A stretch of DNA of 64,000 bases from positions 1 to 64,000 of IMG/VR virus record IMGVR_UViG_3300042731_007310. One strand, 5' to 3'. This document shows positions 1-64,000 of this stretch, piece after piece. The notes under the pieces were generated by a model. It did no database searches. It was not told the DNA's origin and saw only the letters and a program-made list of their open reading frames with translations. Within the stretch, counting starts at the first letter, position 1. Every line of letters starts with the position of its first letter. A program made the translations under genes and the position numbers. Origin of the DNA: a virus.

Positions 1-191
1 TAGAAACGTGTAAGTGGCCGTCAACTACATTGGTAGCGGTTGATAGAGACGTTCTTAGGCGTGTAACCAACATTCATGTTCAAAATGGAAAAGGGAACAC
101 CATAGTTGTTCCGGTTTCAGATAGTGTAATAGAAAAAGATGGTATTTTCGATTTTGATTTTCCGCATTATGAATCAGTGACACATGTCTAA
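1..191 (+). CDS. 3' end of an unidentified gene (5' truncated by the window)
   Basis: An open frame runs in from the window edge (codons begin at base 3) and stops at TAA 189-191, giving the last 62 residues of a protein. The tail contains an acidic-aromatic patch (IFDFDFPHYE) and no motif that identifies it. Its stop overlaps the ATG of the next gene at 184 by eight bases, so the two are probably translationally coupled. Function unknown. Confidence 0.6.
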   Translation, partial: ETCKWPSTTLVAVDRDVLRRVTNIHVQNGKGNTIVVPVSDSVIEKDGIFDFDFPHYESVTHV

Positions 192-732
192 ATTAGATGA
201 CATAAGAGAACAGTTGAAACGGCCATTGATATTTACTCCTAATGAGCCGATATCACGAGATCTATTGATACAGATATCAAACGATCTAGCTATTTCTGTT
301 GGTATGGATCCGGATTACTTCATAGAACTATTTGAAGATATGAGTGGTTCAGCTATTCCGGGTTCACCAGAAGAAGCGCTTAGGTCCGTGATGAAGGTAA
401 TAGGATCGTATTTGTATGGTTGTGCTGTGAAGCCAGATGTAATTAGGTATGTTTCTTTTTGTGTACCAGGATCTATATTTGGTGGTCAATTGCAATCATC
501 CATTTGTGACTTTGCTGTATTAGAAGCGCAATGGCCAAGGGGAACTAGGGTTGTGATGGGTCCTAATCCGGAATTGAATTTTGAAGATCAGAGAGCTTAT
601 ATATTGAAGCCAGACAAAAACGTTTTTCTGATTCCATACTACGGTAGTGCACTGTGGAAACATATTGATGAAAAAAATAAGGTTATAATGTTTGAAGACG
701 ATGATGATGGTATGGATGAAATTCCTTTTTAG
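184..732 (+). CDS. Unknown 182-aa protein with an SSB-like acidic C-terminal tip
   Basis: The body (about residues 1-165) matches no family I recognise. It ends in a run of Asp/Glu followed by G-M-D-E-I-P-F. This closely resembles the conserved tip of bacterial single-stranded DNA-binding proteins (D-D-D-I-P-F), which docks SSB onto PriA, RecQ, ExoI and other replication and repair proteins. The N-terminus (M-S-K-L-D-D-I-R) is a weak match to the module that opens the neighbouring small genes. It could be a divergent phage SSB or a protein that copies the tip to recruit host repair enzymes. The tail is seen directly; the role is inference. Confidence 0.7.
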   Translation: MSKLDDIREQLKRPLIFTPNEPISRDLLIQISNDLAISVGMDPDYFIELFEDMSGSAIPGSPEEALRSVMKVIGSYLYGCAVKPDVIRYVSFCVPGSIFGGQLQSSICDFAVLEAQWPRGTRVVMGPNPELNFEDQRAYILKPDKNVFLIPYYGSALWKHIDEKNKVIMFEDDDDGMDEIPF

Positions 733-739
733 GTGAGTT

Positions 740-1183
740 ATGAATTTAGACGATCTGAGAAAGAAAGCACGTGGTGGTGACTTAGAACCTGAACCAGATA
801 AGCCGTGTGATTTTGAAGGTTGTGATAATTTCGCTACCTATAGAGACGAAGAAGGTCATTGGTGTCACACTCATAGAATAAAAATGATAAGAGAGACAGT
901 TAGTATGGATCCTACTGGTGGTAGTTTTGGTGGATCGGCTGCAACTGTGTTGTATACTGGTTCGTTTGCTGCTACTTGTGCTGTTTCGCCATCAATATTA
1001 TATACACCACCGTCTTCAGGTTCAGCGCTTCCACCATTAGCACCTATTCCACCAGTGTTGTCTTCAATTGAAGAAGACAAAGAAGAACCTAGTATAGTAA
1101 AGATATTGAGGAAAGCTAGATTATTTGGTAAAGGTTTTGTTGAGGGGTTGATCGAAGATGAATCTGAAGGAACTAAGAAATAA
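740..1183 (+). CDS. Small zinc-finger protein with shared N-terminal module
   Basis: A 147-aa protein in three parts. Residues 1-14 (MNLDDLRKKARGGD) are the module shared with the downstream neighbours. Residues 23-47 hold a C-x4-C...C-x2-H cluster (CDFEGC then WCHTH) typical of a small zinc knuckle. Residues 60-115 are rich in Gly, Ser and Pro and probably unstructured, and a basic-acidic tail follows. GGTG lies just before the ATG. Its 3' end overlaps the next gene by 26 bases. Probably a nucleic-acid or protein-binding adaptor; the function is not known. Confidence 0.75.
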   Translation: MNLDDLRKKARGGDLEPEPDKPCDFEGCDNFATYRDEEGHWCHTHRIKMIRETVSMDPTGGSFGGSAATVLYTGSFAATCAVSPSILYTPPSSGSALPPLAPIPPVLSSIEEDKEEPSIVKILRKARLFGKGFVEGLIEDESEGTKK

Positions 1184-1376
1184 GGCGCGTAAAGGAATCG
1201 AACCCGAAAGGGATTGTAATAGTCCTTTGCTACCACAGAAAACGTTTTTTGGAATTGACTTCGGTGTAGTTGACTCGATTGCTTTTGTTTCTAAAAATAG
1301 AGACGCGGCTGATATAACACTAAGAGAATTCAAAAGACTGATGGGTATAGACTGGAATATACATGAAACTAGATGA
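1158..1376 (+). CDS. Small protein with shared N-terminal module
   Basis: A 72-aa protein opening with MNLKELRNKARKGIEPERD, a full copy of the local module. The nucleotide stretch AAATAAGGCGCGTAAAGG is nearly identical to that in the gene starting at 1669, which points to recent duplication of the 5' end. The rest (residues 25-72) has no recognisable domain and lacks the cysteines of its neighbours. It overlaps the upstream gene by 26 bases and the downstream one by 14. Function unknown. Confidence 0.65.
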   Translation: MNLKELRNKARKGIEPERDCNSPLLPQKTFFGIDFGVVDSIAFVSKNRDAADITLREFKRLMGIDWNIHETR

Positions 1377-1665
1377 TATAAGGCTAGTTCTGTCTAGTAA
1401 GAATGGTGTAGATAGATTCGAAAAGAAGAAGGAGAAATCACCTGTCTTAGACGAAGAACTTTGCAATCATCCCGGATGTTTTGAAAAAGGAATCGTGCCT
1501 GATGGCGGTATTCTGTATTGTAAAGAACACCATTTCAAGTGTGATGTGTGGTCAAGCTATGGTGAACACGCGTGTAAAAATAGGGTAGCTGAATTAGGTG
1601 ATGTATGTGAATTGTGCAAGGGTAAGGGACATACAAAAAGAATTCGACGCGGTAGAAGGTGGTAG
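1363..1665 (+). CDS. Small double zinc-finger protein
   Basis: A 100-aa protein. The N-terminus (MKLDDIRLVLSSKNG) is a partial version of the shared module. Two cysteine clusters follow: C-x4-C...YC-x2-H at about residues 36-57, and C...C...C-x2-C at about residues 60-85. The C-terminus is strongly basic (KRIRRGRRW). The first cluster is the same knuckle as in the genes at 740 and 3078. A zinc-dependent nucleic-acid-binding protein is likely but not proven. It overlaps the upstream gene by 14 bases. Confidence 0.7.
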   Translation: MKLDDIRLVLSSKNGVDRFEKKKEKSPVLDEELCNHPGCFEKGIVPDGGILYCKEHHFKCDVWSSYGEHACKNRVAELGDVCELCKGKGHTKRIRRGRRW

Positions 1666-1668
1666 AAT

Positions 1669-1944
1669 ATGAACCTGTCAGATCTAAGGAATAAGGCGCG
1701 TAAAGGGATCAAGGCACCTAAACGTAAGCGTAGAAGGCGTGATACACCTATAACACCTATAGTTACTATAAAGCCTATTGATGTTATGAATACAATTATG
1801 TCTAATGCGCCTAAATCCGATGACGTTGCTAAAGCTATGGACGCATTATCTAGGGTTGGTAGATTGTCACAAGAACAGTTGGACAAATTTGTTCAGCTAA
1901 TGTTTGATCCTTCCGTTATAAAAAATAAGGAGAAAAGAAAATGA
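1669..1944 (+). CDS. Basic protein with shared N-terminal module
   Basis: A 91-aa protein. Residues 1-15 (MNLSDLRNKARKGIK) are a textbook copy of the local module, followed by a very basic stretch (APKRKRRRRD) and a helical acidic-amphipathic second half (about residues 45-90). The basic tail directly after the module closely matches the 24-residue product at 5667. It overlaps the next gene by an ATGA junction. The likely role is binding nucleic acid or a phage or host complex. No enzyme motif was seen. Confidence 0.7.
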   Translation: MNLSDLRNKARKGIKAPKRKRRRRDTPITPIVTIKPIDVMNTIMSNAPKSDDVAKAMDALSRVGRLSQEQLDKFVQLMFDPSVIKNKEKRK

Positions 1945-2168
1945 GAAGAAGAACTATATGGATCTTAGCCAAACCTGGTGAAACACGTTTTTTTTGTCAA
2001 CCGCGTGAATACTCTCAAGAGTGGTTGGATATCCAAAGAAAAGACGGTTACGAATTATTCGAAGTAACCATCACTCTACCGGAACGTTATGATAGCAAGG
2101 CTGAAAAGGCATATGTAAGAAGGGTAAAGGAGATAATAGATGGAAGCCAAGGGACTTCGACTAAGTAA
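1941..2168 (+). CDS. Hypothetical small protein
   Basis: A 75-aa protein starting at the ATGA overlap with its upstream neighbour and preceded by AGGAG. It lacks the shared N-terminal module and cysteines. It has mixed beta and alpha character and resembles no family I know. Its last 29 bases overlap the start of the sigma factor gene, so the two are probably co-translated. Function unknown. Confidence 0.65.
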   Translation: MRRRTIWILAKPGETRFFCQPREYSQEWLDIQRKDGYELFEVTITLPERYDSKAEKAYVRRVKEIIDGSQGTSTK

Positions 2169-3081
2169 GAAGGTTCAGAAAGAAAAGTTGTTGAGAATAA
2201 GGGAGATTGAAAGGGATTTATATAATCTATTCTTCAATCATTCAGTCAAGGAAGATCTACCCGATGAGAGTTGTGATCATGTAAATGATTTCTTCTCTGA
2301 AAATGCCAATATTCTATCTAAACATATTCACAGGTTGATTGAAGAATGGAGATCGTTGAAGGGTGAAATTCTTCTATCGAATATTGGCATTATAGTAAAG
2401 GCCGTTAGTAGGTGGTCTATTCCGTCTACTTCAACTTATGACGATTTGCTACAAGAAGGTATAATAGCCGGTATGAAGTCGGTAGATAGATTCAATCCTA
2501 AATTAGGTTACGCGATTACTACCTATATGAGTAAATGTGTTTTTTATTCTATGTATCGTATTTTCTATGCTCACTCAAAGATAGTAAAGGAACCGGCTTA
2601 CTTGAGAGTTGTTAGGTGTGCCGATAACAAACAGACAAGAAAAAACGGAGGTAAACAGATTGATGAAAAACATCTTTCAGAAATAAGTGGTTTCAGAAAA
2701 ACGGCGATCAAAATTGCAAGAAATGAAGTTAGAGTGATATCGATAGAAGCGTTTAATAAATCAGCCGGATCTGATAGAAATTCTGGTGTTTCACTAATTA
2801 TACAAAGAGCCCTTACATATGAAGGTGAATCACAAGAAGAAGCTGTTTCAAATTCTCAATTGAAGAAATTCGCAATGGATTCTTTGAAGGTACTCAATAG
2901 GAGAGAGAAAGTAGTAATGATCAAGAGATACGGATTATTAGATTATAAACCATTGACGCTAAGAGAGATCGGTAAAGACTTAGGAGTATCCCGGGAAAGA
3001 GTACGTCAAATAGAAAATGATGCGCTATTCAAGTTGAGAAGAAAATTAAAACAACAGGATGTATTCGAGGTTATCAGGTGA
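2140..3081 (+). CDS. Phage RNA polymerase sigma factor (sigma-70 family)
   Basis: A 313-aa protein that should direct host RNA polymerase to phage promoters. Region 2 lies at about residues 100-165 (DDLLQEGIIAGMKSVDRFNP then a Y-rich stretch corresponding to the -10-melting helix). Region 4 lies at about 245-310, with REKVVMIKRYGL followed by a clear helix-turn-helix (TLREIGKDLGVSRERVRQIE) that reads the -35 element. Region 1.1 is absent, as in alternative factors. The ATG is set by AAGGAG eight bases upstream. It sits among the small zinc-finger genes and may control the late virion module. The family assignment is strong; the target promoters are unknown. Confidence 0.93.
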   Translation: MEAKGLRLSKKVQKEKLLRIREIERDLYNLFFNHSVKEDLPDESCDHVNDFFSENANILSKHIHRLIEEWRSLKGEILLSNIGIIVKAVSRWSIPSTSTYDDLLQEGIIAGMKSVDRFNPKLGYAITTYMSKCVFYSMYRIFYAHSKIVKEPAYLRVVRCADNKQTRKNGGKQIDEKHLSEISGFRKTAIKIARNEVRVISIEAFNKSAGSDRNSGVSLIIQRALTYEGESQEEAVSNSQLKKFAMDSLKVLNRREKVVMIKRYGLLDYKPLTLREIGKDLGVSRERVRQIENDALFKLRRKLKQQDVFEVIR

Positions 3082-3311
3082 AATTGGAAGATCTAAGAAA
3101 TAAGGTCAAGAATGGCTTCAAGACTAGGCGTACATGTGGTGTCACGTTTTGTAGTAAATATTCGACTACAAATGGGTATTGCAAAGATCATATTTACGAG
3201 TGTAGAACAAGGGGGTGTAGTAATCGGGTTAGTCGTTTGAATGCAAAGTGCAGTGTGTGTTCTAGGCGAGACAATCAGATTAGACTGAAGGAAATAAAGA
3301 AGGTAAGATGA
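3078..3311 (+). CDS. Small zinc-finger protein with shared N-terminal module
   Basis: A 77-aa protein. The start is GTG at the GTGA overlap with the sigma factor stop, with GAGG upstream. The module (MKLEDLRNKVKNGFK) is followed by C-x4-C...YC-x2-H (about residues 20-39), a second C-x4-C, a C-x2-C pair (about residues 43-60) and a basic tail. The layout is the same as in the gene at 1363, so the two are paralogues. Probably nucleic-acid or protein binding. Coupling to the sigma factor hints at co-expression. Confidence 0.7.
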   Translation: MKLEDLRNKVKNGFKTRRTCGVTFCSKYSTTNGYCKDHIYECRTRGCSNRVSRLNAKCSVCSRRDNQIRLKEIKKVR

Positions 3312-3553
3312 AGCTCTCCGATCTTCGAAAAAGGGCCGTGAAGGGGATAAAACGGCCTTCTATGACTCGTAAACAGGAACAACGTGTCAAGAATGGTGGT
3401 AAATGGAAGATTGTTTCTGTTGACAGTTTGAAGGGTCCTATCAAGGGACAAGTAATTGATAGAATTGACTTCCAGATAGTAGACGATGTACTAGATGAAG
3501 GTGATCTTTCGCGTGATGAAAGAAGAGATCTTCTTACATGGTACGGTGATTGA
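3308..3553 (+). CDS. Small protein with shared N-terminal module
   Basis: An 81-aa protein beginning at an ATGA overlap. The module (MKLSDLRKRAVKGIKRP) shares the first 17 bases of its coding sequence with the copy at 5667. The rest has a basic middle and an acidic C-terminal part (about residues 50-81, DDVLDEGDLSRDERRD). There are no cysteines. Function unknown. It ends the first run of coupled module genes. Confidence 0.7.
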   Translation: MKLSDLRKRAVKGIKRPSMTRKQEQRVKNGGKWKIVSVDSLKGPIKGQVIDRIDFQIVDDVLDEGDLSRDERRDLLTWYGD

Positions 3554-3827
3554 ATTCGAGGATAACGACGGTTTTTTGTTATTCTGAATGGGTAAAAAAT
3601 AATAAAAAAAAGCTTGCAAGTTGAAGCGAAAGCGCTAGATGGTCCACGGGTCAGGGAGGATCTGTCTTTTTTCATTCTTACATGATGTGATAACCGGATA
3701 TTGGTGGTATAAACGGTTACTAAAAACGTTTTTCTTCATAAAATAATGAAAATAAACCTTGAAAGTTGAAGCGAAGTAACGTATATTTATTCTTATGGAC
3801 GCAACAACAATAAAGGGAGAAACGAAG
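3554..3827 (+). other. Intergenic region with promoter elements
   Basis: No gene is convincing here. The region contains a degenerate copy of the recurring promoter (TTGCAA at 3614 followed by GTTGAAGCGA) and a small TAACCG/CGGTTA inverted repeat (3691-3719). It also holds an AAAACGTTTTT palindrome near 3723 and the strong promoter listed next. Confidence 0.6.
3759..3787 (+). promoter_or_regulatory. Sigma-70-like promoter, copy 1 of a recurring element
   Basis: TTGAAA (3759-3764), a 17-base spacer and TATATT (3782-3787), with an A/T-rich stretch upstream that could act as an UP element. The spacer carries GTTGAAGCGAAGTAACG, identical to the promoter at 4472. It drives the gene at 3828. Confidence 0.8.
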
Positions 3828-4115
3828 ATGGCAACAATAAAAGAAATCTACCAAATCGGACTTGAAGCGGCTGCAAAGCTTGATTCTTGGGTTTTCACAG
3901 GAATAGTGGTTGACGGAACAACGGAAGCTTGCGAAAAGGCGATCGCGATTGCTAGTGAGATTCTACCTGGTATCGCGCTAAGTGAGACCTTGACGCTAGC
4001 TGAAGCCTTTCTTGAAAAGAATGAAGCGATTGTTCCGGTTCCGGGTGAAACCAAGTGTTTATTCGAATCAGTCAAGACCGAATATGCTCATTTCGTATTA
4101 GGTGGTAAGAATTAA
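3828..4115 (+). CDS. Hypothetical protein behind recurring promoter
   Basis: A 95-aa predicted helical, mildly acidic protein with no family I recognise. I chose ATG 3828 because AAGGGAG lies at a good distance upstream. An in-frame ATG at 3795 would add 11 residues (MDATTIKGETK) but sits seven bases after the -10 box, so it could only be used on a leaderless transcript. The leader and Shine-Dalgarno region match those of the genes at 4538 and 14272, so these three are a co-regulated set. Confidence 0.7.
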   Translation: MATIKEIYQIGLEAAAKLDSWVFTGIVVDGTTEACEKAIAIASEILPGIALSETLTLAEAFLEKNEAIVPVPGETKCLFESVKTEYAHFVLGGKN

Positions 4116-4152
4116 AACTCATTTGACCTACATGGTCAGAAAGGCCCGTTCA

Positions 4153-4383
4153 ATGTCTAAACCTATCGTAAACAATCCGTCTCTCAAGGGTCAACTTGCT
4201 AGCCGAAAGCGTCTTTTCGGACCTTGGAGCCGTTACGCTGTAGCAGCGGTTCACACCAGATTCGAAAATGTAGTTTGGATGGTTTGGGATTCAGAAACCA
4301 TCGATCTGGAAACGGATCTGATCGATATAATCCGTATCGCTGATACGGAAGAAAAGGCCGTAGAAGGCCTTCCGTTGTCATAG
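4153..4383 (+). CDS. Hypothetical small protein
   Basis: A 76-aa protein. ATG 4153 is preferred because GAAAGG lies eight bases upstream. The frame also reaches back to GTG 4102, which would overlap the previous gene by 14 bases. The sequence is mixed alpha/beta with a Trp-rich centre (VVWMVWDSE) and matches no known family. A strong terminator follows at 4408, so the transcription unit from promoter 3759 ends here. Confidence 0.6.
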   Translation: MSKPIVNNPSLKGQLASRKRLFGPWSRYAVAAVHTRFENVVWMVWDSETIDLETDLIDIIRIADTEEKAVEGLPLS

Positions 4384-4407
4384 CCCTAACGTTGTGTCGT
4401 TTTGAAG

Positions 4408-4436
4408 AAGGCCGTTTTAGAACGGCCTTTTTCTTT
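4408..4436 (+). terminator. Rho-independent terminator
   Basis: A perfect 9-bp stem AAGGCCGTT/AACGGCCTT with a TTAG loop, followed by a T-rich run. A near copy lies at 5081. Confidence 0.9.
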
Positions 4437-4471
4437 GTTTACGTATAGATACAAAATAATGAAAAAAAATG

Positions 4472-4500
4472 TTGCAAGTTGAAGCGAAGTAACGTATATT
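4472..4500 (+). promoter_or_regulatory. Sigma-70-like promoter, copy 2 of a recurring element
   Basis: TTGCAA (4472-4477), a 17-base spacer identical to that at 3765-3781 and TATATT (4495-4500). An A-rich stretch lies upstream. Confidence 0.82.
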
Positions 4501-4537
4501 GATAATTATGACGACAACGACAAAAGGAGAAACGACG

Positions 4538-4705
4538 ATGAAGAAAGCTACTGTCAAATTGGATCTTGGAAACAATGAAGAAATCAGTCAAGGCGTAAAC
4601 AAGAATTCTGATGGTACTTACACTGCTATGACCTTCACTAAGTCGAAAACCTTCAAGACTCGAAACGGCGCTATCCGTTGGTTATCACGTCAACTATCAA
4701 AGTAA
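4538..4705 (+). CDS. Hypothetical 55-aa protein
   Basis: A short basic protein (MKKATVKLDL...) predicted to form a strand pair and a C-terminal helix (GAIRWLSRQLSK). ATG 4538 has AAAGGAG upstream. An in-frame ATG at 4508 lies seven bases after the -10 box and would add 10 residues (MTTTTKGETT). It is probably a small regulator or inhibitor expressed early, but there is no family match. Confidence 0.65.
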   Translation: MKKATVKLDLGNNEEISQGVNKNSDGTYTAMTFTKSKTFKTRNGAIRWLSRQLSK

Positions 4706-4718
4706 AGGAGAAACGACG

Positions 4719-5057
4719 ATGAAAAAGACTCATGACGGTTTAGATGTATATCCAGTTGGTTCGAAACTACCATGGACTGCTAAAGGCTGGACACAATGTA
4801 GGCTCTTTGATGGCGCTTGCCTTACTTGGATTGATGAGAAGGACATTGACACCTACAAAGAACACCTAAATAAAATAGATGAAGCTCTCAAGCTCATCAC
4901 TACGAAAAAAGGCGGAATTGCGGCAATGAAGGGTTTAGGCCTTTCTCTAATCGGTTGTGACAAGTTGAAGGATATGAAACTACGTATCCGGAATAACATA
5001 GTTGAGAGATCTTGGCCGTTGATCGAAGTAGATGACGCTGTGAGCGCTTCCAACTGA
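4719..5057 (+). CDS. Hypothetical protein
   Basis: A 112-aa protein with the same ribosome-binding cassette as its upstream neighbour (AAAGGAGAAACGACG then ATG). The N-terminal half is Trp-rich (LPWTAKGWTQC, LTWIDE) and the C-terminal half is helical and charged. Thirteen bases separate it from the previous gene, and a terminator follows at 5081. Function unknown. Confidence 0.7.
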   Translation: MKKTHDGLDVYPVGSKLPWTAKGWTQCRLFDGACLTWIDEKDIDTYKEHLNKIDEALKLITTKKGGIAAMKGLGLSLIGCDKLKDMKLRIRNNIVERSWPLIEVDDAVSASN

Positions 5058-5080
5058 AAATAGACCTCATAGGTCAAGAG

Positions 5081-5112
5081 AAAAAAGGCCGTCTTAGAAC
5101 GGCCTTTTCTTT
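5081..5112 (+). terminator. Rho-independent terminator
   Basis: A stem AAGGCCGT(C)/(A)ACGGCCTT with a TTAG-type loop, flanked by an A-run and a T-run, so it may work in both directions. It is nearly identical to the terminator at 4408. Confidence 0.88.
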
Positions 5113-5157
5113 GCCTAAAAACCATCGATCACCGAAGAAAGGCGGTAAATAGAAAGT

Positions 5158-5670
5158 ATGAAACTTGACGATCTTCGAAAAGAAGCAATTTCAGGTATTG
5201 ATCCTTATCACAAGTGGGATAAACGGCCGTTACTAACGAAAAAAGGCATATTGGCTAGTAGTCCGGACTTCGACTATTCATTTATTCTTCAACGTTGTGA
5301 ATGTGGGAGTGTGATCGGAGTGAAATTAGGTTCTTCGATATGTCCGGTATGTGGGAAAGATCAAAATTCGATCATAAGTTCAAAAGTTGTTTTCGACATG
5401 TCGAAAATTAGGGTATTAGACGATTCAATGAGGAAAATAGGCGCTAAAATGGCTAGAATACGCGAACTGGCTAAAGCTGTTAGAACCACCTATGACTTTC
5501 ATAAGGTGGTTGAGAATGCCAGTTTAGGCCTTCCACCAAAACACTTCAATTCACGTTGTGATCGTTATTATCCGTTATTTGATCCGACTGATGCTAGAAT
5601 AGCCGATCTTCAAAAGTACGCTTATCCGCATAGGATCATTTTACCTGATGAATCAAAACGGAAATTATGA
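5158..5670 (+). CDS. Zinc-ribbon protein with shared N-terminal module
   Basis: A 170-aa protein. The module (MKLDDLRKEAISGIDP) is followed at about residues 49-72 by a zinc ribbon with two CxxC-like knuckles (RCECGSVIGV then ICPVCGKDQN) and a helical C-terminal half. The ribbon and the residues after it are paralogous to the next gene's body, so 5158-5670 and 5667-5987 are a tandem duplication. Likely a nucleic-acid-binding adaptor. No catalytic motif was seen. Confidence 0.75.
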   Translation: MKLDDLRKEAISGIDPYHKWDKRPLLTKKGILASSPDFDYSFILQRCECGSVIGVKLGSSICPVCGKDQNSIISSKVVFDMSKIRVLDDSMRKIGAKMARIRELAKAVRTTYDFHKVVENASLGLPPKHFNSRCDRYYPLFDPTDARIADLQKYAYPHRIILPDESKRKL

Positions 5671-5741
5671 AGCTCTCCGATCTCAGAAGAAAAGCCGCTT
5701 CCGGAATCAAGACACCTAAACGCAAGGTCAAGAAAACCTAG
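5667..5741 (+). CDS. 24-aa peptide: the shared module alone, ended by an amber codon
   Basis: It starts at an ATGA overlap with the zinc-ribbon gene. It encodes MKLSDLRRKAASGI plus a basic tail (KTPKRKVKKT) and stops at TAG 5739-5741. The reading frame stays open after the TAG to 5987. The product is thus either a free module peptide or the start of an interrupted larger protein. Confidence 0.55.
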   Translation: MKLSDLRRKAASGIKTPKRKVKKT

Positions 5742-5987
5742 GTTACAAAAGAAGGCCGTGTTTTCATAATTGGCAATCCGTCAAATGGTGATGATCCGGA
5801 TGTGAGAGTTGTGAAGTGTGAGTGCGGAAAGCTGATATCAATAAAGCAAGGTTGCACATTGTGTCCAAAGTGCGGAAAAGATCACAATAACGCAATGAAA
5901 TACACCAAAACACAATTGAAAGCATACAACGAAATAGCGAAACGCCTATTTCGGCTCAATTCAGTCAAAGGTAAAAAGAAGAGGTAA
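5667..5987 (+). pseudogene. Amber-interrupted zinc-ribbon paralogue (possible readthrough gene)
   Basis: If TAG 5739-5741 is read through, the frame gives a 106-residue protein with the same order as the gene at 5158: shared module, linker, zinc ribbon (KCECGKLISI then LCPKCGKDHN) and a basic helix. A GTG at 5802 could restart the ribbon half as a 61-aa protein. The region between 5742 and 5802 has no stop and reads like protein. Possible explanations are a nonsense mutation, readthrough, host amber suppression or a sequencing error. TAG is a normal stop elsewhere in this window. Confidence 0.6.
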
Positions 5988-6040
5988 TACAGCGACGTAT
6001 TCCGCCTATGTAAGGCCGTTTTTCACCTTTTCCTTCTCAG

Positions 6041-6091
6041 TCAAACACTTACCTAGTGATTTATAGTCTTTCAGGTAAGTTTGTGACGGAA
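6041..6091. repeat. Inverted repeat, GACGGAA hairpin family copy 1
   Basis: CACTTACCT (6046-6054) pairs with AGGTAAGT (6073-6080), and TTTGTGACGGAA continues outward. A half copy GAGGTAAGTGTGTGAGCGGA follows at 6098-6117, and another half copy AAGCAAGTGTGTGACGGAAA lies near 6166-6185. Confidence 0.7.
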
Positions 6092-6805
6092 AATACAGAG
6101 GTAAGTGTGTGAGCGGACGTATTTCGCCCGTATGTATAGAAAGAGGATAAATCTATACGAACATAAGCAAGTGTGTGACGGAAATATCTATCTACCAGTA
6201 AAAACACACATCAGAAAACGAGGTAAACAGAAAAAGCCCTTCTACATACGAAAGAGTACTGAGAGACCTAGATAAAGAGGTTAGACTACACTCAACACTA
6301 CACACATATAGGGGATTACGGATACGCTATTTTTCGGATATTGGCACATGTACTCATGTAGTACGAAAGGCTATAGATTTATACGTGAAAACGTTTTTCG
6401 GATATTGTCACACGTAAGGATACGCACACCCAAAATCCCCCCTAAACAAACACCAAATCCCGAATAATGAGTAAGAGTAGATACAGGTAGAATGATGAGA
6501 TAGGTAGGTCTATACTCTATTTCCATATATACGAATGTATGTATATGATATCAGATAGTATTATTGTATAGGATTACAATTCTATATTGATACATTATTG
6601 CAGGATGAAAGAGAGATAGTACAACTCTCATCGTTCCGGATATTAGAGTATTGATGGTATTGTCGGCTATAGGTATAGGCGTAGTCGGCTACAGGAACAG
6701 GTATAGGAAGGCCCCCGCGCGCCCCCCTACGCCACTGCCCTACTTCGCCCACACACCGACCAACCAACCGCTTGAACTCCATAGATTTATGCTTCCGGAC
6801 ATATA

Positions 6806-6875
6806 TCCGTCACACACTTACCTGAACATGATGAATAACCTATACCTAACAATCTTAGGCAAGTGTGTGACGGAA
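6806..6875. repeat. Long inverted repeat, GACGGAA hairpin family copy 2
   Basis: TCCGTCACACACTTACCT pairs with AGGCAAGTGTGTGACGGA over 18 positions with one mismatch, around a loop of about 33 bases. A direct half repeat (TATGTGACGGAAGG) follows at 6881. This is the largest palindrome I see in the window. Confidence 0.8.
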
Positions 6876-7064
6876 GCAACTATGTGACGGAAGGTGTTCA
6901 GTATTGAATGTATGCAATAGGGGGTGGGGTACTATGAGGGCTCCCTTTCGGCGTGGTGGCGGTGTGTTGGCTACACATGGCTGACCCAACAACCGTACGC
7001 TACTCAACGGGCAAAAAAAAATAAAAAAAATATCGATACTTCAATACAGGCGATATTTCGCCTA

Positions 7065-7092
7065 TTGACAGAAACGCGCTATTGTGTATGCT
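7065..7092 (+). promoter_or_regulatory. Sigma-70-like promoter
   Basis: TTGACA (7065-7070), a 16-base spacer and TATGCT (7087-7092). A small AGGCGA/TCGCCT hairpin sits directly upstream of the -35 box and could be an operator. It leads into the gene at 7307 through a roughly 200-base leader that includes another GACGGAA hairpin. Confidence 0.6.
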
Positions 7093-7245
7093 GATACTTG
7101 TGACTGCATTTATTATCATCGCAAACCACGGTTCGGAAGGGGGTGATTCCGATGTTCTAGGCAATCTTTATATAGCAAAAAATATTGATATGGGATACGG
7201 TGCGTACTTGACGTTTGGGTCATTGCGCACTGTATCATTGAATCA

Positions 7246-7285
7246 TTCACACACTTGCTTACGCAAGCAATTATGTGACGGAAAC
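7246..7285. repeat. Inverted repeat, GACGGAA hairpin family copy 3
   Basis: TTCACACACTTGCTTACGCA then AGCAATTATGTGACGGAA. The inner arms are TTGCTT/AAGCAA and the outer arms CACA/TGTG. It lies just upstream of the ribosome-binding site of the gene at 7307, where it would form in the transcript leader. Confidence 0.7.
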
Positions 7286-7306
7286 ACGAAAAGGGGATAA
7301 CCGACA

Positions 7307-7507
7307 ATGCAAACGATATTCATAGTCATAGGCGTAACCGGAATCATGGCGCTAAACGCCACGTGCTTCTTTTTAGGACTGTCTATCGGTCGAATGTTAG
7401 AAGCGCGTAGAGCACTCCGAAAAATCAAACGTCTACAGCGCGAACTAACCGAACTTCAAGACTTTCGGAATATCGCGTGTCAAACCTACACGAACGAACC
7501 TAACTAG
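7307..7507 (+). CDS. Small single-pass membrane protein
   Basis: A 66-aa protein. Residues 1-30 form one membrane segment with small-residue packing (GLSIGRMLEA). A basic helical, possibly coiled-coil, tail follows (RRALRKIKRLQRELTELQ). The layout is like the products at 12914 and 13173. It could be a membrane anchor, a holin-like or a superinfection-exclusion protein, but nothing in the sequence decides this. The leader carries GGGGATAACCGACA before the ATG, a variant of the local ribosome-binding cassette. Confidence 0.65.
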   Translation: MQTIFIVIGVTGIMALNATCFFLGLSIGRMLEARRALRKIKRLQRELTELQDFRNIACQTYTNEPN

Positions 7508-7516
7508 GGGTAGAAT

Positions 7517-7780
7517 ATGAAAACGAAGAAAAGAGAGTTGGATACGCATACGCATATCTGTTTTGAGATAGGCGAACACGGCCACCTATTCATAAACAGA
7601 AGGGGCTTCATGTACATGCAAGAATGCCACGTTAGAGAACGAAAATGTTCTCATGATTGCCCACACTTCAGCGAAGATAATCTTATATCAAGAAATGATG
7701 ACCCGTATCTAGAGCTTGTTTGTACAGGACGAAAGATACGGGGAACATGGCGCGACGAACGGCCAAAGGGAAAACTATAA
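7517..7780 (+). CDS. Hypothetical Cys/His-rich protein
   Basis: An 87-aa protein with many His and Cys residues (THTHICFE, GEHGHLF, CHVRERKCSHDCPHF) that could bind zinc. The cysteine spacing C-x6-C-x3-C-x-H is not one I can assign. AGGGGTAGAAT precedes the ATG, and it lies nine bases after the membrane protein gene. Function unknown. Confidence 0.6.
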   Translation: MKTKKRELDTHTHICFEIGEHGHLFINRRGFMYMQECHVRERKCSHDCPHFSEDNLISRNDDPYLELVCTGRKIRGTWRDERPKGKL

Positions 7781-7787
7781 TAACCTC

Positions 7788-7850
7788 GTTCACACACTTA
7801 CCTGTGTAAGCAACTGTATGACGGAAAACATTTTTACCGCTTTGCCCAAA
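7788..7850. repeat. GACGGAA hairpin copy 4 plus conserved 3' block
   Basis: TTCACACACTTACCTGTGTA then AGCAACTGTATGACGGAA, with an inner TTAC/GTAA stem. It is followed by AAAACATTTTTACCGCTTTG and CCCAAA, a block repeated almost unchanged at 8671-8697. It fills the gap between the genes at 7517 and 7893. Confidence 0.7.
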
Positions 7851-7892
7851 CTTCACGTTATATAAGTAGAAAACAAAAAGGAGTAATCGACA

Positions 7893-8204
7893 ATGGCAAG
7901 TAATCATGAACCGAAGAACAAGACGAGAAATGACGCTTGGATGCGTCTACTCTCATCCCGGACTGGAAGCTTCAAAGGTGCTACGCTTCCGTATCTTCAA
8001 GGACTGCGCGAATACGTTCATGCGTGGCTTCAGGATATCGAAGAAGAAATCGGAATCTTTGAACAACAACAGGTTGAACAAGAAGAAGATGAAGATTGCT
8101 ACTGTGATAGCGTTTGTCTCGACTGTGATGACCGTGATAATCCGAATAAGTGTTCATTGTGTAGCATAGTCAAGAAACCACCATCAGCACTTCGGACGAA
8201 GTAA
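7893..8204 (+). CDS. Hypothetical protein with recurring GAT-x-YL and Cys modules
   Basis: A 103-aa protein built from two local modules. Residues 10-50 (DAWMRLL...GATLPYLQGLREYVHAWL) recur in the products at 10479 and 12693. The Cys-rich tail (CDSVCLDCDDR then NKCSLCS) recurs in the product at 9391. GGAGTAATCGACA precedes the ATG. Its stop overlaps the next start (TAATG). Probably a small adaptor that binds zinc. Function unknown. Confidence 0.68.
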   Translation: MASNHEPKNKTRNDAWMRLLSSRTGSFKGATLPYLQGLREYVHAWLQDIEEEIGIFEQQQVEQEEDEDCYCDSVCLDCDDRDNPNKCSLCSIVKKPPSALRTK

Positions 8205-8431
8205 TGAGCACAAGAGTAAAGCCGCACTGGATAACCGAACATGAGCGAGCCCAAATAGTCGCTACTATGAATGAAGTTGATATGTTCGTGTCCAGTTCTG
8301 TAGTCGAGATGAACGGCAAGTGGTATTTCATGAGTGTCCGGTTTGACTCCATAAAGGGACCGTACGATACTCACGAAGAATGTAAACGAGATTGCCGTGA
8401 ATACTACTTGAAAATGAAGAGTGTGTCTTGA
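8204..8431 (+). CDS. Hypothetical protein with GKWYF-GPYDT module
   Basis: A 75-aa protein consisting of one copy of a compact module: a helix starting WITEHERA, strand NGKWYFMS, then KGPYDTHEECKRD and a helix. The same unit occurs twice in the product at 11315. It starts at the TAATG junction with the upstream gene. The module may be a small protein-binding fold; I cannot name it. Confidence 0.68.
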   Translation: MSTRVKPHWITEHERAQIVATMNEVDMFVSSSVVEMNGKWYFMSVRFDSIKGPYDTHEECKRDCREYYLKMKSVS

Positions 8432-8445
8432 AGGGGATAATGACG

Positions 8446-8655
8446 ATGATAACTATCAAAAAGTATATGAAGGGCAAGATATCAAAGGCCGTATACGAGA
8501 CTCAAAAACAGGTTCGGATACGCCATGCGAAACATGACGTAGTGTTTCGTGAGTGGTATCTTTCGACCGAAAGCAACGGTGATTTGACGCTTCACGTTCC
8601 ATATCGGATAGGGATCTGTGGTAGTAAGGTGTCTGAAGTCACCGTCAAGCTGTAA
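8446..8655 (+). CDS. Hypothetical protein with HVPYRI C-terminal module
   Basis: A 69-aa protein. The second half (FREWYLSTESNGDLTLHVPY and the following residues) recurs in the products at 9995 and 10479. ATG 8446 is chosen from AAGGGG nine bases upstream; an in-frame ATG at 8440 is too close to it. Function unknown. Confidence 0.65.
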   Translation: MITIKKYMKGKISKAVYETQKQVRIRHAKHDVVFREWYLSTESNGDLTLHVPYRIGICGSKVSEVTVKL

Positions 8656-8697
8656 GCAAGTGTGTGACTGAAAACGTTTTTACCGCTTTGCCCAAAA
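8654..8697. repeat. GACGGAA half copy 5 plus conserved 3' block
   Basis: AAGCAAGTGTGTGACTG followed by AAAACGTTTTTACCGCTTTG and CCCAAA, matching 7823-7850 with one visible base change. It lies in the intergenic gap before the gene at 8726. Confidence 0.7.
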
Positions 8698-8725
8698 GGA
8701 TGTCAAAACAGAAAGGACAATAACG

Positions 8726-8986
8726 ATGTGTGAAAAGAAAAAGATATACGTAAACTATTTTACTGAAGTGGAGTGCTGTGAAAGAGAGTACTTCGAACCA
8801 CTTCCGGACATCAGGTTGATGAAAGGTGATATCGTAGTTTCTCACAATGGTATCAAGATGGAAGTGTTATGGATAGAGTACGCTTCCGGTAGGACGATGA
8901 CTGCTCACCTTGGAATCCCGAAACACTTAGGTGTCAGTGAAAAAGAATTCGGCGAAATGGTGAGAGAGAAACGAAAAGGTAAATAG
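8726..8986 (+). CDS. Hypothetical protein
   Basis: An 86-aa protein. The centre (MKGDIVVSHNGIKMEVLWIE) suggests a small beta-barrel, and a basic C-terminal helix follows. AAAGGACAATAACG precedes the ATG. The TAG stop overlaps the GTG start of the acetyltransferase-like gene. I recognise no family. Confidence 0.65.
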   Translation: MCEKKKIYVNYFTEVECCEREYFEPLPDIRLMKGDIVVSHNGIKMEVLWIEYASGRTMTAHLGIPKHLGVSEKEFGEMVREKRKGK

Positions 8987-9384
8987 TGAAAAGACAATAC
9001 ACCGTTCCTTCTTTGGTTAGACGATACACTGTTCAGTCAACGATTGATGACTTCAACTGTTCTTCGTCGATAATCATTTCCGGAATGATCCGTAGTGTTG
9101 CGATAGCTGAAGCGTGTTGCACTGGTGATGTGTGGATAATCTCTCGTGTATTCGTAACGAAGAAGTATCGTGATAGTGGGTTTGGAAGAATCGTCACTAA
9201 AGAAGTTCTATATCTAATAAGAGAGAAGGGAGTGAAAGAAGTTTTCATAACACCTGGTGGATATCCCGAATATCCTGTTAAGGTGAGAATAAGGTTCTAT
9301 GAGAATCTTGGTTTTGTGAAGACAAAAAGTAGAACCAAGAAATACATTTATGGTAGCTATGTCAAAACATTTGAAAGGGAGTAA
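8986..9384 (+). CDS. GNAT-family N-acetyltransferase
   Basis: A 132-aa protein expected to transfer an acetyl group from acetyl-CoA to an amine. Motif A is visible at about residues 47-80 (WIISRVFVTKKYRDSGFGRI): the beta-4 strand and the R/Q-x-x-G-x-G/A pyrophosphate loop, here Y-R-D-S-G-F-G. The usual C-terminal pattern (FYENLGFVKTK) follows at about 106-116. GTG start at the overlap with the upstream TAG. The length is normal for a minimal GNAT. The substrate is unknown; phage GNATs can modify host proteins or antibiotics. Confidence 0.8.
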   Translation: MKRQYTVPSLVRRYTVQSTIDDFNCSSSIIISGMIRSVAIAEACCTGDVWIISRVFVTKKYRDSGFGRIVTKEVLYLIREKGVKEVFITPGGYPEYPVKVRIRFYENLGFVKTKSRTKKYIYGSYVKTFERE

Positions 9385-9390
9385 TCGACA

Positions 9391-9990
9391 ATGAATAAAG
9401 ACTTAGTAGAAGAATTTGAACGTTGGAAAGAAAGTATGTGTGTTGAACCTGGTTGTCCAAACTTAGCGGCTAGTGGTTATATATATTGTGAAGAACACCT
9501 TCACGGTTTACCACAGAAACCGCCCCTTTGGGTGTTGGAAAAGCTTGGTTTTGCTTCAACTGACAAGGAAGATGTAAAAAAATCAATATCCAATATGAAC
9601 AAGGTCACAACAAAGTTTATAACAAAAGCAACGGAAGCCGAAATGTTGGAAATCCGCGAAGAACTTCTGTCCACTATCGTTGGTGTTGAAACAGAGTTAG
9701 GACGGGTTCGCGGAGAGAATGAGAGAAAAGAAGATGAACGGATGAGCGATGAAGATATCGATTTAGCAATCGAGAATATGGAAGTCGCGTTATCTAATAT
9801 CGATCTAAACAAATTGGATAATATTGAATTGCCAGAAATTGAAGAAGGAGAAGGTTGTCGTACGGATAGATGTTCTTCTATTTGTAATACTTGTGACTAT
9901 CGCCATAGTCCGGTCAAATGTTCTGTATGTACCGTTCCCTTACTTCTTCCGTACAGAATCGACAATCGTGAAAGGACTAAAGGTAAATAA
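9391..9990 (+). CDS. Hypothetical zinc-finger protein with mosaic C-terminus
   Basis: A 199-aa protein. Near the N-terminus is C-x4-C...YC-x2-H (CVEPGC then YCEEH), the knuckle also seen at 740, 1363 and 3078. The centre (about 60-155) is a long charged helix, probably coiled coil. The C-terminus has the Cys module of the product at 7893 (CSSICNTCDYR then KCSVC). After that come residues LPYRIDNRE, matching the HVPYRIDNRE of the very next gene, as if a fragment of that module had been fused on. It uses the GGGAGTAATCGACA ribosome-binding cassette. Confidence 0.7.
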   Translation: MNKDLVEEFERWKESMCVEPGCPNLAASGYIYCEEHLHGLPQKPPLWVLEKLGFASTDKEDVKKSISNMNKVTTKFITKATEAEMLEIREELLSTIVGVETELGRVRGENERKEDERMSDEDIDLAIENMEVALSNIDLNKLDNIELPEIEEGEGCRTDRCSSICNTCDYRHSPVKCSVCTVPLLLPYRIDNRERTKGK

Positions 9991-9994
9991 AATC

Positions 9995-10186
9995 ATGCCA
10001 ATACAATACAATCAACAACTGATAGAACTAACAATAGCCGGAATCAAAGAATACGGTAGGAGTAAATATAAAGAACGTATCGTGTTCGGTGACTGGTATT
10101 TTACTACCATATGCAATGAAATAATACTTCATGTTCCATACAGAATCGATAATCGCGAAATCGGAGAATACACGGCTGAATTGTAA
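9995..10186 (+). CDS. Hypothetical protein with HVPYRI module
   Basis: A 63-aa protein that is almost only the module FGDWYFTT...ILHVPYRIDNRE, paralogous to the second half of the product at 8446 and the C-terminus of the product at 10479. ATG 9995 follows AAAGGACTAAAGG. Its stop overlaps the next ATG (TAATG). Function unknown. Confidence 0.65.
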   Translation: MPIQYNQQLIELTIAGIKEYGRSKYKERIVFGDWYFTTICNEIILHVPYRIDNREIGEYTAEL

Positions 10187-10482
10187 TGCCTATCCGTTGG
10201 AAGAAAATAGAGATTAGGGATTTCTTGGATCAACACTACCCTGGTGTTGATTTAGATCACAAACTTGTGAAAGATGTTTTATACTATTTTGATAATGAGA
10301 TATTGTCAGTATCGGTAGCAAAGAAGTCCTTCCGGATAGAAGAAGGGGAAAATATCACAGCGGAAAATTGTACTAGGGCTCTAGCTGCAATGTATGACGC
10401 TGGATTGATAAATGTAAAAGAGTACGTTGATACGGCTTACGAATGGAAAAAGGTTTTGAAACAAAAGGAGAAAGATAAATGA
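10186..10482 (+). CDS. Hypothetical helical protein
   Basis: A 98-aa protein starting at a TAATG overlap and ending in an ATGA overlap with the next gene. It is predicted mostly helical (IRDFLDQHYPG, ENCTRALAAMYDAGLINVKE), somewhat like a small winged-helix or helical bundle, but no DNA-binding motif is certain. No family recognised. Confidence 0.62.
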   Translation: MPIRWKKIEIRDFLDQHYPGVDLDHKLVKDVLYYFDNEILSVSVAKKSFRIEEGENITAENCTRALAAMYDAGLINVKEYVDTAYEWKKVLKQKEKDK

Positions 10483-11114
10483 ATAAAATAAAATTAGTAT
10501 CATTTCTAAATGAAGAAGAAAAGGCTGAAGCTAACAAAAGGAAGGTACATGCTATAAAGATGTATCGCGATCGTACGGGTGCCGATTTAATAACGGCAAA
10601 GGAAGAAGTGGAAAGGTATCTTTTCAATCCAAAATTGTATTTCAAACAATGCCGCGATTCTCAAGAAGGATCTGTATTCAATCAAAGTAAGTATGACGCA
10701 TATAGTCGTATATCGAAAGCGCGCGATATGAGCTTTTCAGGGGCGACAGAAGAGTATTTGGTAGCGTTAGCCAAACATCTGAAAAGTTGGCATACTGCTA
10801 CCATTTTGGAGCTTAGACGACTTCGGAAAGAGAAGGTAGTTGTCAACGGTGACGAAACATTGTCTAGTGGTCCGAATTTGCTTCAACACGCGCTGAACCA
10901 AAAGCGTCGATACACACATAGGGATCTTCAAAATCTAGCACGATGTGTAGAGAAATACATTCGTGAAAGATATTCGCATTCAGTGATCAAATTATTGAAT
11001 TTGGGTAAGTGGGAATGTGTGATGAGAGAAAGTGAAATCGTTTTTGTGTTACCATACAAGGTGAAAAATCCTGATGGTAGTAACGAAACATTAGAATACA
11101 AAATAACTCTCTAA
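10479..11114 (+). CDS. Multi-module hypothetical protein (L7/L12-like motif, GAT-x-YL, HVPYRI-like)
   Basis: A 211-aa protein made of three parts. About residues 20-45 (AIKMYRDRTGADLITAKEEV) resemble the K-x-x-R-x-x-T-G-x-x-L-x-x-A-K helix pair of ribosomal protein L7/L12 C-terminal domains. About 65-105 (DAYSRISKARDMSFSGATEE then YL) is the module of 7893 and 12693. The last 45 residues (KWECVMRESEIVFVLPYKV) are the HVPYRI module. It looks like a fusion of parts that also exist alone nearby. Function unknown. Confidence 0.68.
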   Translation: MNKIKLVSFLNEEEKAEANKRKVHAIKMYRDRTGADLITAKEEVERYLFNPKLYFKQCRDSQEGSVFNQSKYDAYSRISKARDMSFSGATEEYLVALAKHLKSWHTATILELRRLRKEKVVVNGDETLSSGPNLLQHALNQKRRYTHRDLQNLARCVEKYIRERYSHSVIKLLNLGKWECVMRESEIVFVLPYKVKNPDGSNETLEYKITL

Positions 11115-11171
11115 TCATCGTATTTCATCTTTTCTGTTATATATAGTAGTAACCCAAAAGGAGAAATAGAA

Positions 11172-11249
11172 ATGGTAGTAGTATGTTCAATCGTAACAAT
11201 CTTGTTAGGTGTATTGTCAACCTTTGTGGTATTGCGACTAACAAGGTAA
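11172..11249 (+). CDS. 25-aa membrane micropeptide
   Basis: A tiny frame with a strong ribosome-binding site (AAAAGGAGAAATAGAA then ATG). It encodes MVVVCSIVTILLGVLSTFVV plus LRLTR: one complete membrane helix with a positive end. It stands alone between two larger genes. The clean start and hydrophobic pattern support it being translated. The role is unknown. Confidence 0.55.
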   Translation: MVVVCSIVTILLGVLSTFVVLRLTR

Positions 11250-11261
11250 TAATCGTTGATC

Positions 11262-11300
11262 GAAAAAACGTTTTCGCCCCTTTATAATGAAGGGGCAGAA
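11262..11300 (+). promoter_or_regulatory. Palindrome and -10-like box before gene 11315
   Basis: An AAAACGTTTT palindrome (11265-11274) is followed by a GCCCCTT/AAGGGGC hairpin whose loop is TATAATG. TATAAT at 11283-11288 is a perfect -10 box, but no good -35 sits 16-18 bases upstream. It may be an activated or phage-sigma promoter, or a leader hairpin. Confidence 0.4.
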
Positions 11301-11314
11301 AGTGAGACTATATA

Positions 11315-11728
11315 ATGAGTAATGAACCACGTTGGTTGTCAAAAGAAGAATTCGAAAATGAAACCAATACTAACGATCTCGAAAATGAATGTCTTGTGGA
11401 TATTATCGCTGGTGTATTTTGCCTGAATGAAAAATGGTTTTTCGTAGGAAGGGATTTTGAAGGCGTAAACGGACCATACGATAGTTATCTATCAGCTACC
11501 AAAAGTTGTTTGGATTATCTCGAAAATGATCCACACTGGATAACTGATGAAGAGATGGCGGATCTTATTATTGAGCACGAAAGCTTTTTGAGTTTATCCA
11601 CTAATTCAACAACTACAATTGGTGGTAAATGGTATTTCTATGATGAAACCGGTTCAGAATTATTTGGTCCTTACAAAACCAGGGAAGAAGCACAAGAAGC
11701 ACAGAAAAAATATTCAGATACATTATGA
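11315..11728 (+). CDS. Hypothetical protein with two GKWYF-GPYDT modules
   Basis: A 137-aa protein with an internal duplication. Residues about 1-65 (WLSKEEF...NEKWFFVG...NGPYDSYLSA) and about 70-135 (WITDEEM...GGKWYFYD...FGPYKTREEA) are two copies of the unit that forms the whole product at 8204. No catalytic residues are visible. It ends in an ATGA overlap with the next gene. The unit could be a protein-protein interaction fold. Confidence 0.7.
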   Translation: MSNEPRWLSKEEFENETNTNDLENECLVDIIAGVFCLNEKWFFVGRDFEGVNGPYDSYLSATKSCLDYLENDPHWITDEEMADLIIEHESFLSLSTNSTTTIGGKWYFYDETGSELFGPYKTREEAQEAQKKYSDTL

Positions 11729-12045
11729 ATAATGGAGATTCATACAAAAGAAGGATGATATCAGAAAACGATTTTCAGTGCGGTTGTCATTGGATCAAGG
11801 ATCCTGTTTTTGGTGATGTATTGATTGAATGTCCAATACATCACCAAGCTACCGTTGCATCAGTAAGGAAACACGATAGTGAAGATGATTATACACTAAC
11901 TTGTCTAACTTATACTGGTAAAGAACAAATAGAAGGTGGAAGGGGAAAAGAAGATGTCAAGAAGAGAGAGAGTATATTACGTAGGTATCGGTGGATCGCC
12001 TATGGATACTTGGAAAGAGTATTATTGTTATTTCGACGCCGTTGA
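11725..12045 (+). CDS. Hypothetical Cys/His protein
   Basis: A 106-aa protein. The N-terminal part has CGCHW...IECPIHH, a likely zinc site. The last 30 residues are basic and overlap the next gene (ATG 11954) by 92 bases, which is unusually long here, so the C-terminus may be a by-product of the overlap. It starts at an ATGA junction. Function unknown. Confidence 0.55.
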   Translation: MNNGDSYKRRMISENDFQCGCHWIKDPVFGDVLIECPIHHQATVASVRKHDSEDDYTLTCLTYTGKEQIEGGRGKEDVKKRESILRRYRWIAYGYLERVLLLFRRR

Positions 12046-12205
12046 TGCGTGTTGGGAATTGGCGGAAGAAATGGCTGAAGAAAAAGGAATCCATCTAGAA
12101 AACTTATCACAATGGGGTTGTGACGATCCTTGTGTTGGTGCTGGTGTTTGTCCGGTTGGTGACAATGGCGGTTACTGGCCGAATGTTTTTATAAAATTCA
12201 AATGA
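11954..12205 (+). CDS. Hypothetical protein
   Basis: An 83-aa protein with many aromatic residues and several Cys (WGCDDPCVGAGVCPVGDNGG). AAGGGG lies eight bases before ATG 11954. It ends in an ATGA overlap. I recognise no family; the Cys spacing does not form a standard finger. Confidence 0.62.
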   Translation: MSRRERVYYVGIGGSPMDTWKEYYCYFDAVDACWELAEEMAEEKGIHLENLSQWGCDDPCVGAGVCPVGDNGGYWPNVFIKFK

Positions 12206-12396
12206 CGAAGTACAAGCTAGGTTTCAAGGAAAGCGTTGTTCGTCCATACCTGATGTATCGTGGTTGTGGACGAAAACGACTTCGGTACAATCACGAAGGT
12301 CAGGCTAGACGTGAAGCCTTCAAGCGCGGAATGAAAGCTTACAAGTGCGAATATTGCGGAAAGTGGCATCTTGCTAGTAAAAAGAATAAAAAGTAA
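12202..12396 (+). CDS. Small zinc-knuckle protein
   Basis: A 64-aa basic protein ending in YKCEYCGKWHLAS, a C-x2-C-G-x-W-H knuckle that is common in small phage proteins of unknown role. The preceding helix (GQARREAFKRGMKA) is positively charged. ATGA start overlap. Possibly nucleic-acid binding. Confidence 0.65.
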   Translation: MTKYKLGFKESVVRPYLMYRGCGRKRLRYNHEGQARREAFKRGMKAYKCEYCGKWHLASKKNKK

Positions 12397-12486
12397 ATGG
12401 AGTTTATTATAGTAGTATTCATTTTTTTGATCTTCGGTGTTCCACTATTCTTAGACATTGAAGACGGGAGTGATCAAGATGAGTAA
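12397..12486 (+). CDS. 29-aa membrane micropeptide
   Basis: ATG directly follows the TAA of the previous gene. It encodes a hydrophobic helix (MEFIIVVFIFLIFGVPLFLD) with an acidic tail (IEDGSDQDE). It overlaps the next gene (ATG 12479) by eight bases. The upstream context AAAAAGTAA is a weak ribosome site, so translation would rely on coupling. Role unknown. Confidence 0.5.
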   Translation: MEFIIVVFIFLIFGVPLFLDIEDGSDQDE

Positions 12487-12700
12487 AAAGTTTCCTATGT
12501 GGATTCATAGGGTGAAAAATTGCAAAGAATGTCCTTTTTACAGAGAAGAAGAATACATGAGGTCATTGTGTTTTGTGTGTATTCATCCGGATGAAGAAGC
12601 AAGGCCAAAACTAAAATTAGCAACATTTGCACAATCCCGTGACAGGGATAAGGAATGTCCTTTGAATGACGGACCTATTACGATTGACAAAGATGAATAA
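12479..12700 (+). CDS. Small Cys-rich protein
   Basis: A 73-aa protein with CKECPF...CFVCIHP...ECPL, six cysteines in paired spacing, so zinc or an iron-sulfur cluster is possible. ATG 12479 has GGGAG upstream. It overlaps the next gene start (ATGAATAA). No family recognised. Confidence 0.6.
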   Translation: MSKKFPMWIHRVKNCKECPFYREEEYMRSLCFVCIHPDEEARPKLKLATFAQSRDRDKECPLNDGPITIDKDE

Positions 12701-12911
12701 TTATACAAGAAGAGACGCGCGTATTCGTGTGATGCGTGCAAAAATGGGTTGTACAAAGAATGCTACTACAGAATACCTATTAGAGCTAAGAAAACAATTG
12801 CTTAGGTTTGTATATAGTATCGACAGAAATATTTTTTGTCGATCGTCATACATTGAAGTGGATGACGACGATATAGTGACCGAAGTGTATACAATCAAAA
12901 AGGAGAAATGA
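12693..12911 (+). CDS. Hypothetical protein with GAT-x-YL module
   Basis: A 72-aa protein. Residues 6-45 (RDARIRVMRAKMGCTKNATT then EYLLELRKQLL) match the module in the products at 7893 and 10479. The acidic second half is not shared. ATG 12693 overlaps the upstream stop. Function unknown. Confidence 0.6.
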   Translation: MNNYTRRDARIRVMRAKMGCTKNATTEYLLELRKQLLRFVYSIDRNIFCRSSYIEVDDDDIVTEVYTIKKEK

Positions 12912-12913
12912 AA

Positions 12914-13126
12914 ATGAAATGGTTATTACTTGGAACGGTGTTTACGTGTGGTTATCTTATCGGTGTAGAAGTCGGAAAGAAAATCTATGAACAACACATG
13001 CTTGAGAGATCAAAGGAGCTTTTGAATAATCTTCGTGTGGTTCCTATGGGAATGCCAAAGGACGGACCTTCACCTTTTGAAGAGATTTTGGGAAAGATCG
13101 CGAAGAAGGAAGAAGCTCCAAGTTAG
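12914..13126 (+). CDS. Small single-pass membrane protein
   Basis: A 70-aa protein. Residues 1-20 are a membrane helix with a G-x-x-x-G pattern (GYLIGVEVGKK), followed by a charged helical tail. The start at 12914 suits AAAGGAG eight bases upstream better than the ATG at 12908. It shares layout with 7307 and 13173. The role is unknown; a holin or spanin cannot be shown. Confidence 0.62.
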   Translation: MKWLLLGTVFTCGYLIGVEVGKKIYEQHMLERSKELLNNLRVVPMGMPKDGPSPFEEILGKIAKKEEAPS

Positions 13127-13172
13127 AGACTAACGTACTTCGAAAAACGTTTTATCAAGAAAGGCCTTAGTG

Positions 13173-13337
13173 ATGTTTGAAGTATTTTGTTTATTTATTG
13201 GTTTGGTTTTAGGGTATGGTATTGGTAAGTTCATTGAAGCCCGTAAAAACGCAATGGAAAAAAGACAGCTAATGCTTGAACTTGGTAATACGATTGATAA
13301 TGCGAAAGATAGGGCACGTAAGCGCTGGAATATGTGA
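13173..13337 (+). CDS. 54-aa single-pass membrane protein
   Basis: It encodes MFEVFCLFIGLVLGYGIGKF then EARKNAMEKRQLMLELGN...: one membrane helix with glycine packing and a basic coiled tail, very like the products at 7307 and 12914. AAAGG precedes the ATG by nine bases. A terminator stem begins inside its last codons. Probably real despite its size. Confidence 0.6.
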   Translation: MFEVFCLFIGLVLGYGIGKFIEARKNAMEKRQLMLELGNTIDNAKDRARKRWNM

Positions 13338-13380
13338 GTGTGTGAACTGTACATTCACTCACATAAATTTCTTTTTATTC
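13332..13380 (+). terminator. Terminator-like hairpin
   Basis: A perfect 9-bp stem ATGTGAGTG (13332-13340)/CACTCACAT (13356-13364) with a 15-base loop, followed by AAATTTCTTTTTATTC. It overlaps the stop codon of the upstream gene. Confidence 0.7.
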
Positions 13381-13443
13381 ATTCTATCCATATATCTTTG
13401 GTAATTAATAAATATGCATCAAACAAACAAAGGAGCAGATAAA

Positions 13444-13734
13444 ATGATATTGGTAGAATGTTGTGATTATGATGGTTGTGTAGCGCTAGAATGTTTCAGA
13501 ACGCTTATGGATGCGGAAATCGCTATCGAAGAAGTAGTAAGGTATATTCCGGATCATCCAGATTGTGTTTCATATAAGTGTGTTGAATTTTCAAAAGAAG
13601 GAAATCCTGTAGCTGAACACATTTATTGCAAGGATCTAGTAAACGGTGATTGGAAATGGGGTTCAAGGCCGTTGGTGAATGATGTGTATACCAAAAAATG
13701 GAAGAAGATCAGAAAGGAGTCTAAAGCCGCATGA
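13444..13734 (+). CDS. Hypothetical protein
   Basis: A 96-aa protein that starts MILVECCDYDGCVALECFRT. The centre (LMDAEIAIEEVVRYIPDHPD) is helical, and Trp-rich strands follow. AAAGGAG precedes ATG 13444. It ends in an ATGA overlap. No family recognised. Confidence 0.65.
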   Translation: MILVECCDYDGCVALECFRTLMDAEIAIEEVVRYIPDHPDCVSYKCVEFSKEGNPVAEHIYCKDLVNGDWKWGSRPLVNDVYTKKWKKIRKESKAA

Positions 13735-13997
13735 AGTTAGAGAAGATTTCGTTTTCAATTAAATTTTATGATGCTTGGGTAGGTGCCTACTTAGACACAA
13801 AGAAGAAGCGATTATATTTGTGTCTTTTACCATTTTGCCTTCTCACGTTCCAATTCGTTGGTAGGTCTTGTATGGCCTTCCAAATCATTCGTTTATGGCG
13901 TGCTATTCGGTACCTATGTGGTAAACACTACTGGGTTCATCAACCTGGTAGAAGGAACCATCAATGGTGCGGACACTGTCTAAAACCAAAGGGGTAA
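13731..13997 (+). CDS. Hypothetical protein with hydrophobic centre and Cys/His tail
   Basis: An 88-aa basic protein. About residues 28-47 (RLYLCLLPFCLLTFQFVGRS) are hydrophobic and could insert in a membrane. The tail (HQWCGHCLKPKG) has a Cys/His knuckle. ATGA start overlap. Function unknown. Confidence 0.58.
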   Translation: MKLEKISFSIKFYDAWVGAYLDTKKKRLYLCLLPFCLLTFQFVGRSCMAFQIIRLWRAIRYLCGKHYWVHQPGRRNHQWCGHCLKPKG

Positions 13998-14002
13998 GAA
14001 AG

Positions 14003-14128
14003 ATGTTTATTCCTGAAATATCGGAAACAATAATAAGCTTGTCGGTTGATCTAATCGAGTATTGTACGATCGGACTTGTTGTATTTTTTGTTGCTATAGT
14101 CATTGGTGCGATATCCAGTTCAGGTTAG
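14003..14128 (+). CDS. 41-aa membrane micropeptide
   Basis: AAAGGGGTAAGAAAG precedes the ATG. The product has an amphipathic N-terminal half and one membrane helix (IGLVVFFVAIVIGAISSSG). It lies five bases after the previous gene. Unknown role; one of several tiny membrane proteins in this region. Confidence 0.58.
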   Translation: MFIPEISETIISLSVDLIEYCTIGLVVFFVAIVIGAISSSG

Positions 14129-14174
14129 AAAAACTTCTTTCGAATATGGTGTGTGTGTAACTGCTACTTATTTT

Positions 14175-14219
14175 CTTCAACCTTCATATTTTTTTATCTA
14201 AATACCTTGAAGGTTGAAG
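14175..14219 (+). repeat. 12-bp perfect inverted repeat over a promoter
   Basis: CTTCAACCTTCA (14175-14186) and TGAAGGTTGAAG (14208-14219) with a 21-base A/T-rich loop. The right arm covers the -35 box and part of the spacer of the promoter at 14207. Confidence 0.75.
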
Positions 14220-14235
14220 CGAAGTGGCGTATTCT
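14207..14235 (+). promoter_or_regulatory. Sigma-70-like promoter, copy 3 of a recurring element
   Basis: TTGAAG (14207-14212), a 17-base spacer GTTGAAGCGAAGTGGCG and TATTCT (14230-14235). It differs from copies 1 and 2 at two spacer positions. Confidence 0.75.
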
Positions 14236-14271
14236 ATATTTATGGACGCAACGATAAAGGGAGAATCGACA

Positions 14272-14574
14272 ATGACGACAATCAAAACCGCATACCGAAA
14301 AGCTCATTCACTAGCAACCATGATCGAATCTTGGAAGGCTGGAAAAGCTCCAACTAAAGCTGAATTTCTAAGGGCTTCACGAGAACTATTGGCAGAAAAT
14401 GAGATTGCCGAAATAGTTCCGGGTAAATTTCTTTCGAATCTGCTAGATGTAGCAGAGTATGTTCACAACGAAGATCGTGAAGGATTCCGGAACTGGTTCT
14501 TCAACAATCTGACTTCTGATAGACTTGATGTTTCGCTAGCAAGCGAATACAGCCTACACGTTCTGTGTGGGTAG
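14272..14574 (+). CDS. Hypothetical protein behind recurring promoter
   Basis: A 100-aa helical protein (MTTIKTAYRKAHSLATMIES...). It resembles the product at 3828 in length, leader and general pattern (helices, then IVPG and a C-terminal acidic-aromatic segment), so the two may be distant paralogues. ATG 14272 follows AAGGGAGAATCGACA. An in-frame ATG at 14242, just after the -10 box, would add MDATIKGEST. Function unknown. Confidence 0.7.
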   Translation: MTTIKTAYRKAHSLATMIESWKAGKAPTKAEFLRASRELLAENEIAEIVPGKFLSNLLDVAEYVHNEDREGFRNWFFNNLTSDRLDVSLASEYSLHVLCG

Positions 14575-14606
14575 GACAAACAATAAAACAAAGGAGTAAC
14601 TAATCA

Positions 14607-14849
14607 ATGAAGCGTAAGGCAAATCCAAAACTGTACAACCGGACGTTCAAGGACGGTTGGAACAATGCAAGGGATCAATACCATTGTGGTAAAGACCTTT
14701 CAGAACTGAGATTGCAAAGTGGTGAACTCCGAAGTGGTGGTCCAAGGGAAAAGGGATACAAGGAAGGTTTTGTTTCATTTCTGGATACCACAGAAAGTTT
14801 AGACACACACGGTGCTCAATACGCCGTTTCACTAGGTCTAACATTGTAG
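14607..14849 (+). CDS. Hypothetical protein
   Basis: An 80-aa protein (MKRKANPKLYNRTFKDGWNN...) rich in Gly, Arg and Asp, with AAAGGAGTAACTAATCA before the ATG. No cysteines, membrane segment or recognisable domain. Confidence 0.62.
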   Translation: MKRKANPKLYNRTFKDGWNNARDQYHCGKDLSELRLQSGELRSGGPREKGYKEGFVSFLDTTESLDTHGAQYAVSLGLTL

Positions 14850-14859
14850 GGTGGGGATT

Positions 14860-15126
14860 ATGAAGAAGACAAAGAATTGTGTATCAATTGAACAATTAAT
14901 TGAACATCTCACAACGTCCAAAAAGCTAGGTAGAACACTTCCGGACTTAGCTAGACATTTCGGAACGACTAAAGACAGAATCAAGCGTACGCTAGCCAAG
15001 ATTCCAGGGGAATGGCGTTCCGTATCGGTTTCTGATGGAACGGTTGTTTATGCACTGAAGAAATATAAGAAACACCAGGTTAGACGGGTGTATCAGAAAT
15101 ACAGTGGTGTATCTATAAACACATAG
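14860..15126 (+). CDS. Winged-helix-like DNA-binding protein
   Basis: An 88-aa protein. A helix-turn-helix is visible at about residues 25-47 (RTLPDLARHFGTTKDRIKRT), followed by a strand pair (WRSVSVSDGTVVYALKK) that would form the wing, and a basic tail. It probably represses or activates a nearby promoter. The recurring GTTGAAGCGA element is a candidate target, but this is inference. ATG 14860 follows GGGTGGGG. Confidence 0.7.
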   Translation: MKKTKNCVSIEQLIEHLTTSKKLGRTLPDLARHFGTTKDRIKRTLAKIPGEWRSVSVSDGTVVYALKKYKKHQVRRVYQKYSGVSINT

Positions 15127-15156
15127 TAACACACTCGCTTCAACTATAAACATTTT

Positions 15157-15200
15157 ACCGTGTGAAGTAATCGGGTAACGGCTTCACGCGGTATTTGTTT
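15157..15200 (+). terminator. Terminator-like hairpin
   Basis: ACCGTGTGAAG (15157-15167) pairs with CTTCACGCGGT (15182-15192) with one G-T pair, followed by ATTTGTTTTT. A reverse-oriented GTTGAAGCGAG lies just upstream at 15134-15144. Confidence 0.7.
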
Positions 15201-15234
15201 TTAATTAATTTTTTGATTTAGGAGAGAATTAGAT

Positions 15235-15456
15235 ATGGGATTTTTTGACAAAAAAACTATTTGTGAGATTTGCTTCAACGATAAATGTTCTGATAAGGGA
15301 AAGCGTAATTTGCATCGGGGTTATGATCCGAAAGCTTGCGCTAGTTTCAAGAAATCAAAAGAAGAAGTTGTTGAAGCAAAGAAAGTTGAATCTACAGAAT
15401 ACGATGATATGGATTATTCAACCCATCACGATCCTAATTATTGGGATGAATTATAA
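15235..15456 (+). CDS. Small Cys-rich protein
   Basis: A 73-aa protein with CEICFNDKC...ACASFKK, a possible four-cysteine zinc site, and a very acidic tail (YDDMDYSTHHDPNYWDEL). TAGGAGAG precedes the ATG. Unknown function. Confidence 0.65.
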   Translation: MGFFDKKTICEICFNDKCSDKGKRNLHRGYDPKACASFKKSKEEVVEAKKVESTEYDDMDYSTHHDPNYWDEL

Positions 15457-15636
15457 TTCGTATATTTTACACGCTAAAAGTAACGGTTGTGGTATATCTA
15501 ATTGTGCATATGCACTAAACCGAGTATTACTTTCTGAATCAACAAGGAGACCATCCACCAACTACACACAACATAGAGACAAGTAGAATGTAAATAGTGA
15601 GAAAGTTATAGGGTGGGTGGTAGGGTAATCGAAAGG

Positions 15637-15900
15637 ATGGATATAGCTATTAGTAAAATAAAGTCATTCGAATTAGGCGTTGCTTATCAGGGACATTATC
15701 CCGGTGTAAAGAAGCCAAGAGTAGCTGTATACGTTGTTGTGATGCGTGGAATGAACTATGAGGTTTTGGTTTCGCTTCCACACAAAGATGATTGGTTGTC
15801 GATATACCATTCCAAGTATGTAGGTGCCATTGTTGAATTCATGAATTCTATTTCTGGTGATACAATAGAAAAGGTGGTTCCGTATGTTTATAGTATTTGA
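15637..15900 (+). CDS. Hypothetical protein
   Basis: An 87-aa alpha/beta protein. ATG 15637 sits in a variant of the local cassette (TAGGGTAATCGAAAGG); a GTG at 15613 in the same frame is the alternative. It overlaps the thymidylate kinase start by 17 bases, so the two are probably coupled. No family recognised. Confidence 0.6.
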   Translation: MDIAISKIKSFELGVAYQGHYPGVKKPRVAVYVVVMRGMNYEVLVSLPHKDDWLSIYHSKYVGAIVEFMNSISGDTIEKVVPYVYSI

Positions 15901-16480
15901 GGGAATCGATGGTTCCGGAACAACTAGTCAGGTAAAACATGTTTCGAATATTTTGAGATCAAGGGGAAGGAAAGTTTACACTACAAGAGAGCCAAGTGAT
16001 AGACCGATAGGGAGATTTATCAGGGAAATTCTATGTGGAAATGTTCGTGTCAATATTGGTGATAAGACTATGGGATTACTCTTTACAGCGGATAGATCCG
16101 ATCACATAGAAGAAGAGATAAAACCAGCGATTAGAAATGGAAGTATTGTTTTATGTGATAGATACTATCATTCTTCTTTGGCGTATCAGAGTATGAAGCC
16201 AGATTCATATAAATATGTACATGTGATAAATGAAGGTATGTTGGTTCCTGATTTGACTGTAATATTAGATATTAGTGTAGAAGAGTCTATTAGAAGACGA
16301 ACAGAACGATCACATAGTGACTTCACAGAATCAGAAGAATTTCTTTCTCATTGCAGAAATGCATACAGGAAGATATTTATAGAAGAACCTTTTTCTGGAA
16401 GAGTTGAAATAATAAACGCCGATCAAAATATTGAAATTGTTACAGCAGAAATATTAGATGAAATAGAAAGCGTATTATAG
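15884..16480 (+). CDS. tmk: Thymidylate kinase-like protein with altered P-loop
   Basis: A 198-aa protein of the dTMP kinase family, which phosphorylates dTMP to dTDP. The P-loop region (residues 5-15) reads FEGIDGSGTTSQ: the conserved lysine of G-x-D-G-x-G-K-T/S-T is a threonine. The dTMP-binding motif DRYYHSSLAYQ (residues 92-102) is intact. The lid region (about 136-152, RRRTERSHSDFTE) is Arg-rich. The length is normal. Its place beside ThyX fits dTTP supply for phage replication. The missing lysine suggests changed or reduced activity, or a variant subfamily. Confidence 0.85.
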   Translation: MFIVFEGIDGSGTTSQVKHVSNILRSRGRKVYTTREPSDRPIGRFIREILCGNVRVNIGDKTMGLLFTADRSDHIEEEIKPAIRNGSIVLCDRYYHSSLAYQSMKPDSYKYVHVINEGMLVPDLTVILDISVEESIRRRTERSHSDFTESEEFLSHCRNAYRKIFIEEPFSGRVEIINADQNIEIVTAEILDEIESVL

Positions 16481-16488
16481 GTGGTGAT

Positions 16489-16905
16489 ATGGGTTGTATT
16501 CTTGACGCTTGTGAAGAACTAGAAGAAAGAGAGAGAGAACAGAGAGAAGAATTCAAACGAACCGGATTCAAGCCGGATTGTAGACGTTGTTATTCTCATG
16601 TTTATCTTTTAGATAAATCAATGAATCAGAAGTGTAGTTGGGATAGAAAGCCTGATAATTGTGGTCGTTATCAAGAATTATCTACCAAAGATATTTCAGA
16701 TCGTATGGAAGAGATATCTGAAAAGATAACCTCACTAAGAGAAAACCTTATGTTCTTAGAAGAAATGGAAAAAGAACATAAGGCCAAGGTTGCAGCCGCT
16801 TACTTCGGAATTTGTTACGACGAAGATAAAACTGAACCTGATGAAGATGACGATGAAGATTCTTTAGATGAAAATGATTTTCAGCTTCCAAAGAAAATGA
16901 GATAA
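16489..16905 (+). CDS. Hypothetical coiled-coil protein with Cys pairs
   Basis: A 138-aa protein. The N-terminus is charged helix (EELEEREREQREE). A Cys cluster follows (CRRC...KCSW...NCGRY, about 29-60), then a coiled-coil segment (about 65-100) and a very acidic tail (DEDDDEDSLDEND). GGTGGTGAT precedes the ATG. It could be a protein-binding adaptor. No family recognised. Confidence 0.65.
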   Translation: MGCILDACEELEEREREQREEFKRTGFKPDCRRCYSHVYLLDKSMNQKCSWDRKPDNCGRYQELSTKDISDRMEEISEKITSLRENLMFLEEMEKEHKAKVAAAYFGICYDEDKTEPDEDDDEDSLDENDFQLPKKMR

Positions 16906-16906
16906 C

Positions 16907-17194
16907 GTGTCTAAGTATGCTGTGTTTAGCAAGCCTAAGTTGGGCGGAAATAGAAGGATACATAGGCCTAGTGTTGTTTCTAATAGGATATCGAATGCTA
17001 TACGGGAATCAAGAAGGATTGTTGGATATTTCATTATCATAGAACTTTCTGATGTATTTAGTGATTCAAGAAAAGTACGTTTTTCAGGAAACCAACTTTT
17101 GTTTGAGTCGAAAATCGTTTTCACAAATTTTTTTAGAAAGGTTGGTAGTAATGAAGATTGTAAAACCAAGTTACAAGATCAAGAAACTAAGTAA
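16907..17194 (+). CDS. Hypothetical protein (uncertain)
   Basis: A 95-aa frame from GTG 16907, one base after the upstream stop. The N-terminal half is basic (SKPKLGGNRRIHRPSVVSNR) and hydrophobic strands follow. Its last 44 bases overlap the thyX start in another frame. The coding evidence is weaker than for its neighbours, but without it there would be a 245-base gap. Confidence 0.45.
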   Translation: MSKYAVFSKPKLGGNRRIHRPSVVSNRISNAIRESRRIVGYFIIIELSDVFSDSRKVRFSGNQLLFESKIVFTNFFRKVGSNEDCKTKLQDQETK

Positions 17195-17786
17195 TGGAAG
17201 AAGGGTTCTTAGAGAACTAGAAGAAGCGGCTAGGACCTGTTATAAATCAGAAGACAGGATTACCGACGTTTCCGCTAAAGGTTTTCTTAGAAAACTATTG
17301 AGTCATGATCCCGCTCACCTAAGCATAATCGAACACGAGTCTATGAAGGTGAAATTTATTTGTAACCGTGGATTCTCTCATGAACTAGTTAGACATCGTC
17401 CGGTTTCATATTCTCAAGAGAGTACTAGGTATTGCAATTATTCAAAGGGCAAGTTTGGTTCCGTGATATCTGTTATAAAACCATTGTATCGCAAACCCGG
17501 AACTGTAAACTATAAGATTTGGAAGGAAACCATAGAGACGATTGAAAGAACGTATATGAAGCTTCTAGAGTTAGGAGAAAAACCGGAAGAAGCTAGAGAT
17601 ATACTTCCGATCGGTCTAAAGACAGAAATTGTTACAACAACCAATTTGAGGCAATGGGGACATATCTTTTTTCAGCGAACAAGCAATCGTGCTCACCCAC
17701 AAATGAGAGAGCTAATGATTCCTTTGCTTGAAGAAGTCAGGTCAAGGGTTCCAGTTTTGTTTGACGACATTTCTATATATAGGTAG
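17151..17786 (+). CDS. thyX: Flavin-dependent thymidylate synthase
   Basis: A 211-aa protein converting dUMP to dTMP with FAD, NADPH and methylene-tetrahydrofolate. The signature R-H-R-x7-S-x-R is present (RHRPVSYSQESTR, residues 81-93), with conserved segments EHESMKVKF before and RELMIPLLEEV near the C-terminus. ATG 17151 is chosen from AAAGG nine bases upstream and because the protein then starts like other ThyX proteins. Together with the thymidylate kinase and the NrdJ-like piece it forms a nucleotide-supply cluster. Confidence 0.94.
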   Translation: MKIVKPSYKIKKLSNGRRVLRELEEAARTCYKSEDRITDVSAKGFLRKLLSHDPAHLSIIEHESMKVKFICNRGFSHELVRHRPVSYSQESTRYCNYSKGKFGSVISVIKPLYRKPGTVNYKIWKETIETIERTYMKLLELGEKPEEARDILPIGLKTEIVTTTNLRQWGHIFFQRTSNRAHPQMRELMIPLLEEVRSRVPVLFDDISIYR

Positions 17787-17793
17787 TCCTATT

Positions 17794-18381
17794 ATGTCTA
17801 TGAAAGAGATTACATCAAATCTAATTAGAAAGTTTGCCTTTCCAAAAGAACTTCCTACTAAAAGAAAAAACATCATGAGAAAGGTTTCTATAGGCAATCA
17901 CAAATTGTTTATGAGCAATGGTGAATTTGACGATGGAACACTTTCTGAAATATTCCTAGATATACACAAAGAAGGTACGGCCACTAGGGCTCTATTGAAT
18001 TGTTTTGCGATAGCTGTATCTGTTGGTATTCAATGGGGTGTTCCATTGGAGATTTATGTTGACTATTTTGCTGATGTAAAATTTGAACCTAACGGAGTGG
18101 TAAGGGGATACGAAAAGATAAAGAATGCAGATTCGATCATATCTCTTATATTCCGTATATTAGCTATCGAATATCTTGGAATGAAAGAATACCAAGATAT
18201 TCCGGATGAAGTTGTTGAAGTCAAAAAGAAGGTTTGTAAAATCTGTACTGAATCGGAACAAGATGACAATGGTGTGGTGATAGGTGACGCACCGTTGTGT
18301 AAAGATTGTGGTCACCTTACAGTAAGAAACGGAACATGTTTCAAGTGTTTGAATTGTGGTAGTACTTCAGGTTGTAGTTGA
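17794..18381 (+). CDS. Orphan C-terminal part of a B12-dependent (class II) ribonucleotide reductase
   Basis: A 195-aa protein matching only the end of NrdJ. Residues about 40-135 follow the family pattern (GEFDDGTLSEIF, then AIAVSVGIQWGVPLE, then KFEPNG and IFRILAIEYLG). The C-terminal tail (LCKDCGHLTVRNGTCFKCLN then CGSTSGCS) is the Cys-rich end that re-reduces the active site and feeds electrons from thioredoxin. In some bacteria class II reductases are split, the second part being called NrdJb. No catalytic part is present in this window. It may complement a host or distant phage NrdJ. Confidence 0.8.
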   Translation: MSMKEITSNLIRKFAFPKELPTKRKNIMRKVSIGNHKLFMSNGEFDDGTLSEIFLDIHKEGTATRALLNCFAIAVSVGIQWGVPLEIYVDYFADVKFEPNGVVRGYEKIKNADSIISLIFRILAIEYLGMKEYQDIPDEVVEVKKKVCKICTESEQDDNGVVIGDAPLCKDCGHLTVRNGTCFKCLNCGSTSGCS

Positions 18382-18391
18382 AAGGTGAAAA

Positions 18392-18640
18392 ATGAAACGG
18401 GCAAAACCAAGCGGTTATATGAAGAGATCTGAATGTAAAAAAACAACTTTCTCAACTAGTGTAACGATAGACGCGGAAAGGTTAGGTAGGTTGTTAGGTT
18501 TTGATGTCGAAAAGGATAATCCAGTATTGGACTTGGTTGGTTTTGGTAAGAATATAAAAATCTCTTTGGCTAAAGCAAAAAGAAAAGATTTTCGTATGAC
18601 CATTTCATGGGAGAGACAGATAAAAAAGAAAGAAGAATAG
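18392..18640 (+). CDS. Hypothetical basic protein
   Basis: An 82-aa protein with a Lys/Arg-rich N-terminus, a helical centre (DAERLGRLLGFDVEK) and strand-rich basic C-terminus. GAAAGGTG precedes the ATG. No domain recognised. Confidence 0.62.
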   Translation: MKRAKPSGYMKRSECKKTTFSTSVTIDAERLGRLLGFDVEKDNPVLDLVGFGKNIKISLAKAKRKDFRMTISWERQIKKKEE

Positions 18641-18659
18641 TAAACACCGATCTTCTGCG

Positions 18660-18713
18660 AAAACGTTTTTCAAAATTAGGTATCTCACGTTGAGGTACGG
18701 TATACTAATTTTG
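18660..18713. promoter_or_regulatory. Nested inverted repeats between 18392 and 18743 genes
   Basis: An AAAACGTTTTT palindrome (18660-18670), then CAAAATTAG (18671-18679)/CTAATTTTG (18705-18713) enclosing GTATCTCA (18680-18687)/TGAGGTAC (18691-18698). TATACT lies inside at 18701. It has no T-run after it, so it is an operator or leader structure more likely than a terminator. Confidence 0.5.
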
Positions 18714-18742
18714 AGAGCAATTCAAAAAAAAGGAGATCGGTT

Positions 18743-18940
18743 ATGAAAAGTTTATATTACATTCTGGTCTTTTTTGTTCTTTGTGGGTGTACGATAAAGG
18801 TGAAAGTTGAAGGTCTTGAAAAGTTGGTTCCTGAAGGTGGGTTGATACACGTCCCTAAACATGTTGTTGATATTGATAATAAAACCATAAACGGTGTGTA
18901 TAACAGTAACTATGATGATTCGGGTGTTGACAATGAATAA
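18743..18940 (+). CDS. Small predicted lipoprotein
   Basis: A 65-aa protein. Residues 1-16 (MKSLYYILVFFVLCGC) look like a lipoprotein signal peptide, with Cys16 as the likely lipidated residue (L-C-G-C, close to the lipobox). The mature part is about 50 residues with no cysteines. Small phage lipoproteins can act as outer-membrane spanins or as superinfection-exclusion factors; neither role can be shown here. An AAAAGGAG site precedes the ATG, and the gene overlaps the next one by eight bases. Confidence 0.7.
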   Translation: MKSLYYILVFFVLCGCTIKVKVEGLEKLVPEGGLIHVPKHVVDIDNKTINGVYNSNYDDSGVDNE

Positions 18941-19544
18941 AATTAATCTATTTGTAATTTCTATTCTATTTATTATATCAAGTTCATGTGGTGGTGGATC
19001 ACAAACGGTTTATCCAGAAATAGAAAGGACTGAAGAATTCGATGAAATCTATTATGTATTACTAGATTATTTCGAAGAAGAAAAAGGTGAATTGAGCGAC
19101 TATTGTATTTGGTTCACTCGTAATATGGATGTGAAGTGGTTGGATCATCCAAATACAATTGGTCATGCTGGTAGTAAACCAGGTAAAGATTGGTGTGGTA
19201 TATTTCTAGACGACCGTCTAAGGGGATGGCAATTGATTACCGTCATTACTCATGAGATGGCACATATTTTTTATTGGTGCCATATACCACAAGAAGAATG
19301 GACTGAAAAACAACACGGTGATAAAACCGTATGGGCTAATGGTGGTGGTGACTTTGATGTCAGTAAATTCTGTGATGATCCAAATATAGAAATAGATAAT
19401 ATAAAAAAGGATTCTATTCTTTTCAAGACTGCTTTCGAATTGGTTTGTCTGAATCATAAAGAATTGATGAAATGGACAAAGAGTGAAGGTAGACGAACTG
19501 ATATGAGAATCTACCAAGATTCCGGTATTGTATTTGAACAATAA
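18933..19544 (+). CDS. Predicted lipoprotein zinc metallopeptidase (HExxH)
   Basis: A 203-aa protein. Signal peptide at residues 1-18 with Cys19 as likely lipid site (ISSSC). The zinc motif HEMAH is at about residues 107-111. Several paired cysteines (C58, C88, C118, C150 and others) would suit disulfides in the periplasm or on the cell surface. ATG 18933 overlaps the small lipoprotein's stop. It may cleave envelope proteins or peptidoglycan-linked peptides during infection or lysis; the substrate is unknown. Confidence 0.72.
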   Translation: MNKINLFVISILFIISSSCGGGSQTVYPEIERTEEFDEIYYVLLDYFEEEKGELSDYCIWFTRNMDVKWLDHPNTIGHAGSKPGKDWCGIFLDDRLRGWQLITVITHEMAHIFYWCHIPQEEWTEKQHGDKTVWANGGGDFDVSKFCDDPNIEIDNIKKDSILFKTAFELVCLNHKELMKWTKSEGRRTDMRIYQDSGIVFEQ

Positions 19545-19583
19545 TTCATCGTACTATGGCCGTAAACGATAGGTAATAGTATT

Positions 19584-19907
19584 ATGGATATTGTAGAGAT
19601 TGATCTGTTTGGTAGAACGTTTGTGTTGAAAAGAACTTCACACTTGAGTACTGAAGGGGATCAAGTGTGGTATCGTTGGATATTCGAAGAAAAAGGTTTT
19701 CAGATTGCATTGTGTAGAAGTGTGATGACCGGAAACTACAACGCATATGCAAACTTTGACGAAGAAGAACCAACCATAAGGCGCTTCAACGTATGGGGTA
19801 TTGAATCTAGCGATCCGGAAGAATCGATACGCAAGCTTCAAGAATCGATACTATCAGTAGGTATGTTGTTATCTAATGTGTTACGTGGTCAAGAGATAGA
19901 GTCATAA
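19584..19907 (+). CDS. Hypothetical protein
   Basis: A 107-aa strand-rich protein (IDLFGRTFVLKRT, QVWYRWIFEEKGFQIALCRS) with a C-terminal helix. The N-terminus resembles small beta-sheet proteins but I cannot assign it. Its stop shares bases with the next ATG (TAATG). Confidence 0.62.
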   Translation: MDIVEIDLFGRTFVLKRTSHLSTEGDQVWYRWIFEEKGFQIALCRSVMTGNYNAYANFDEEEPTIRRFNVWGIESSDPEESIRKLQESILSVGMLLSNVLRGQEIES

Positions 19908-20179
19908 TGTTGGTTCAAAGATTCATAGCTCTCTGTGATGAACCCGGATGTAAGGCTCATACAAAGGTTACTTTGAAAATCAGAATGGCGCCTTTGGAAG
20001 AAAGTTTGAAATACAAAAATGCTCTTTTACCGGATGATATAATAATACGTGAAGAAGGTTGGTCGTGGGGGTGGGATAGTAATAAACAATGGACTGGTAT
20101 CTATTGCCCTAAACATGGTGAAAAAAATGGAAGACACAAATCAAAACCAAAGAATAGGCGTTCCGGACGAAAACGGTAG
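19907..20179 (+). CDS. Small zinc-finger-like protein
   Basis: A 90-aa protein with CDEPGCKAHT near the start and YCPKHG near residue 68, so C-x4-C...C-x2-H as in the left-end knuckle proteins, here with a long insert. The C-terminus is very basic (KSKPKNRRSGRKR). It overlaps the next gene by 53 bases. Probably nucleic-acid binding. Confidence 0.6.
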   Translation: MLVQRFIALCDEPGCKAHTKVTLKIRMAPLEESLKYKNALLPDDIIIREEGWSWGWDSNKQWTGIYCPKHGEKNGRHKSKPKNRRSGRKR

Positions 20180-20414
20180 TTTTCTTTTGTCTGCTACCTG
20201 TCGTTGTTCTGAATGTGACGCGGTATCAATTACTTCTATTACCATGAAGCTTGAAAGGGTCCGTATCGATGACAATCTTATTGGGTTGATAGATGGTTCC
20301 GGTGTAGCAATGATAGTGAAATATATCAACCTAATGGACGGATGGTCTTTAGGTAAAGACTTGAAACCACGGTGTTCTAAACATAGTAATGAGAATAATA
20401 AAAATGAACAATGA
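20127..20414 (+). CDS. Small zinc-finger-like protein, paralogue of the upstream gene
   Basis: A 95-aa protein with CRCSECDAVS and RCSKHS, the same C-x2-C...C-x2-H layout with an insert as in the upstream product, so likely tandem paralogues. ATG 20127 follows GGTGAAAAAA. It overlaps both neighbours. Confidence 0.58.
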   Translation: MEDTNQNQRIGVPDENGSFLLSATCRCSECDAVSITSITMKLERVRIDDNLIGLIDGSGVAMIVKYINLMDGWSLGKDLKPRCSKHSNENNKNEQ

Positions 20415-20604
20415 TACAAATACAATCTTGTCGGGTAAGCAAGAATTGGATATTCAAGAAGCCAAAGAAAAGGCGTATGGTAAGGGAAAGTCTGAAGGTT
20501 TCAAAATACAAAAAGCAGATCAACACAAGAAAAAGGTTGATAAAAATCGGAAGCGTAGAAAGATTTCTAAGGCTTCAAATAAAAAGAATAGAAAAAATAA
20601 ATAA
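20404..20604 (+). CDS. Very basic small protein
   Basis: A 66-aa protein with more than a third Lys/Arg in its second half (KKVDKNRKRRKISKASNKKN). Probably binds nucleic acid non-specifically. ATG 20404 overlaps the upstream stop. Confidence 0.55.
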   Translation: MNNDTNTILSGKQELDIQEAKEKAYGKGKSEGFKIQKADQHKKKVDKNRKRRKISKASNKKNRKNK

Positions 20605-20628
20605 CTTACAAAGAAAGGTATCGGTGAA

Positions 20629-21057
20629 ATGATGGATCCACGAAAGGGTAGGCATATGAAATATCTTCTTACTGGCGATCCTGATTTTTTGAATGATGTA
20701 GGGGTGGTGAGAAGTTTTCTTGAAGACTTGGTCGAAGCAATAGGTATGGAAGCTGTAGATGAACCAAAGGTGTATTGGCTACCACCAATTCCAGAAAACA
20801 TGTCACTAGACTGCCCTAATGACGCTGGTGGTGTGACCGGTATTGTTGTATTGAGTACGTCACACGCGTCAATTCACACCTTCCCTGAATGCCACTATGC
20901 GGTATGTGACGTTTATTCGTGTAAGGACTACGATCCGCAAATACCGCCTGATGTAATGTCAGCTCATTTCGGAATAAAAACTGTTTTCGCTACAGATCTT
21001 TCATTTTCGTTGAAGTATCCATACCCACTTCCAAAACCAAATCATCGAAACGGGTAG
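20629..21057 (+). CDS. S-adenosylmethionine decarboxylase-like pyruvoyl enzyme
   Basis: A 142-aa protein of the bacterial SpeD fold, self-cleaving to form a pyruvoyl group. The core reads GVTGIVVLSTSHASIHTFPE (residues 68-87), then AVCDVYSCKD. The serine of TSH (about 78), the His of SIH (about 83) and the Cys of YSC (about 98) match the known catalytic Ser, His and Cys. The residue before the cleaved serine is Thr, where AdoMet decarboxylases usually have Glu. Relatives can instead decarboxylate ornithine or arginine, so the substrate is open. Polyamines could help neutralise packaged DNA. Confidence 0.78.
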   Translation: MMDPRKGRHMKYLLTGDPDFLNDVGVVRSFLEDLVEAIGMEAVDEPKVYWLPPIPENMSLDCPNDAGGVTGIVVLSTSHASIHTFPECHYAVCDVYSCKDYDPQIPPDVMSAHFGIKTVFATDLSFSLKYPYPLPKPNHRNG

Positions 21058-21076
21058 GTTTCCGGTATATAGGTAC

Positions 21077-21532
21077 ATGTCTATAACACTGGAAAAAGCC
21101 AAAAAACGTTTTGAATCTAAGTTACATGATAGAAGGAAGTGTAAATGTCCTTTGTGTGGTCGTACTTCGATTGTGTATCTTAGGACGGTAGATAAGACTA
21201 TGGCTACAACACTTCAACTATGGGCTAAAGAATACGGTGATTCATTCGTTCATGTGAGAAAGTTCTTAGAGAGAAGGGGTTTAGATTCACAAGCCCGTGG
21301 TGGTAGCTTTACAAAATTGCGCCATTGGGGATTGATAGAATCAAAGGGGCGCCAAACTGGATACTGGCGTATTACGGAAAAAGGTTTTCGATATTTGAAT
21401 GGAAAAAAGAAAATCCATAAAACAGCATTAGTTGCAAACCAAGATGGTAAAGTGATCGGGTATTTAGTTGAAGACGGAAAGGTCACTATACATGATGCTC
21501 TAAACACTAAATTTGATAGGAATAAGATATGA
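21077..21532 (+). CDS. Zinc-finger winged-helix protein
   Basis: A 151-aa protein. C-x-C-P-L-C at about residues 23-28 is a zinc knuckle. Residues about 40-115 form a likely winged helix (TTLQLWAKEYGD, then FTKLRHWGLIESKG and GYWRITEKGFRYL), the typical end of a DNA-binding wHTH. It ends in an ATGA overlap. A transcription regulator or DNA-binding protein. Targets unknown. Confidence 0.68.
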   Translation: MSITLEKAKKRFESKLHDRRKCKCPLCGRTSIVYLRTVDKTMATTLQLWAKEYGDSFVHVRKFLERRGLDSQARGGSFTKLRHWGLIESKGRQTGYWRITEKGFRYLNGKKKIHKTALVANQDGKVIGYLVEDGKVTIHDALNTKFDRNKI

Positions 21533-21858
21533 ACGACAAAATTCTATACGCTATAAACGACAATAAAGTAACTAGGGAAAATAGAAGTGATGTAGAAGAA
21601 TTTTGTAAACTCGAAAAGTTACATAAACAAGGTAAGTTGAGTGAATCAAAAAAGAAGAGACGTAGTAGAATTATGGTTCGTCTAATGAAGGGTGGTATTC
21701 TAAAACAAATGAGTCGAAAGGCCTTAGAAGAAGCCGCACAAATCATGTATGACAACTTTCCTTGGCACAAGAAGGTAAAACTAAGATTCCAATTCTTGTA
21801 TAGGAAATTCAAGAATTGGTTTTCTTCAAAATTTCTCAAAAACAGAAAGGTGAAATAA
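21529..21858 (+). CDS. Hypothetical basic helical protein
   Basis: A 109-aa Lys/Arg-rich, mostly helical protein (VEEFCKLEKLHKQGKLSESK). The C-terminus is basic and aromatic (FQFLYRKFKNWFSSKFLKN) and could bind membrane or nucleic acid. Starts at an ATGA overlap. No family recognised. Confidence 0.6.
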   Translation: MNDKILYAINDNKVTRENRSDVEEFCKLEKLHKQGKLSESKKKRRSRIMVRLMKGGILKQMSRKALEEAAQIMYDNFPWHKKVKLRFQFLYRKFKNWFSSKFLKNRKVK

Positions 21859-21860
21859 TC

Positions 21861-22445
21861 ATGTCAGTAGGAGCGATTGTAACATTGGTTTTGTCCATAC
21901 TCGGTTTTGTCGGAATCGCAATATGGGCTTTTACTTTAGGTAGAAAATATCGGTGGCCAAAAGGTGTACTAAGAAGTCGTAAGACAAAGGGTGGTATTGA
22001 AGTAGTAGTTATAAATGCACCAGGTTCGTCATTAGAAAAGGAGTTAGACGTAACTGATGCCTGTTGTCGTGCCGTACAAGCGTGTTTTACAGCATGGGAT
22101 AGACTTCATCCGGACAATAAGGCCAAAAGTGAAATTGACGTTGTTGGTGTTTCATTTATTTCTGATATCGAAATGGACAAGATACAAGAAAAAATGCCGT
22201 ACGAACGTGTAGCAGCATATTTGTGTTTCACTTCAAGGTCGGTTGGTTCTAGCGCTCCTACTGCGGTTGTTAGAAGTAGTTTGATTTTGAATGTGGTTTC
22301 CAAAGGTGAACCGGTGATTCACGAGATGATTCACGCGCTTTTACATCGGTGTTCTAATGTTGGATTTGACTATGAACACAAAGACGAATCGTGGATTATC
22401 GTTAGTAGAAGCGCAAGGGCAGAATATCAAAACTTGTCTTCTTAG
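21861..22445 (+). CDS. Membrane-anchored HExxH protein
   Basis: A 194-aa protein. Residues 3-25 form an N-terminal membrane anchor. HEMIHALLH (154-162) holds an HExxH zinc motif, with further His and Glu (HKDES, about 173-177) that could be the third ligand. Cys pair at 68-69. ATG 21861 follows AAAGGTG. Probably a metallopeptidase facing the periplasm. The substrate is unknown. Confidence 0.65.
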   Translation: MSVGAIVTLVLSILGFVGIAIWAFTLGRKYRWPKGVLRSRKTKGGIEVVVINAPGSSLEKELDVTDACCRAVQACFTAWDRLHPDNKAKSEIDVVGVSFISDIEMDKIQEKMPYERVAAYLCFTSRSVGSSAPTAVVRSSLILNVVSKGEPVIHEMIHALLHRCSNVGFDYEHKDESWIIVSRSARAEYQNLSS

Positions 22446-22506
22446 CCGATCTAAGGACTTCGGTTTTACCAGGTAATAAGATTTAAGTTTGTTTGGTGGT
22501 GACATT

Positions 22507-22550
22507 ATGGCCGTGATTCTGGTGGATCACGGCCATATTTTCATTCTTTT
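22507..22550 (+). terminator. Rho-independent terminator
   Basis: A perfect 11-bp stem ATGGCCGTGAT (22507-22517)/ATCACGGCCAT (22526-22536) with an 8-base loop and a T-rich tail. Confidence 0.88.
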
Positions 22551-22579
22551 GGTGGTGTACCATTCCAAGAACAATAATA

Positions 22580-22634
22580 GTTGAAGCGATATAGAAACAA
22601 TTCATCGTTACACTGTATCCTTGTTACGTATATT
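22580..22634 (+). promoter_or_regulatory. GTTGAAGCGA element and TATATT box
   Basis: GTTGAAGCGA at 22580-22589 repeats the core of the recurring promoter, and TATATT lies at 22629-22634. The spacing does not match the other copies, so promoter activity is uncertain. The next ATG (22637) has no Shine-Dalgarno sequence. Confidence 0.35.
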
Positions 22635-22636
22635 GT

Positions 22637-22843
22637 ATGACAAAGAAATCCGCTGACAGAATCATGTTTTGGGTGTATATGGCGTACATCATATTTTTCT
22701 TCTTTTGGTGCCTATTCGCTTGGGTAGGTTGTAATGGTGAAGAAGACAATTATCCATCTATGCTATGGCAAATTTTGTTCGGAATTTTTCTAGGAAGAAT
22801 AAACGATAGACACTTCATTCCATGGATTAGTGGAAAGGGATAA
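22637..22843 (+). CDS. Small membrane protein
   Basis: A 68-aa protein with one clear membrane helix (FWVYMAYIIFFFFWCLFAWV, residues 11-30) and a second weaker one (SMLWQILFGIFLG). No ribosome site precedes the ATG. Possible holin-like or envelope protein; nothing decides this. Confidence 0.6.
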   Translation: MTKKSADRIMFWVYMAYIIFFFFWCLFAWVGCNGEEDNYPSMLWQILFGIFLGRINDRHFIPWISGKG

Positions 22844-22844
22844 T

Positions 22845-23210
22845 ATGAAAAATAAAAACACTAAAGTTCAAAGTCTATTCTCTTTGACCAAACAAGATTT
22901 GATATCGAAGATATTAGGTCTTCAAGATTCGATGACCAAATTACAAAATGAAATGTTGAAGGCACAAATAATAGCTGCTACTCGACTTGATGTAATCCGT
23001 TTACTAGGGTTTATAATGAACAGAGATCCATCACCAGATCCAACTAAGGTATCACCAGCGGTTCCGGAAGTGAAAAAAATAATGGCTGGTGAATTGAAAG
23101 ATTTAGCGATTCATCTTCGCGGTAGAGCTGATGAATTTGAAAATGTATCTAAACGTTTATTGAGTGAAATTGAAAATAAAGAAGATACTGATAAGCAAGT
23201 GAAAGAATGA
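22845..23210 (+). CDS. Hypothetical coiled-coil protein
   Basis: A 121-aa protein, mostly helical with coiled-coil pattern at about 15-45 (LQDSMTKLQNEMLKAQI) and near the C-terminus. AAAGGG precedes ATG 22845. No family recognised. Confidence 0.65.
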   Translation: MKNKNTKVQSLFSLTKQDLISKILGLQDSMTKLQNEMLKAQIIAATRLDVIRLLGFIMNRDPSPDPTKVSPAVPEVKKIMAGELKDLAIHLRGRADEFENVSKRLLSEIENKEDTDKQVKE

Positions 23211-23250
23211 AAAATTCATCGGATATTTTCTAATAATGTAAATATATGTT

Positions 23251-23766
23251 GTGGCGAGCGTAACCAAAAAACTTCGCAAGAAACAAGTAAAAAAGATCAA
23301 GCTACTAATCTTATCCGGAAAAGGCCTAAACAATGTAGCTGAACTTTACGGTGTTTCTTACATCACGATCTATAAGATCGCGGCTGGAATAACTTGGAGA
23401 AAAGTAAAACCAACCGGGAAACTTATAGGTAAAAGAGATTATGTTTCTAAGCGTGTTTTTTCTCTGAATGATTGTCAGATTATCGCTTTGAAGAAAATGA
23501 AAAAACGTTTTTCAAATGATGTTCTGTCAAAGCAGTATGATACTTCTGAATCTACTATTCAAAGGGCGATAGAAGACGGTAAAGCAGCGCTAGGGTTTCG
23601 ATTTCATAAGATGACTCTAAATGGTGGTGTTTCAAAGGCACAACAGAAGTGTCACCTAACAGACGATGAAGTTCAATCTTTGGTAAACATAAGTGTTTCT
23701 GGTGAAGTTCCGGAATGGATACGTAGGGAGTTCAAAAAATGTCAGAAGAGAAAAAAGTTGATATGA
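23251..23766 (+). CDS. HTH DNA-binding protein
   Basis: A 171-aa protein with two helix-turn-helix units. One is at about residues 25-45 (GLNNVAELYGVSYITIYKIA) and the other at about 85-110 (SNDVLSKQYDTSESTIQRAI), with Lys-rich linkers. It starts at GTG with no ribosome site, six bases after an A/T-rich TAAATA box, so it may be translated from a leaderless transcript. A regulator or a DNA-recognition (small terminase-like) role is possible. It overlaps the next gene by 28 bases. Confidence 0.68.
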   Translation: MASVTKKLRKKQVKKIKLLILSGKGLNNVAELYGVSYITIYKIAAGITWRKVKPTGKLIGKRDYVSKRVFSLNDCQIIALKKMKKRFSNDVLSKQYDTSESTIQRAIEDGKAALGFRFHKMTLNGGVSKAQQKCHLTDDEVQSLVNISVSGEVPEWIRREFKKCQKRKKLI

Positions 23767-24245
23767 GTTTCATAGAAGATATAGAAAGTGAAACGAATCA
23801 AAAAGTGTTGATGGAAAATGAAATAAAGCTACAAAAAGAAAGAGTAGTTAGTTTCGAAAAACAATTGAACGAAGAAGTAGATAAAAGGATAAAGTTAGAA
23901 AAAGAAAACAAAAGACTTGAATGTGAATTAGATAAAGTAAAGGACAAACTGTATTGTCTTGCGCCACCCTTACCTACTGATTTGTGGCAAAGATCAAAAA
24001 ACGTTTGGGGCGCTGCTTTGCATTCTCATCTTTACGGTGAACATCTAGATCCGGGTCCATTGTCTATAATTGAGAGAGCACTTTTTGACGCTGAAAAACG
24101 TGGTTATTCTGGAAGAAAAGATCTGGATAAGGTACATTGTAATGGTGAATGTTCTTGTTCTTCTAACAAGGAAAGTAAGGATGAAACAAAAAAGAATAGA
24201 CCTTCAAAAAAGAAAACTAAAACCGTCACAAGAAAAAAGAAGTAA
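23739..24245 (+). CDS. Coiled-coil protein with basic tail
   Basis: A 168-aa protein. Residues 15-70 are a long coiled coil (EKQLNEEVDKRIKLEKENKR). A central conserved-looking block follows (PPLPTDLWQRSKNVWGAALH), then a Cys pair (CNGECSC) and a very basic tail (KKNRPSKKKTKTVTRKKK). The last 65 bases overlap the next gene in another frame. Function unknown. Confidence 0.65.
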   Translation: MSEEKKVDMSFIEDIESETNQKVLMENEIKLQKERVVSFEKQLNEEVDKRIKLEKENKRLECELDKVKDKLYCLAPPLPTDLWQRSKNVWGAALHSHLYGEHLDPGPLSIIERALFDAEKRGYSGRKDLDKVHCNGECSCSSNKESKDETKKNRPSKKKTKTVTRKKK

Positions 24246-24531
24246 TATTGGTCAAGACCAAATTGGTTATCCCATATACAGGTGCTCTTTATGCGATGAA
24301 ATGATAACACAAAATTCGGTATCACCAGTTTCGTTGTCAACACTATTTTCATTGATGAATAATCATCATTTATTTAGTATAGGTACTCTTCAACGATTCA
24401 TAATTCATGAATGTGGAAATGGATCATATGGAGTAGCAAACATAGCCGGTATAGCTTCAGAAAAAGTTTTTGTTGATTCTAAAAAAATGCCTAGTGAATT
24501 GAGAATAGAAAAACCAGTAGAGCCAAATTGA
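24181..24531 (+). CDS. Hypothetical protein with Cys pair
   Basis: A 116-aa protein. ATG 24181 follows AAGGAAAGTAAGG and overlaps the upstream gene by 65 bases, where both frames encode Lys/Arg-rich sequence. The part beyond has CSLCDEM and a hydrophobic helix region (SLSTLFSLMNNHHLFS). No family recognised. Confidence 0.55.
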   Translation: MKQKRIDLQKRKLKPSQEKRSNIGQDQIGYPIYRCSLCDEMITQNSVSPVSLSTLFSLMNNHHLFSIGTLQRFIIHECGNGSYGVANIAGIASEKVFVDSKKMPSELRIEKPVEPN

Positions 24532-25220
24532 TGAAAAAAAAGAAGAACAAAATAGTATTGAGTTATAAAAAGAAGGTTGAACTTTCCGCTGAAATATACG
24601 GTATGATGATGGAAGGTGATAGTGATGGCGAGATTATCGAAAGCTTAGACATAACACCACAAGAATATTCGATAGCAAAAAAGTTTCTTCTCGAAAGTAA
24701 GGGGAGCGAAGAAGAACTATTGTCTAGTAAAGAACGCTTTGCTAAATACGTCATTGTTCAGGACAGAAACACAAGAGCCTTAGACGAATTGATTGTGAAC
24801 CTTGATCACAAAAACCAATACAACGCGCTAGTAGGTGCTATCAGATTGAGATCTGATATTGCTGATAGAGTAATCTCTACTGGTCAAACACTTGGAATAA
24901 TATCAAAAGAACCTGAAAAAAAGATGGTTATGAATGGTGTTGTTGTTGCGGAAGTAAGTGATAAGGACCTTAGAAAAGAACTAGCAAAATCGATTGTTAG
25001 TTTTGGAAAAATGATGAAGCGATATGGTGGCGGAAAAGATATTTTGGAAATCAAAACAGGTGATCTTCATTATGGTGAAGGCGTCAAAGTTCTTCCGGAA
25101 GATTTCACATCAACGGCTGCAATGGGAGCGCCACCTATGAAGCCAAAATCAAATGACAAAAAGAATCGAGCCAAGACCGGTAAAAGAGCGGCTGGACGTA
25201 GAAGGGTAAGGGAAAAATAA
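24531..25220 (+). CDS. Putative small terminase or packaging-associated protein
   Basis: A 229-aa protein. N-terminal basic helix-turn-helix-like region (about 10-45, AEIYGMMMEGDSDGEIIESL), helical centre (about 75-120, RALDELIVNLDHKNQYNALV) and a basic, Ala/Gly-rich C-terminus. Size, helical layout and position shortly before the large terminase fit a small terminase that recognises the packaging site, but similarity is not clear enough to be sure. It starts at a TGATG overlap. Confidence 0.5.
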   Translation: MKKKKNKIVLSYKKKVELSAEIYGMMMEGDSDGEIIESLDITPQEYSIAKKFLLESKGSEEELLSSKERFAKYVIVQDRNTRALDELIVNLDHKNQYNALVGAIRLRSDIADRVISTGQTLGIISKEPEKKMVMNGVVVAEVSDKDLRKELAKSIVSFGKMMKRYGGGKDILEIKTGDLHYGEGVKVLPEDFTSTAAMGAPPMKPKSNDKKNRAKTGKRAAGRRRVREK

Positions 25221-25221
25221 A

Positions 25222-25923
25222 ATGGCTAATGGAGTTATTATAGGCGGTAATAGTTATGAATTACTACATCCAAAAACCGGTTGTCCTATCCCTGTTTTCA
25301 ATTGGAAAGATACTGGAATGGAATTCAAGATCGGTGATGGATATAATAAACGTCGTAAGGAAGACATCACACTAGGTGTTATTCACTGGACGGGTTCAGA
25401 AAATTCTGTGGAAACGATGTTCAATGTTTTGAATAAACGAAAGTTAGGCGTTGAATACTGTATAAGTCCGTATGGATCACTTTATCAATTCTGCGATATG
25501 ATTGAAGTTGATACGGCTGACGCTGGTGCGGCTAATAAAATAAGTTGGGGTGTTGAAGTGGTCAACGCTGGTATTCGTAGGGCGAATACTTTATGGCGTG
25601 AACCGCGATATCGTAAGACGAAAATGGGTCCAAGACGCGGATACGAAACGCGTATTCATGATAGAAATGTAAAGTGTTGGGATTTTTACGAAGAACAAAC
25701 GATGACGTTATTAGCGTTGAATCTACTTATACACCATGTAGTACCAACGTATGGACCTAATGTTTGCGTTGCTAATGGTGAAATAAATTGGCGCGAATTC
25801 AAAGGTGCTGTAGGTCATTACCATATCACTAAGAAAAAGTTAGATCCCGGAACTGAACCAATGAAGCGACTTCATAGCTTTATGGAAAGTTCTATATTTG
25901 GTAGTGGAAGCGAATTTCGTTGA
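25222..25923 (+). CDS. N-acetylmuramoyl-L-alanine amidase (Amidase_2 fold)
   Basis: A 233-aa zinc amidase that cuts the bond between muramic acid and the stem peptide of peptidoglycan. The zinc ligands are visible: His55 in VIHWTG, His199 in GHYHI and Asp208 in KLDPG, with the strand GVEVVNAG between them. No signal peptide or separate cell-wall-binding domain, so as an endolysin it would need a holin or another export route. No clear holin is adjacent, although several small membrane proteins nearby could serve. Its stop overlaps the TTG of the next short frame. Confidence 0.88.
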   Translation: MANGVIIGGNSYELLHPKTGCPIPVFNWKDTGMEFKIGDGYNKRRKEDITLGVIHWTGSENSVETMFNVLNKRKLGVEYCISPYGSLYQFCDMIEVDTADAGAANKISWGVEVVNAGIRRANTLWREPRYRKTKMGPRRGYETRIHDRNVKCWDFYEEQTMTLLALNLLIHHVVPTYGPNVCVANGEINWREFKGAVGHYHITKKKLDPGTEPMKRLHSFMESSIFGSGSEFR

Positions 25924-26078
25924 AACAGAATCCACTGAAGCTACAAAAAAAATCTGAACCCTGCCCTATCTGTAATGGGCAGGGTAACGATAACTTATTG
26001 ACCATTTGCTTGGACTGTTATGGGAGCGGAAAAAATATATTGTTTGTAGGGAATGTTGGAATAAAAAGTCACCATTAG
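25920..26078 (+). CDS. 52-aa protein with two DnaJ-type zinc motifs
   Basis: A short frame from TTG 25920 (TTGA overlap with the amidase stop) encoding CPICNGQG and CLDCYGSG, i.e. two C-x2-C-x-G-x-G repeats as in the DnaJ zinc domain. It overlaps the next gene in another frame. A 9-bp stem ACCCTGCCC/GGGCAGGGT lies inside it (25959-25986). The motif pair makes chance unlikely; the function is unknown. Confidence 0.55.
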   Translation: MKQNPLKLQKKSEPCPICNGQGNDNLLTICLDCYGSGKNILFVGNVGIKSHH

Positions 26079-26890
26079 AGTTTTTTGATTCGAAACGAAA
26101 CAGGTTTTTGAAGACTTGCAAACAATGTAGGGAAAAGAACAGATATCGTGAAAAAATCGATCCAAGAAATGGTCTTCCGGATCGTGGTCCTATAAGGGTA
26201 AAATTCAATCTAAATTCTAACAACACAAAAACCGGAAGTATTCCGGTTAGTATGACTTCTAGTCCTACTTGTCCATTATCTTGTTCTTTTCGTAATGGTA
26301 TTTGTTATTCAGAAGGTCACTTTGTTGGTATGCACTGGAAAAGACTAAGTAATCCTGATGGTAGTGGTGGTGTTACATGGGATAAATTTTGTGAAATGGT
26401 TTCTAAATTACCAAAGGGTCAAGTGTGGCGACACAATGAAGCTGGTGATCTACCAGGTATAGGGGATGAAATAGACGCTGTAATGTTGAAGAAATTGATC
26501 CTTGCCAATATGGGTAAGATGGGATTTACCTATACTCACAAACCAGTGTTGGAAGATTGTGGTATATCAATATTCAACAGAGTGTGTATTTACGAATCGA
26601 ACACAAAAGGTTTTTGTATCAATTTGTCTGCTAACGATTTAGAACAAGCTGACAGATTATTGAAACTAGGGATAGGTCCGGTAGTTGTTACTTTACCGGA
26701 AGATTGTCAAAAAGAACTGAAAACACCTGGTGGAAAACGTGTTACCGTATGTCCTTCTCAATGGTCGGAAGTTACCTGTAAAGAATGTAAGATTTGCGCA
26801 AACACTAAGCGTAAGTTGATAATAGGTTTTAGGGCTCATGGTTTAGGTAAAAATAAGATTGGCTCAAATTTCCAACTATCATTGTTTTGA
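26006..26890 (+). CDS. DUF7227-like phage protein with N-terminal zinc ribbon
   Basis: Up to 294 aa. The N-terminal ribbon CREC...CKQC (about residues 14-42) is of the kind seen in HNH and recycling proteins. The main part has the family pattern N-T-K-T-G-S-I-P-V-S...C-P-x-x-C-x-F...G-x-C-Y-x-E (about 74-108), then WRHNEAGDLPG and later Cys pairs (CKECKIC). The conserved Cys set suggests a metal cluster. The role is not established. The start is uncertain: TTG 26006 lacks a ribosome site, and a GGGAGCGG eight bases before an in-frame ATT at 26039 is an alternative. Confidence 0.62.
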   Translation: MLGLLWERKKYIVCRECWNKKSPLEFFDSKRNRFLKTCKQCREKNRYREKIDPRNGLPDRGPIRVKFNLNSNNTKTGSIPVSMTSSPTCPLSCSFRNGICYSEGHFVGMHWKRLSNPDGSGGVTWDKFCEMVSKLPKGQVWRHNEAGDLPGIGDEIDAVMLKKLILANMGKMGFTYTHKPVLEDCGISIFNRVCIYESNTKGFCINLSANDLEQADRLLKLGIGPVVVTLPEDCQKELKTPGGKRVTVCPSQWSEVTCKECKICANTKRKLIIGFRAHGLGKNKIGSNFQLSLF

Positions 26891-26901
26891 AGGGATATCA
26901 T

Positions 26902-27435
26902 ATGCGAACATGGCGATCTTTATTTTTATACATCACCTGTATTGGTGCTGATATTATTGGTTTTATTGGTTTACTTTTGATTTGGTCGATATGGGGTAAG
27001 AATCTTCGATTCGAAAAGAAACCAATAGCACTTGAAGGACAAAAACCTCACCCTGGTAATTGGGCTCTTACGTGTGATGTGAAACAAAAACATCTTTCGA
27101 TTTTCAAATATAGCGGTATGACGATATCGCCACACGCGATCATTTACCGTGAAGGAAAACGTCCGGATGATCTGTATGTATGGTCAAGGATTCAAGAACA
27201 TGAACACTTTCATTGTGAGCAATATGAAGCCGCTTCAATAATCGGGTTCGTAATTCTGATTCTTGGTTTCGTTGGGTGGATTGAAATACTACTGTCAATT
27301 TCTATTTTTATTGTAGCTCCTTGGTTGTATATGGGAGCGGCTTACGTGACTTCTTGGATACGTGGCGAAGATCTTTATAGGGGCGCTCATATCGAAGAAG
27401 GTGCGTACGCAATTGATGACTTTTATGACGATTGA
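26902..27435 (+). CDS. Membrane protein with HEHFH zinc motif
   Basis: A 177-aa protein with a membrane helix at about 8-30 and two more at about 110-150. Between them, HEHFHCEQYEA (100-110) holds an HExxH motif followed by Glu/Gln-rich residues. The layout is that of a small membrane metallopeptidase. ATG 26902 follows GAAGGG. The third HExxH protein in this window. Confidence 0.62.
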   Translation: MRTWRSLFLYITCIGADIIGFIGLLLIWSIWGKNLRFEKKPIALEGQKPHPGNWALTCDVKQKHLSIFKYSGMTISPHAIIYREGKRPDDLYVWSRIQEHEHFHCEQYEAASIIGFVILILGFVGWIEILLSISIFIVAPWLYMGAAYVTSWIRGEDLYRGAHIEEGAYAIDDFYDD

Positions 27436-27477
27436 TCTACTTTGTTGTATGCTGTAGTTATGATGAAAACTACAACT

Positions 27478-27537
27478 TCAACCCTAGCGAAAGCAGGATT
27501 ACGCGTTGAAGACGGTTCGTAATCTGTCAAGGGTTGA
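27478..27537 (+). ncRNA. Structured leader RNA candidate
   Basis: Outer stem TCAACCCT (27478-27485)/AGGGTTGA (27530-27537) encloses a perfect GATTACG/CGTAATC stem with a 14-base loop. It lies directly before the ribosome site of the gene at 27559. No T-run follows, so it is not a simple terminator. Confidence 0.45.
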
Positions 27538-27558
27538 CACTACAAAGGAGAAAGTGAA

Positions 27559-27855
27559 ATGTCTTCAGGTGTACAACTAAGCAAGAATGGTGCTTTCTAT
27601 GGCACTGGTGCAAACATCGATGTTAGGACCGTAGGGTTTCGACCTAGAAGGGTAGAGCTTTACAACGAAGATGGTCTAGCGAAAGCCGTATGGACGGACG
27701 ATATGGCTAACGCGGCTGGATTGAAGCAAATCACCGCTGGAACGATGTCAAAGATGACAGCCGGTATTACGCCCCTTTCTGATGGCTTCAGACTAGGGAC
27801 TGATGCGGATATGAACGTATCCGGTGAAAAGGTTTACTGGGTAGCTCACGAATAA
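27559..27855 (+). CDS. Small virion-like beta protein
   Basis: A 98-aa protein (MSSGVQLSKNGAFYGTGANI...) of Gly-rich strand character. It resembles short proteins found beside terminase genes in many phages and could be a capsid decoration or tail-tip component. A strong AAAGGAGAAAGTGAA site indicates high expression. The role is inferred from position and composition only. Confidence 0.6.
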   Translation: MSSGVQLSKNGAFYGTGANIDVRTVGFRPRRVELYNEDGLAKAVWTDDMANAAGLKQITAGTMSKMTAGITPLSDGFRLGTDADMNVSGEKVYWVAHE

Positions 27856-27873
27856 ACCCTTTGCCTATATACC

Positions 27874-27899
27874 GCTAGGCGCTCTTAGGGGCGCCTAGC
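27874..27899 (+). promoter_or_regulatory. Strong intergenic hairpin
   Basis: GCTAGGCGC (27874-27882)/GCGCCTAGC (27891-27899), a perfect 9-bp stem with an 8-base loop and no T-run. A pause, processing or mRNA-stability element between two virion genes is likely. Confidence 0.55.
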
Positions 27900-27931
27900 A
27901 ATTCGATCCACTTCAACTAGGAGAGTTTTTC

Positions 27932-28387
27932 ATGGGCTACTTTGATCCAAGAGACGGTAGAAGAAAATCGGATCCATTGAGATCGTTAGATAGAGCACCA
28001 GCATACGCGCCAGACTGGCAACTTCACCGGGTAACGAATGCTCAAGATACGGTTTTTACAGAAAAGAAACATGGCGTAAATTGTGGTCATTATAAATCTG
28101 TAAGATTTGCTATTGTTCCATACGACAATGATCCTACAAGGGTTCCTGGTGCCACACCTGGTGGTTCGGCAAATCCAAATGTTGAGGTTATGATTTGGTC
28201 TGAAAGTGCTGGTGAATTTCTTTCATTTCCTACCGCACTAACCGGAACTGGTGTTGGTGCTGGTGATCCGTATATGGTTGACGTTGAAAATGCAAACGGA
28301 GCAATTTTATTTGTTGCCGTAACGGCCGCACCTGGTGGTGTTGTTGCAATATCAGCACAAGGTTACGAAATCGATCATACGTTGTAA
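27932..28387 (+). CDS. Predicted virion beta-sandwich protein
   Basis: A 151-aa protein, rich in Gly, Ala, Val and Pro, with alternating strands (VRFAIVPYDNDPTRVPGATP, VEVMIWSESAG, GVVAISAQGYEI). Probably a head decoration or fibre protein. TAGGAGAG precedes the ATG and its stop overlaps the next ATG (TAATG). Confidence 0.6.
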   Translation: MGYFDPRDGRRKSDPLRSLDRAPAYAPDWQLHRVTNAQDTVFTEKKHGVNCGHYKSVRFAIVPYDNDPTRVPGATPGGSANPNVEVMIWSESAGEFLSFPTALTGTGVGAGDPYMVDVENANGAILFVAVTAAPGGVVAISAQGYEIDHTL

Positions 28388-28656
28388 TGCCCTTCCCCAA
28401 CGAGCACGCGGCTAGACAAGCCGATCCTGATAGCTTTGATACTTTCCGTAGGGGAAAGCCGAAGGGCTTTCCCCGTGGTATATCTGTTATATTTGGTATA
28501 AAGAATGGTAAATCACGTATTCGGACCATCCGTTTCGATCGTAAACTATGGACTGTTGCGCGCGCTAGAGAGTGGCTAAAAAATCATGGTTTCAAATCAA
28601 CCATAGAAGCCGCTTCGAAAAAAGTAAAAAAAGGTTTTTGGAAAGGGATAATCTAG
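28387..28656 (+). CDS. Small head-module protein with FWKGII tail
   Basis: An 89-aa protein. The N-terminal motif (MPFPNEHAARQADPDSFDTF) and the later RFDRKLWTVARAREWLKNHG resemble segments found in phage XkdF-type protease polyproteins. The last residues KKGFWKGII match the C-terminal tails of the products at 33838 and 37480. It looks like a separated piece of a morphogenesis protein that is modular in other phages. The role is inferred. Confidence 0.62.
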   Translation: MPFPNEHAARQADPDSFDTFRRGKPKGFPRGISVIFGIKNGKSRIRTIRFDRKLWTVARAREWLKNHGFKSTIEAASKKVKKGFWKGII

Positions 28657-28695
28657 TATCGTTATGTTCAACTTCAAATTTACAAGGGACTTCTA

Positions 28696-30168
28696 ATGTC
28701 CCTTGCACTATCCATACCGACTGAAAAACAGATTCGTAAGGCCGATAGGGTCCAATTGGAAACTTACTATCGCGATACGTATCAGACTAGGGATGGATGG
28801 ATTAGAAAACAAGTTTTAGAAAACAACAGGATTGACATACTGGCTATTGAAGTTCTTGGAAAGCAAATAGAACCTTTTCATTTGTCACTTCTGAAATATC
28901 AATTTGCTCATCCAGAAAATTTACAATTGTGTTTCCGTGGCGCTGGTAAATCAACCGTTTGTACTGAAATAAAAACGATACACTTACTTCTGAAAAATCC
29001 AAACCTAAGAATATTGATTGCTTCTAAAACTATAGCTAATGCTAAAGGATTTTTAAAAAATATAAAATCTCATTTTGAAACTAACCAAAGGTTAGAAGAG
29101 ATATTTGGTCAATACTATGATCCACGTCGAGTAGGAAAATGGGATGAAGTAGAAATAGAAGTGTTGCCAAGGACAATAGTTGCCAAAGAAGCATCAGTTA
29201 CTTGTGTTGGTGTTGAAGGTACTGTTGTTTCTAAACACTACGATATAATAATATCTGATGATTTGATTGATGAAGAAAACAGTAGAAGTAAGCTTCAAAG
29301 GGACAAAACACGTACGTGGTTTTACAACACGTTGATGCCAACGTTAGAACCGCCAGATCCGGAAGTGGAACACCGTGGTGAACATCATATGTTAGGGACT
29401 CGCTATCATTATGACGATTTATATGGTCATCTAATAGATAACGAATTGAAGGAACACCACCAAATAATTCCAGCGCTTGATAATAACGGCCGTAGTCCAT
29501 GGCCTAAAAAGTTTTCGCCTAAGTGGTTTGCGGAAAAACGTAAGCGTTCCGGACTAATCATCTTCAACTGTCAATATCAGTGTGACACCGAAGCGATGAA
29601 GGGCGAGATCTTCCAATATGATCAGTGTCAACAAATATCTGAAGAAGAATGGCCAGATCACAAGAATCTTCGCGTTTTTATGGGTGTTGATCTTGCTATT
29701 AGCGAAAGTGAATCAGCCGATAAATTCGCTATAGTAGTCATAGGAATAAATAGAGACAGAAGTGCTTACTACGTTCTAGATTATTATGAAAATCAATTGA
29801 GATTCAAAGAACAGACAAAAAAGATACTGGAATACTATCGAAGATGGCGACCTATTAGGTGTGCAATCGAGACAAATCAATATCAAGCCGCACAATATCA
29901 AACCTTGAAGGAAAAGAATCCAGATATTCGACTGAAGAAGGTTCAAACTGACAAAGACAAAATAACGAGAGCTTGGAAATTGTCGTCAATTTTTGAAGAC
30001 AATAGAGTGTTTTTTAGGAAGGGAATACAGGCATTATTGATAGAGCATATGGTTCTATTCCCAAACCATAGGTATAAAGATCTCTTTGATGCTTTCGATT
30101 TATCGGTACAAGCGAGTAAAATGAAACGAAAAAGGCGTAGAAGAGAAACGGAACCGGGAGTAATGTAA
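28696..30168 (+). CDS. terL: Terminase large subunit
   Basis: A 490-aa DNA-packaging motor. Walker A at about residues 79-87 (FRGAGKSTV) and Walker B at about 183-191 (IIISDDLID). The C-terminal RNase-H-like nuclease shows GVDLAISE at about 329-336 and a late acidic site (LFDAFDLSV, about 460). It cuts concatemers and drives DNA into the prohead through the portal encoded next. The length is normal. GGGACTTCTA precedes the ATG. Confidence 0.95.
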   Translation: MSLALSIPTEKQIRKADRVQLETYYRDTYQTRDGWIRKQVLENNRIDILAIEVLGKQIEPFHLSLLKYQFAHPENLQLCFRGAGKSTVCTEIKTIHLLLKNPNLRILIASKTIANAKGFLKNIKSHFETNQRLEEIFGQYYDPRRVGKWDEVEIEVLPRTIVAKEASVTCVGVEGTVVSKHYDIIISDDLIDEENSRSKLQRDKTRTWFYNTLMPTLEPPDPEVEHRGEHHMLGTRYHYDDLYGHLIDNELKEHHQIIPALDNNGRSPWPKKFSPKWFAEKRKRSGLIIFNCQYQCDTEAMKGEIFQYDQCQQISEEEWPDHKNLRVFMGVDLAISESESADKFAIVVIGINRDRSAYYVLDYYENQLRFKEQTKKILEYYRRWRPIRCAIETNQYQAAQYQTLKEKNPDIRLKKVQTDKDKITRAWKLSSIFEDNRVFFRKGIQALLIEHMVLFPNHRYKDLFDAFDLSVQASKMKRKRRRRETEPGVM

Positions 30169-30169
30169 A

Positions 30170-32020
30170 ATGGACAAATCAGAACAACATAAGGCTACTA
30201 TTTCGTCCAATAAAGCAAACAAGAAAGCGCTTCAGAAGGTTCGCGCTTTAGTAATAGACGTAAGTAAATCTGGTGCGGCTAATGGTTTGACAAGTAGTAA
30301 TGCTGAACCTGGTAGATCTGAAGCTTTACCTGAAGAACCGTTTCACGCATTAGGGCATATGGGGAAAATACTTCTTCCGCCTTTCGATATGCTTACGTTG
30401 TCAATGTTGGTTGAGAATAATAGCGAGCTAAATCAGTGTATAGAAGCGATGGAAACCAATATTGACGCAACCGGTCATAGGTTCATTTCTAGGCTAAGAA
30501 TGGATGATATAACACCTACAAGTAATGATTCGGGTGAATCACAAGGAGAGCTTACACCGGAACAAGAAAAACTTATCTTGAACGCAAAGAAAGAAAAGGT
30601 TGGTTTGATCAATTTCTTTACCTATGCGACTTCAGAAAGTTTCGTTTCTTTTCGTAGAAAGTTGAGAAAAGATATTGAGTCAACAGGAAATTGTTACTTT
30701 GAAATAATCCGGAATGACGCTGGACAGATTCAGGGTTTTACTCATTTGCCTAGCTATCAAATGAGAATAGGTAAATTAGAAGAAGAACCCGTTGAATCTG
30801 AAAGGAGTATTCTAGAACTTCAAATAGACGGATCTGTGAAAATAAAAAAGCAAAAAGTAATTCGAAGATTCAGAAACTATGTTCAAAGTAGATCTATTCA
30901 TCAGGGAAGGGCTCAATCATCCATTACTGGTCATAAGGTTGTTTGGTTCAAAGAATTTGGTGATCCAAGATTCTACAGTAAAAGAGATGGTAAAGAAAGG
31001 AAGAGAATACAAAAAGAAGATAGGGCTACTGAAGTAATGCATCTAAAAATTTATAGCCCTAGAAGTGCTTACGGATTACCGCGATACATTGGTAATCTAC
31101 TTTCAATATTTGGTGATCGTGCGGCTGAAGAAATAAATTGGATAACCTTCAAGAACAACAACATACCTAGTATGGTTATTGCTGTATCAAATGGGCAATT
31201 GACACAAGCAAGCGTAGAAAGAATTCAATCATTTGTTGAGTCTCAAATACAAGGATCTGACAACTATTCAAAGTTTCTTTTGGTTGAAGCTGAATCGTTG
31301 GGTGAAGAAGAAGGTGAAGATGGTGGTCAGGTAAAGATAGATATAAAGCCATTGACAGATAACCAACATAATGACGCACTATTTCAAAATTATAGTGAAA
31401 ATAATCAAGATAAAATTAGGCGTGCTTTTAGACTTCCACCTATTTTCGTTGGAAAAGCAAAGGACTATACGCGCGCTACCGCTGAATCTTCAAGACGATT
31501 AGCTGATGAACAAATATTCAAACCAGAAAGAGACGAATTCGACGAATGTATAAACAGAATGTTGTTTCCAGAAATGGGTATAATTTATCATAAGTATAGG
31601 AGTAATACGCCAAACACCACGGATAACGCTCAATTAGTGAAGATTCTTGGTGGTGCCGAAAAGACTGGTGGTATAACTCCGCGAATTGCAAGGTTCATAA
31701 TCGAAGATATTTTAGGTATAGACCTTCCGGACTTTCCGGATGATTTCCCCGCTGATGTTCCATTCTCTATGACTATGGCGCAAGCCGTAAAGAACAAGGC
31801 CGATCCGACTGAACCCGGTCAACAGGTCACAGCATTGAAGACATTGAAGTCACTTGGAATAATCGACGATGACGGTGATTTTGATTTGGCAAGTCTTGAA
31901 CTTGAGGATCTGGATGAGAGTGATCCTGAAAGTGTAATGGACGTTGCTAAAAAATTGTTGTCATTGAACAGAGCGGCTGAAATTTTGTGGCGTCAAAAAG
32001 TTATGGAAGAAGTTGAATGA
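30170..32020 (+). CDS. Portal protein
   Basis: A 616-aa protein forming the ring at the head vertex through which DNA passes. The core (about residues 290-460) has the portal pattern AYGLPRYIGNLLSIFGDRAA, then a long connecting segment and FRLPPIFVGKAKDYTRATAE. It lies directly after terL, overlaps the Mu-F-like gene by an ATGA junction, and is of normal length for PBSX-type portals. The acidic C-terminal part (about 560-600) is predicted flexible. Confidence 0.93.
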   Translation: MDKSEQHKATISSNKANKKALQKVRALVIDVSKSGAANGLTSSNAEPGRSEALPEEPFHALGHMGKILLPPFDMLTLSMLVENNSELNQCIEAMETNIDATGHRFISRLRMDDITPTSNDSGESQGELTPEQEKLILNAKKEKVGLINFFTYATSESFVSFRRKLRKDIESTGNCYFEIIRNDAGQIQGFTHLPSYQMRIGKLEEEPVESERSILELQIDGSVKIKKQKVIRRFRNYVQSRSIHQGRAQSSITGHKVVWFKEFGDPRFYSKRDGKERKRIQKEDRATEVMHLKIYSPRSAYGLPRYIGNLLSIFGDRAAEEINWITFKNNNIPSMVIAVSNGQLTQASVERIQSFVESQIQGSDNYSKFLLVEAESLGEEEGEDGGQVKIDIKPLTDNQHNDALFQNYSENNQDKIRRAFRLPPIFVGKAKDYTRATAESSRRLADEQIFKPERDEFDECINRMLFPEMGIIYHKYRSNTPNTTDNAQLVKILGGAEKTGGITPRIARFIIEDILGIDLPDFPDDFPADVPFSMTMAQAVKNKADPTEPGQQVTALKTLKSLGIIDDDGDFDLASLELEDLDESDPESVMDVAKKLLSLNRAAEILWRQKVMEEVE

Positions 32021-33249
32021 AAACGGTCGATTTATACCACGGACTTCATTGTGAATGTTGTTCTAGTCGTATCAATATTCTTCATGATGTTTTAGCGTAT
32101 TCTGATGAAGCCATAGCTAAGGCGTTGATGATAAGCGACGTTGCACATATGGCAAGGATTGAAGTGCGTATGCGCGAATACCTTTTGTCAAAATGGAGAT
32201 TACGCGCAGATCAAGCGGCTAAAAAGGCTGGTGGTGTATACGCGAGTACGGGATCTTTGAAAACGTCTTTCGCGGCTGTAGACAAAATAATGGATAAATG
32301 GGATGAAGAAGTAGCCGTTCGTTTTGGTAAAGATATAGGAGAAATTTACAAGTTAGCTAGAAATGCCGGTTGGAAAAAAGCAAACGGTCAAACTTCAGCT
32401 TCACTACAATATATTGTTCCTAACTTCACCGAAGAACTGGAAGAAAAGGTGAAGAAGGCAAAAAAAATAAAAAGAAGGGTTGCCGCTGTAAAACCTTCTT
32501 TCGACTTGTTTGATGAACAAGCCGTGATGCAACTACAAGACGATCAAATGTTATGGATAGGAGTTCATTACAATAAGAATGTAAGAGACACTGTAAGGGA
32601 ATCGGTAAAACCTAGTGTAGTAGAAGGGGTAAGTAGAACTGAAGCCGGAAGGCGTGTGGCTGAAGCCGTTGGAAAACAACTGAGAAAAATAACGGTCCCT
32701 GGTGGATTCAACGGATCTGATGCAAAGTATTTTGAAGGTTTAGCCGCTAATACGGCTACCAATAGTCGCGTTCGTGGTCAATTACGAAGCTTCGTTGATG
32801 TAGGGGTTACCAGATATGAAATAATGAATCCAATGGATAACAGAACTTCACCCATTTGTGCTTATATGAATGGAAAGGTTTTTACTATTAGAGAAGGGGC
32901 CTCACTAATCGCTAAAGTTTCTGGTGCTACTAATCCAGATCAGGTAAAAGAAGCTCACCCATGGGTATCAACAACGGAAGCAAAAAGAATAGGTAGTGGT
33001 GGTGAAAGAGCCCTTGCTAAAGCTGGTTTATCACTTCCACCATATCATTTTCGTTGTAGAAGCACGGTAGACATATCTACTGAATCTGTTTCATTTGGTT
33101 CGTTATCGAAAGCCGAAATGATAGACGTTCCTAGTCGTAAACAACCGACTAGACAAAATACTCCAAAGAATAGAAAGCCTACTTCAAAACCAAAGCAATC
33201 CAAACCTACCAAACGTCCTGCAACACTTCCGGAAATTGGTAAAGTTTGA
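32017..33249 (+). CDS. Mu F-like (SPP1 gp7-like) head morphogenesis protein
   Basis: A 410-aa minor head protein. The C-terminal domain shows the family signature NRTSPICAYMNGKVF (about 278-292) and PPYHFRCRSTVD (about 341-352). The N-terminal half is helical and charged, and the last 40 residues are basic and Pro-rich. These proteins bind the portal and DNA and help ejection. The start overlaps the portal stop (ATGA). Confidence 0.9.
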   Translation: MKTVDLYHGLHCECCSSRINILHDVLAYSDEAIAKALMISDVAHMARIEVRMREYLLSKWRLRADQAAKKAGGVYASTGSLKTSFAAVDKIMDKWDEEVAVRFGKDIGEIYKLARNAGWKKANGQTSASLQYIVPNFTEELEEKVKKAKKIKRRVAAVKPSFDLFDEQAVMQLQDDQMLWIGVHYNKNVRDTVRESVKPSVVEGVSRTEAGRRVAEAVGKQLRKITVPGGFNGSDAKYFEGLAANTATNSRVRGQLRSFVDVGVTRYEIMNPMDNRTSPICAYMNGKVFTIREGASLIAKVSGATNPDQVKEAHPWVSTTEAKRIGSGGERALAKAGLSLPPYHFRCRSTVDISTESVSFGSLSKAEMIDVPSRKQPTRQNTPKNRKPTSKPKQSKPTKRPATLPEIGKV

Positions 33250-33275
33250 AGGTCTAGCGGATATCACGCTATCAT
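33246..33275 (+). promoter_or_regulatory. Possible promoter for the protease gene
   Basis: TTGAAG (33246-33251), an 18-base spacer containing AGCG/CGCT arms, and TATCAT (33270-33275). The following ATG lies six bases downstream, which would make a leaderless transcript. Confidence 0.4.
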
Positions 33276-33281
33276 AAAAAT

Positions 33282-33821
33282 ATGAACGATATTGCGCGCC
33301 ACATTGAAGGCATAGCTGAATGTGTCAGAAAAACAACCGTTCCAGCGCTTAGAGAAGAAGCGCGAAAAGAAATGGTTGTTGATACAGAAAAAGATACGTC
33401 TACAGAAAATTCACCAGATGAACAGAAGTCCGTAAAAAAGCAGATAGAAGTTTCGATCGCTAAAGCAGACGAAGAACAACAGACGGTTACTGGTATTGTA
33501 CTTCAGCCTGAAGTGGTGGATGGTCAAGGCGATATCATGTCTGAAGAAGTTATTAGAGATAGCGCTTATGCTTTTCTGATGAACTTCAATAAGGCAACCA
33601 AATTAGGCATTCAGCACAATAAATTCCCTGTTGGAAAACTTGCGTTGGTTGAAAGTTGGCTTTCTCCTATGGAAATGGCAATAGGTACTAAGACGGTCAA
33701 ACAGGGTTCTTGGATTATGACCGTAAAAATACTGGACAAAAAACTTTGGGAGAAAGTAAAGAAGGGTGAAATAACCGGCTTTAGTATTGGTGGTAAGGCC
33801 AAGGTTGTTGCATCAACATAG
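33282..33821 (+). CDS. XkdF-like prohead serine protease
   Basis: A 179-aa protein of the XkdF putative protease family. The core starts at about residue 58 (QTVTGIVLQPEVVDGQGDIM). A conserved His lies in GIQHNKFP (about 111-116) and a Ser in TGFSIGG (about 165-171), matching the expected catalytic pair. It should cleave scaffold or capsid precursors in the prohead. The N-terminal 50 residues are acidic. No ribosome site precedes the ATG. Confidence 0.85.
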   Translation: MNDIARHIEGIAECVRKTTVPALREEARKEMVVDTEKDTSTENSPDEQKSVKKQIEVSIAKADEEQQTVTGIVLQPEVVDGQGDIMSEEVIRDSAYAFLMNFNKATKLGIQHNKFPVGKLALVESWLSPMEMAIGTKTVKQGSWIMTVKILDKKLWEKVKKGEITGFSIGGKAKVVAST

Positions 33822-33837
33822 CAAGGAAACCAAAATC

Positions 33838-34797
33838 ATGCCTAAGAAACCTACGAGAAGATTTCTAAAATTAGATACCAATGAGGTATCGTTAGTTGAT
33901 GTTCCAGCAAACGAAGTTCCGTTTCTGGTTACTAAAAATCAAGATCAAATGGAGAATGATAACATGAGTGCACAAGCCGGAAATCAAAACATCGACGGTG
34001 AAAGTGTTCAAGTGCAAGTTGACGGTTCCGAAAGTTCCGTTCAAAAGGCAATAGAACATGTTAATTCTATCGTCGAAAATATCACGAAAGTTGTCACCGT
34101 AAAAAACCAGGGAGCGGAAGGAAACGAACAAGATAACGCTCAATCGGCCGATTCCGGTGATACCACAGATGTTAGCAAGGCTACGATCAAGTCCGTACTT
34201 TCTGCTTTAGGAATGAGCGGAGATGATATGAAAAAGGCTTGCGACAAATTGAAGGCGGCTGGATTCAATCCAAATCAGCAATTCCCTTCAGCACAACCAC
34301 CTGTCAAAAAGGATGCAAAGGGTGAAGGTTCTGAAGGTGAAACGGAAACACAAAAGTCTGATACCGATTCTGTCGTACAGGATCAACCGCTTACCATGCA
34401 ATCGCTAGCTGAAGCTGTTCAAAAAGCAGCGGCTTTTACGCCTAGCAGAATAGAACAACTGAAGAATGCTCAGGAAATCTTGAAGCTTGTTCTTGAAGCG
34501 GTTGCTCCCAATACATCACCCAAAACAAAAGTTCCGGGTGTTGAGAGTCATAGCAATCCGAGTGCCGTAAGCGATCTTTCTCAACCGACCAAGAAGCCGG
34601 TTATGAAGAATGCTGATGATAACGGAGAATTTGTTACAGCACTCAAAGCGCTAGCTGATGGCGTAAAGACCCTAACGGAACGTGTCGAGAATATCGAAAA
34701 GACTCGTAACGCTAGCAATAGCGTAGAAGATGACGGTGACACTGACACCAATACGGATACACAAAAGAGTAAAGGCCTTTGGAACGGACTTCTGTAG
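33838..34797 (+). CDS. Scaffold-like prohead protein with GLWNGLL tail
   Basis: A 319-aa protein. The first 30 residues (LDTNEVSLVDVPANEVPFLV) match the segment that follows the protease in XkdF-type polyproteins. The rest is acidic, Gln/Ser-rich and helical, typical of a scaffold core. It ends KSKGLWNGLL, the tail also seen at 28387 and 37480. ATG 33838 is preferred over an upstream in-frame start inside the protease gene. Position between protease and capsid genes supports scaffolding. Confidence 0.75.
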   Translation: MPKKPTRRFLKLDTNEVSLVDVPANEVPFLVTKNQDQMENDNMSAQAGNQNIDGESVQVQVDGSESSVQKAIEHVNSIVENITKVVTVKNQGAEGNEQDNAQSADSGDTTDVSKATIKSVLSALGMSGDDMKKACDKLKAAGFNPNQQFPSAQPPVKKDAKGEGSEGETETQKSDTDSVVQDQPLTMQSLAEAVQKAAAFTPSRIEQLKNAQEILKLVLEAVAPNTSPKTKVPGVESHSNPSAVSDLSQPTKKPVMKNADDNGEFVTALKALADGVKTLTERVENIEKTRNASNSVEDDGDTDTNTDTQKSKGLWNGLL

Positions 34798-34849
34798 AGA
34801 ATAACGGTCACAAGGCGCAAACAAAAGAAACTTTCAAGGAGAAACAGAA

Positions 34850-36052
34850 ATGACTATTTCAAATGAGGACATTGTCAGCAAGGCGGCAATCACCGCTGAT
34901 GCAATAGCGGCAAGCGGAAAGTTGAACAATGCGCAATCAGATCGTTTCATCGATTTTGTTATTGATGAGACCGTTCTAAAGGACAACGCGCGTATCGTTC
35001 GGTTCCGAAACGAAAATCTAGAAATCGATAAAATCGGTGTTGGCCGACGTGTGGCCGTACCGAAGTCTGAAGCGGTTGACCCACAGGTTAGACGCGGAAT
35101 CACGACTTCAAAAGTTACTTTGACTCCGCACGAATTATGCGTTCCGTTCGAGATCGGTGATAGCTTCAGAGAGCTGAATATCGAAGGTGATAGCATCGAA
35201 GAAACAATTATCCGATTGATGGCTACGCAACTTGCAAACGATCTGGAAGATCTATACATCAATGGTAACGAACTAGGTCCAGCGGTTCCACAATCCGATA
35301 TTTTGGAAAATGGAAGTTCAGACGAAGTCAAAGATGCATACTTGGCACTCTGTGACGGTTGGTCTATTCTCGCTGATGGTTCGAACATCGTTGACGCGCA
35401 AGGCCAAAATATCGGTCTATCGATTTTCAGCAAAGCAATCCGAGCCATGCCGACCAAATTTAGACGGAATCGATCGGCTCTACGGTGGTTTATCAGTCCG
35501 GACCTTTGGCAGCTATACCTAGAGAAGTTGTCAACGCGCGCTACCGCGTTGGGTGATGACGCTGCTAGGGGTGGTGGTGGAATGCCTGGACCTTTCGGAA
35601 TTACCGCTGTTCCAGTTCCGTTGTGGGAGTTTGAACCGCTTACGGTTGAACATGTGACCTTGACCGGAACAACCGCTGTAGCTCTAGCTAACGCCCCTGT
35701 AGTTGACGTTGTAGTTCATCCGGAAACGTTGGATAAGGTTCCTACCGTTGCTTATGTTGAAGGCGCTGGTAATGACTATATCCTTGACGCAACCAACGGA
35801 ACGATAGCTCGTGACGGTGCTAGTACAATTGGTAGTGGCGATACGGTCAAAGTAACCTACCGTTCGAATCCACAGATTCTATTGACCCATATGAATAACA
35901 TGATCATTGGTATCGGACGTGATATCAGAATCGAAAAGGATCGTGATATCTATAAGGGCGTGAATCAGTATGCGATTACCGCGAAAGTTGACGTAGAATA
36001 TGAGGAACTTACGGCAATCGTGAAGGTTAGAAACATCGGAAAGGGTGTATAA
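34850..36052 (+). CDS. Major capsid protein (HK97 fold)
   Basis: A 400-aa protein. The sequence follows the HK97-like order: N-terminal arm, E-loop strands (RRVAVPKSEAVDPQVRRGIT), spine helix (SIEETIIRLMATQLANDLED), P-domain and A-domain, with ALRWFISPDLWQLYLEKL at about 205-222. Strong AAGGAGAAACAGAA site. An insert at about 270-345 has Ig-like strand character. It assembles the icosahedral shell. Confidence 0.9.
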   Translation: MTISNEDIVSKAAITADAIAASGKLNNAQSDRFIDFVIDETVLKDNARIVRFRNENLEIDKIGVGRRVAVPKSEAVDPQVRRGITTSKVTLTPHELCVPFEIGDSFRELNIEGDSIEETIIRLMATQLANDLEDLYINGNELGPAVPQSDILENGSSDEVKDAYLALCDGWSILADGSNIVDAQGQNIGLSIFSKAIRAMPTKFRRNRSALRWFISPDLWQLYLEKLSTRATALGDDAARGGGGMPGPFGITAVPVPLWEFEPLTVEHVTLTGTTAVALANAPVVDVVVHPETLDKVPTVAYVEGAGNDYILDATNGTIARDGASTIGSGDTVKVTYRSNPQILLTHMNNMIIGIGRDIRIEKDRDIYKGVNQYAITAKVDVEYEELTAIVKVRNIGKGV

Positions 36053-36136
36053 TTACTACCCAAAAATAAGCTTGTGATGTATTTTCACTAAGCAACAACG
36101 ATCATTTTGATTGATCCAAACAAGGAGATTCAAGAA

Positions 36137-36625
36137 ATGGCAAAAGGTTTTCAAGCAAAAATACAGTTATCTAAGACAAAACGCGCCCCCGTATCCCACA
36201 CGGGATTTAGGGGGCGTTTCGTCAAAAAGGGCGATAGCTTCATCACAACGGATCCCGTTGAAGTTCGGTATTATCAGTCTCAACCTGGTTTTAGCATAGC
36301 GATCTTATCGGGAAAGTTTACGGCTAAACCGGTTCAAGAAGAAGAGATTGATGAAGATATCGACGAACGGGATGACGAAGATGAAGTTGAAGAAGAAGAC
36401 GAAGAACGTAACGAAGAAGTAGATGGTCTTTACGAAAAAGCAGACCTGAAAAAAATGAGTCAAAAGGATTTGAAAAAACTCATAAAAGACGATGACGAAC
36501 TTCCGTTGACGTTGAAGGATATTCCGAAGAAGGCGAGCAAAAACGAAATAATCGATTTGATTTTGGAAGCACAAAATCAATCGGACGATGACGACGAAGA
36601 AGACGACGAAGAAGACGACGAATAA
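36137..36625 (+). CDS. Acidic head-module protein with HeH/LEM-like helices
   Basis: A 162-aa protein. A basic N-terminal beta part (residues 1-65), a long acidic linker (about 68-100) and a helix-extended-loop-helix-like segment (about 104-145, LKKMSQKDLKKLIKDDDELP, then KASKNEIIDLILEA), then a tail of Asp/Glu. ATG 36137 follows AAGGAG. A strong GC-rich hairpin lies inside codons 15-28. It may be a head accessory or connector protein. Confidence 0.65.
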   Translation: MAKGFQAKIQLSKTKRAPVSHTGFRGRFVKKGDSFITTDPVEVRYYQSQPGFSIAILSGKFTAKPVQEEEIDEDIDERDDEDEVEEEDEERNEEVDGLYEKADLKKMSQKDLKKLIKDDDELPLTLKDIPKKASKNEIIDLILEAQNQSDDDDEEDDEEDDE

Positions 36626-36658
36626 GCCGTATCATTGTCGCTTCAGGGAGATTGAACC

Positions 36659-37039
36659 ATGTTTTTTATCAAATTCGGACATAACGCTTCAATCCAACAG
36701 GTTGAAGGATTTCCGAAAGATTGTGAGCGTTCGTGTGAAGGCGCTCTACATGTGAGACCAGGGGCGACAAAAAATGTCACAAAATCCGAATTGGAACGAC
36801 TTCAAGAATTGAAAATTCCCCTGATGGTTATACGCGAGCCAGTAAAAGTCAAAGTGGTCGAATCAGAATCAACAGAATTGCCCAGTGACGATGTTGAAAT
36901 CATACTTTCTACGCCATACGACGAAAATTCTGATCTATCGGTCGTAGAAAACTTTGACGCCTTAGAAGGGCATTCTGTGGACTCTGAAGAAGATTCAGAC
37001 CAAAAAGAGAAAAAGGGGAAAAAGCGAAAGAAGTACTAG
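36659..37039 (+). CDS. Hypothetical head-module protein
   Basis: A 126-aa protein with a compact N-terminal part (about 1-65), an acidic middle and a basic end (KEKKGKKRKKY). AGGGAG precedes the ATG. The position after the capsid gene suggests a head completion or decoration role; no motif confirms it. Confidence 0.6.
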   Translation: MFFIKFGHNASIQQVEGFPKDCERSCEGALHVRPGATKNVTKSELERLQELKIPLMVIREPVKVKVVESESTELPSDDVEIILSTPYDENSDLSVVENFDALEGHSVDSEEDSDQKEKKGKKRKKY

Positions 37040-37069
37040 TTCCGATCGGCTCCAACCGAAAGAACTGTT

Positions 37070-37483
37070 GTGCTGAAGATACACACATGTGACGGCCAAA
37101 CACTTAGGGTTGATTTGGCTGATGAAGAACAAGCGCGCTTTTGGCTTGAACGTTTGGGTAAAGAAGAGTTTCAAGCTACAATCAATGGTGTGTCATTGGT
37201 GGAACGACATAACGTTGGAAGGTGTTCTGAATGTGGTAGAAAATACGGTAAAGAGATCGGTGTTCAGTATTCGATTACAAGACCGGATGATTTCCGAAAA
37301 GTGTTTTTCCATATCGAAAATATTCCAGCTAACGGAAAGATAAAGGGTGGTGAAAGGGTAACCGTGTTTTCTGATGAAATACGCCTTGTCCTTATGGCTC
37401 ATCGTTCACAACCAGCGGCTAGAATAACAGTATCAAAAACCGGAAAGCAGAAATACAATCCATTTCAGGGAGCGAAAAAATGA
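37070..37483 (+). CDS. Hypothetical protein with Cys pair
   Basis: A 137-aa protein. GTG start. CSECGRKYG (about 52-60) is a CxxC knuckle; the rest is strand-rich. It ends in an ATGA overlap with the next gene. No family recognised. Confidence 0.6.
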   Translation: MLKIHTCDGQTLRVDLADEEQARFWLERLGKEEFQATINGVSLVERHNVGRCSECGRKYGKEIGVQYSITRPDDFRKVFFHIENIPANGKIKGGERVTVFSDEIRLVLMAHRSQPAARITVSKTGKQKYNPFQGAKK

Positions 37484-38268
37484 GTAATCCCATTACACAA
37501 AATATTTTTGTTCGTAAAGATATCAAATTGGCAACTGGCGAAAGTGTCAGTGACTTCACTAAAAAGTTGCGTGAAAGTTGCGTGAAATGGGCTAGACAGA
37601 AATTGGCGCTTGATGTGAAGAAGGGAGATATCTATCCGGTTGAGATTTTCAGTTCAGCCGTTGTTTTTGATGTCTATAAATACGACTCTGAACCCGGAAA
37701 CAGACAACAGTATTTCGCTTGTAAATACAAGCGTCAAGATACTGGTGGGTTTGAATTTGAAAGTCTAATGGAAGTCGAAAGGGTTGTTTCATTTCAACAG
37801 AAACAAAATGCCCCTGTTATGAAGTCCAAAGGAATCGAAGTAGACGTTGAAAAGGCGCCATTGTCTACGGCTACAATCAACGATTTACCAGATGCGGCTT
37901 TCGCGATTATTCTACCTGGTGGAAAAAAAGACGCGAGCGGAAAAACTACACCACGTAATCTTCGAATGTTGCCGCATCATACGCGCAATGTTCAGAGTGC
38001 TAGCGAAGATAGTACGATTGATATGCCACGTTTGAGGAATGCATTAGCAAGATTGAATCAAGCTAAGTTGAGTCAGGAACAAAGAAGTAGGGCTAGTAAT
38101 CATTTGGATAAACACGCTAATGCGGTTTTGGCTAGCCGTGGTGGTGATCCAGGGAAGATCGATGCTACCCGTGGAAATCGCGCTGGTGCTAAACCAGTAA
38201 AGAAGGCACTTGACGTTTGTGATGGTTGGATAGAAACGTCAAAATCATTTTGGAATGGAGTGATCTGA
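37480..38268 (+). CDS. Head-module protein with XkdF-like C-terminal segment and FWNGVI tail
   Basis: A 262-aa protein. Residues about 130-215 carry the pattern LPDAAFAIILPGGKKDASGK, then PHHTRNVQ and LRNALARLNQAKLS...ASNHLDKHA, which in many phages is fused to a prohead protease. It ends KSFWNGVI, like the products at 28387 and 33838. The N-terminal 120 residues are strand-rich and unassigned. It appears to be one of several pieces split off a longer morphogenesis protein. Confidence 0.68.
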   Translation: MSNPITQNIFVRKDIKLATGESVSDFTKKLRESCVKWARQKLALDVKKGDIYPVEIFSSAVVFDVYKYDSEPGNRQQYFACKYKRQDTGGFEFESLMEVERVVSFQQKQNAPVMKSKGIEVDVEKAPLSTATINDLPDAAFAIILPGGKKDASGKTTPRNLRMLPHHTRNVQSASEDSTIDMPRLRNALARLNQAKLSQEQRSRASNHLDKHANAVLASRGGDPGKIDATRGNRAGAKPVKKALDVCDGWIETSKSFWNGVI

Positions 38269-38314
38269 AAACATCTTTGGTATGGGAAACCATCACCATT
38301 TATAGTGAGGAATT

Positions 38315-40216
38315 ATGGTAGACACCATTGTCCAAAAAACAGAAAAAGATATAGTTGAAGCAAAGGCAAGAAGGGCTAATAATTCTGATCTTTGGAATAA
38401 ACTTTGGAGCGAAGAAGGGGATGATACGTGGAGAAAGGAAGCTCTTACGCGCGTGTACGCGCGAATATGCGCACTCATAAAGAGACTTCCACCGTTATCG
38501 CCTAAAGGAAACGTAGTAGTTGATATAGGTGGTGGTCGCGGAATACTAGCGAAACAGATTGTAGATGAATGTCATTTAGTTGGTCAGAATCCTTCTGAAA
38601 ACATGTATGTTGTTGATCACAGCGATTCCGCTCTAGAAGGTGTTACAGAAAAGGGTATGACTGGAATAAAGTGTGATTTGGAAGCTATCAGTGACGTTGA
38701 TGATTTTCCAAGTGCAACAGTATATGTGTCTACTGAATGCTTGGAACACCTTTCTACTATCACTCGTAATAGATTACTAAAGACTATAAAAAGAAATTCT
38801 AATTATGGTGCGTTGATATCAGTACCCAACAATCGATTAGGTCCGGAAGAAGAACCACAACACACAATAAAATTCAATGCTATGTCATTCAAAAAGACCC
38901 TTGAAAGTCATTTCGAACACGTAAGGATTGAAGTGATGGGTCCATTTTTGTTAGGCGTGTGTGGTCAATTAGCAAAGAAAGATTTCACGTTATCAGCTAC
39001 GCTTCCGGTTCGAGACGAAGAACACGATTTAGAACCGACCTTAGCAAGTTTGCGCGGTATAGCCGATCAACTTGTAGTAGGTATAGATCCAAGAACTAAA
39101 GATAAAACGTGGGAGATAGCAGAGCTATATGCTGATAAAGTTTTTTACTTACGCGATCCAATGGGTCCACCAGATAATCATAGCCTAAACGATTGTCTTG
39201 TTTGTGAAGGTGGTGAATGCAGAGAATATATGGGCGAAAATGGTGTGAATTTCTCATGGATAAGAAATCAGTGTATCGCTGAATGTGATGGTGAATGGAT
39301 CTTTATGACTGAAGGTCATGAAAGATTAGTTGGTGGACAAGACGTTTTGCTTCAACTAGATAGAATAGTTCCTAAACCAGCAAGGATAGGATTAGTTCTA
39401 AGACAAGGTAACGGGCAACAATGGTCATTTCCGTGGTTGTTTCGGAATGCTAAAGATATTTTCTTTACTCGTCCGGTTCACAATACTTTGGATTATCCTG
39501 ATGGAACTTACGTTGTAAAATTACCTCAAATAAAAATGCTTCATGATAGGCATGAAGAACGTGGAAAAAGTCGCGCCAAACAACGCAAGGCACAGAACAG
39601 AAACGCGCTACTAGATGACTGGCTAGCGCGCAAATCTGAAGCCAGTCTTTTCTATTTGGGTCAAGAGTGGCGTGATATCGATCCAAATAAAGCGATAGAA
39701 AGGCTTGAACAATTTTTAGTTGTTTCAAATAATGGTGTTCAACGCTATCAGGCTAGGCTTATCTTGGCCAAAGAATATATGAGAAAAGGAAACGTGAAAG
39801 ATGCTTTTAGAGTGCTACATGGCTGTACTTCTGATGATTGGACGCGTTGTGAACACTTTCTTTGGTTAGGTGATATTGCCTTTCTTCAAGAAGACTTTGA
39901 GAAGGCACATAGATTTTATACGTACGCTGCAACAGGCATAGGAGATCCACCTTTTACGGTGTGGTGGATCGACCTGATATACTATGGTCATCTTCCCGCG
40001 CAAAGGTTAGCACAAGTTTGCGCTCATATGGGTCGCATAGAAGAATCTTTGATGTGGGCTAAAAAGGTTATCGAACTTCTTCCGGGTGATTCACCTACGG
40101 AAGCTTTTACGGAAGCACAAGAAAACGTTACAATACTGGAAGAAGCATTGTCACAATGTAACGGAGAGAAAAGTCATGACACCAAAACAACTAATCAAAG
40201 ACATTCTGCAAAGTAA
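38315..40216 (+). CDS. Methyltransferase-glycosyltransferase-TPR fusion
   Basis: A 633-aa protein. Residues about 60-220 are a SAM-dependent methyltransferase (VVVDIGGGRGILAKQ at 67-81, then ECLEHL). Residues about 230-450 resemble a GT2-type glycosyltransferase (LSATLPVRDEEHDLEPTLAS, DQLVVGIDPRTKD, then an N-Q-C-x-x-E-C-D-G-E-W-I-F metal-site region). Residues about 460-610 are helical repeats of TPR type (YLGQEWRDIDPNKAIERLEQ, KEYMRKGNVKDAF). It could modify capsid, tail or host surface glycans. It sits between head and tail genes. Confidence 0.82.
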   Translation: MVDTIVQKTEKDIVEAKARRANNSDLWNKLWSEEGDDTWRKEALTRVYARICALIKRLPPLSPKGNVVVDIGGGRGILAKQIVDECHLVGQNPSENMYVVDHSDSALEGVTEKGMTGIKCDLEAISDVDDFPSATVYVSTECLEHLSTITRNRLLKTIKRNSNYGALISVPNNRLGPEEEPQHTIKFNAMSFKKTLESHFEHVRIEVMGPFLLGVCGQLAKKDFTLSATLPVRDEEHDLEPTLASLRGIADQLVVGIDPRTKDKTWEIAELYADKVFYLRDPMGPPDNHSLNDCLVCEGGECREYMGENGVNFSWIRNQCIAECDGEWIFMTEGHERLVGGQDVLLQLDRIVPKPARIGLVLRQGNGQQWSFPWLFRNAKDIFFTRPVHNTLDYPDGTYVVKLPQIKMLHDRHEERGKSRAKQRKAQNRNALLDDWLARKSEASLFYLGQEWRDIDPNKAIERLEQFLVVSNNGVQRYQARLILAKEYMRKGNVKDAFRVLHGCTSDDWTRCEHFLWLGDIAFLQEDFEKAHRFYTYAATGIGDPPFTVWWIDLIYYGHLPAQRLAQVCAHMGRIEESLMWAKKVIELLPGDSPTEAFTEAQENVTILEEALSQCNGEKSHDTKTTNQRHSAK

Positions 40217-40676
40217 AAAATTTGGCGGTTTCGTCGATATCGAAGTAATCCGCGATAGTGGTGACGGACCAAAAGTTATTCGTAGGGTAAGGACTCATAA
40301 TCTGGTAGTCAATACCGGTAAACGTCAAACGTGGCGTCAAGCTTGTGGTTTGAACCCTAATGACTGGGATCAATTCCGGGTTGGAACGTGTGGTGTAGCC
40401 GCTAACAGCGCGCAAACTAACGTTGTGTCGCCCGTAACCGGAACCCTGAATACGGCTGACTCGAAAACGCTTTTGGCTGGTACAAGAACGTTTCAGTTGG
40501 TTATCAGCTATCCTTCAGGTGCGGGTTCGAAGTCCGCAACCAACATTCAAGAAGTCGTTGTGTTGAATCAAAATACTTCACCTGGTGGATCGGCTCTTAT
40601 GCGCGCCATATTTACGCCAGTAAATAAAACGACTGCCGATAAGTTGAAGCTCACCTACAACGTTCGAATCGTGTAA
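40176..40676 (+). CDS. Predicted virion structural protein
   Basis: A 166-aa strand-rich protein. ATG 40176 has GGAGAG upstream, and its start overlaps the fusion enzyme by 41 bases. The second half (TRTFQLVISYPSGAGSKSAT, VVVLNQNTSPGGSALMRAIF) is like beta-sandwich appendage proteins. Probably a head fibre or tail component. Confidence 0.6.
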   Translation: MTPKQLIKDILQSKKFGGFVDIEVIRDSGDGPKVIRRVRTHNLVVNTGKRQTWRQACGLNPNDWDQFRVGTCGVAANSAQTNVVSPVTGTLNTADSKTLLAGTRTFQLVISYPSGAGSKSATNIQEVVVLNQNTSPGGSALMRAIFTPVNKTTADKLKLTYNVRIV

Positions 40677-40678
40677 TC

Positions 40679-41023
40679 ATGGGTATTACGGATAAACCGC
40701 AAATTGTTGATTCAGTCTTGGCCACAATTGAGACTGAACCAACAGATCCAATTTTTCCTTGTCCTGAATGCGGTTCAGAAACTAAACCCTATGGTGAAGC
40801 CGAAAGAGAAAATAGCGGTCAACGAATTTGTTCTTCAACGGTATGTAGAAAAGTTCAACCCAAAATAAAAGAAACGTTGAAGCAAATAAACGGTAGGATC
40901 GTGAGGTTTCCGTGTAGGGATTGTGGTTGCGAAACTAAAGTCTATAAGGACGGAAAAGTAGACGTAGTAAAATCAAGGATTTGTTCTAACAAGTCCTGTA
41001 AACACATTATTGAAGCGACATAG
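40679..41023 (+). CDS. Double zinc-ribbon protein
   Basis: A 114-aa protein with two similar zinc ribbons: CPECGSETKPYGEAE...ICSSTVC (about 28-56) and CRDCGCETKVYKDGK...ICSNKSC (about 79-109). They are an internal duplication. The role is unknown; it lies inside the virion module. Confidence 0.7.
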   Translation: MGITDKPQIVDSVLATIETEPTDPIFPCPECGSETKPYGEAERENSGQRICSSTVCRKVQPKIKETLKQINGRIVRFPCRDCGCETKVYKDGKVDVVKSRICSNKSCKHIIEAT

Positions 41024-41070
41024 CCTAGATCCACGTCGGATCGGGCTATGCCCGAAAAGGAGAGTGGATC

Positions 41071-41502
41071 ATGGCTGAACGAAGAATAGCTAACGCTTCA
41101 GATTTCACAAGCGCAATACGCTCTAATAGCGGAGCAATATTAGGCGATCTAGCTACCAACCCCGGAAGTACGGCGGCTGAAGTCGCTTCTAGTACGTCGA
41201 TAAACCAAATCATTGTCGATCAAGTCTTGGCCTTTGGCGTGAAGGCTGGTGTGATAATCGCTAGGGCAAACTTCAGCGGTATAATCCGATTTTGGCGCGC
41301 TAACGACTGGTTTGAAATGATGCTTGACCATATCAGTACGGCGCGAACGTGGCTTTCTGGTGTTGGTTCTAATGGAGCATTAGAAGGAAATTTGGCTAGT
41401 GCGTTGGTAACCGCTGGTGTGAGTACCAACGAATCGGAAGCGCTCGCTACAGCGCTAGCGAACGTCTTGATAAATGAAGGCGCTGGTGAAACGGCTGGAT
41501 GA
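41071..41502 (+). CDS. Predicted virion protein
   Basis: A 143-aa Ala/Ser-rich helical protein. A winged-helix-like stretch lies at about 30-70 (GSTAAEVASSTSINQIIVDQ). AAAGGAGAGTGGATC precedes the ATG, after an ATAGCC/GGCTAT hairpin region (41019-41049). Function unknown. Confidence 0.58.
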   Translation: MAERRIANASDFTSAIRSNSGAILGDLATNPGSTAAEVASSTSINQIIVDQVLAFGVKAGVIIARANFSGIIRFWRANDWFEMMLDHISTARTWLSGVGSNGALEGNLASALVTAGVSTNESEALATALANVLINEGAGETAG

Positions 41503-41503
41503 T

Positions 41504-42214
41504 ATGACACAAGTTCTCTATCCCATTGGTGACGGAATATTTGTAGGTGATTGGAAGTCAATCGGTGGAATAGAGAAGTCTTATGTTATGAATCCATTAT
41601 TAGGTGATGACGCATACGTGTACATCAAAGAAGGTATGGTTGGAAATTTCTTTGATGTACATGTAGAGTCAAAAGGACCTATAGAATTTGGAAATTCACA
41701 ACTTCATGTAAGGGCTAATCGAATTGACGGTGGAAATGAATCCCAAATTTCAGCTTCGATATGGGGTGAAAATCCGCAAAGAACAAATAGCCCTAGACTG
41801 ATATCTACGATCGATCCGATATTCATAACATTTGAAGACTGGAACGATTATGTAAAGGTGATAGAAGGAAGAGATAGTGATTATATATCTAGTTATATGG
41901 GTGACCTTTGGATTAGAATTTGGATTTCTGCGATCATAAATGGTTCCGGATTTTATCCAAAGATAGGTATTTCTTCAGTTTGGATAGAAACACCGGAATC
42001 ACCGAAAGTTGTTTTCAATGATCTTTCAACTAAACCAACTGAAGGTATTTTGGTTTACGTTAGAACTTACAGTGGAAGGACTGGTGTAGCGAAATACTAT
42101 AAAGGTGAATGGCTAGACGAATCAGATCAACCATTTGAAAAAATGGAAAACGGAAGTGGACCTGATGGTAGATTGAATTTTCCGATAGCTGTAAACGGAT
42201 GGTCATACATGTAA
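41504..42214 (+). CDS. Predicted tail or fibre protein
   Basis: A 236-aa strand-rich protein with many aromatic and Gly residues (WDYVKVIEG-type strands, VWIETPESPK). The fold looks like a lectin or jelly-roll but is not assigned. It lies directly before the fibre gene. Possibly a fibre base or receptor-binding accessory. Confidence 0.55.
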   Translation: MTQVLYPIGDGIFVGDWKSIGGIEKSYVMNPLLGDDAYVYIKEGMVGNFFDVHVESKGPIEFGNSQLHVRANRIDGGNESQISASIWGENPQRTNSPRLISTIDPIFITFEDWNDYVKVIEGRDSDYISSYMGDLWIRIWISAIINGSGFYPKIGISSVWIETPESPKVVFNDLSTKPTEGILVYVRTYSGRTGVAKYYKGEWLDESDQPFEKMENGSGPDGRLNFPIAVNGWSYM

Positions 42215-42227
42215 AAGAGAAGAGATA

Positions 42228-45200
42228 ATGGCTATTCCATCTTATGAAGGTATTGCATCTAATACGGCGTTTGCTTCATCAATCACCGTAGATATATCTG
42301 GTATAGATGGTGGGAGTCCACCTACTGTTGGTGATTTACTAATTGCTAATGTTTCTGTAGTAAATATATCAGCTCCAACAAATGAACTTATAACCGCACC
42401 TGATGGATGGCACAAACTTGGAAAGGTACTTTTAGGTCACCGTGATGCTTTATTTTGGAAGATAAGGGAAAGCGGAGATAGCAACAGTGTTCAATTTGGT
42501 CATGCTGGAATAGGTGTACTAAACACAATAGCATATATCCATTGTATACGTGGCGCTGATAAAGCAAGGCCAATAGTAAGGCAATCAATAAATTATGAAG
42601 ATTCTGGAACCTATAATTGGGATGCAGAAACAACACCTGTAGCAGATTGTTTAGCGATAGCTTCAGTAAATTTAGCTGAAGGAAATAATACTGGTGCTAG
42701 TCCGGCTAGCGGTTGGACAGAAAGACTAGACATTGGAATTGGAATTTTGATTGATGAGCTTACTTCTTACGTTCAAACAAGGGGATTTGCAACGCAAGGA
42801 AGTAGTACTGGAAATCCATCAACTGATATTCCGGGTATAGTTTCGTATCAATATATTGCACGTATGATATTGGTTCAACCGCCACAAACGGCTACACCAA
42901 AAGATATTCGTGTTGCAACTGGAACATTTGCTAGTCCTACTTCAACAGGTAATCAAGATTTTACAAATCTAGGATTTGACTGCAAAGCGTTGATAATTTA
43001 CGGAATAAGGAACTCCGATCAATCAGCGGTGACGGATATAGAATACACACACGGAATAGGTGCCGACGACGGTGTGACCAGCGCGGCACAAAGATGCTTT
43101 GGAGTTTGGCATGATTCCGGATCTGGTGCGGCTGGATATAGTAGAAATGGAGAAATAATCGCGCTCTACATCGCCGGCAACTCTACGTTGGGCAGTCCGG
43201 ATTTATTGGCTACGTACAGCAGAATCACAGGCGGATTCAGATTGAATTGGACTTCCGTAATGGGAAGCGGTTATGCGTTTAGTTACATGGCTTTCGGAGG
43301 AGCCGATTTCCAAGCAGCTTGCGGAGCCGTTCAAGCCAGCGCAGGTTCAGTTAGTGGCTTGAATTTCAGACCTGAAGCTGTTCATATAATAGGTCAATGC
43401 CTTGATTCTGATTCAGATCAATTGAGGACCGTTTACGGTTTAGGAGCTTGCGGATGGTTAGATTGCCAAACCGGCGCCCAATTCTATTCTTTCATCGACA
43501 CACAAGAAACCGGAAACGGGGAATTCATATTCAGGGATTCTGGATTGTACGGTCAATCGGTCGGAGGAACTCCGGGTTGGGAGATAGAATTCGCAAAAAC
43601 CAATTCAGACGGTTGGAACTGGGCAGGGACCGATTCAGATTACTTCTTCTATTTGGCCATGTATTTCGGCGGAACCACGTATTTCCCGTATCAAGTTGAG
43701 TATATTGAATCAGATGATTCCGGAACTGGTGGGGCCGATCAATATCTACCTTCATTTGCGCTAGATCAGACATATGCAACCAAAAAATTAATTCATGCTT
43801 TAGGAAATAGGGACGGAACAGATGTGGGTTTAGAAGCTGGTGGATGTTCTGAAGGTCACGTAAAATTTTCGTATGAAGCGGTTGATCAAGATGGTATGGC
43901 AATAGCCAAAATCGGAAGTACATCAGAGAGAAGAAGGGCTACATTTCAAGCGATACTGATGCACTCTTCTGGTGATTTAGATTCGATTGGAAAATTAGGT
44001 AGATTTTATTATCCAGATTATATCGACTGGCAAGTAAATAATACCGTAGATCATTTGATAGGTTTATTTACTTTAGGATTTATAGGTCAAGTCTATACGA
44101 GAATAATCAATGATACAATATCCGTATCAGATAATCTTGACGTTGAAATGTTTTATGGAAGGACTACTGTTTCAGACAATGTTTCAGTAACAGATTCCAT
44201 TCAACGTGTTCATGATGCTCACCGGATTATAAACGACACTATTTCAGTCACAGATCAAATTCAACGCGAACATGACGCTGTTAGAATCATCAACGATACA
44301 GTAAACGTATCAGATCAAGTATATACTAATCTAGAATATGAAAGATCAATAAACGACACTGTTTCTATTTCAGATCAGATTCAAAGCGAACATGACGCTG
44401 TTAGAATCATCAACGATACTGTTTCTGTTTCTGATTCTTTATCCACAGAACTTTCATATGGAAGAACGCTTTCTGACACTGTTTCGGTTACAGATTCTAT
44501 TCAACGTGAACATGATGCTCACCGAATAGTAGGCGACGCTATTTCAATAACAGATCAAGCTTCTACCGAATTAGAGTATGGAAGGGCGGTAGGCGACACT
44601 GTTTCGGTAACCGATCAAATTCAAAGGGAACATGACGCTGTAAGAACGATTGATGACACCGTTTCAGTAACCGATCAGATTCAACGTGTTCATGATGCTC
44701 ACCGGATTATAAGCGATTCGATATCTGTTACAGATCAAATTCAGCGAGCCCATGACGCAAGTAGGATAATAGACGATTCGATATCTGTTACAGATCAAAT
44801 TCAGCGAGCCCATGAATCACATAGAATTATAAATGATAATATAAGTATTTCTGATTCGATAAATGTGAATACAGCTTTTTGTTTTTGTTTTAGCGATCCT
44901 ATAAACGTCATCGATCAGATTTTACGTGCTCATGACGCGGTTAGAACAATAAACGATCAAATTGCCGTTATTGATTCTGTCGTTAGAAACATGTATTTTG
45001 AAAGATCTGTAAATGATACGGTAAACATAACCGATCAACTTGTAGTAGAATTCTTTATAGAGAGAACTGTTAGTGACACCATAAGCGTATCTGATCAACT
45101 ATCAAGGGATCACGATTCTTCAAGAACGTTTGATGACAACGTATCAGTAGTTGATCAAATAGCGATAGAAGTATTTATAAAAAATGTCGATTCCATATCT

Positions 45201-47138
45201 GTCATTGATCAAGTGGTGGTCTCACTTGAATACGAAAGAAGTTTTTCAGATTCCGTTTCTGTAACTGATTCCGTAAAAGCAACATTGGAATTCGAAAGAA
45301 GTTTTTCAGATTCCGTTTCGTTATCAGATTCTTTATCTATTGAACTTGAATACGGAAGAATCATCAGTGATTCCATTTCTGTTGTTGATTCAATCCAATA
45401 CGTTCATGATGCTCATAGAATAATAAGTGATACCGTTTCAACTACTGACCAAATCGTTCCGGAAGTCTTTAGGGACTATGGTGATATGGTTGGTATTATT
45501 GATGAGTTGAAAGTATCGCTGGTATATGGTCGTATCATTTCTGATTACGTAGTAACTTATGACACGTTTAGTAGGGGAAAAGAGATCGGGTATGCAATAT
45601 CCGATAGCGTAAATATCATTGATCAAATTTCTACTGAAATGAATTTTGGTAGAGTGATAAATGATTCAACAAATGTTTCAGATCAGTTGATTGCAGAGTT
45701 CATAGAAGGACAAATAAAAAGAGAGTTTTATGAAACTATAGGTGTTACAGATTCTTTGTCCATTGAAATGGAGTACGGAAGGACTGTAAGCGATTCCGTG
45801 AATGTTTTAGATCAAATACTTACTGGTTATGCGCAAGGAATAACGATAAACGATTCTGTTTCAGTTTCAGATCAACTTATCAGATCTCAAGATGTAAATA
45901 TAGAAATCAACGATTCGATAAACGTATCCGATCAAGCTTCAGCCGGAATCTTCGATTATGCATTTTTTGATTCAGTTAGTTTGTCTGATTCTTTGTCCAT
46001 TGAAATGGAGTACGGAAGGTTAATAAGTGACACCGTTTCAACTGTTGACCAAATCGTATCACAAATAACTGGTGAAATAAATATAACGATAAATGATACT
46101 ATTTCGGTAGCAGATTCAATTCAAAGGGAACATGACGCTGTAAGAAACATCAGCGACAGTGTTTCTGTTTCTGACTTATTAGGTGCGACTAGCGAGAGAG
46201 AAATATCTGATTCAATAAATGTGTCAGATCAACTGATAGCAGAAACTTCTTATAATAGATCTATTAGCGACACAATAAATGTAACAGATTCCATTCAACG
46301 TGAACATGACGCGGTTAGATCAATCACTGATTCGATACAGGTTGATGATACGATATCTGTTTCTACTGGTGGAATTATTCTTCTTTCTGATTCCGTAAAC
46401 GTAGTAGAACAACTTTCGATCGAAATGGAATATGGAAGAACGATAAGTGAAACCATTTCTGTTACAGATCAGACTTCAGCTTTAGCAGAAAGAATTTTTG
46501 ATATTGCAATTGGTGATTCGATAAACGTTTCTGAAACGTTTATCAGTGAAGTCGAATATCACAGAATTATTTCTGATTCAGTAAGTGTCACAGATCAACT
46601 TTCTGTTTTCACTCCTAGTTTTGACGTTGAAATAGATGACTCAATATCAGTAGAAGATTTGATAATCGTTTCACTCGAAAAAGCGAAAACGATTTTCGAT
46701 TCTATTCAGGTTTCAGATTCAATAGAATCAGAGTTGACTTTAGGTGCTTATGTATCTGATAACGTATTTGTTACAGATCAGATTTTAGCAGACTTGATTT
46801 TCACAACACCGGATGAACTTGAAGTGGTTGATCTGTTGTTGGTAGAAGTGAACTATTCAAGGTCAACAAATGATAGTGTAGAAATTGAAGATTCAATAAT
46901 AGAAGGTGCTCAAATTTTACTTATTCATGGTATTGAAGACGGGATAAATTATGGTCCATTGAAAATTTATACCGTTTCTCCTACTGGACCTTTGAGTATT
47001 TCTGGTGGTAGAGACTGTTATCCAATTCCAACAGGATTTGTCATAATCAAGGGTGATTATGTAGAATGTAATGATAGGTTGGATTCAGGAATGATTTTCG
47101 AACAAACAATAGATGATTCTGTTCAAGTAACGGGGTGA
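42228..47138 (+). CDS. Fibre-like protein with about 45 copies of a 20-residue repeat
   Basis: A 1636-aa protein, the largest here. Residues 1-620 form several beta domains, including two that look like appendage or carbohydrate-binding folds. From about residue 625 to 1557 there is a chain of repeats of about 20 residues with the core D-T/S-I/V-S-V-T/S-D-Q/S-I/L followed by a variable ten (often QREHDAVRIIN). The last 80 residues are a separate end domain. A tail fibre or whisker role is likely. The DNA at about 43060-43690 is visibly richer in G+C than the rest. Confidence 0.75.
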   Translation: MAIPSYEGIASNTAFASSITVDISGIDGGSPPTVGDLLIANVSVVNISAPTNELITAPDGWHKLGKVLLGHRDALFWKIRESGDSNSVQFGHAGIGVLNTIAYIHCIRGADKARPIVRQSINYEDSGTYNWDAETTPVADCLAIASVNLAEGNNTGASPASGWTERLDIGIGILIDELTSYVQTRGFATQGSSTGNPSTDIPGIVSYQYIARMILVQPPQTATPKDIRVATGTFASPTSTGNQDFTNLGFDCKALIIYGIRNSDQSAVTDIEYTHGIGADDGVTSAAQRCFGVWHDSGSGAAGYSRNGEIIALYIAGNSTLGSPDLLATYSRITGGFRLNWTSVMGSGYAFSYMAFGGADFQAACGAVQASAGSVSGLNFRPEAVHIIGQCLDSDSDQLRTVYGLGACGWLDCQTGAQFYSFIDTQETGNGEFIFRDSGLYGQSVGGTPGWEIEFAKTNSDGWNWAGTDSDYFFYLAMYFGGTTYFPYQVEYIESDDSGTGGADQYLPSFALDQTYATKKLIHALGNRDGTDVGLEAGGCSEGHVKFSYEAVDQDGMAIAKIGSTSERRRATFQAILMHSSGDLDSIGKLGRFYYPDYIDWQVNNTVDHLIGLFTLGFIGQVYTRIINDTISVSDNLDVEMFYGRTTVSDNVSVTDSIQRVHDAHRIINDTISVTDQIQREHDAVRIINDTVNVSDQVYTNLEYERSINDTVSISDQIQSEHDAVRIINDTVSVSDSLSTELSYGRTLSDTVSVTDSIQREHDAHRIVGDAISITDQASTELEYGRAVGDTVSVTDQIQREHDAVRTIDDTVSVTDQIQRVHDAHRIISDSISVTDQIQRAHDASRIIDDSISVTDQIQRAHESHRIINDNISISDSINVNTAFCFCFSDPINVIDQILRAHDAVRTINDQIAVIDSVVRNMYFERSVNDTVNITDQLVVEFFIERTVSDTISVSDQLSRDHDSSRTFDDNVSVVDQIAIEVFIKNVDSISVIDQVVVSLEYERSFSDSVSVTDSVKATLEFERSFSDSVSLSDSLSIELEYGRIISDSISVVDSIQYVHDAHRIISDTVSTTDQIVPEVFRDYGDMVGIIDELKVSLVYGRIISDYVVTYDTFSRGKEIGYAISDSVNIIDQISTEMNFGRVINDSTNVSDQLIAEFIEGQIKREFYETIGVTDSLSIEMEYGRTVSDSVNVLDQILTGYAQGITINDSVSVSDQLIRSQDVNIEINDSINVSDQASAGIFDYAFFDSVSLSDSLSIEMEYGRLISDTVSTVDQIVSQITGEINITINDTISVADSIQREHDAVRNISDSVSVSDLLGATSEREISDSINVSDQLIAETSYNRSISDTINVTDSIQREHDAVRSITDSIQVDDTISVSTGGIILLSDSVNVVEQLSIEMEYGRTISETISVTDQTSALAERIFDIAIGDSINVSETFISEVEYHRIISDSVSVTDQLSVFTPSFDVEIDDSISVEDLIIVSLEKAKTIFDSIQVSDSIESELTLGAYVSDNVFVTDQILADLIFTTPDELEVVDLLLVEVNYSRSTNDSVEIEDSIIEGAQILLIHGIEDGINYGPLKIYTVSPTGPLSISGGRDCYPIPTGFVIIKGDYVECNDRLDSGMIFEQTIDDSVQVTG
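44100..46905 (+). repeat. Array of degenerate 60-base coding repeats
   Basis: Tandem units of about 60 bases within the fibre gene. Some neighbouring units are close to identical at DNA level (around 44690-44815), others have diverged, which suggests continuing expansion and loss of units. Confidence 0.8.
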
Positions 47139-47141
47139 GTT

Positions 47142-48245
47142 ATGCCAGCTTTAGTACGCGGTGAAGTCAGCAATTGTAGCAATCCAAAACTTGACGTTTT
47201 TATGAGAGATCAATACGGACAACTTATAAATGTTTCCGAATTATCTTTTCAGATTTTTGACAAGGTTACAACTCCCGGAACACCAATTCAAATTTATCCG
47301 CTTACAGGTCGTCAAAGTGTTGATTTGAATCCTTGTCCGGTTGGTGGTCGATTAGAGACTGGTAGATATGTTGCTACATACACCATTCCATTTACGATAC
47401 CTATAGGTACTCATGAAATTAGGTGGTTTACAAAATTGAGTTCAACAGATCCGGAACAAGATTTTGCAGAAGAATTTCAGGTCCTATCTGAAGCAACAAT
47501 TTTACCTGGTGATTATTATGTTAGTGTATCAGAAGTAAGAGCGGCTGGATTGAATTCACAACCACCTGATGACGCTGAAATTCAAGCTTCAATTTGTTTA
47601 TGGCAACAGGTTCTAGAAAGAGCAACTAGACAGTGGTTTAGGCCAATAGAGATAGAAATGTATTTGGATGGAACCGATAGCGACGCGCTTCATTTTGCTA
47701 TTCCAATAATCTCTATAGAAGAATTAAAAATCAATGACGAAGATTCTGCATTGGATACTGATCGTTATAAAGTTTATAATAGCGTAAGGTATCCTGATGA
47801 TAGAAAGAATCCAAGAATAAAATTGATAGATCAATGGGGTTACAAAAGAGATATCTATAGCTCACAAGATAGAACTAGTAGAAGTCGCTTTTTCAAGGGT
47901 CGTCAAAATCAATACGTGAAAGGTGTTTTTGGATACGTTGAAGCTGATGGTTCTACGCCATTATTGATCAAACAGGCTATGATTAGATTGGTTGTGAAGG
48001 ATCTGACAACACCACTGATAGAAGATCCTGAAAGTGATATTTCACCACCCCCGTTAGTAACCGGAAATGTTTCTGAAGAATGGACTGATGGTCACAAAAT
48101 AAAGTATCAAATTAGTGGTGGTGAATTGAAGCCGCGCGCCCCTGGTTTATCTGGTTTGATTGACGATCCATTTGTTCAGAGAGTAATAACGTTATACAAG
48201 GCTCCTATAGGAATGGAAACACCCCCTAATCCAACATGGTCATAA
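47142..48245 (+). CDS. Head-tail connector-like protein with N-terminal Ig-like part
   Basis: A 367-aa protein. Residues 1-120 are strands of Ig or fibronectin type. The second part starts YVSVSEVRAAGLNSQPPDDA, then WQQVLERATRQWFRP, the helical pattern of gp6-type head-tail adaptors. Two domains joined this way are uncommon. Role assigned by pattern and order (upstream of neck proteins). Confidence 0.65.
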   Translation: MPALVRGEVSNCSNPKLDVFMRDQYGQLINVSELSFQIFDKVTTPGTPIQIYPLTGRQSVDLNPCPVGGRLETGRYVATYTIPFTIPIGTHEIRWFTKLSSTDPEQDFAEEFQVLSEATILPGDYYVSVSEVRAAGLNSQPPDDAEIQASICLWQQVLERATRQWFRPIEIEMYLDGTDSDALHFAIPIISIEELKINDEDSALDTDRYKVYNSVRYPDDRKNPRIKLIDQWGYKRDIYSSQDRTSRSRFFKGRQNQYVKGVFGYVEADGSTPLLIKQAMIRLVVKDLTTPLIEDPESDISPPPLVTGNVSEEWTDGHKIKYQISGGELKPRAPGLSGLIDDPFVQRVITLYKAPIGMETPPNPTWS

Positions 48246-48246
48246 A

Positions 48247-48669
48247 ATGGTTTTACCTAGACTCATACATCCGATACCAACACAAATTCAACCGTTTCTT
48301 CCACAAGATACGATTCAGGACGATGGTTATAATGAGCCCGTTCAAACTGTTGAATATGGTGAAACATACACAATAAAAGGTCAATGGAAATGGTATTCTG
48401 AAAAAGAACTTAGGCAAATGAGGTCCGGAACTGAAGAAGGTTCAGACGGATATGTATTGCTTAGGATGAAAGATTTGAAAGCGTTAGGAAAAACGCTTTC
48501 ACGTGGTGATAGAATTGCTGGTTATGGATCTGGAACTGGAAGAGTAGAACTTGATGTATACGTGGTAAAAATAAGGTATGAAGGACATTATCCGGATCAA
48601 GGTGGACCTGCACTTGTGAAAGCATTTTTCTTAGATAGACAACCAGATAGACAAACACCTGGTATTTGA
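48247..48669 (+). CDS. Neck or head-completion-like protein
   Basis: A 140-aa strand-rich protein (GQWKWYSEKELRQMRSGTEE, DRIAGYGSGTGRVELDVYVV) of the size and position of a phage stopper. It begins one base after the connector stop and overlaps the next gene (TGATG). The call is by order and size. Confidence 0.55.
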   Translation: MVLPRLIHPIPTQIQPFLPQDTIQDDGYNEPVQTVEYGETYTIKGQWKWYSEKELRQMRSGTEEGSDGYVLLRMKDLKALGKTLSRGDRIAGYGSGTGRVELDVYVVKIRYEGHYPDQGGPALVKAFFLDRQPDRQTPGI

Positions 48670-49292
48670 TGCCTACCCAATTCAAAATAAAAGGACTAAA
48701 AAAATGGCAACAAGCTATTGATGCACGCGGTTTTGATAGGGCGTCTAGAATACATATGAGACAAGCCACAAAACTAAATGGTTTGATGGCTACAAAATTA
48801 CAAAGACAGGTTATTCAAAGCGGAAAAAGTCTAAATAGAAACGCTACTCTTACACAAGCAATAAAGGGTGATGACAAGGCTTTAGTAGATGATGCAACTT
48901 TGTTTCAAAGTATAACGCATAAAGTTATTGATGACTTCACTGTTTTTGCTGGTGTTCTTAGATCTGATCGATCGTTTGAAGTTGCATCGATGATTCATCA
49001 TGGAGCTGAAGCAAGAGTCAGCAAAAAGATGCGTGGTTTATTCTATGTATTATGGAGGGCTAGCACTGGAAAAATGGATCCAAACAGACTAACCGGAAGG
49101 GCTAAGGATCTGTATGAGAGAATGCAAACTGGTTGGCTACCACTAAGTAACGATACTGAAGTTATCGTGATTCCGCCTAGACAATGGATTATAATTGCAT
49201 TTAGAAATACTCAAATGATCAAACAAGCGCGCGACAATTGGAAGATGGCCTTACAGCGTGCTTTCGCTGATAGAGCAAAGGGTGGTAAATAA
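48669..49292 (+). CDS. HK97 gp10-like neck or tail completion protein
   Basis: A 207-aa protein with basic helix (GLKKWQQAIDARGFDRASRI), strands and a C-terminal WKMALQRAFADRA. The order and size fit tail completion proteins of the HK97 gp10 type. ATG overlaps the upstream stop. Confidence 0.6.
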   Translation: MPTQFKIKGLKKWQQAIDARGFDRASRIHMRQATKLNGLMATKLQRQVIQSGKSLNRNATLTQAIKGDDKALVDDATLFQSITHKVIDDFTVFAGVLRSDRSFEVASMIHHGAEARVSKKMRGLFYVLWRASTGKMDPNRLTGRAKDLYERMQTGWLPLSNDTEVIVIPPRQWIIIAFRNTQMIKQARDNWKMALQRAFADRAKGGK

Positions 49293-50539
49293 TGCCTAGA
49301 TTTAGAAAAATGATGAAAAGCTTTTTGTTCGAAGAGTCATTTAGAAGAGATATGGCCGATCTAAATTCTGGCGTAAGGCTGAATCCACAAACTAATAGAT
49401 TAGAAATAATGCCTGTTAGTGGCGGTTCCTATCCAACTACCCTAGATTTATTCGCAAGAACAAGATTGACAACACCGGAAGCCCTTAGAAAATGGTCTGG
49501 ATTTTTTGTCATATTGAATAATGCTAAAATTGCCGGTGACGTGGTTACTGATGTTAGGTTTAGAATTAGTGATGGGGTAAATGATTATTATTGGAATACT
49601 GGTGCTAATGACTGGGTTGTGGCCGCTCCAAACAATTGGAATACAGAACAAGAAGTAGCAGATAATATAGATAAGTGGTTGAATCAATCTATACAGGTTG
49701 TGATAAATCTGTCTACTCAAAATGAACGTGTAACGCCATACGTAAATGAAGTGAGGTTGTTATATGAAACCGATCTTGTTTTTCTTGAAGACTACGTTGT
49801 TAGATCATTCAAAGAAGATCTTTTGGACAATGTTAGGCCGATTTCTGTTATCGCGTTTAATTCAAGCGGTGAAACACAAAAAGATTTGAGTGTTATAAAA
49901 ACACCGTACGATATCGTAGACGTTGACGCGGTATATAACAACACGGTTGACGAAAAACATCTTTCACCACTTTCCGGTGTATCGTTCAATCCGACTTCGA
50001 AAACTGTTTTCTTTCCAGCGCAAACGGTAGGTGACCGAATTGAAATAAGATTTATTTGGCGCCCCTACGTTGTTTTGACGCAATCGCAAGATTATACAGA
50101 AGTCCGGAAAATTCCTGTCATAGTAATCGACGATGTTTCTATCGAAAATGAAAGTGTGATTAGAAATAGGCCGTACGTAATAAACAAAGGAACCGGTCAT
50201 GGTTTTGTTTTCGAAGAAGGTTTTCAAGCCGATATAAGGACACCGTTACGTATTATCACAAGCTCTAGAAGGGATTTGGATATATTATCTGATGAGTTGA
50301 AGCGGTACTTTGCTAACACCACATTTCTTAGATCTCGTGGTCAGGATGAAAATTACACATACCGTGTTTTGGAAGTTTTCAACGATAGTTCAACACCGTC
50401 ACAAAAGGAACTGTACACTGGTAGACTTACCGTTTTGATCGAAAAAGCTGTATTCTATAGTGAAGACGCTAAGCCGATAACTGGTGTCAAGCGCTTTAGC
50501 GTGACTGGTGGAAACATTACAATAGAAGTCACGAATTAG
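49292..50539 (+). CDS. Tail terminator-like or baseplate-attached protein
   Basis: A 415-aa strand-rich protein. The C-terminal part (about 315-400, LRIITSSRRDLDILSDELKR) resembles phage tail terminators. The N-terminal 220 residues are additional and unassigned, so this may be a fused terminator. It precedes the sheath gene, as terminators do. Confidence 0.55.
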   Translation: MPRFRKMMKSFLFEESFRRDMADLNSGVRLNPQTNRLEIMPVSGGSYPTTLDLFARTRLTTPEALRKWSGFFVILNNAKIAGDVVTDVRFRISDGVNDYYWNTGANDWVVAAPNNWNTEQEVADNIDKWLNQSIQVVINLSTQNERVTPYVNEVRLLYETDLVFLEDYVVRSFKEDLLDNVRPISVIAFNSSGETQKDLSVIKTPYDIVDVDAVYNNTVDEKHLSPLSGVSFNPTSKTVFFPAQTVGDRIEIRFIWRPYVVLTQSQDYTEVRKIPVIVIDDVSIENESVIRNRPYVINKGTGHGFVFEEGFQADIRTPLRIITSSRRDLDILSDELKRYFANTTFLRSRGQDENYTYRVLEVFNDSSTPSQKELYTGRLTVLIEKAVFYSEDAKPITGVKRFSVTGGNITIEVTN

Positions 50540-50550
50540 GAGGTTTTCCC

Positions 50551-52875
50551 ATGACAAGAAGATTTGGACCTACGCGAGCCGCTGGCACGGTGATCGAAGA
50601 ACAAGAAGGCGACAAGAGTATAAGTCCTGGTGCTTTAGGGTGGGCCGGATATGCTGGCATTATGGAAAAGGGACCTGTCGGTGAGCTTATGCTGGTTTCG
50701 TCAAAAACCGAATTGCTGGCAATGACAGGCGGTATTTTATCCGATAGTTTGTTACCCGATTGCGCGCAAGATTTTTTCAGTGTGGCTAATGGCGCTGGTG
50801 GACTTGCGCTTGTTCGTGTTACTGATGGTAACGAATTGCAATCAGAACGTACGTTATACGCGCGTATCGGAAGCCTTTTGACGCCTATGGGTACATTGAA
50901 AGCCGCAAATGGCGGAAGGTGGGGTGGTAAGAAAGATAATAGATCTTACGATCTAGATGCGGCTGGTGATCTTGCAAACACAACGCTTCAACTTCCCGCT
51001 GCTATAGCAAGTTCTTTAGTAACCGACCAATTAAAGGGTGGCTGGATTGAATTGGACGCTGTAGCGAATACAAGATATCCGATCATAGGAAATAGTAATA
51101 CTGGATTGATAACGGTTGCAGCCGATCAAACCATGAAAGATGACTGGACGGCCGCTGCGGTTCCTACAAATCTTCGATTCTACCTGATTTTGGAGAATGA
51201 AGGAAAATCAGTCTCTTTCAAAATTGGTGACGGTGAAGAAAATCCTGATACGGAATTCTCAATCGAATTCTTTGTTGATGGTGCAACGGTGAAGAAGTAC
51301 GGAAATCTTCATACGGATCCTAACAACGCGCGTTATTGGGTAAATGTAATCAATAACGACACTTCAAATTTTGTAGCTGAAGCCGTGGATCTTTGGACTG
51401 GTGCTCATGTGGCAAACGTAAGGCCAGCAAATTATTACGGGATAATCAAGACTGTAACGGCTACAGTTCTAACCGCTGAAATTCACGACTTTACAATCAA
51501 TAGCCCTAGTGGTGGTAATCCTACGTTTGCATTAGGGACTACAACCGACGAAATGATCGAACAACAAATCACCATTACGATGACAGCGCCTACCACTGGC
51601 GACGTAGTTTCTGACAAGTTTGGTGCATTGGGTACGGTTACGTTAGGTACTCTATTTGATCCGGTGAATGGTGCTGGTGGCGCGAACATAAACAAGTGGT
51701 GTCCACCGTTTACTGTAACGACTGGTGCCACTCCGTTAGTAGCTACTGACACGTTGGTTGTAAACTATAAGCCGTTTGTGGCTGATGAGTTGATCGGTGG
51801 TTATCTCTATCCTGACAAAGTGAATTACAAACTGGATAACTATAGGATCGTAGACAACGATCACAAATCCATCACTATCGCAAGTGGTAATGATATGACG
51901 ACGATAGCCGCTATAGCAGACGAATTCATGGTATCCGCTGCTATCGAAATGGCTTTCGGTAGAGACGGAAATGCAGACGTTGTTGACGCGGATTATGAAC
52001 TTCAAGCTTGGGATGTAGACACAAGCCCGTTCAACGATGTAGCTGGACTGAATCTAGGCCTAATCAAATTCGCTACCCCTGGTGTGAATTCAACGGCCGT
52101 TCAAAAAGCTGGTGTTGCGTACGCTGAAGCAAAGAATCATCAGTATCGATATGAAGCGGCTTCAACCGTACTAACCGAAAACAGCGCGTTGTCTCTCGTA
52201 AATGACACGCTAGGGCGTTCCGATTATGCCGTGATGGCTTGGCCGTCTTACGGATATGTTCCGGATCCTGACCCGAATTTCGCTCGTGAAGGCCGTTTGA
52301 AGCTCATACCGATGACTGGTATGATTCATGGTCGTGAAGCTTCAATAGCCCGTAATTGGAACGGTTATCACAAGGCTGAAGCCGGTGTTGATGCAACACT
52401 ACCACGTGTACTAAAACTTCCGACCTTGGATAGGCGACTGAATGAAGAACTGTTGAACCCTGCCGGAATCGCTGTTATCAAGAAGAAGCAAGGCAATTTC
52501 GTGATATGGGGTGATCGTACTCTACATAGAGATCCGTCTTGGAAATGGAAGCACCAACGCGAACAAATGTGTTATTACGAACAAGTTCTTCAAGAATCGT
52601 TTGATTTCATTATTTTCGCTATCAATGATGCAATAAGCGATAAACTAGCGGAAACAGCGCTAATCACTTTCTTCCTTCCGGAATTTGTGAAAAGAGCGCT
52701 ACGTGGTAAAACGTTCCAAGAAGCCGCGATCATCAAAGTAGATGAAGAGTTGAACACCGATGTCACGAGAGACGCTGGTGATAAGATCGCTTCAGTAAGT
52801 TTGCGTTTAGCCGATACGGTTGAACGGTTTATAATCAAAATCGGTAAACAAGGAATTTTTGAATCAGTAGCATAA
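50551..52875 (+). CDS. Tail sheath protein
   Basis: A 774-aa protein forming the contractile sheath. The N-terminal part starts with SPGALGWAGYAGIMEKGPVG and the C-terminal domain (about 560-774) has the conserved sheath pattern (LNPAGIAVIKKKQGNFVIWG, then RVFE/F-x-x-F-like region and LRLADTVERFIIKIG). The middle (about 115-420) is a long insert with Ig-like strands, which would decorate the outside. AGGAGG precedes the ATG. Confidence 0.92.
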   Translation: MTRRFGPTRAAGTVIEEQEGDKSISPGALGWAGYAGIMEKGPVGELMLVSSKTELLAMTGGILSDSLLPDCAQDFFSVANGAGGLALVRVTDGNELQSERTLYARIGSLLTPMGTLKAANGGRWGGKKDNRSYDLDAAGDLANTTLQLPAAIASSLVTDQLKGGWIELDAVANTRYPIIGNSNTGLITVAADQTMKDDWTAAAVPTNLRFYLILENEGKSVSFKIGDGEENPDTEFSIEFFVDGATVKKYGNLHTDPNNARYWVNVINNDTSNFVAEAVDLWTGAHVANVRPANYYGIIKTVTATVLTAEIHDFTINSPSGGNPTFALGTTTDEMIEQQITITMTAPTTGDVVSDKFGALGTVTLGTLFDPVNGAGGANINKWCPPFTVTTGATPLVATDTLVVNYKPFVADELIGGYLYPDKVNYKLDNYRIVDNDHKSITIASGNDMTTIAAIADEFMVSAAIEMAFGRDGNADVVDADYELQAWDVDTSPFNDVAGLNLGLIKFATPGVNSTAVQKAGVAYAEAKNHQYRYEAASTVLTENSALSLVNDTLGRSDYAVMAWPSYGYVPDPDPNFAREGRLKLIPMTGMIHGREASIARNWNGYHKAEAGVDATLPRVLKLPTLDRRLNEELLNPAGIAVIKKKQGNFVIWGDRTLHRDPSWKWKHQREQMCYYEQVLQESFDFIIFAINDAISDKLAETALITFFLPEFVKRALRGKTFQEAAIIKVDEELNTDVTRDAGDKIASVSLRLADTVERFIIKIGKQGIFESVA

Positions 52876-52929
52876 GGCCAAAGTCGAAAAACGTTTTAGG
52901 CGCTTAGCGCTAAATTGGAGGTAAGGAAA

Positions 52930-53373
52930 ATGTCAAGAGCCACACTAAAAAGGTCGCTAGGCGAAGCTGGTGCATTTTTTGACGATTCGCACGGCGAAGA
53001 TAATCTGTTAGCAGTGCTAACGTCTATGGCTAACGTAGGCGAAAGTCTAAGTGTCAAAGAAGCGAGTCCATCAACAGGGATAAAAGCTTCAATGGTGATG
53101 GATGGCGCTTCAAGGATTGGAACGCTATACACGAAAATAGGCACTACCGGAACAGCGCTTCAAACAGACGTACGCGTACGCGTGAATGGAACCTTGATTA
53201 CCGGAACGCTTTCTACTCTCAATACGGAAGCTGATGGTACTTATAAGGGTCTAGCGTACAACTACAATCTTGCGGCTGGTGATTTGGTAGAAATCGATTT
53301 TACAGCCGTTGCTACTGGTGCGGCAAACGTCGCGGCTACCCTAAGAATGAAGCCTGTAACGGTTGAGACTTGA
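52930..53373 (+). CDS. Hypothetical virion protein
   Basis: A 147-aa protein. The N-terminal helical part is followed by Thr/Gly-rich strands (GTTGTALQTDVRVRVNGTLI) of sheet or appendage character. GGAGGTAAGGAAA precedes ATG 52930. An AAAACGTTTT palindrome lies in the gap before it. Located between sheath and tube genes. Confidence 0.58.
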   Translation: MSRATLKRSLGEAGAFFDDSHGEDNLLAVLTSMANVGESLSVKEASPSTGIKASMVMDGASRIGTLYTKIGTTGTALQTDVRVRVNGTLITGTLSTLNTEADGTYKGLAYNYNLAAGDLVEIDFTAVATGAANVAATLRMKPVTVET

Positions 53374-53423
53374 TTTCTCAATAACGTCTAATTTCTACTT
53401 CATCCAATGCAAGGAGGATCAAA

Positions 53424-53861
53424 GTGAAAGGCGAAATTTTAGCAGACCATATGTCGGTCAATAAGTATACACTTCAAATTGTCGGATTGATTCCGATAAC
53501 AGCCGTTGAAATGTCGGGTATCGAAGATGAACTTGAAACCACAGAACTTCCGGATCGGACTGTTGCGAGTGGTGGTAATCGAAAGGCTACGGAATTCACA
53601 ATGATGGTTCCCGCCCACCATGCCGCTGAACAAGCCGCTTTAGAGTTATGGTATAGAGAGTCTCAAGATCCCGTTTCACCAACGTACAAAAAGCCGTGTA
53701 CCTTGACCTTGGAGTCAATATCTGGAAATGCAACACGCGGTTATACGCTTTCTGGCGTTTTTCCAAAAGGTAGAAATACCCCTGATTTGGAAAAGAAAAA
53801 TGAAGGCGAAATAGCCCTAATAGAATGGGTGATGTCAGTAGACGACATTATCCCAATATAA
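53424..53861 (+). CDS. Tail tube protein
   Basis: A 145-aa protein forming the inner tube. The pattern fits gp19-like tubes: a beta-barrel with ELETTELPDRTVASGGNRKA, LELWYRESQDP and GVFPKGRNTPDLEKKNEGEI. GTG start after AAGGAGGATCAAA, a very strong site, as expected for an abundant protein. The position after the sheath fits. Confidence 0.82.
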   Translation: MKGEILADHMSVNKYTLQIVGLIPITAVEMSGIEDELETTELPDRTVASGGNRKATEFTMMVPAHHAAEQAALELWYRESQDPVSPTYKKPCTLTLESISGNATRGYTLSGVFPKGRNTPDLEKKNEGEIALIEWVMSVDDIIPI

Positions 53862-53959
53862 TTCTTGGAACCTGGTGGTTCCTAAATTGCGATACAATCG
53901 CTTTCTGAAAACCTGTTGGTTTGACCTATCAAGGCTATTAGCCGATTGGAGGTAACCCG
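53862..53959 (+). other. Intergenic gap with small hairpins
   Basis: Contains GGAACC/GGTTCC (near 53878-53893), GCGAT/ATCGC and GGCT/AGCC arms, none with a T-run. Likely mRNA structure between tube and chaperone genes. Confidence 0.4.
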
Positions 53960-54838
53960 ATGAAAAAAGTAGGTACAAAAGAGATAAAAGAAGACGATCC
54001 GAAAGTCAAAGAAACACCGGGTCGAATGACTATAACGTTAGGGGAATACCGCGATAGATTACCTGTTGGTATATTGCAAGGCGGTAAACTCTATAAAGAC
54101 GTTATTTTGAAGCCATGGCGTACTAAAGACGAACGTGAATTAGGGAAGAAATTTCCTAATGACGCTGGTATGGCTGAACATGTTTCGATAGTAGTAGCCA
54201 ATATGTGTTCTAAATTAGGCCCTCATGATATGGACAGTATGAAGGACGCTGAAAAATCATTGGTTGTTTCTACTATGTATATGGCCGATGTTTTTTATGT
54301 CTATACGTTATTGAGATTGAAATCTATGGGCAAGGATTTGAAGCTTACAATTACCTGCCCTACACCTGGTTGTGGTGTTGAATTCCCATATGTTGGAAAT
54401 CTTGAAACCATAGAAGTATCGTACGTTGAAGATCTTGACGATATTTTGTGGAACTATGACCTTCACGATCCTATCGACATAAGAAAACAGAAAGTCGAAA
54501 AATTTAGGATGGCATATCCCAAATGGTCGGTAATGGAAGAAGGACGTGGAAACACAAACGAAGCTGAAGTGAAAGCTATGACTCTTCTTGGTTCAATCGT
54601 TGGTCTAAACGATGTAAATGAGCCCGTATCATTGACTATGTCTGAAATTGATGAGTTATCAAAAGTTGATTTTGAATGTCTCATTCAAGGAATAAATGAT
54701 CATTTTTTAGGCCCTAAAATGGGCATAGAAGGCGAGTGTACACCGGAAATTTGTACTAAGCTGAAGCGCGGTGGTCATAAATTTATCTTTCCGATAGATT
54801 GGAGGTATAAGAATTTTTTCGGTTCTTCTTCCCGATAA
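53960..54838 (+). CDS. Tail assembly chaperone, upstream frame (gpG-like)
   Basis: A 292-aa protein expected to hold the tape measure during tail assembly. It contains CPTPGCGVEF (about 134-143), a possible zinc pair, and helical segments typical of chaperones preceding a tape measure gene. It ends at TAA 54836 shortly after the slippery site T-TTT-TTC (54814-54820). AGGTAAC precedes the ATG with GGAGG a few bases further up. Confidence 0.78.
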   Translation: MKKVGTKEIKEDDPKVKETPGRMTITLGEYRDRLPVGILQGGKLYKDVILKPWRTKDERELGKKFPNDAGMAEHVSIVVANMCSKLGPHDMDSMKDAEKSLVVSTMYMADVFYVYTLLRLKSMGKDLKLTITCPTPGCGVEFPYVGNLETIEVSYVEDLDDILWNYDLHDPIDIRKQKVEKFRMAYPKWSVMEEGRGNTNEAEVKAMTLLGSIVGLNDVNEPVSLTMSEIDELSKVDFECLIQGINDHFLGPKMGIEGECTPEICTKLKRGGHKFIFPIDWRYKNFFGSSSR

Positions 54839-55056
54839 CTAGTGTAGACGAGTTACGGGAAGAAACTTTTGGTCTATATTATTTTTCTGAAGGTGGAATC
54901 AATTACGACAATATAGATAATATGGATTCAGAAGAAAGAGCGTGGCATCTAAGACGAATTTATGATCAAAAGAAAAAAGAAAGTGACGCGGTAAAAAAGG
55001 CTCAAGGAGGTACGAATAAACCGGCTGGTGGTAGAATAAGAAGAAAACGGAGATAG
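53960..55056 (+). CDS. Tail assembly chaperone, -1 frameshift product (gpGT-like)
   Basis: Slipping back one base at T-TTT-TTC (54814-54820) moves reading into a second frame open to TAG 55054-55056. This extension (about 78 residues past the shift) contains MDSEERAWHLRRIYDQKKKE, matching the conserved tail of chaperone frameshift products, and a basic end. The two-frame arrangement directly before the tape measure gene is the classic lambda G-GT layout. Confidence 0.8.
54814..54820 (+). promoter_or_regulatory. -1 ribosomal frameshift slippery site
   Basis: T-TTT-TTC in the X-XXY-YYZ form, with zero-frame codons AAT TTT TTC and -1 codons TTT TTT CGG. It sits 16 bases before the zero-frame stop. 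Confidence 0.8.
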
Positions 55057-55060
55057 AAAA

Positions 55061-57442
55061 GTGGCGTTAGAAAAAGTCGGTTTAGGTGGTGTTCTTCAGT
55101 TTGATGAAAAACAAGCCGTTCGCGGTATGGGTAACGCCACACGCGCTTCAAAACTGTTTTCAAAATCATTCAATCAAATCACGAATGTAGCTAGGGCGGT
55201 TGGTCAAGGTATGGGTCAACTAGCCGGTTCAATGCGATCATTCGGTGTTGCCGCGCTTCCGGTGTCCGCTGCTATGGGGTTTGGAACCAAGCAAGCGATA
55301 GACTTCGAAAAGCAAATGTCAGCCGTTCGTGCTATTACTGGTGCGACTTCTGAAGAAATGGCAATGCTTGAAAAAGAAGCGAAGAAACAAGGCGCTACTA
55401 CGGCTTATAGCGCTACACAAGCTGGTGAAGGAATGGAATTCCTTTCACGTGCTGGTTTTTCTGTAAATGAACAAATGGCTGCAATAGGACCTTTATTGAA
55501 TGCGGCTGCGGCTGATGGTATTGGGTTAGGTGAAACGGCTAATATAGTTGCTAACTCTTTACGTTCTATGAATCTTCCAGCTAGTGATGCGGCTAGGGTA
55601 GCTGATGTATTAGCGCTTACTTCAGCAAAAACAAATACGAATATCCTTCAAATGGGTGAAGCTATGCGTTATGCGGCTCCACAAGCGAAGGCTATGAATG
55701 TTGAATTTGAACAGTTATCAGCCGTATTAGGTGCGGCGGCTGACGCTGGTTTACAAGGTTCTATTGGTGGTACTTCATTTACTCAAGCAATGGTAAAACT
55801 TTTGAAGCCAAGTGAAGAAGGAAGTAGGCTTCTACAACAATACAACGTTCAGGTTCATAAAACTGCAACTGGATACACTGATGTAATTGATCTATTTGGA
55901 CAAGTATCTAAGGGAATAAAATCAATAAGCGATCCTTTGGATCAAGCTAGAGCTGTAACAGAACTTTTCGGTGTACGTGGTCAAAAGGCAATAAATGCAG
56001 TTCTAACAGCTATAGAGTCCGGAAAGATGGAAGGTTTAGCTGAACAACTTTATAATGCTGAAGGTTCAGCTAAACGTATGGCTGATATACGTTTAGATAA
56101 TGTAGCTGGTGCTTTTACCCTTTTGAAATCGGCCGCTGAAGGTTTCGCGCTAGAGACTGCCGGATTGTTCTTAGGTCCAATGAAGGAAGGCGTTCAGGGA
56201 TTCACAAATAATCTTTCAAATGTTGTTCTTGTTCTTCAGGAATTGAATAGCGAAGAAGGTCTAACAGATGAAACTTCAAAGAAAGTTGGATCAACAATTG
56301 TTGAAGTAGCAAAGGGGATAAAAGAAGGTATAGACACTGTAATAGAAGCATGGACTACATTTAGAAAATCTGTTACTGATTTCATAGCAAAATTCACTGG
56401 AAGTCAGTCACCAGGTATGATCAAGCAATTTACAAAGATAGCTACTATTGCGCTGGTGGTAGCTGGTGCTATTGCTCCCATACTGTTAGCCGTTGGTGGT
56501 CTAGCGTTCTTTATTTCAACCGCCTTAGTTCCGGTTTTTAGTGTTATCGGATCTGTTGTTGGTGCTGTATTTGGTGGCGTTGTACTTCCTATTTTGGCGG
56601 TTTTAGCTGGTGCTTTTTTGATTATCAGAAGAGACGGTGAGAGTGTAGGGGAAACTTTCACTAGAATATGGGAAGGTATAAAACAAGGTTTTGATTTCGT
56701 AATGGAAACCGCGATAAATCCTTTTATTGCTGGTTTTCAGTACATACCTGATGTGTTTGGTTATGTACAAGAAAAATTTTGGGAATTTGTCGATTCATTG
56801 AGGACAGATTTTTATGATGTTATAAACGCTATAACACAAGCGGCTTCCGCATTGATGCCATTTTTTGAAGTAGTTTGGACTTTCCTAGGAAATATCGTAG
56901 GTACTGCCGTTGCTGGTATGGGGTTAGCATTCACTACGATGTTTGATATTGTAAAATGGGTAGTACGAGAATTGAAATTCTTGGTTGTATCGCTAATAGA
57001 AAGTATAGTAAACTTAGTAAAAAATGTTTCATGGGGTATAGGTAAACTTGGAGAGTTAGCCGGTTTTGACTGGGGTAAAAAAATGGTCGAATTCGGCAAG
57101 GATAAATTTCAAGTTGAATTAGGAACAAAACAACGCGGATTACAACCACCAGAAAAGCCTTCTGAAATATCGAAAAAGATAGGTGAAGAACAAGCTAAGG
57201 CTAAGGGTGATGAAAAAAGTGGAGATATGAAAGCGTTGGCTGATGAATTGGCTAAAGCAACAAAAGACGCACAACCTAAATGTGTTGAAGTAAATAATAA
57301 AATGTCGGTAGATGGTAAGACGCTTGCAAAATCTAGTAGTAGACATAGGATTGAACTTCAAGAACGATCTGGCTTCAAATCTACACCTTGGCAAAGAAGA
57401 TCCGCTGTAGAACATGGCGCAACACCGGTAGGGGGTGCATGA
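55061..57442 (+). CDS. Tail tape measure protein (TP901 type)
   Basis: A 793-aa protein that sets tail length. The conserved region (about residues 80-260, SAVRAITGATSEEMAMLEKE, then ATTAYSATQAGEGMEFLSRA) is the TP901-type core. A hydrophobic stretch with two membrane-like segments lies at about 460-530. The C-terminus is helical and charged. GTG start with CGGAG upstream. At roughly 1.5 angstrom per residue, the tail would be about 120 nm. Confidence 0.9.
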   Translation: MALEKVGLGGVLQFDEKQAVRGMGNATRASKLFSKSFNQITNVARAVGQGMGQLAGSMRSFGVAALPVSAAMGFGTKQAIDFEKQMSAVRAITGATSEEMAMLEKEAKKQGATTAYSATQAGEGMEFLSRAGFSVNEQMAAIGPLLNAAAADGIGLGETANIVANSLRSMNLPASDAARVADVLALTSAKTNTNILQMGEAMRYAAPQAKAMNVEFEQLSAVLGAAADAGLQGSIGGTSFTQAMVKLLKPSEEGSRLLQQYNVQVHKTATGYTDVIDLFGQVSKGIKSISDPLDQARAVTELFGVRGQKAINAVLTAIESGKMEGLAEQLYNAEGSAKRMADIRLDNVAGAFTLLKSAAEGFALETAGLFLGPMKEGVQGFTNNLSNVVLVLQELNSEEGLTDETSKKVGSTIVEVAKGIKEGIDTVIEAWTTFRKSVTDFIAKFTGSQSPGMIKQFTKIATIALVVAGAIAPILLAVGGLAFFISTALVPVFSVIGSVVGAVFGGVVLPILAVLAGAFLIIRRDGESVGETFTRIWEGIKQGFDFVMETAINPFIAGFQYIPDVFGYVQEKFWEFVDSLRTDFYDVINAITQAASALMPFFEVVWTFLGNIVGTAVAGMGLAFTTMFDIVKWVVRELKFLVVSLIESIVNLVKNVSWGIGKLGELAGFDWGKKMVEFGKDKFQVELGTKQRGLQPPEKPSEISKKIGEEQAKAKGDEKSGDMKALADELAKATKDAQPKCVEVNNKMSVDGKTLAKSSSRHRIELQERSGFKSTPWQRRSAVEHGATPVGGA

Positions 57443-58257
57443 TGGTATCACCGCTTTTAGAAGTCGGAGCTTCATTAGCGTCGCAACTTATTCCAAACAT
57501 GAAGGTTTGGCGATTATCTAATTTAGATTCAAGTGAAGTACTTGAAGGTCAATTTGAAGCTGAAGGATTATCTGAAGAAGTAAGTACGTCATGGGCTCAA
57601 TTTACGTCTTTGAATAGACAGAATCCAATACTTCAATTTGTACATGGAAACGCTGATACATTATCCTTTACTGGTAGGCTATTTAGAAACAATGCATTAG
57701 ACACAAACCCAAAAGAAAAATTAGATAAGTTGAAATCGTGGGCTAGGATAGACACTAGTGTTAGAAGACCACCTATTCTACAATTTTCGGTTGGTGATGG
57801 TCATGTATCGGTCAATTGTGTAATTGTTGGATTGTCAATTAAATATTCTAGACCTGATTTTTTTGGTGGATTGAGAGATGTTACCTTTGATGTTTCTCTT
57901 CTTCAATTTTCAACATTCAGTTTAGATGATGAAGAACAAACAGATACCAGATATGCGCGCGCTAGCGAGCGCGACTACTATGAAATGTTAGCTTATAAAG
58001 AGTATGGAAATCCTATTTTGGGTGATATCATAAGAAAAGACCATCCCGATAAACAAAGACTTCAACCTGGTGATATAGTGAAACTTCCGTCAATAGAAGG
58101 GATACGCGAAAAAGAAGTCACTCAAACTTCAACTACTTTGAAAACAGCTTTCGGAAAAAGAGATACAGCGCAAAAACGTTTACGATTATCGTTTTTTGAT
58201 AAACGATCAAAAAGTTATGTTTCTCATTTATTGCAAGCGCAAACAACCCCGGTGTAA
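57439..58257 (+). CDS. LysM baseplate or tail-tube initiator protein (gp53/CIS tube-type)
   Basis: A 272-aa protein. The N-terminal and central part (about 20-165) is beta-rich. A LysM domain at about 180-222 (DYYEMLAYKEYGNPILGDII, then LQPGDIVKLPSIEG) is typical of tape-adjacent baseplate proteins. ATGA overlap with the tape measure stop. It connects tube and hub. Confidence 0.85.
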   Translation: MMVSPLLEVGASLASQLIPNMKVWRLSNLDSSEVLEGQFEAEGLSEEVSTSWAQFTSLNRQNPILQFVHGNADTLSFTGRLFRNNALDTNPKEKLDKLKSWARIDTSVRRPPILQFSVGDGHVSVNCVIVGLSIKYSRPDFFGGLRDVTFDVSLLQFSTFSLDDEEQTDTRYARASERDYYEMLAYKEYGNPILGDIIRKDHPDKQRLQPGDIVKLPSIEGIREKEVTQTSTTLKTAFGKRDTAQKRLRLSFFDKRSKSYVSHLLQAQTTPV

Positions 58258-58259
58258 AA

Positions 58260-59555
58260 ATGGTTATAGGAATTTCCACGGTAGACAATCCATTTTCTAA
58301 TGACGTTGGGTTCAATGCGCCTAATTTTATGTTGAAAATTCAAGGTGCAAATGTACCGATCGGAATACGTCGATTGATCAGTAAAATAGAGTATGAATCT
58401 TCTGATGGTATGGCTGATATGATGCGGATAACCTTTGTTGATCCGGGTCTTATACCACCAAAAGGATTGAATGCTATTGGTCCTATAGGTGGATTTGGTG
58501 GTTTGGGCGGTGGAAGTGGTAGTTCTGTATCGTTGAGAGATACAAAAATAATACAACCTGGAAATGAAATAAGTTTATGGTTAGGATATGGAACACAATT
58601 AAAACACGTTGGTAGAACTATTATTAGAAAAATAAGGCCTAGATATCCACGTGAAGAAATACCAAGTCTTGAGGTAATAGGGTATACAAAAGATTCTGTT
58701 ATGATGGATCACGCCCCTGAAAAATCGAAGAAGAAAAAGGGAAAAGGTGGAAGAATATTCAAACAAACTACGTTCGCTAATGCAGTTAGAGAAAGAGCAC
58801 AAGATTATAATTTTTCATTAGATGTAGATGATACTTCTGATTCACCACACAACTTCATTCAAAAAGTTGGTTTGACAGATTATGACTTTATAAATGGTTT
58901 AGCAAATCTAACGGGTTATTATTTTTGGGTTGATGGTGATTCAAGTGGAAAATGGACGCTTCATTTCAAAAATCCAGAAACATTATCTAGAGATGTTTTA
59001 CAAGATAAAATATATACATTTATTTATGATAGAAGTGACTATAGTTCTTTACTGGAATTCGAGCCTGAATTAGCTATTCAAGGGGCAACAACCAAACTTC
59101 AAGCTAAAGTAAAGGATCCTAAAACCGGAAAGGTTTTGGATGCCGACTTTGAAGAAGAAAACGATCAATCGCCTGATATTACCGTTGAAGCCGGAACCGA
59201 TATACGGGCTTCAAGAAATGAACTCGAAGGTAATCATACTACGGCAAGCGATATAAAGATATTTATAGATGATTATAGTTTTGAAGTAAGGTCAAATAGG
59301 CGTTTTAAAACTGAAGCTGAATTGATTGCATGGGCTAAACAATGGTTTCGAAGAAACAGAGAGAACTTTGTTTTGTCCAGTGGAACCATAATAGGTGTAG
59401 AATCTGTTATGGCAAGGCAAATACATAAACTATCTGGGTTAGGCGCTGGTTTGAATGGAGAATATTTTTTTAGCAATGTAACTCATACAATGGACAAAGA
59501 AGGCGGTTATGAAATTGAGTGTAATATGAGAAAGGTGGTTCCGAGTTTAGCATGA
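58260..59555 (+). CDS. Baseplate hub protein (phage late control D family)
   Basis: A 431-aa hub protein. The centre has the gpD-like pattern FKQTTFANAVRERAQDYNFS (about 160-180), QKVGLTDYDFINGLANLTGY and the C-terminal SGTIIGVESVMARQIHKLSG. It forms the trimer that holds the spike encoded next. Overlaps the spike gene by ATGA. Confidence 0.85.
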   Translation: MVIGISTVDNPFSNDVGFNAPNFMLKIQGANVPIGIRRLISKIEYESSDGMADMMRITFVDPGLIPPKGLNAIGPIGGFGGLGGGSGSSVSLRDTKIIQPGNEISLWLGYGTQLKHVGRTIIRKIRPRYPREEIPSLEVIGYTKDSVMMDHAPEKSKKKKGKGGRIFKQTTFANAVRERAQDYNFSLDVDDTSDSPHNFIQKVGLTDYDFINGLANLTGYYFWVDGDSSGKWTLHFKNPETLSRDVLQDKIYTFIYDRSDYSSLLEFEPELAIQGATTKLQAKVKDPKTGKVLDADFEEENDQSPDITVEAGTDIRASRNELEGNHTTASDIKIFIDDYSFEVRSNRRFKTEAELIAWAKQWFRRNRENFVLSSGTIIGVESVMARQIHKLSGLGAGLNGEYFFSNVTHTMDKEGGYEIECNMRKVVPSLA

Positions 59556-60406
59556 TAAATACAGCTACATATTACGCTACTGTGACATTCAATGAAGATC
59601 CTGATAAGTTAGGAAGGATCCGTGTTGCGTGTGTTGGTTTATTAGGTGATGAAGAGACAGAAATACCTATAGACATTGAGCCCGTTCATGACTGGGGGTG
59701 GTTCTACATTCCGGATATAGGTGAAATAGTCGAAATAGAAGTGACTGAAGGTTCTTCTGAAGACGAGCAACACGGACAAATGTCAATAGACAATTTAGAC
59801 ATAAAGTGGCGTTCAGCGCGCGCTTACGGAAATGAAGAAGGTGACACACCAACACCCATCAATGAAGATTTCACGTCAACCAATTATGGAAAAAGACGCG
59901 GGTTCGCTACTCCTATGGGTCACGTGTTTTTGTTTGATGACAAAGAAGGTTCAGAACAAGTTTCTTTGAAGTGGCAAAATAAGGCTGGTGAAAACTGTTT
60001 TTTCGCAATGGATAAAGATGGTTCGATAGTCATGAGTAACAAGACTGGAACCACTTTATTTTTCAATGCTAAAGACGGTCAAATGTCGATTATCGATCAA
60101 CACGGAAACGTTTTTTCATCCGATAGCACTGGATTGAAATTGATTGACGCTAGCGGAAATTCTGTAGAGTTGAAGAGTGGCGCTATAATCGTGTTGGGTC
60201 AAAGTGGTGTAACCATCAGTTGTAAAGACGCTGTTATTGACGCTGGAAATGTTGAAATAACAGGTAATGTTGAAGCGGCTGTATTGGGAACTACGTTTCT
60301 TCCGCTCCTAAACGCACATGTACATCCAACTGGTGTAGGTCCGAGTGGAACGCCTACACCACCGTTTGCACCTACAATTCTTTCAACCAAGGTAAAGGTG
60401 GGTTGA
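59552..60406 (+). CDS. Baseplate spike protein (gpV/gp5-like)
   Basis: A 284-aa protein. The N-terminal OB-like domain is at about 1-80 (VTFNEDPDKLGRIRVACVGL). The C-terminal half is a beta-helix (about 150-245) with short repeating strands such as GTTLFFNAKDGQMSIIDQHG. The end (LLNAHVHPTGVGPSGTPTPP) resembles the tail of gp5-type spikes. It pierces the outer envelope. Confidence 0.85.
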   Translation: MINTATYYATVTFNEDPDKLGRIRVACVGLLGDEETEIPIDIEPVHDWGWFYIPDIGEIVEIEVTEGSSEDEQHGQMSIDNLDIKWRSARAYGNEEGDTPTPINEDFTSTNYGKRRGFATPMGHVFLFDDKEGSEQVSLKWQNKAGENCFFAMDKDGSIVMSNKTGTTLFFNAKDGQMSIIDQHGNVFSSDSTGLKLIDASGNSVELKSGAIIVLGQSGVTISCKDAVIDAGNVEITGNVEAAVLGTTFLPLLNAHVHPTGVGPSGTPTPPFAPTILSTKVKVG

Positions 60407-60407
60407 T

Positions 60408-60761
60408 ATGTCAAAATGTAACTTTCAAGCGCCACCTTCTATAAGCCTTCCAGTGCCATTTCCACCAGGTGTTCCGGTAATCCCTGCCGTTCCAGCGGTT
60501 CCGATACTTGCGAGCCTTTCAAGTGTCAATATACCCGTTCCAACGCCACCAACGCCATCACTTCCAGTGCCATTTCCACCAGGTGTTCCGGTAATCCCCG
60601 GATTGCCTTCTACACCTACCTTATTTGTTATGCCTACAGGTGTAAATATACAGGTTGGACAACCACCTTCACTTACATTGCCAGTTCCATTCCCACCTGG
60701 TATACCGGTGTTACCGGCTTTACCAAGTGTACCTACAACGCCACCTTGTCCATTAGATTAG
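60408..60761 (+). CDS. Proline-rich protein with three repeats
   Basis: A 117-aa protein with about one-third proline and three copies of SLPVPFPPGVPVIPxxP, roughly 40 residues apart. Two copies are nearly identical at DNA level (60447 and 60563). It has only two cysteines and no helix. The position between spike and gp25 genes suggests a spike-tip or baseplate accessory. The repeat could form an extended polyproline rod. Confidence 0.65.
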   Translation: MSKCNFQAPPSISLPVPFPPGVPVIPAVPAVPILASLSSVNIPVPTPPTPSLPVPFPPGVPVIPGLPSTPTLFVMPTGVNIQVGQPPSLTLPVPFPPGIPVLPALPSVPTTPPCPLD

Positions 60762-60768
60762 GTGAATC

Positions 60769-61053
60769 ATGTCTTTGGATAAATCAGGATTACAATCAGC
60801 TCTAGAAACAGTTTTCAGTGATGTTTCTTCGGAATCTACAGCGGCCACCAAAGCGGCTGCAATGGCAGATCTAATTGATGCATACGTAAAAACCGCGTTG
60901 GTGAATTGTAGTATTCCAGCGGGTTCAGTTATCATTAGCGTTTCTGGTGGTAGTGGTGCCCCCGCTGTAGGTGTTCCAAATCCAACACCGATAAGTTTGA
61001 CAGGTGATCCTAATGCAGCACCAGGATCGGATAATGAAGGGGGGTTATCATAA
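60769..61053 (+). CDS. Small baseplate-region protein
   Basis: A 94-aa protein. The helical N-terminal half (SALETVFSDVSSESTAATKA) is followed by a Gly/Pro-rich tail (GGSGAPAVGVPNPTPISLTG). It occupies the slot of small unnamed proteins often found before gp25. Its stop overlaps the next ATG. Confidence 0.6.
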   Translation: MSLDKSGLQSALETVFSDVSSESTAATKAAAMADLIDAYVKTALVNCSIPAGSVIISVSGGSGAPAVGVPNPTPISLTGDPNAAPGSDNEGGLS

Positions 61054-61463
61054 TGGCTACTGGTTTAGCTCTCCCTGTAGGTGTTGACAATCAAGGTGGC
61101 GCAAAGATTGTTAGTGGTGATGAGAACGACAGCAAAATAATTCGCTGTGCGTTAGGTGATGACGATAATGAAAACGCTTTTCAGCAAAATATAGGTTTAG
61201 GCGTTGGATCAATATTTGGAGTTTCAGACGAATTAATTAGATCGAAAATTCTAAGAAGACTAAACGAAGTATTCAGAAGGTTTCAAGCTCAAAAAAGATT
61301 CATATTGAGACCAAATACGATAAAATGGGTTAGAGATGAAAATCAAAGTCAAGAATTAACGTTAGAATTTCGCTATGTGAGCATAGAAAGCGATGAAGAA
61401 AAATTGTTTCGACAAAACTTTGATTCTTCAAGTGGATCACTAACAGGTAATACGGGTGGATAA
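61053..61463 (+). CDS. Baseplate wedge protein (gp25-like)
   Basis: A 136-aa protein. The conserved core (about 60-110, VSDELIRSKILRRLNEVFRR, then RFILRPNTIKWVRDE and LTLEFRYVSI) matches the gp25/GPW domain. It initiates sheath polymerisation at the baseplate. Directly before baseplate J. Confidence 0.85.
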   Translation: MATGLALPVGVDNQGGAKIVSGDENDSKIIRCALGDDDNENAFQQNIGLGVGSIFGVSDELIRSKILRRLNEVFRRFQAQKRFILRPNTIKWVRDENQSQELTLEFRYVSIESDEEKLFRQNFDSSSGSLTGNTGG

Positions 61464-61465
61464 TC

Positions 61466-63637
61466 ATGCCTTCAAGAGAAATAATAGTACCATCATTTGA
61501 TTTTAGCGCTTTCTATTATCCGCAAATATTAGAAGCACTGATTATTAGAAAAAGAATCGATGTTCCGGAACTAACCGATGAAAGTGATTTTGAACCATTT
61601 ATCCAATTACTTCGATCGTTTGCGCTAGTTGGTCATCTAAATAACGTTTTATTAGATATGGTAGCGAACGAAAATACGCTTCCCACTTCTAGTCTCGTTC
61701 AGACCGTTAGAGATATGCTTAATTTGATAGACTACAAATTGGCTTCAGCTTCACCAGCTACTACGGAATTGGTATATGAACTAAGTAAAGTTTTTACTTC
61801 AAGTTTTCAGATCGTTTCTGAAAATGCACAAGCGGCAACAGAGATAGAAGGTGATAATCCTGTTATCTATTTTGAATCACTTTTAGGAATCACAATAGAT
61901 AGAACGGATCAATTTACTTCTGTTCAATCTGTTGACGGTGGAACGTTTAGCGATCACACAACGCAAGCAAATTCAGGATCAAATTTCACACCTTGGCCTA
62001 GTCCGGTAACTGGTGATGCATTGTATTTTGGTCATTCAAGCGTAATGTGGGATAAGTTGAATATAGACGTTGTAACAGCAATGTCTAATATCGTTGGTAT
62101 TTGGGAATACTACGAAAATGATCTTTATGACATTCAACCAACTTCTGTTACTGATATAGGTGGTGGTAATCTAGAATTTGATTTGACTAGTCTATTAGGC
62201 ACAAGCGATAGACGTGGTACTGTTGTAAGGGTTTCATTGAATGAAACTGGCGTTTATGAAGATGTAACATCAACTTGGAGCGGTAGTAAAAACATAGCTA
62301 CTACTGGATTATTAGGTCAAACAAGTCCCTCAACAGATGAAGAAGATTATACGATAGGATCTGAATGGACTGAATTTGCTTTGGAATCACAACTTAGTTT
62401 CAGTGACGGAACGGCAGATTTGATTCAGGACGGTGATGTAGAATTTGTATTACCGCAAAACGAATTGAACAACTGGCAAAAAACAGAAATAAATTCAATA
62501 GAAGCCTTTTGGATTAGGTACAGAATCATAACTGTTAGTGGTCCTTCTTCGCCTACCTTGAATAGGTGTAGAATGGATACCGGAAAACAGTATGCTATAT
62601 CAGACGTTGTTCAAGGAAGAACGGTTAGTGATGATCCACTTGGTTCTTCAAATGGCGCGCAAAATCAATCGTTCGAAACTACACGCGATTATTTTATAGA
62701 TGGTAGCGAAACAGTAACGATAGATTCTGAAGAATGGACGCGAGTTGACAATTTTCTATCTTCAGGTCCACAAGATAAGCACTATATTTTAAAATTAGGG
62801 GATAATGATCGAGCAACTATTAGAACCGGTGATGGTGTAAATGGTAGAATACCATCAATCGGTCAAGGAAATATTTCTATAGAGTATAGATATAATGCTG
62901 AAGAAGACGGAAACGTAGGCGCAAACACCGTAACGGTAGACAAAACAGGTTTGACGTATGTGAATTCTATATTCAATCCACGTCAAGCTGGTGGGTGGGC
63001 TCAAGCTGAAGGTGCAACCGATGAAAGCCTAGAAAGAGCAAAGCTAACAGGTCCGGCTAGTCTGAGAGTAAAAGAAGTTGCATTGAATGGTGATGACGCG
63101 ATTGTTTTGACACAATCGTTTGTTGCGTCTGATGGTTCTTCGCCATTCAGTAGAGCAACATTTATAGAAGAAGGTTTTGGAGAAAAAACTTTAGAATTGA
63201 TAGTGGTTGGATCTGGTGGTGTTATTCCTACCGGAAATCAACTTGAAGAATTGGCATTGTATTTCAATGGAGACAAATTTGCTAATCCACAGATTCCAAA
63301 AAGATATGTAGCAAACAACGAAGTTGTTCCAGTTGCCTTTGAACCTAAAACGATAGATGTAACCGCTGTAGTTACCGCACCTGAAGGCGTTACAGCACAA
63401 GCTATAATAAACGGTCTAAACCAGGTTGTTCAACCTGAAGCATTGAAGAGTGACGGTGTTACATATGAATGGAGTTTTGGTGATAGCGTTCCGGTTTCTA
63501 GGCTTATACACGAAATATTTAGTGTAGATGATAGAATAGAAGACGTTGATATATCGGTTCCGTCTTCTGATGTAGCGCTAGGAATAAGAGAGTTACCGGT
63601 ATCTGGTACGTTTTCGATAACGATTCAGGAATCATAA
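61466..63637 (+). CDS. Baseplate J-like wedge protein
   Basis: A 723-aa wedge protein. The N-terminus (about 1-110) is the conserved helical part (PQILEALIIRKRIDVPELTD). The centre has large Ig-like inserts, and the C-terminal part (about 440-700, DNDRATIRTGDGVNGRIPSI, then ATDESLERAKLTGPASLRVK) is the J core. Longer than the smallest J proteins because of the inserts. Confidence 0.88.
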   Translation: MPSREIIVPSFDFSAFYYPQILEALIIRKRIDVPELTDESDFEPFIQLLRSFALVGHLNNVLLDMVANENTLPTSSLVQTVRDMLNLIDYKLASASPATTELVYELSKVFTSSFQIVSENAQAATEIEGDNPVIYFESLLGITIDRTDQFTSVQSVDGGTFSDHTTQANSGSNFTPWPSPVTGDALYFGHSSVMWDKLNIDVVTAMSNIVGIWEYYENDLYDIQPTSVTDIGGGNLEFDLTSLLGTSDRRGTVVRVSLNETGVYEDVTSTWSGSKNIATTGLLGQTSPSTDEEDYTIGSEWTEFALESQLSFSDGTADLIQDGDVEFVLPQNELNNWQKTEINSIEAFWIRYRIITVSGPSSPTLNRCRMDTGKQYAISDVVQGRTVSDDPLGSSNGAQNQSFETTRDYFIDGSETVTIDSEEWTRVDNFLSSGPQDKHYILKLGDNDRATIRTGDGVNGRIPSIGQGNISIEYRYNAEEDGNVGANTVTVDKTGLTYVNSIFNPRQAGGWAQAEGATDESLERAKLTGPASLRVKEVALNGDDAIVLTQSFVASDGSSPFSRATFIEEGFGEKTLELIVVGSGGVIPTGNQLEELALYFNGDKFANPQIPKRYVANNEVVPVAFEPKTIDVTAVVTAPEGVTAQAIINGLNQVVQPEALKSDGVTYEWSFGDSVPVSRLIHEIFSVDDRIEDVDISVPSSDVALGIRELPVSGTFSITIQES

Positions 63638-63640
63638 AAA

Positions 63641-64000
63641 ATGGCCTTATATGAAAGAACAATTGATGATAGCGTAAGCGTTTACGATGCTATTACACAA
63701 GAACGTATTATAGCTGATTCTGTATCGGTCAATGACTCTATCATTGCGCAAAAAATAGAAACTCTAGAAATATCCAATGCTCGCGTTTTGACACCAACAA
63801 AAGTAAGAATAGATTTTTCGGCACCAGCGGTTATTAATTCAGCCTTGCAAGATCCGAATAGTTACACGTTCAATGCTGTTTCGGCTGGTGCGATTGATGT
63901 TATACCTCAATCCGTAGATTTGCCACCAGGTCAAACAAATCCTTCTTTCGTTGAAGTCAACGTCACAGAACATACTGATGGATCAATTTATTCTGTAGAA
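63641..64000 (+). CDS. Tail protein opening with the 20-residue fibre repeat (3' end outside the window)
   Basis: The first 120 codons of a gene that runs off the window. Residues 5-36 (RTIDDSVSVYDAITQERIIA, then DSVSVNDSI) are about one and a half copies of the fibre repeat at 44100-46905. After residue 40 comes an Ig-like domain (VRIDFSAPAVINSALQDPNS, then YTFNAVSAGAIDVI). Probably a tail fibre or baseplate appendage. Confidence 0.7.
   Translation, partial: MALYERTIDDSVSVYDAITQERIIADSVSVNDSIIAQKIETLEISNARVLTPTKVRIDFSAPAVINSALQDPNSYTFNAVSAGAIDVIPQSVDLPPGQTNPSFVEVNVTEHTDGSIYSVE

Follow-up and report, generated by a model that had tools for sequence, protein, structure and literature searches.

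A constant N-terminal head on unrelated small proteins of a tailed phage: a candidate docking helix

What can one short N-terminal sequence do for proteins that otherwise have nothing in common? The question is raised by a viral contig of 84,478 b, of which the first 64,000 nucleotides are called the window here. Seven window proteins open with [MV][KN]-L-x-[DE]-L-R, and they continue into differing bodies. Among the chosen ORFs of the whole contig, [KN]Lx[DE]LR is confined to N-termini. As a rule, phage accessory proteins with no relation to each other are investigated individually. A common head offers access to small proteins for which Pfam, PHROGs, and NCBIfam give no match. No earlier description of it was found in the open-access literature.

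The head and its carriers in the window

The seven clear copies listed in an earlier note, with starts at 740, 1158, 1669, 3078, 3308, 5158, and 5667, are all present, as are the two weaker ones at 184 (MSKLDDIREQLK) and 1363 (MKLDDIRLVLSS). Every copy lies on the plus strand. The first, MNLDDLRKKARGG (740-778), opens gene 740-1183, whose body has a zinc-knuckle-like CxxxGCxxxA...CxxH followed by a Pro/Ser-rich part and has no significant match in Pfam, PHROGs, or NCBIfam. The second, MNLKELRNKARKG (1158-1196), belongs to gene 1158-1376; its body contains FFGIDFGVVDSIAF and resembles head proteins of the related phages G002, G004, G019, and G027. The third, MNLSDLRNKARKG (1669-1707), is followed in gene 1669-1944 by a basic linker and a helical tail. 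Gene 3078-3311 starts with GTG, carries the head V/MKLEDLRNKVKNG (3078-3116), and has a Cys-rich body. Its stop is overlapped by the start of gene 3308-3553, which bears MKLSDLRKRAVKG (3308-3346). The sixth copy, MKLDDLRKEAISG (5158-5196), opens gene 5158-5670 with the zinc ribbon CECG...CPVCGKDQN. The weak head MKLDDIRLVLSSK (1363-1401) belongs to gene 1363-1665, whose product has several Cys/His pairs. The other weak head, MSKLDDIREQLKR (184-222), is divergent, and the membership of gene 184-732 in the family is uncertain. Beyond the window, the contig has one further copy, MAKLEEIRKWARGKK, at position 82330.

The seventh copy, MKLSDLRRKAASGIKTPKRKVKKT (5667-5741), had been described as a peptide consisting of the module only. 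It is not a separate peptide. It ends at an in-frame TAG (5739-5741), beyond which the same frame continues as a zinc ribbon, CECG...CPKCGKDHN (5742-5987). This ribbon matches that of gene 5158-5670 with an E value of 1.8e-7, so by sequence the split gene is a paralogue of the latter. TAG is an ordinary stop elsewhere, for example at 730-732, and ARAGORN found no tRNA in the window. Apart from this pair (5158/5802), the window bodies do not match each other.

Conservation of the head among related phages

Eight other phages (G002, G004, G006, G012, G019, G023, G027, and G030) also have the head at the starts of ORFs. These relatives belong to an uncultured family of large tailed phages with contigs of up to about 116 kb and a major capsid identity of 55-83%. 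A single genome has the head on as many as seven small proteins that are otherwise unrelated, and the repertoire of bodies varies from phage to phage. The recognizable bodies include an ExoX-like C-terminal domain (ExoX-like_C, E 1.5e-7), a DNA-ligase BRCT domain (E 5.6e-9), and a DnaJ-type zinc motif (E 5.6e-4, short of the Pfam cut-off), along with other cysteine-rich or unrelated bodies. The head is thus not the first helix of a single known fold. Nor is it limited to recent duplicates, since distant relatives have kept it.

The consensus is MKLx[DE]LRxx[LYAF]xx[G/P], in which L3, [DE]5, and R7 are invariant and positions 3, 6, and 10 are hydrophobic. At ORF starts, the strict motif matches 6 times in the contig under study and 15 times in the relatives, where permuted motifs give a mean of 0.29 and a maximum of 3, the latter leaving aside the near-identical order in which x and D/E change places. 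A looser motif gave 30 matches against 25 in controls; because these are almost equal, the statistical argument relies on the strict motif alone. A search of 29 records with the head written as a DNA pattern found it 23 times, and the reversed control matched once. Paired orthologues have 79% identity over residues 2-7 and 33% over the bodies. The head is conserved between phages with a GC content of 0.39 and 0.67. A profile built from the N-termini, as the earlier note had advised, was useful in part: a 22-residue alignment led to the relatives, but its E values of 0.02-0.09 are too weak alone, and the profile search was replaced by the start-anchored motif statistics and the DNA pattern with its reversed control.

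Wider searches yielded little. The consensus head gave no tblastn match in 50,697 phage records. A pattern of overlapping starts, scanned over 2.9 million viral contigs, hit 26 contigs; only G019 and G023 showed several copies of the module. This pattern is narrow and the scan is not exhaustive, but on its result the multi-copy system looks restricted to the family. Single pattern matches in other viral contigs, including the N-termini of HK97-type capsid proteins, were taken as chance, and a match at G013:55813 was rejected as a copy since its frame soon stops. A genome scan with a capsid profile found four MAG contigs; pattern matches in these MAGs equal the controls, and therefore no host is inferred.

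A head-bearing gene before dnaE and the docking proposal

A related head, MPTLEELRxWxRG, is carried by a protein with an ExoX-like C-terminal domain. Its gene (contig 82330-82659) lies directly before that of DNA polymerase III alpha (dnaE). The same arrangement is seen in ten relatives, G004, G011, G012, G015 (where the gene is degenerate), G019, G020, G023, G027, G030, and G067. PF20600 is matched by four of the eight members of this protein set (best E 1.5e-7), and the NCBIfam exodeoxyribonuclease X model covers the C-terminal part only, with an E value of 0.0014 that is far below the cut-off. The protein differs from ExoX in lacking an exonuclease domain, in place of which the head and a variable linker precede the C-terminal domain. 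The window proteins have the head but no Pfam match to this domain. Between the window's MKL-type head and the PTLxELRxW head that most ExoX proteins carry, only about five positions agree. The main evidence for their relation therefore comes from G023 and G027, in which the protein before dnaE bears an MKL-type head, as do further proteins of the same genomes. In G011 and in G067, a second protein has the same head variant as the ExoX protein of that phage. With the ExoX-type protein, tblastn found no match in 50,697 phage records, a scan of viral contigs matched only its own contig, and a PDB profile search with the ExoX-type alignment found nothing. Neither the ExoX gene nor MKL-type heads were found in G009/G010 and G038/G039.

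Both AlphaFold2 models place a helix at residues 3-11/12 with low confidence (mean pLDDT 52 and 38); in the single-sequence model of the 3308-3553 product, it spans residues 3-12. The hydrophobic moment of the PTL-type head is above all shuffled sequences, and that of the MKL-type head is not clearly so. The head, its N-terminal position, its conservation, the interchange of bodies, and the gene positions are observed; a helix, its docking, and the identity of its partner we infer. Our tentative proposal, to which we give slightly less than an even chance, is that the head is an N-terminal docking helix for diverse accessory proteins, most of them zinc-binding, with one putative partner that is most likely part of a replication/DNA-processing complex. 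A single short helix would run from residue 2 to about residue 12, with L3, L6, and the hydrophobic residue 10 on one face and with the invariant acidic-5/Arg-7 pair. Gly or Pro at 13 would close the helix in most copies, and a flexible, usually basic linker would come next. Each phage would equip with this plug several accessory proteins that have no relation to each other and are for the most part small and cysteine-rich. All head-bearing proteins of a phage would bind the same socket on the partner. Two observations make it probable that the partner belongs to the phage's complex for replication and DNA processing: the gene of the most widely kept head protein directly precedes dnaE, and the few recognizable bodies are of nucleic-acid types. 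The link to replication comes from one gene only, as the multi-copy cluster lies tens of kb away from dnaE. The polymerase itself does not require the head, since G009 and G038 keep dnaE with no head detected. A more specific version is speculative and in our judgment rather unlikely: a conserved socket of the replication complex, possibly on DNA polymerase III alpha or on a partner of the ExoX-like_C protein, would take the common helix, phage-specific zinc proteins would attach through it, and the head would vary with the socket.

The idea of a docking or sorting tag with a constant head and variable bodies, raised in the earlier note, survives both of the refuting outcomes named there; the note's suggestion of capsid targeting does not find support. 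As in T-even phages, the head could send into the prohead a varying group of small proteins that act early, to be injected with the DNA; the differing body repertoires and a likely prohead protease, recognized by eye, at 33282-33821 would agree with this. However, in 11 phages none of the 42 head genes is closer than 10 kb to the structural block, the most widely kept one is coupled to dnaE and would be an odd cargo, and residues 14-20 of the MKL-type heads have no common motif that could be a prohead-protease cleavage site. The sequence GLPE is limited to the ExoX-type head, where its E varies. A capsid-targeting tag is therefore unlikely. Also unlikely is docking to a different common partner, for example the RNA polymerase of the host, or a phage-modified one, during transcription takeover. 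The tandem cluster contains a sigma-70-like gene (2140-3081; Sigma70_r4 E 8e-16), and many bodies resemble zinc ribbons or knuckles, which are common in transcription factors. Yet no carrier body matches a known transcription factor, the sigma gene is not kept adjoining the head cluster, and among the fully read relatives it was matched only in G015.

The heads might also bind one another to give mixed oligomers of different bodies. A small bundle could arise from a short helix that has leucines at 3 and 6 and a hydrophobic residue at 10, and the G023 copies have one head variant in common, but only about ten residues are available, no heptad extends beyond position 10-14, and an invariant acidic/Arg pair would fit a specific interface better than a coiled coil; we consider self-assembly very unlikely. 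As a short N-terminal element common to unrelated proteins, the head could instead mark short-lived accessory proteins for ClpX-type proteases. Known N-terminal ClpX signals contain basic and hydrophobic residues; the invariant [DE]5-R7 pair and the Gly/Pro at 13 are not known to belong to these signals. We consider a degradation tag highly improbable. Finally, common 5' ends left by recent duplication or recombination, or a translation or mRNA signal, would require no protein function at all. The DNA likenesses pointed out earlier are real: the 3308 and 5667 copies have 17 consecutive bases in common (ATGAAGCTCTCCGATCT), and those at 1158 and 1669 are identical at 32 of 39 nucleotides. Pairwise, the copies of this phage differ at 7-19 of 39 nucleotides, and at least four synonymous codons are used at each of L3, D/E5, L6, and R7. 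Such free synonymous codon use indicates that selection acts on the head peptide. A recent exchange of 5' ends is not needed, because orthologues retain their own heads while the bodies diverge and the copies differ this much. With conservation across such different GC contents, an absence of protein function is hardly credible.

Comparison with known systems

If the docking proposal is correct, many unannotated small phage proteins act at one place. From the head one could then predict the proteins that go together, and it would serve as a transferable peptide for locating that place. The encapsulation peptides of bacterial microcompartments are short sequences that sit on unrelated proteins and bind one partner (PMC11157265, PMC7221423). 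The head resembles these by analogy only, being found in phage genes and charged (invariant D/E and R). No microcompartment shell gene was seen in these phages. The N-terminus of HK97-type capsid proteins in unrelated viral contigs, MKLHELREKRTAAV, fits the same seven-residue pattern, but it is a single copy that continues into what appears by eye to be a capsid protein. The capsid protein of the phage under study starts with MTISNEDIVSKAA, and the likeness is taken as chance similarity. Chosen phage proteins are sorted to the replication site in the phage nucleus of Chimalliviridae (PMC11087766). The head-bearing contigs, at about 80-116 kb, are smaller than those phages. Import into this nucleus is not known to rely on a short N-terminal tag.

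The T4 capsid targeting sequence (CTS) is a parallel in form, as both it and the head are short constant peptides on diverse small phage proteins. The CTS of T4 internal proteins is transferable to foreign proteins (PMC3012670). A comparison of features sets the two apart: the head has no conserved cleavage-like site, its genes are outside the structural block, and its most conserved carrier precedes dnaE. The head would then be another phage system with a constant tag and variable bodies beside the T4 CTS, with an apparently non-virion destination.

Head genes and their bodies

The window makes up the initial 64 kb of a viral contig of 84,478 bases. This source contig comes from an uncultured tailed phage, and its structural block contains terminase-, portal- and capsid-like genes. 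Seven genes located between 740 and 5987, named here by their start coordinates, open with [MV][KN]Lx[DE]LR, the N-terminal module that we call the head. Weaker versions are found in two more genes, 184 and 1363, in agreement with the seven clear and two weaker copies listed in the earlier note. Several head genes overlap the stop codon of the preceding gene, as 3308 does with 3078-3311. Beyond approximately 13 residues the proteins diverge. The bodies are cysteine-rich in 740, 1363 and 3078 and a zinc ribbon in 5158, and those of 1669 and 3308 have basic or charged tails. Searches of Pfam, PHROGs and NCBIfam gave no significant match for any of the head proteins in the window.

The gene at 5667 had been taken for a peptide consisting of the module alone, a description that does not hold. 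Its frame ends at a TAG codon (5739-5741), and the same frame resumes as a zinc ribbon, CECGKLISIKQGCTLCPKCGKDHN, for which the ribbon in 5158 is a match (E 1.8e-7). The locus is a head-plus-ribbon gene interrupted by a single stop codon. The TAG may have arisen by nonsense mutation or assembly error, or it may be a site of readthrough. Recoding of this codon is unlikely, since other TAG codons of the contig act as normal stops and ARAGORN found no tRNA genes in the window.

Some features of these bodies recur in other contexts. The protein encoded at 9391-9990 has a CxxPGCxNxAxxGxxYCxxH knuckle of the same kind as in 740 and 3078, and is without a head. A GxDxAxGxDxx-like stretch, exemplified by IVGIDPAFGPDAS and HIGVDPASGPSEK, is present in the bodies of 1158-1376 and of proteins from four related viral contigs (G002:64562, G004:65878, G019:45842 and G027:83915), and is possibly a second small module. 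Repeats are also seen at the DNA level. An identical 21-base intergenic element, TTGAAGCGAAGTAACGTATAT, precedes small genes at 3766-3786 and 4479-4499 and may be a repeated promoter. Between 6081 and 8672, GTGTGACGGAA occurs in eight copies with at most one mismatch, against 1 expected, mostly where long ORFs are few.

Conservation of the head among related phages

Relatives of the capsid protein, with 98-51% identity, were found in 27 viral contigs, and a profile search added more. The head is present in eight of these phages (G002, G004, G006, G012, G019, G023, G027 and G030). G019 has four such genes in tandem and G004 has five, while G027 has four or five. The count for G023 is six or seven, with heads of the form MKLxELRxRYRKGRPRPK. 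The bodies of the relatives' proteins again differ from one another. Those recognized include a DNA-ligase-type BRCT domain in G012 (E 5.6e-9), an ExoX-like C-terminal domain, and, as a weak match, a DnaJ-type zinc motif. Single copies of 28-residue peptides that may or may not be related to the head, MKLSDLRKKKEAEDEKEAAKAKGGKKKK and a near copy of it, occur on two other viral contigs (L233:5057 and L254:9419).

Among orthologs from G004, G019, G002 and G006, identity is 79% at residues 2-7, 43% at residues 8-14, and 33% in the bodies. At the invariant head positions, synonymous codons are freely exchanged. This codon exchange, together with the higher identity of residues 2-7 than of the bodies, shows that selection acts on the head as a peptide. 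Within the chosen ORFs of the whole contig, the strict motif is confined to N-termini. Among 48,732 possible start peptides it has 6 matches in this phage and 15 in the relatives, where control motifs made of the same residue classes in all orders gave a mean of 0.29. As a DNA pattern, the motif has 23 matches, compared with 1 for the reversed control.

Genome position and the gene before dnaE

In 11 phages, none of 42 head genes lies within 10 kb of any structural-gene homolog, and a role of the head as a virion tag is disfavoured for this reason. In G000, G002, G004, G006, G012, G019 and G027, the multi-copy cluster precedes the structural block on its terminase side, at a distance of approximately 13-27 kb; G002 and G006 are counted here with a single head gene each. 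Flanked by structural genes is one at 42228-47138, encoding a 1636-residue protein with many ISDSISVTDQI-type repeats.

A further head gene is linked to replication. At contig position 82330, outside the window, a gene combining a head (MAKLEEIRKWARGKKVKGLPE) with an ExoX-like_C domain overlaps the 5' end of dnaE, a gene that is itself truncated at the edge of the contig. A gene of this composition also stands directly before dnaE in ten relatives, and is degenerate in G015. In the encoded ExoX-like protein, the C-terminal domain is conserved, the linker is variable, and the head is usually MPTLEELRxWxRGxxIxGLP (PTL-type, as distinct from the MKL-type of the window genes). We have moderate confidence that the two types belong to one system. 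This view is based on G023 and G027, whose ExoX-like proteins bear MKL-type heads like other proteins of those genomes, and on G011 and G067, in which the local head variant of the ExoX-like protein is repeated on a second protein. It is also based on G009/G010 and G038/G039, which have dnaE and in which the ExoX-like gene is absent and heads were undetected. In the replication block of this contig, the gene for a MoxR-type AAA ATPase is succeeded by that for a CobT-type VWA protein (contig 76922-79830; L008:2422-5330), a pair kept in most relatives.

A candidate docking helix and its analogues

The head is most likely an N-terminal docking helix. Both of two AlphaFold2 predictions model a helix at residues 3-11/12 with low confidence. 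On such a helix, L3, L6 and the hydrophobic residue at position 10 would come together on one face; D/E5 and R7 are invariant. The helix would usually be stopped by Gly or Pro at position 13 and be followed by a flexible linker. The docking partner, we infer, would belong to the replication or DNA-processing complex. What the sequences themselves establish is that the head is conserved, where it lies, that the bodies behind it are interchangeable, and that it is linked to dnaE; the helix, its docking and the partner are inferred.

The head is classed as a member neither of the T4 capsid targeting sequence nor of the microcompartment encapsulation peptides. In function it resembles both the former (PMC3012670) and the latter (PMC11157265); the cleavage-site feature of the former is lacking.
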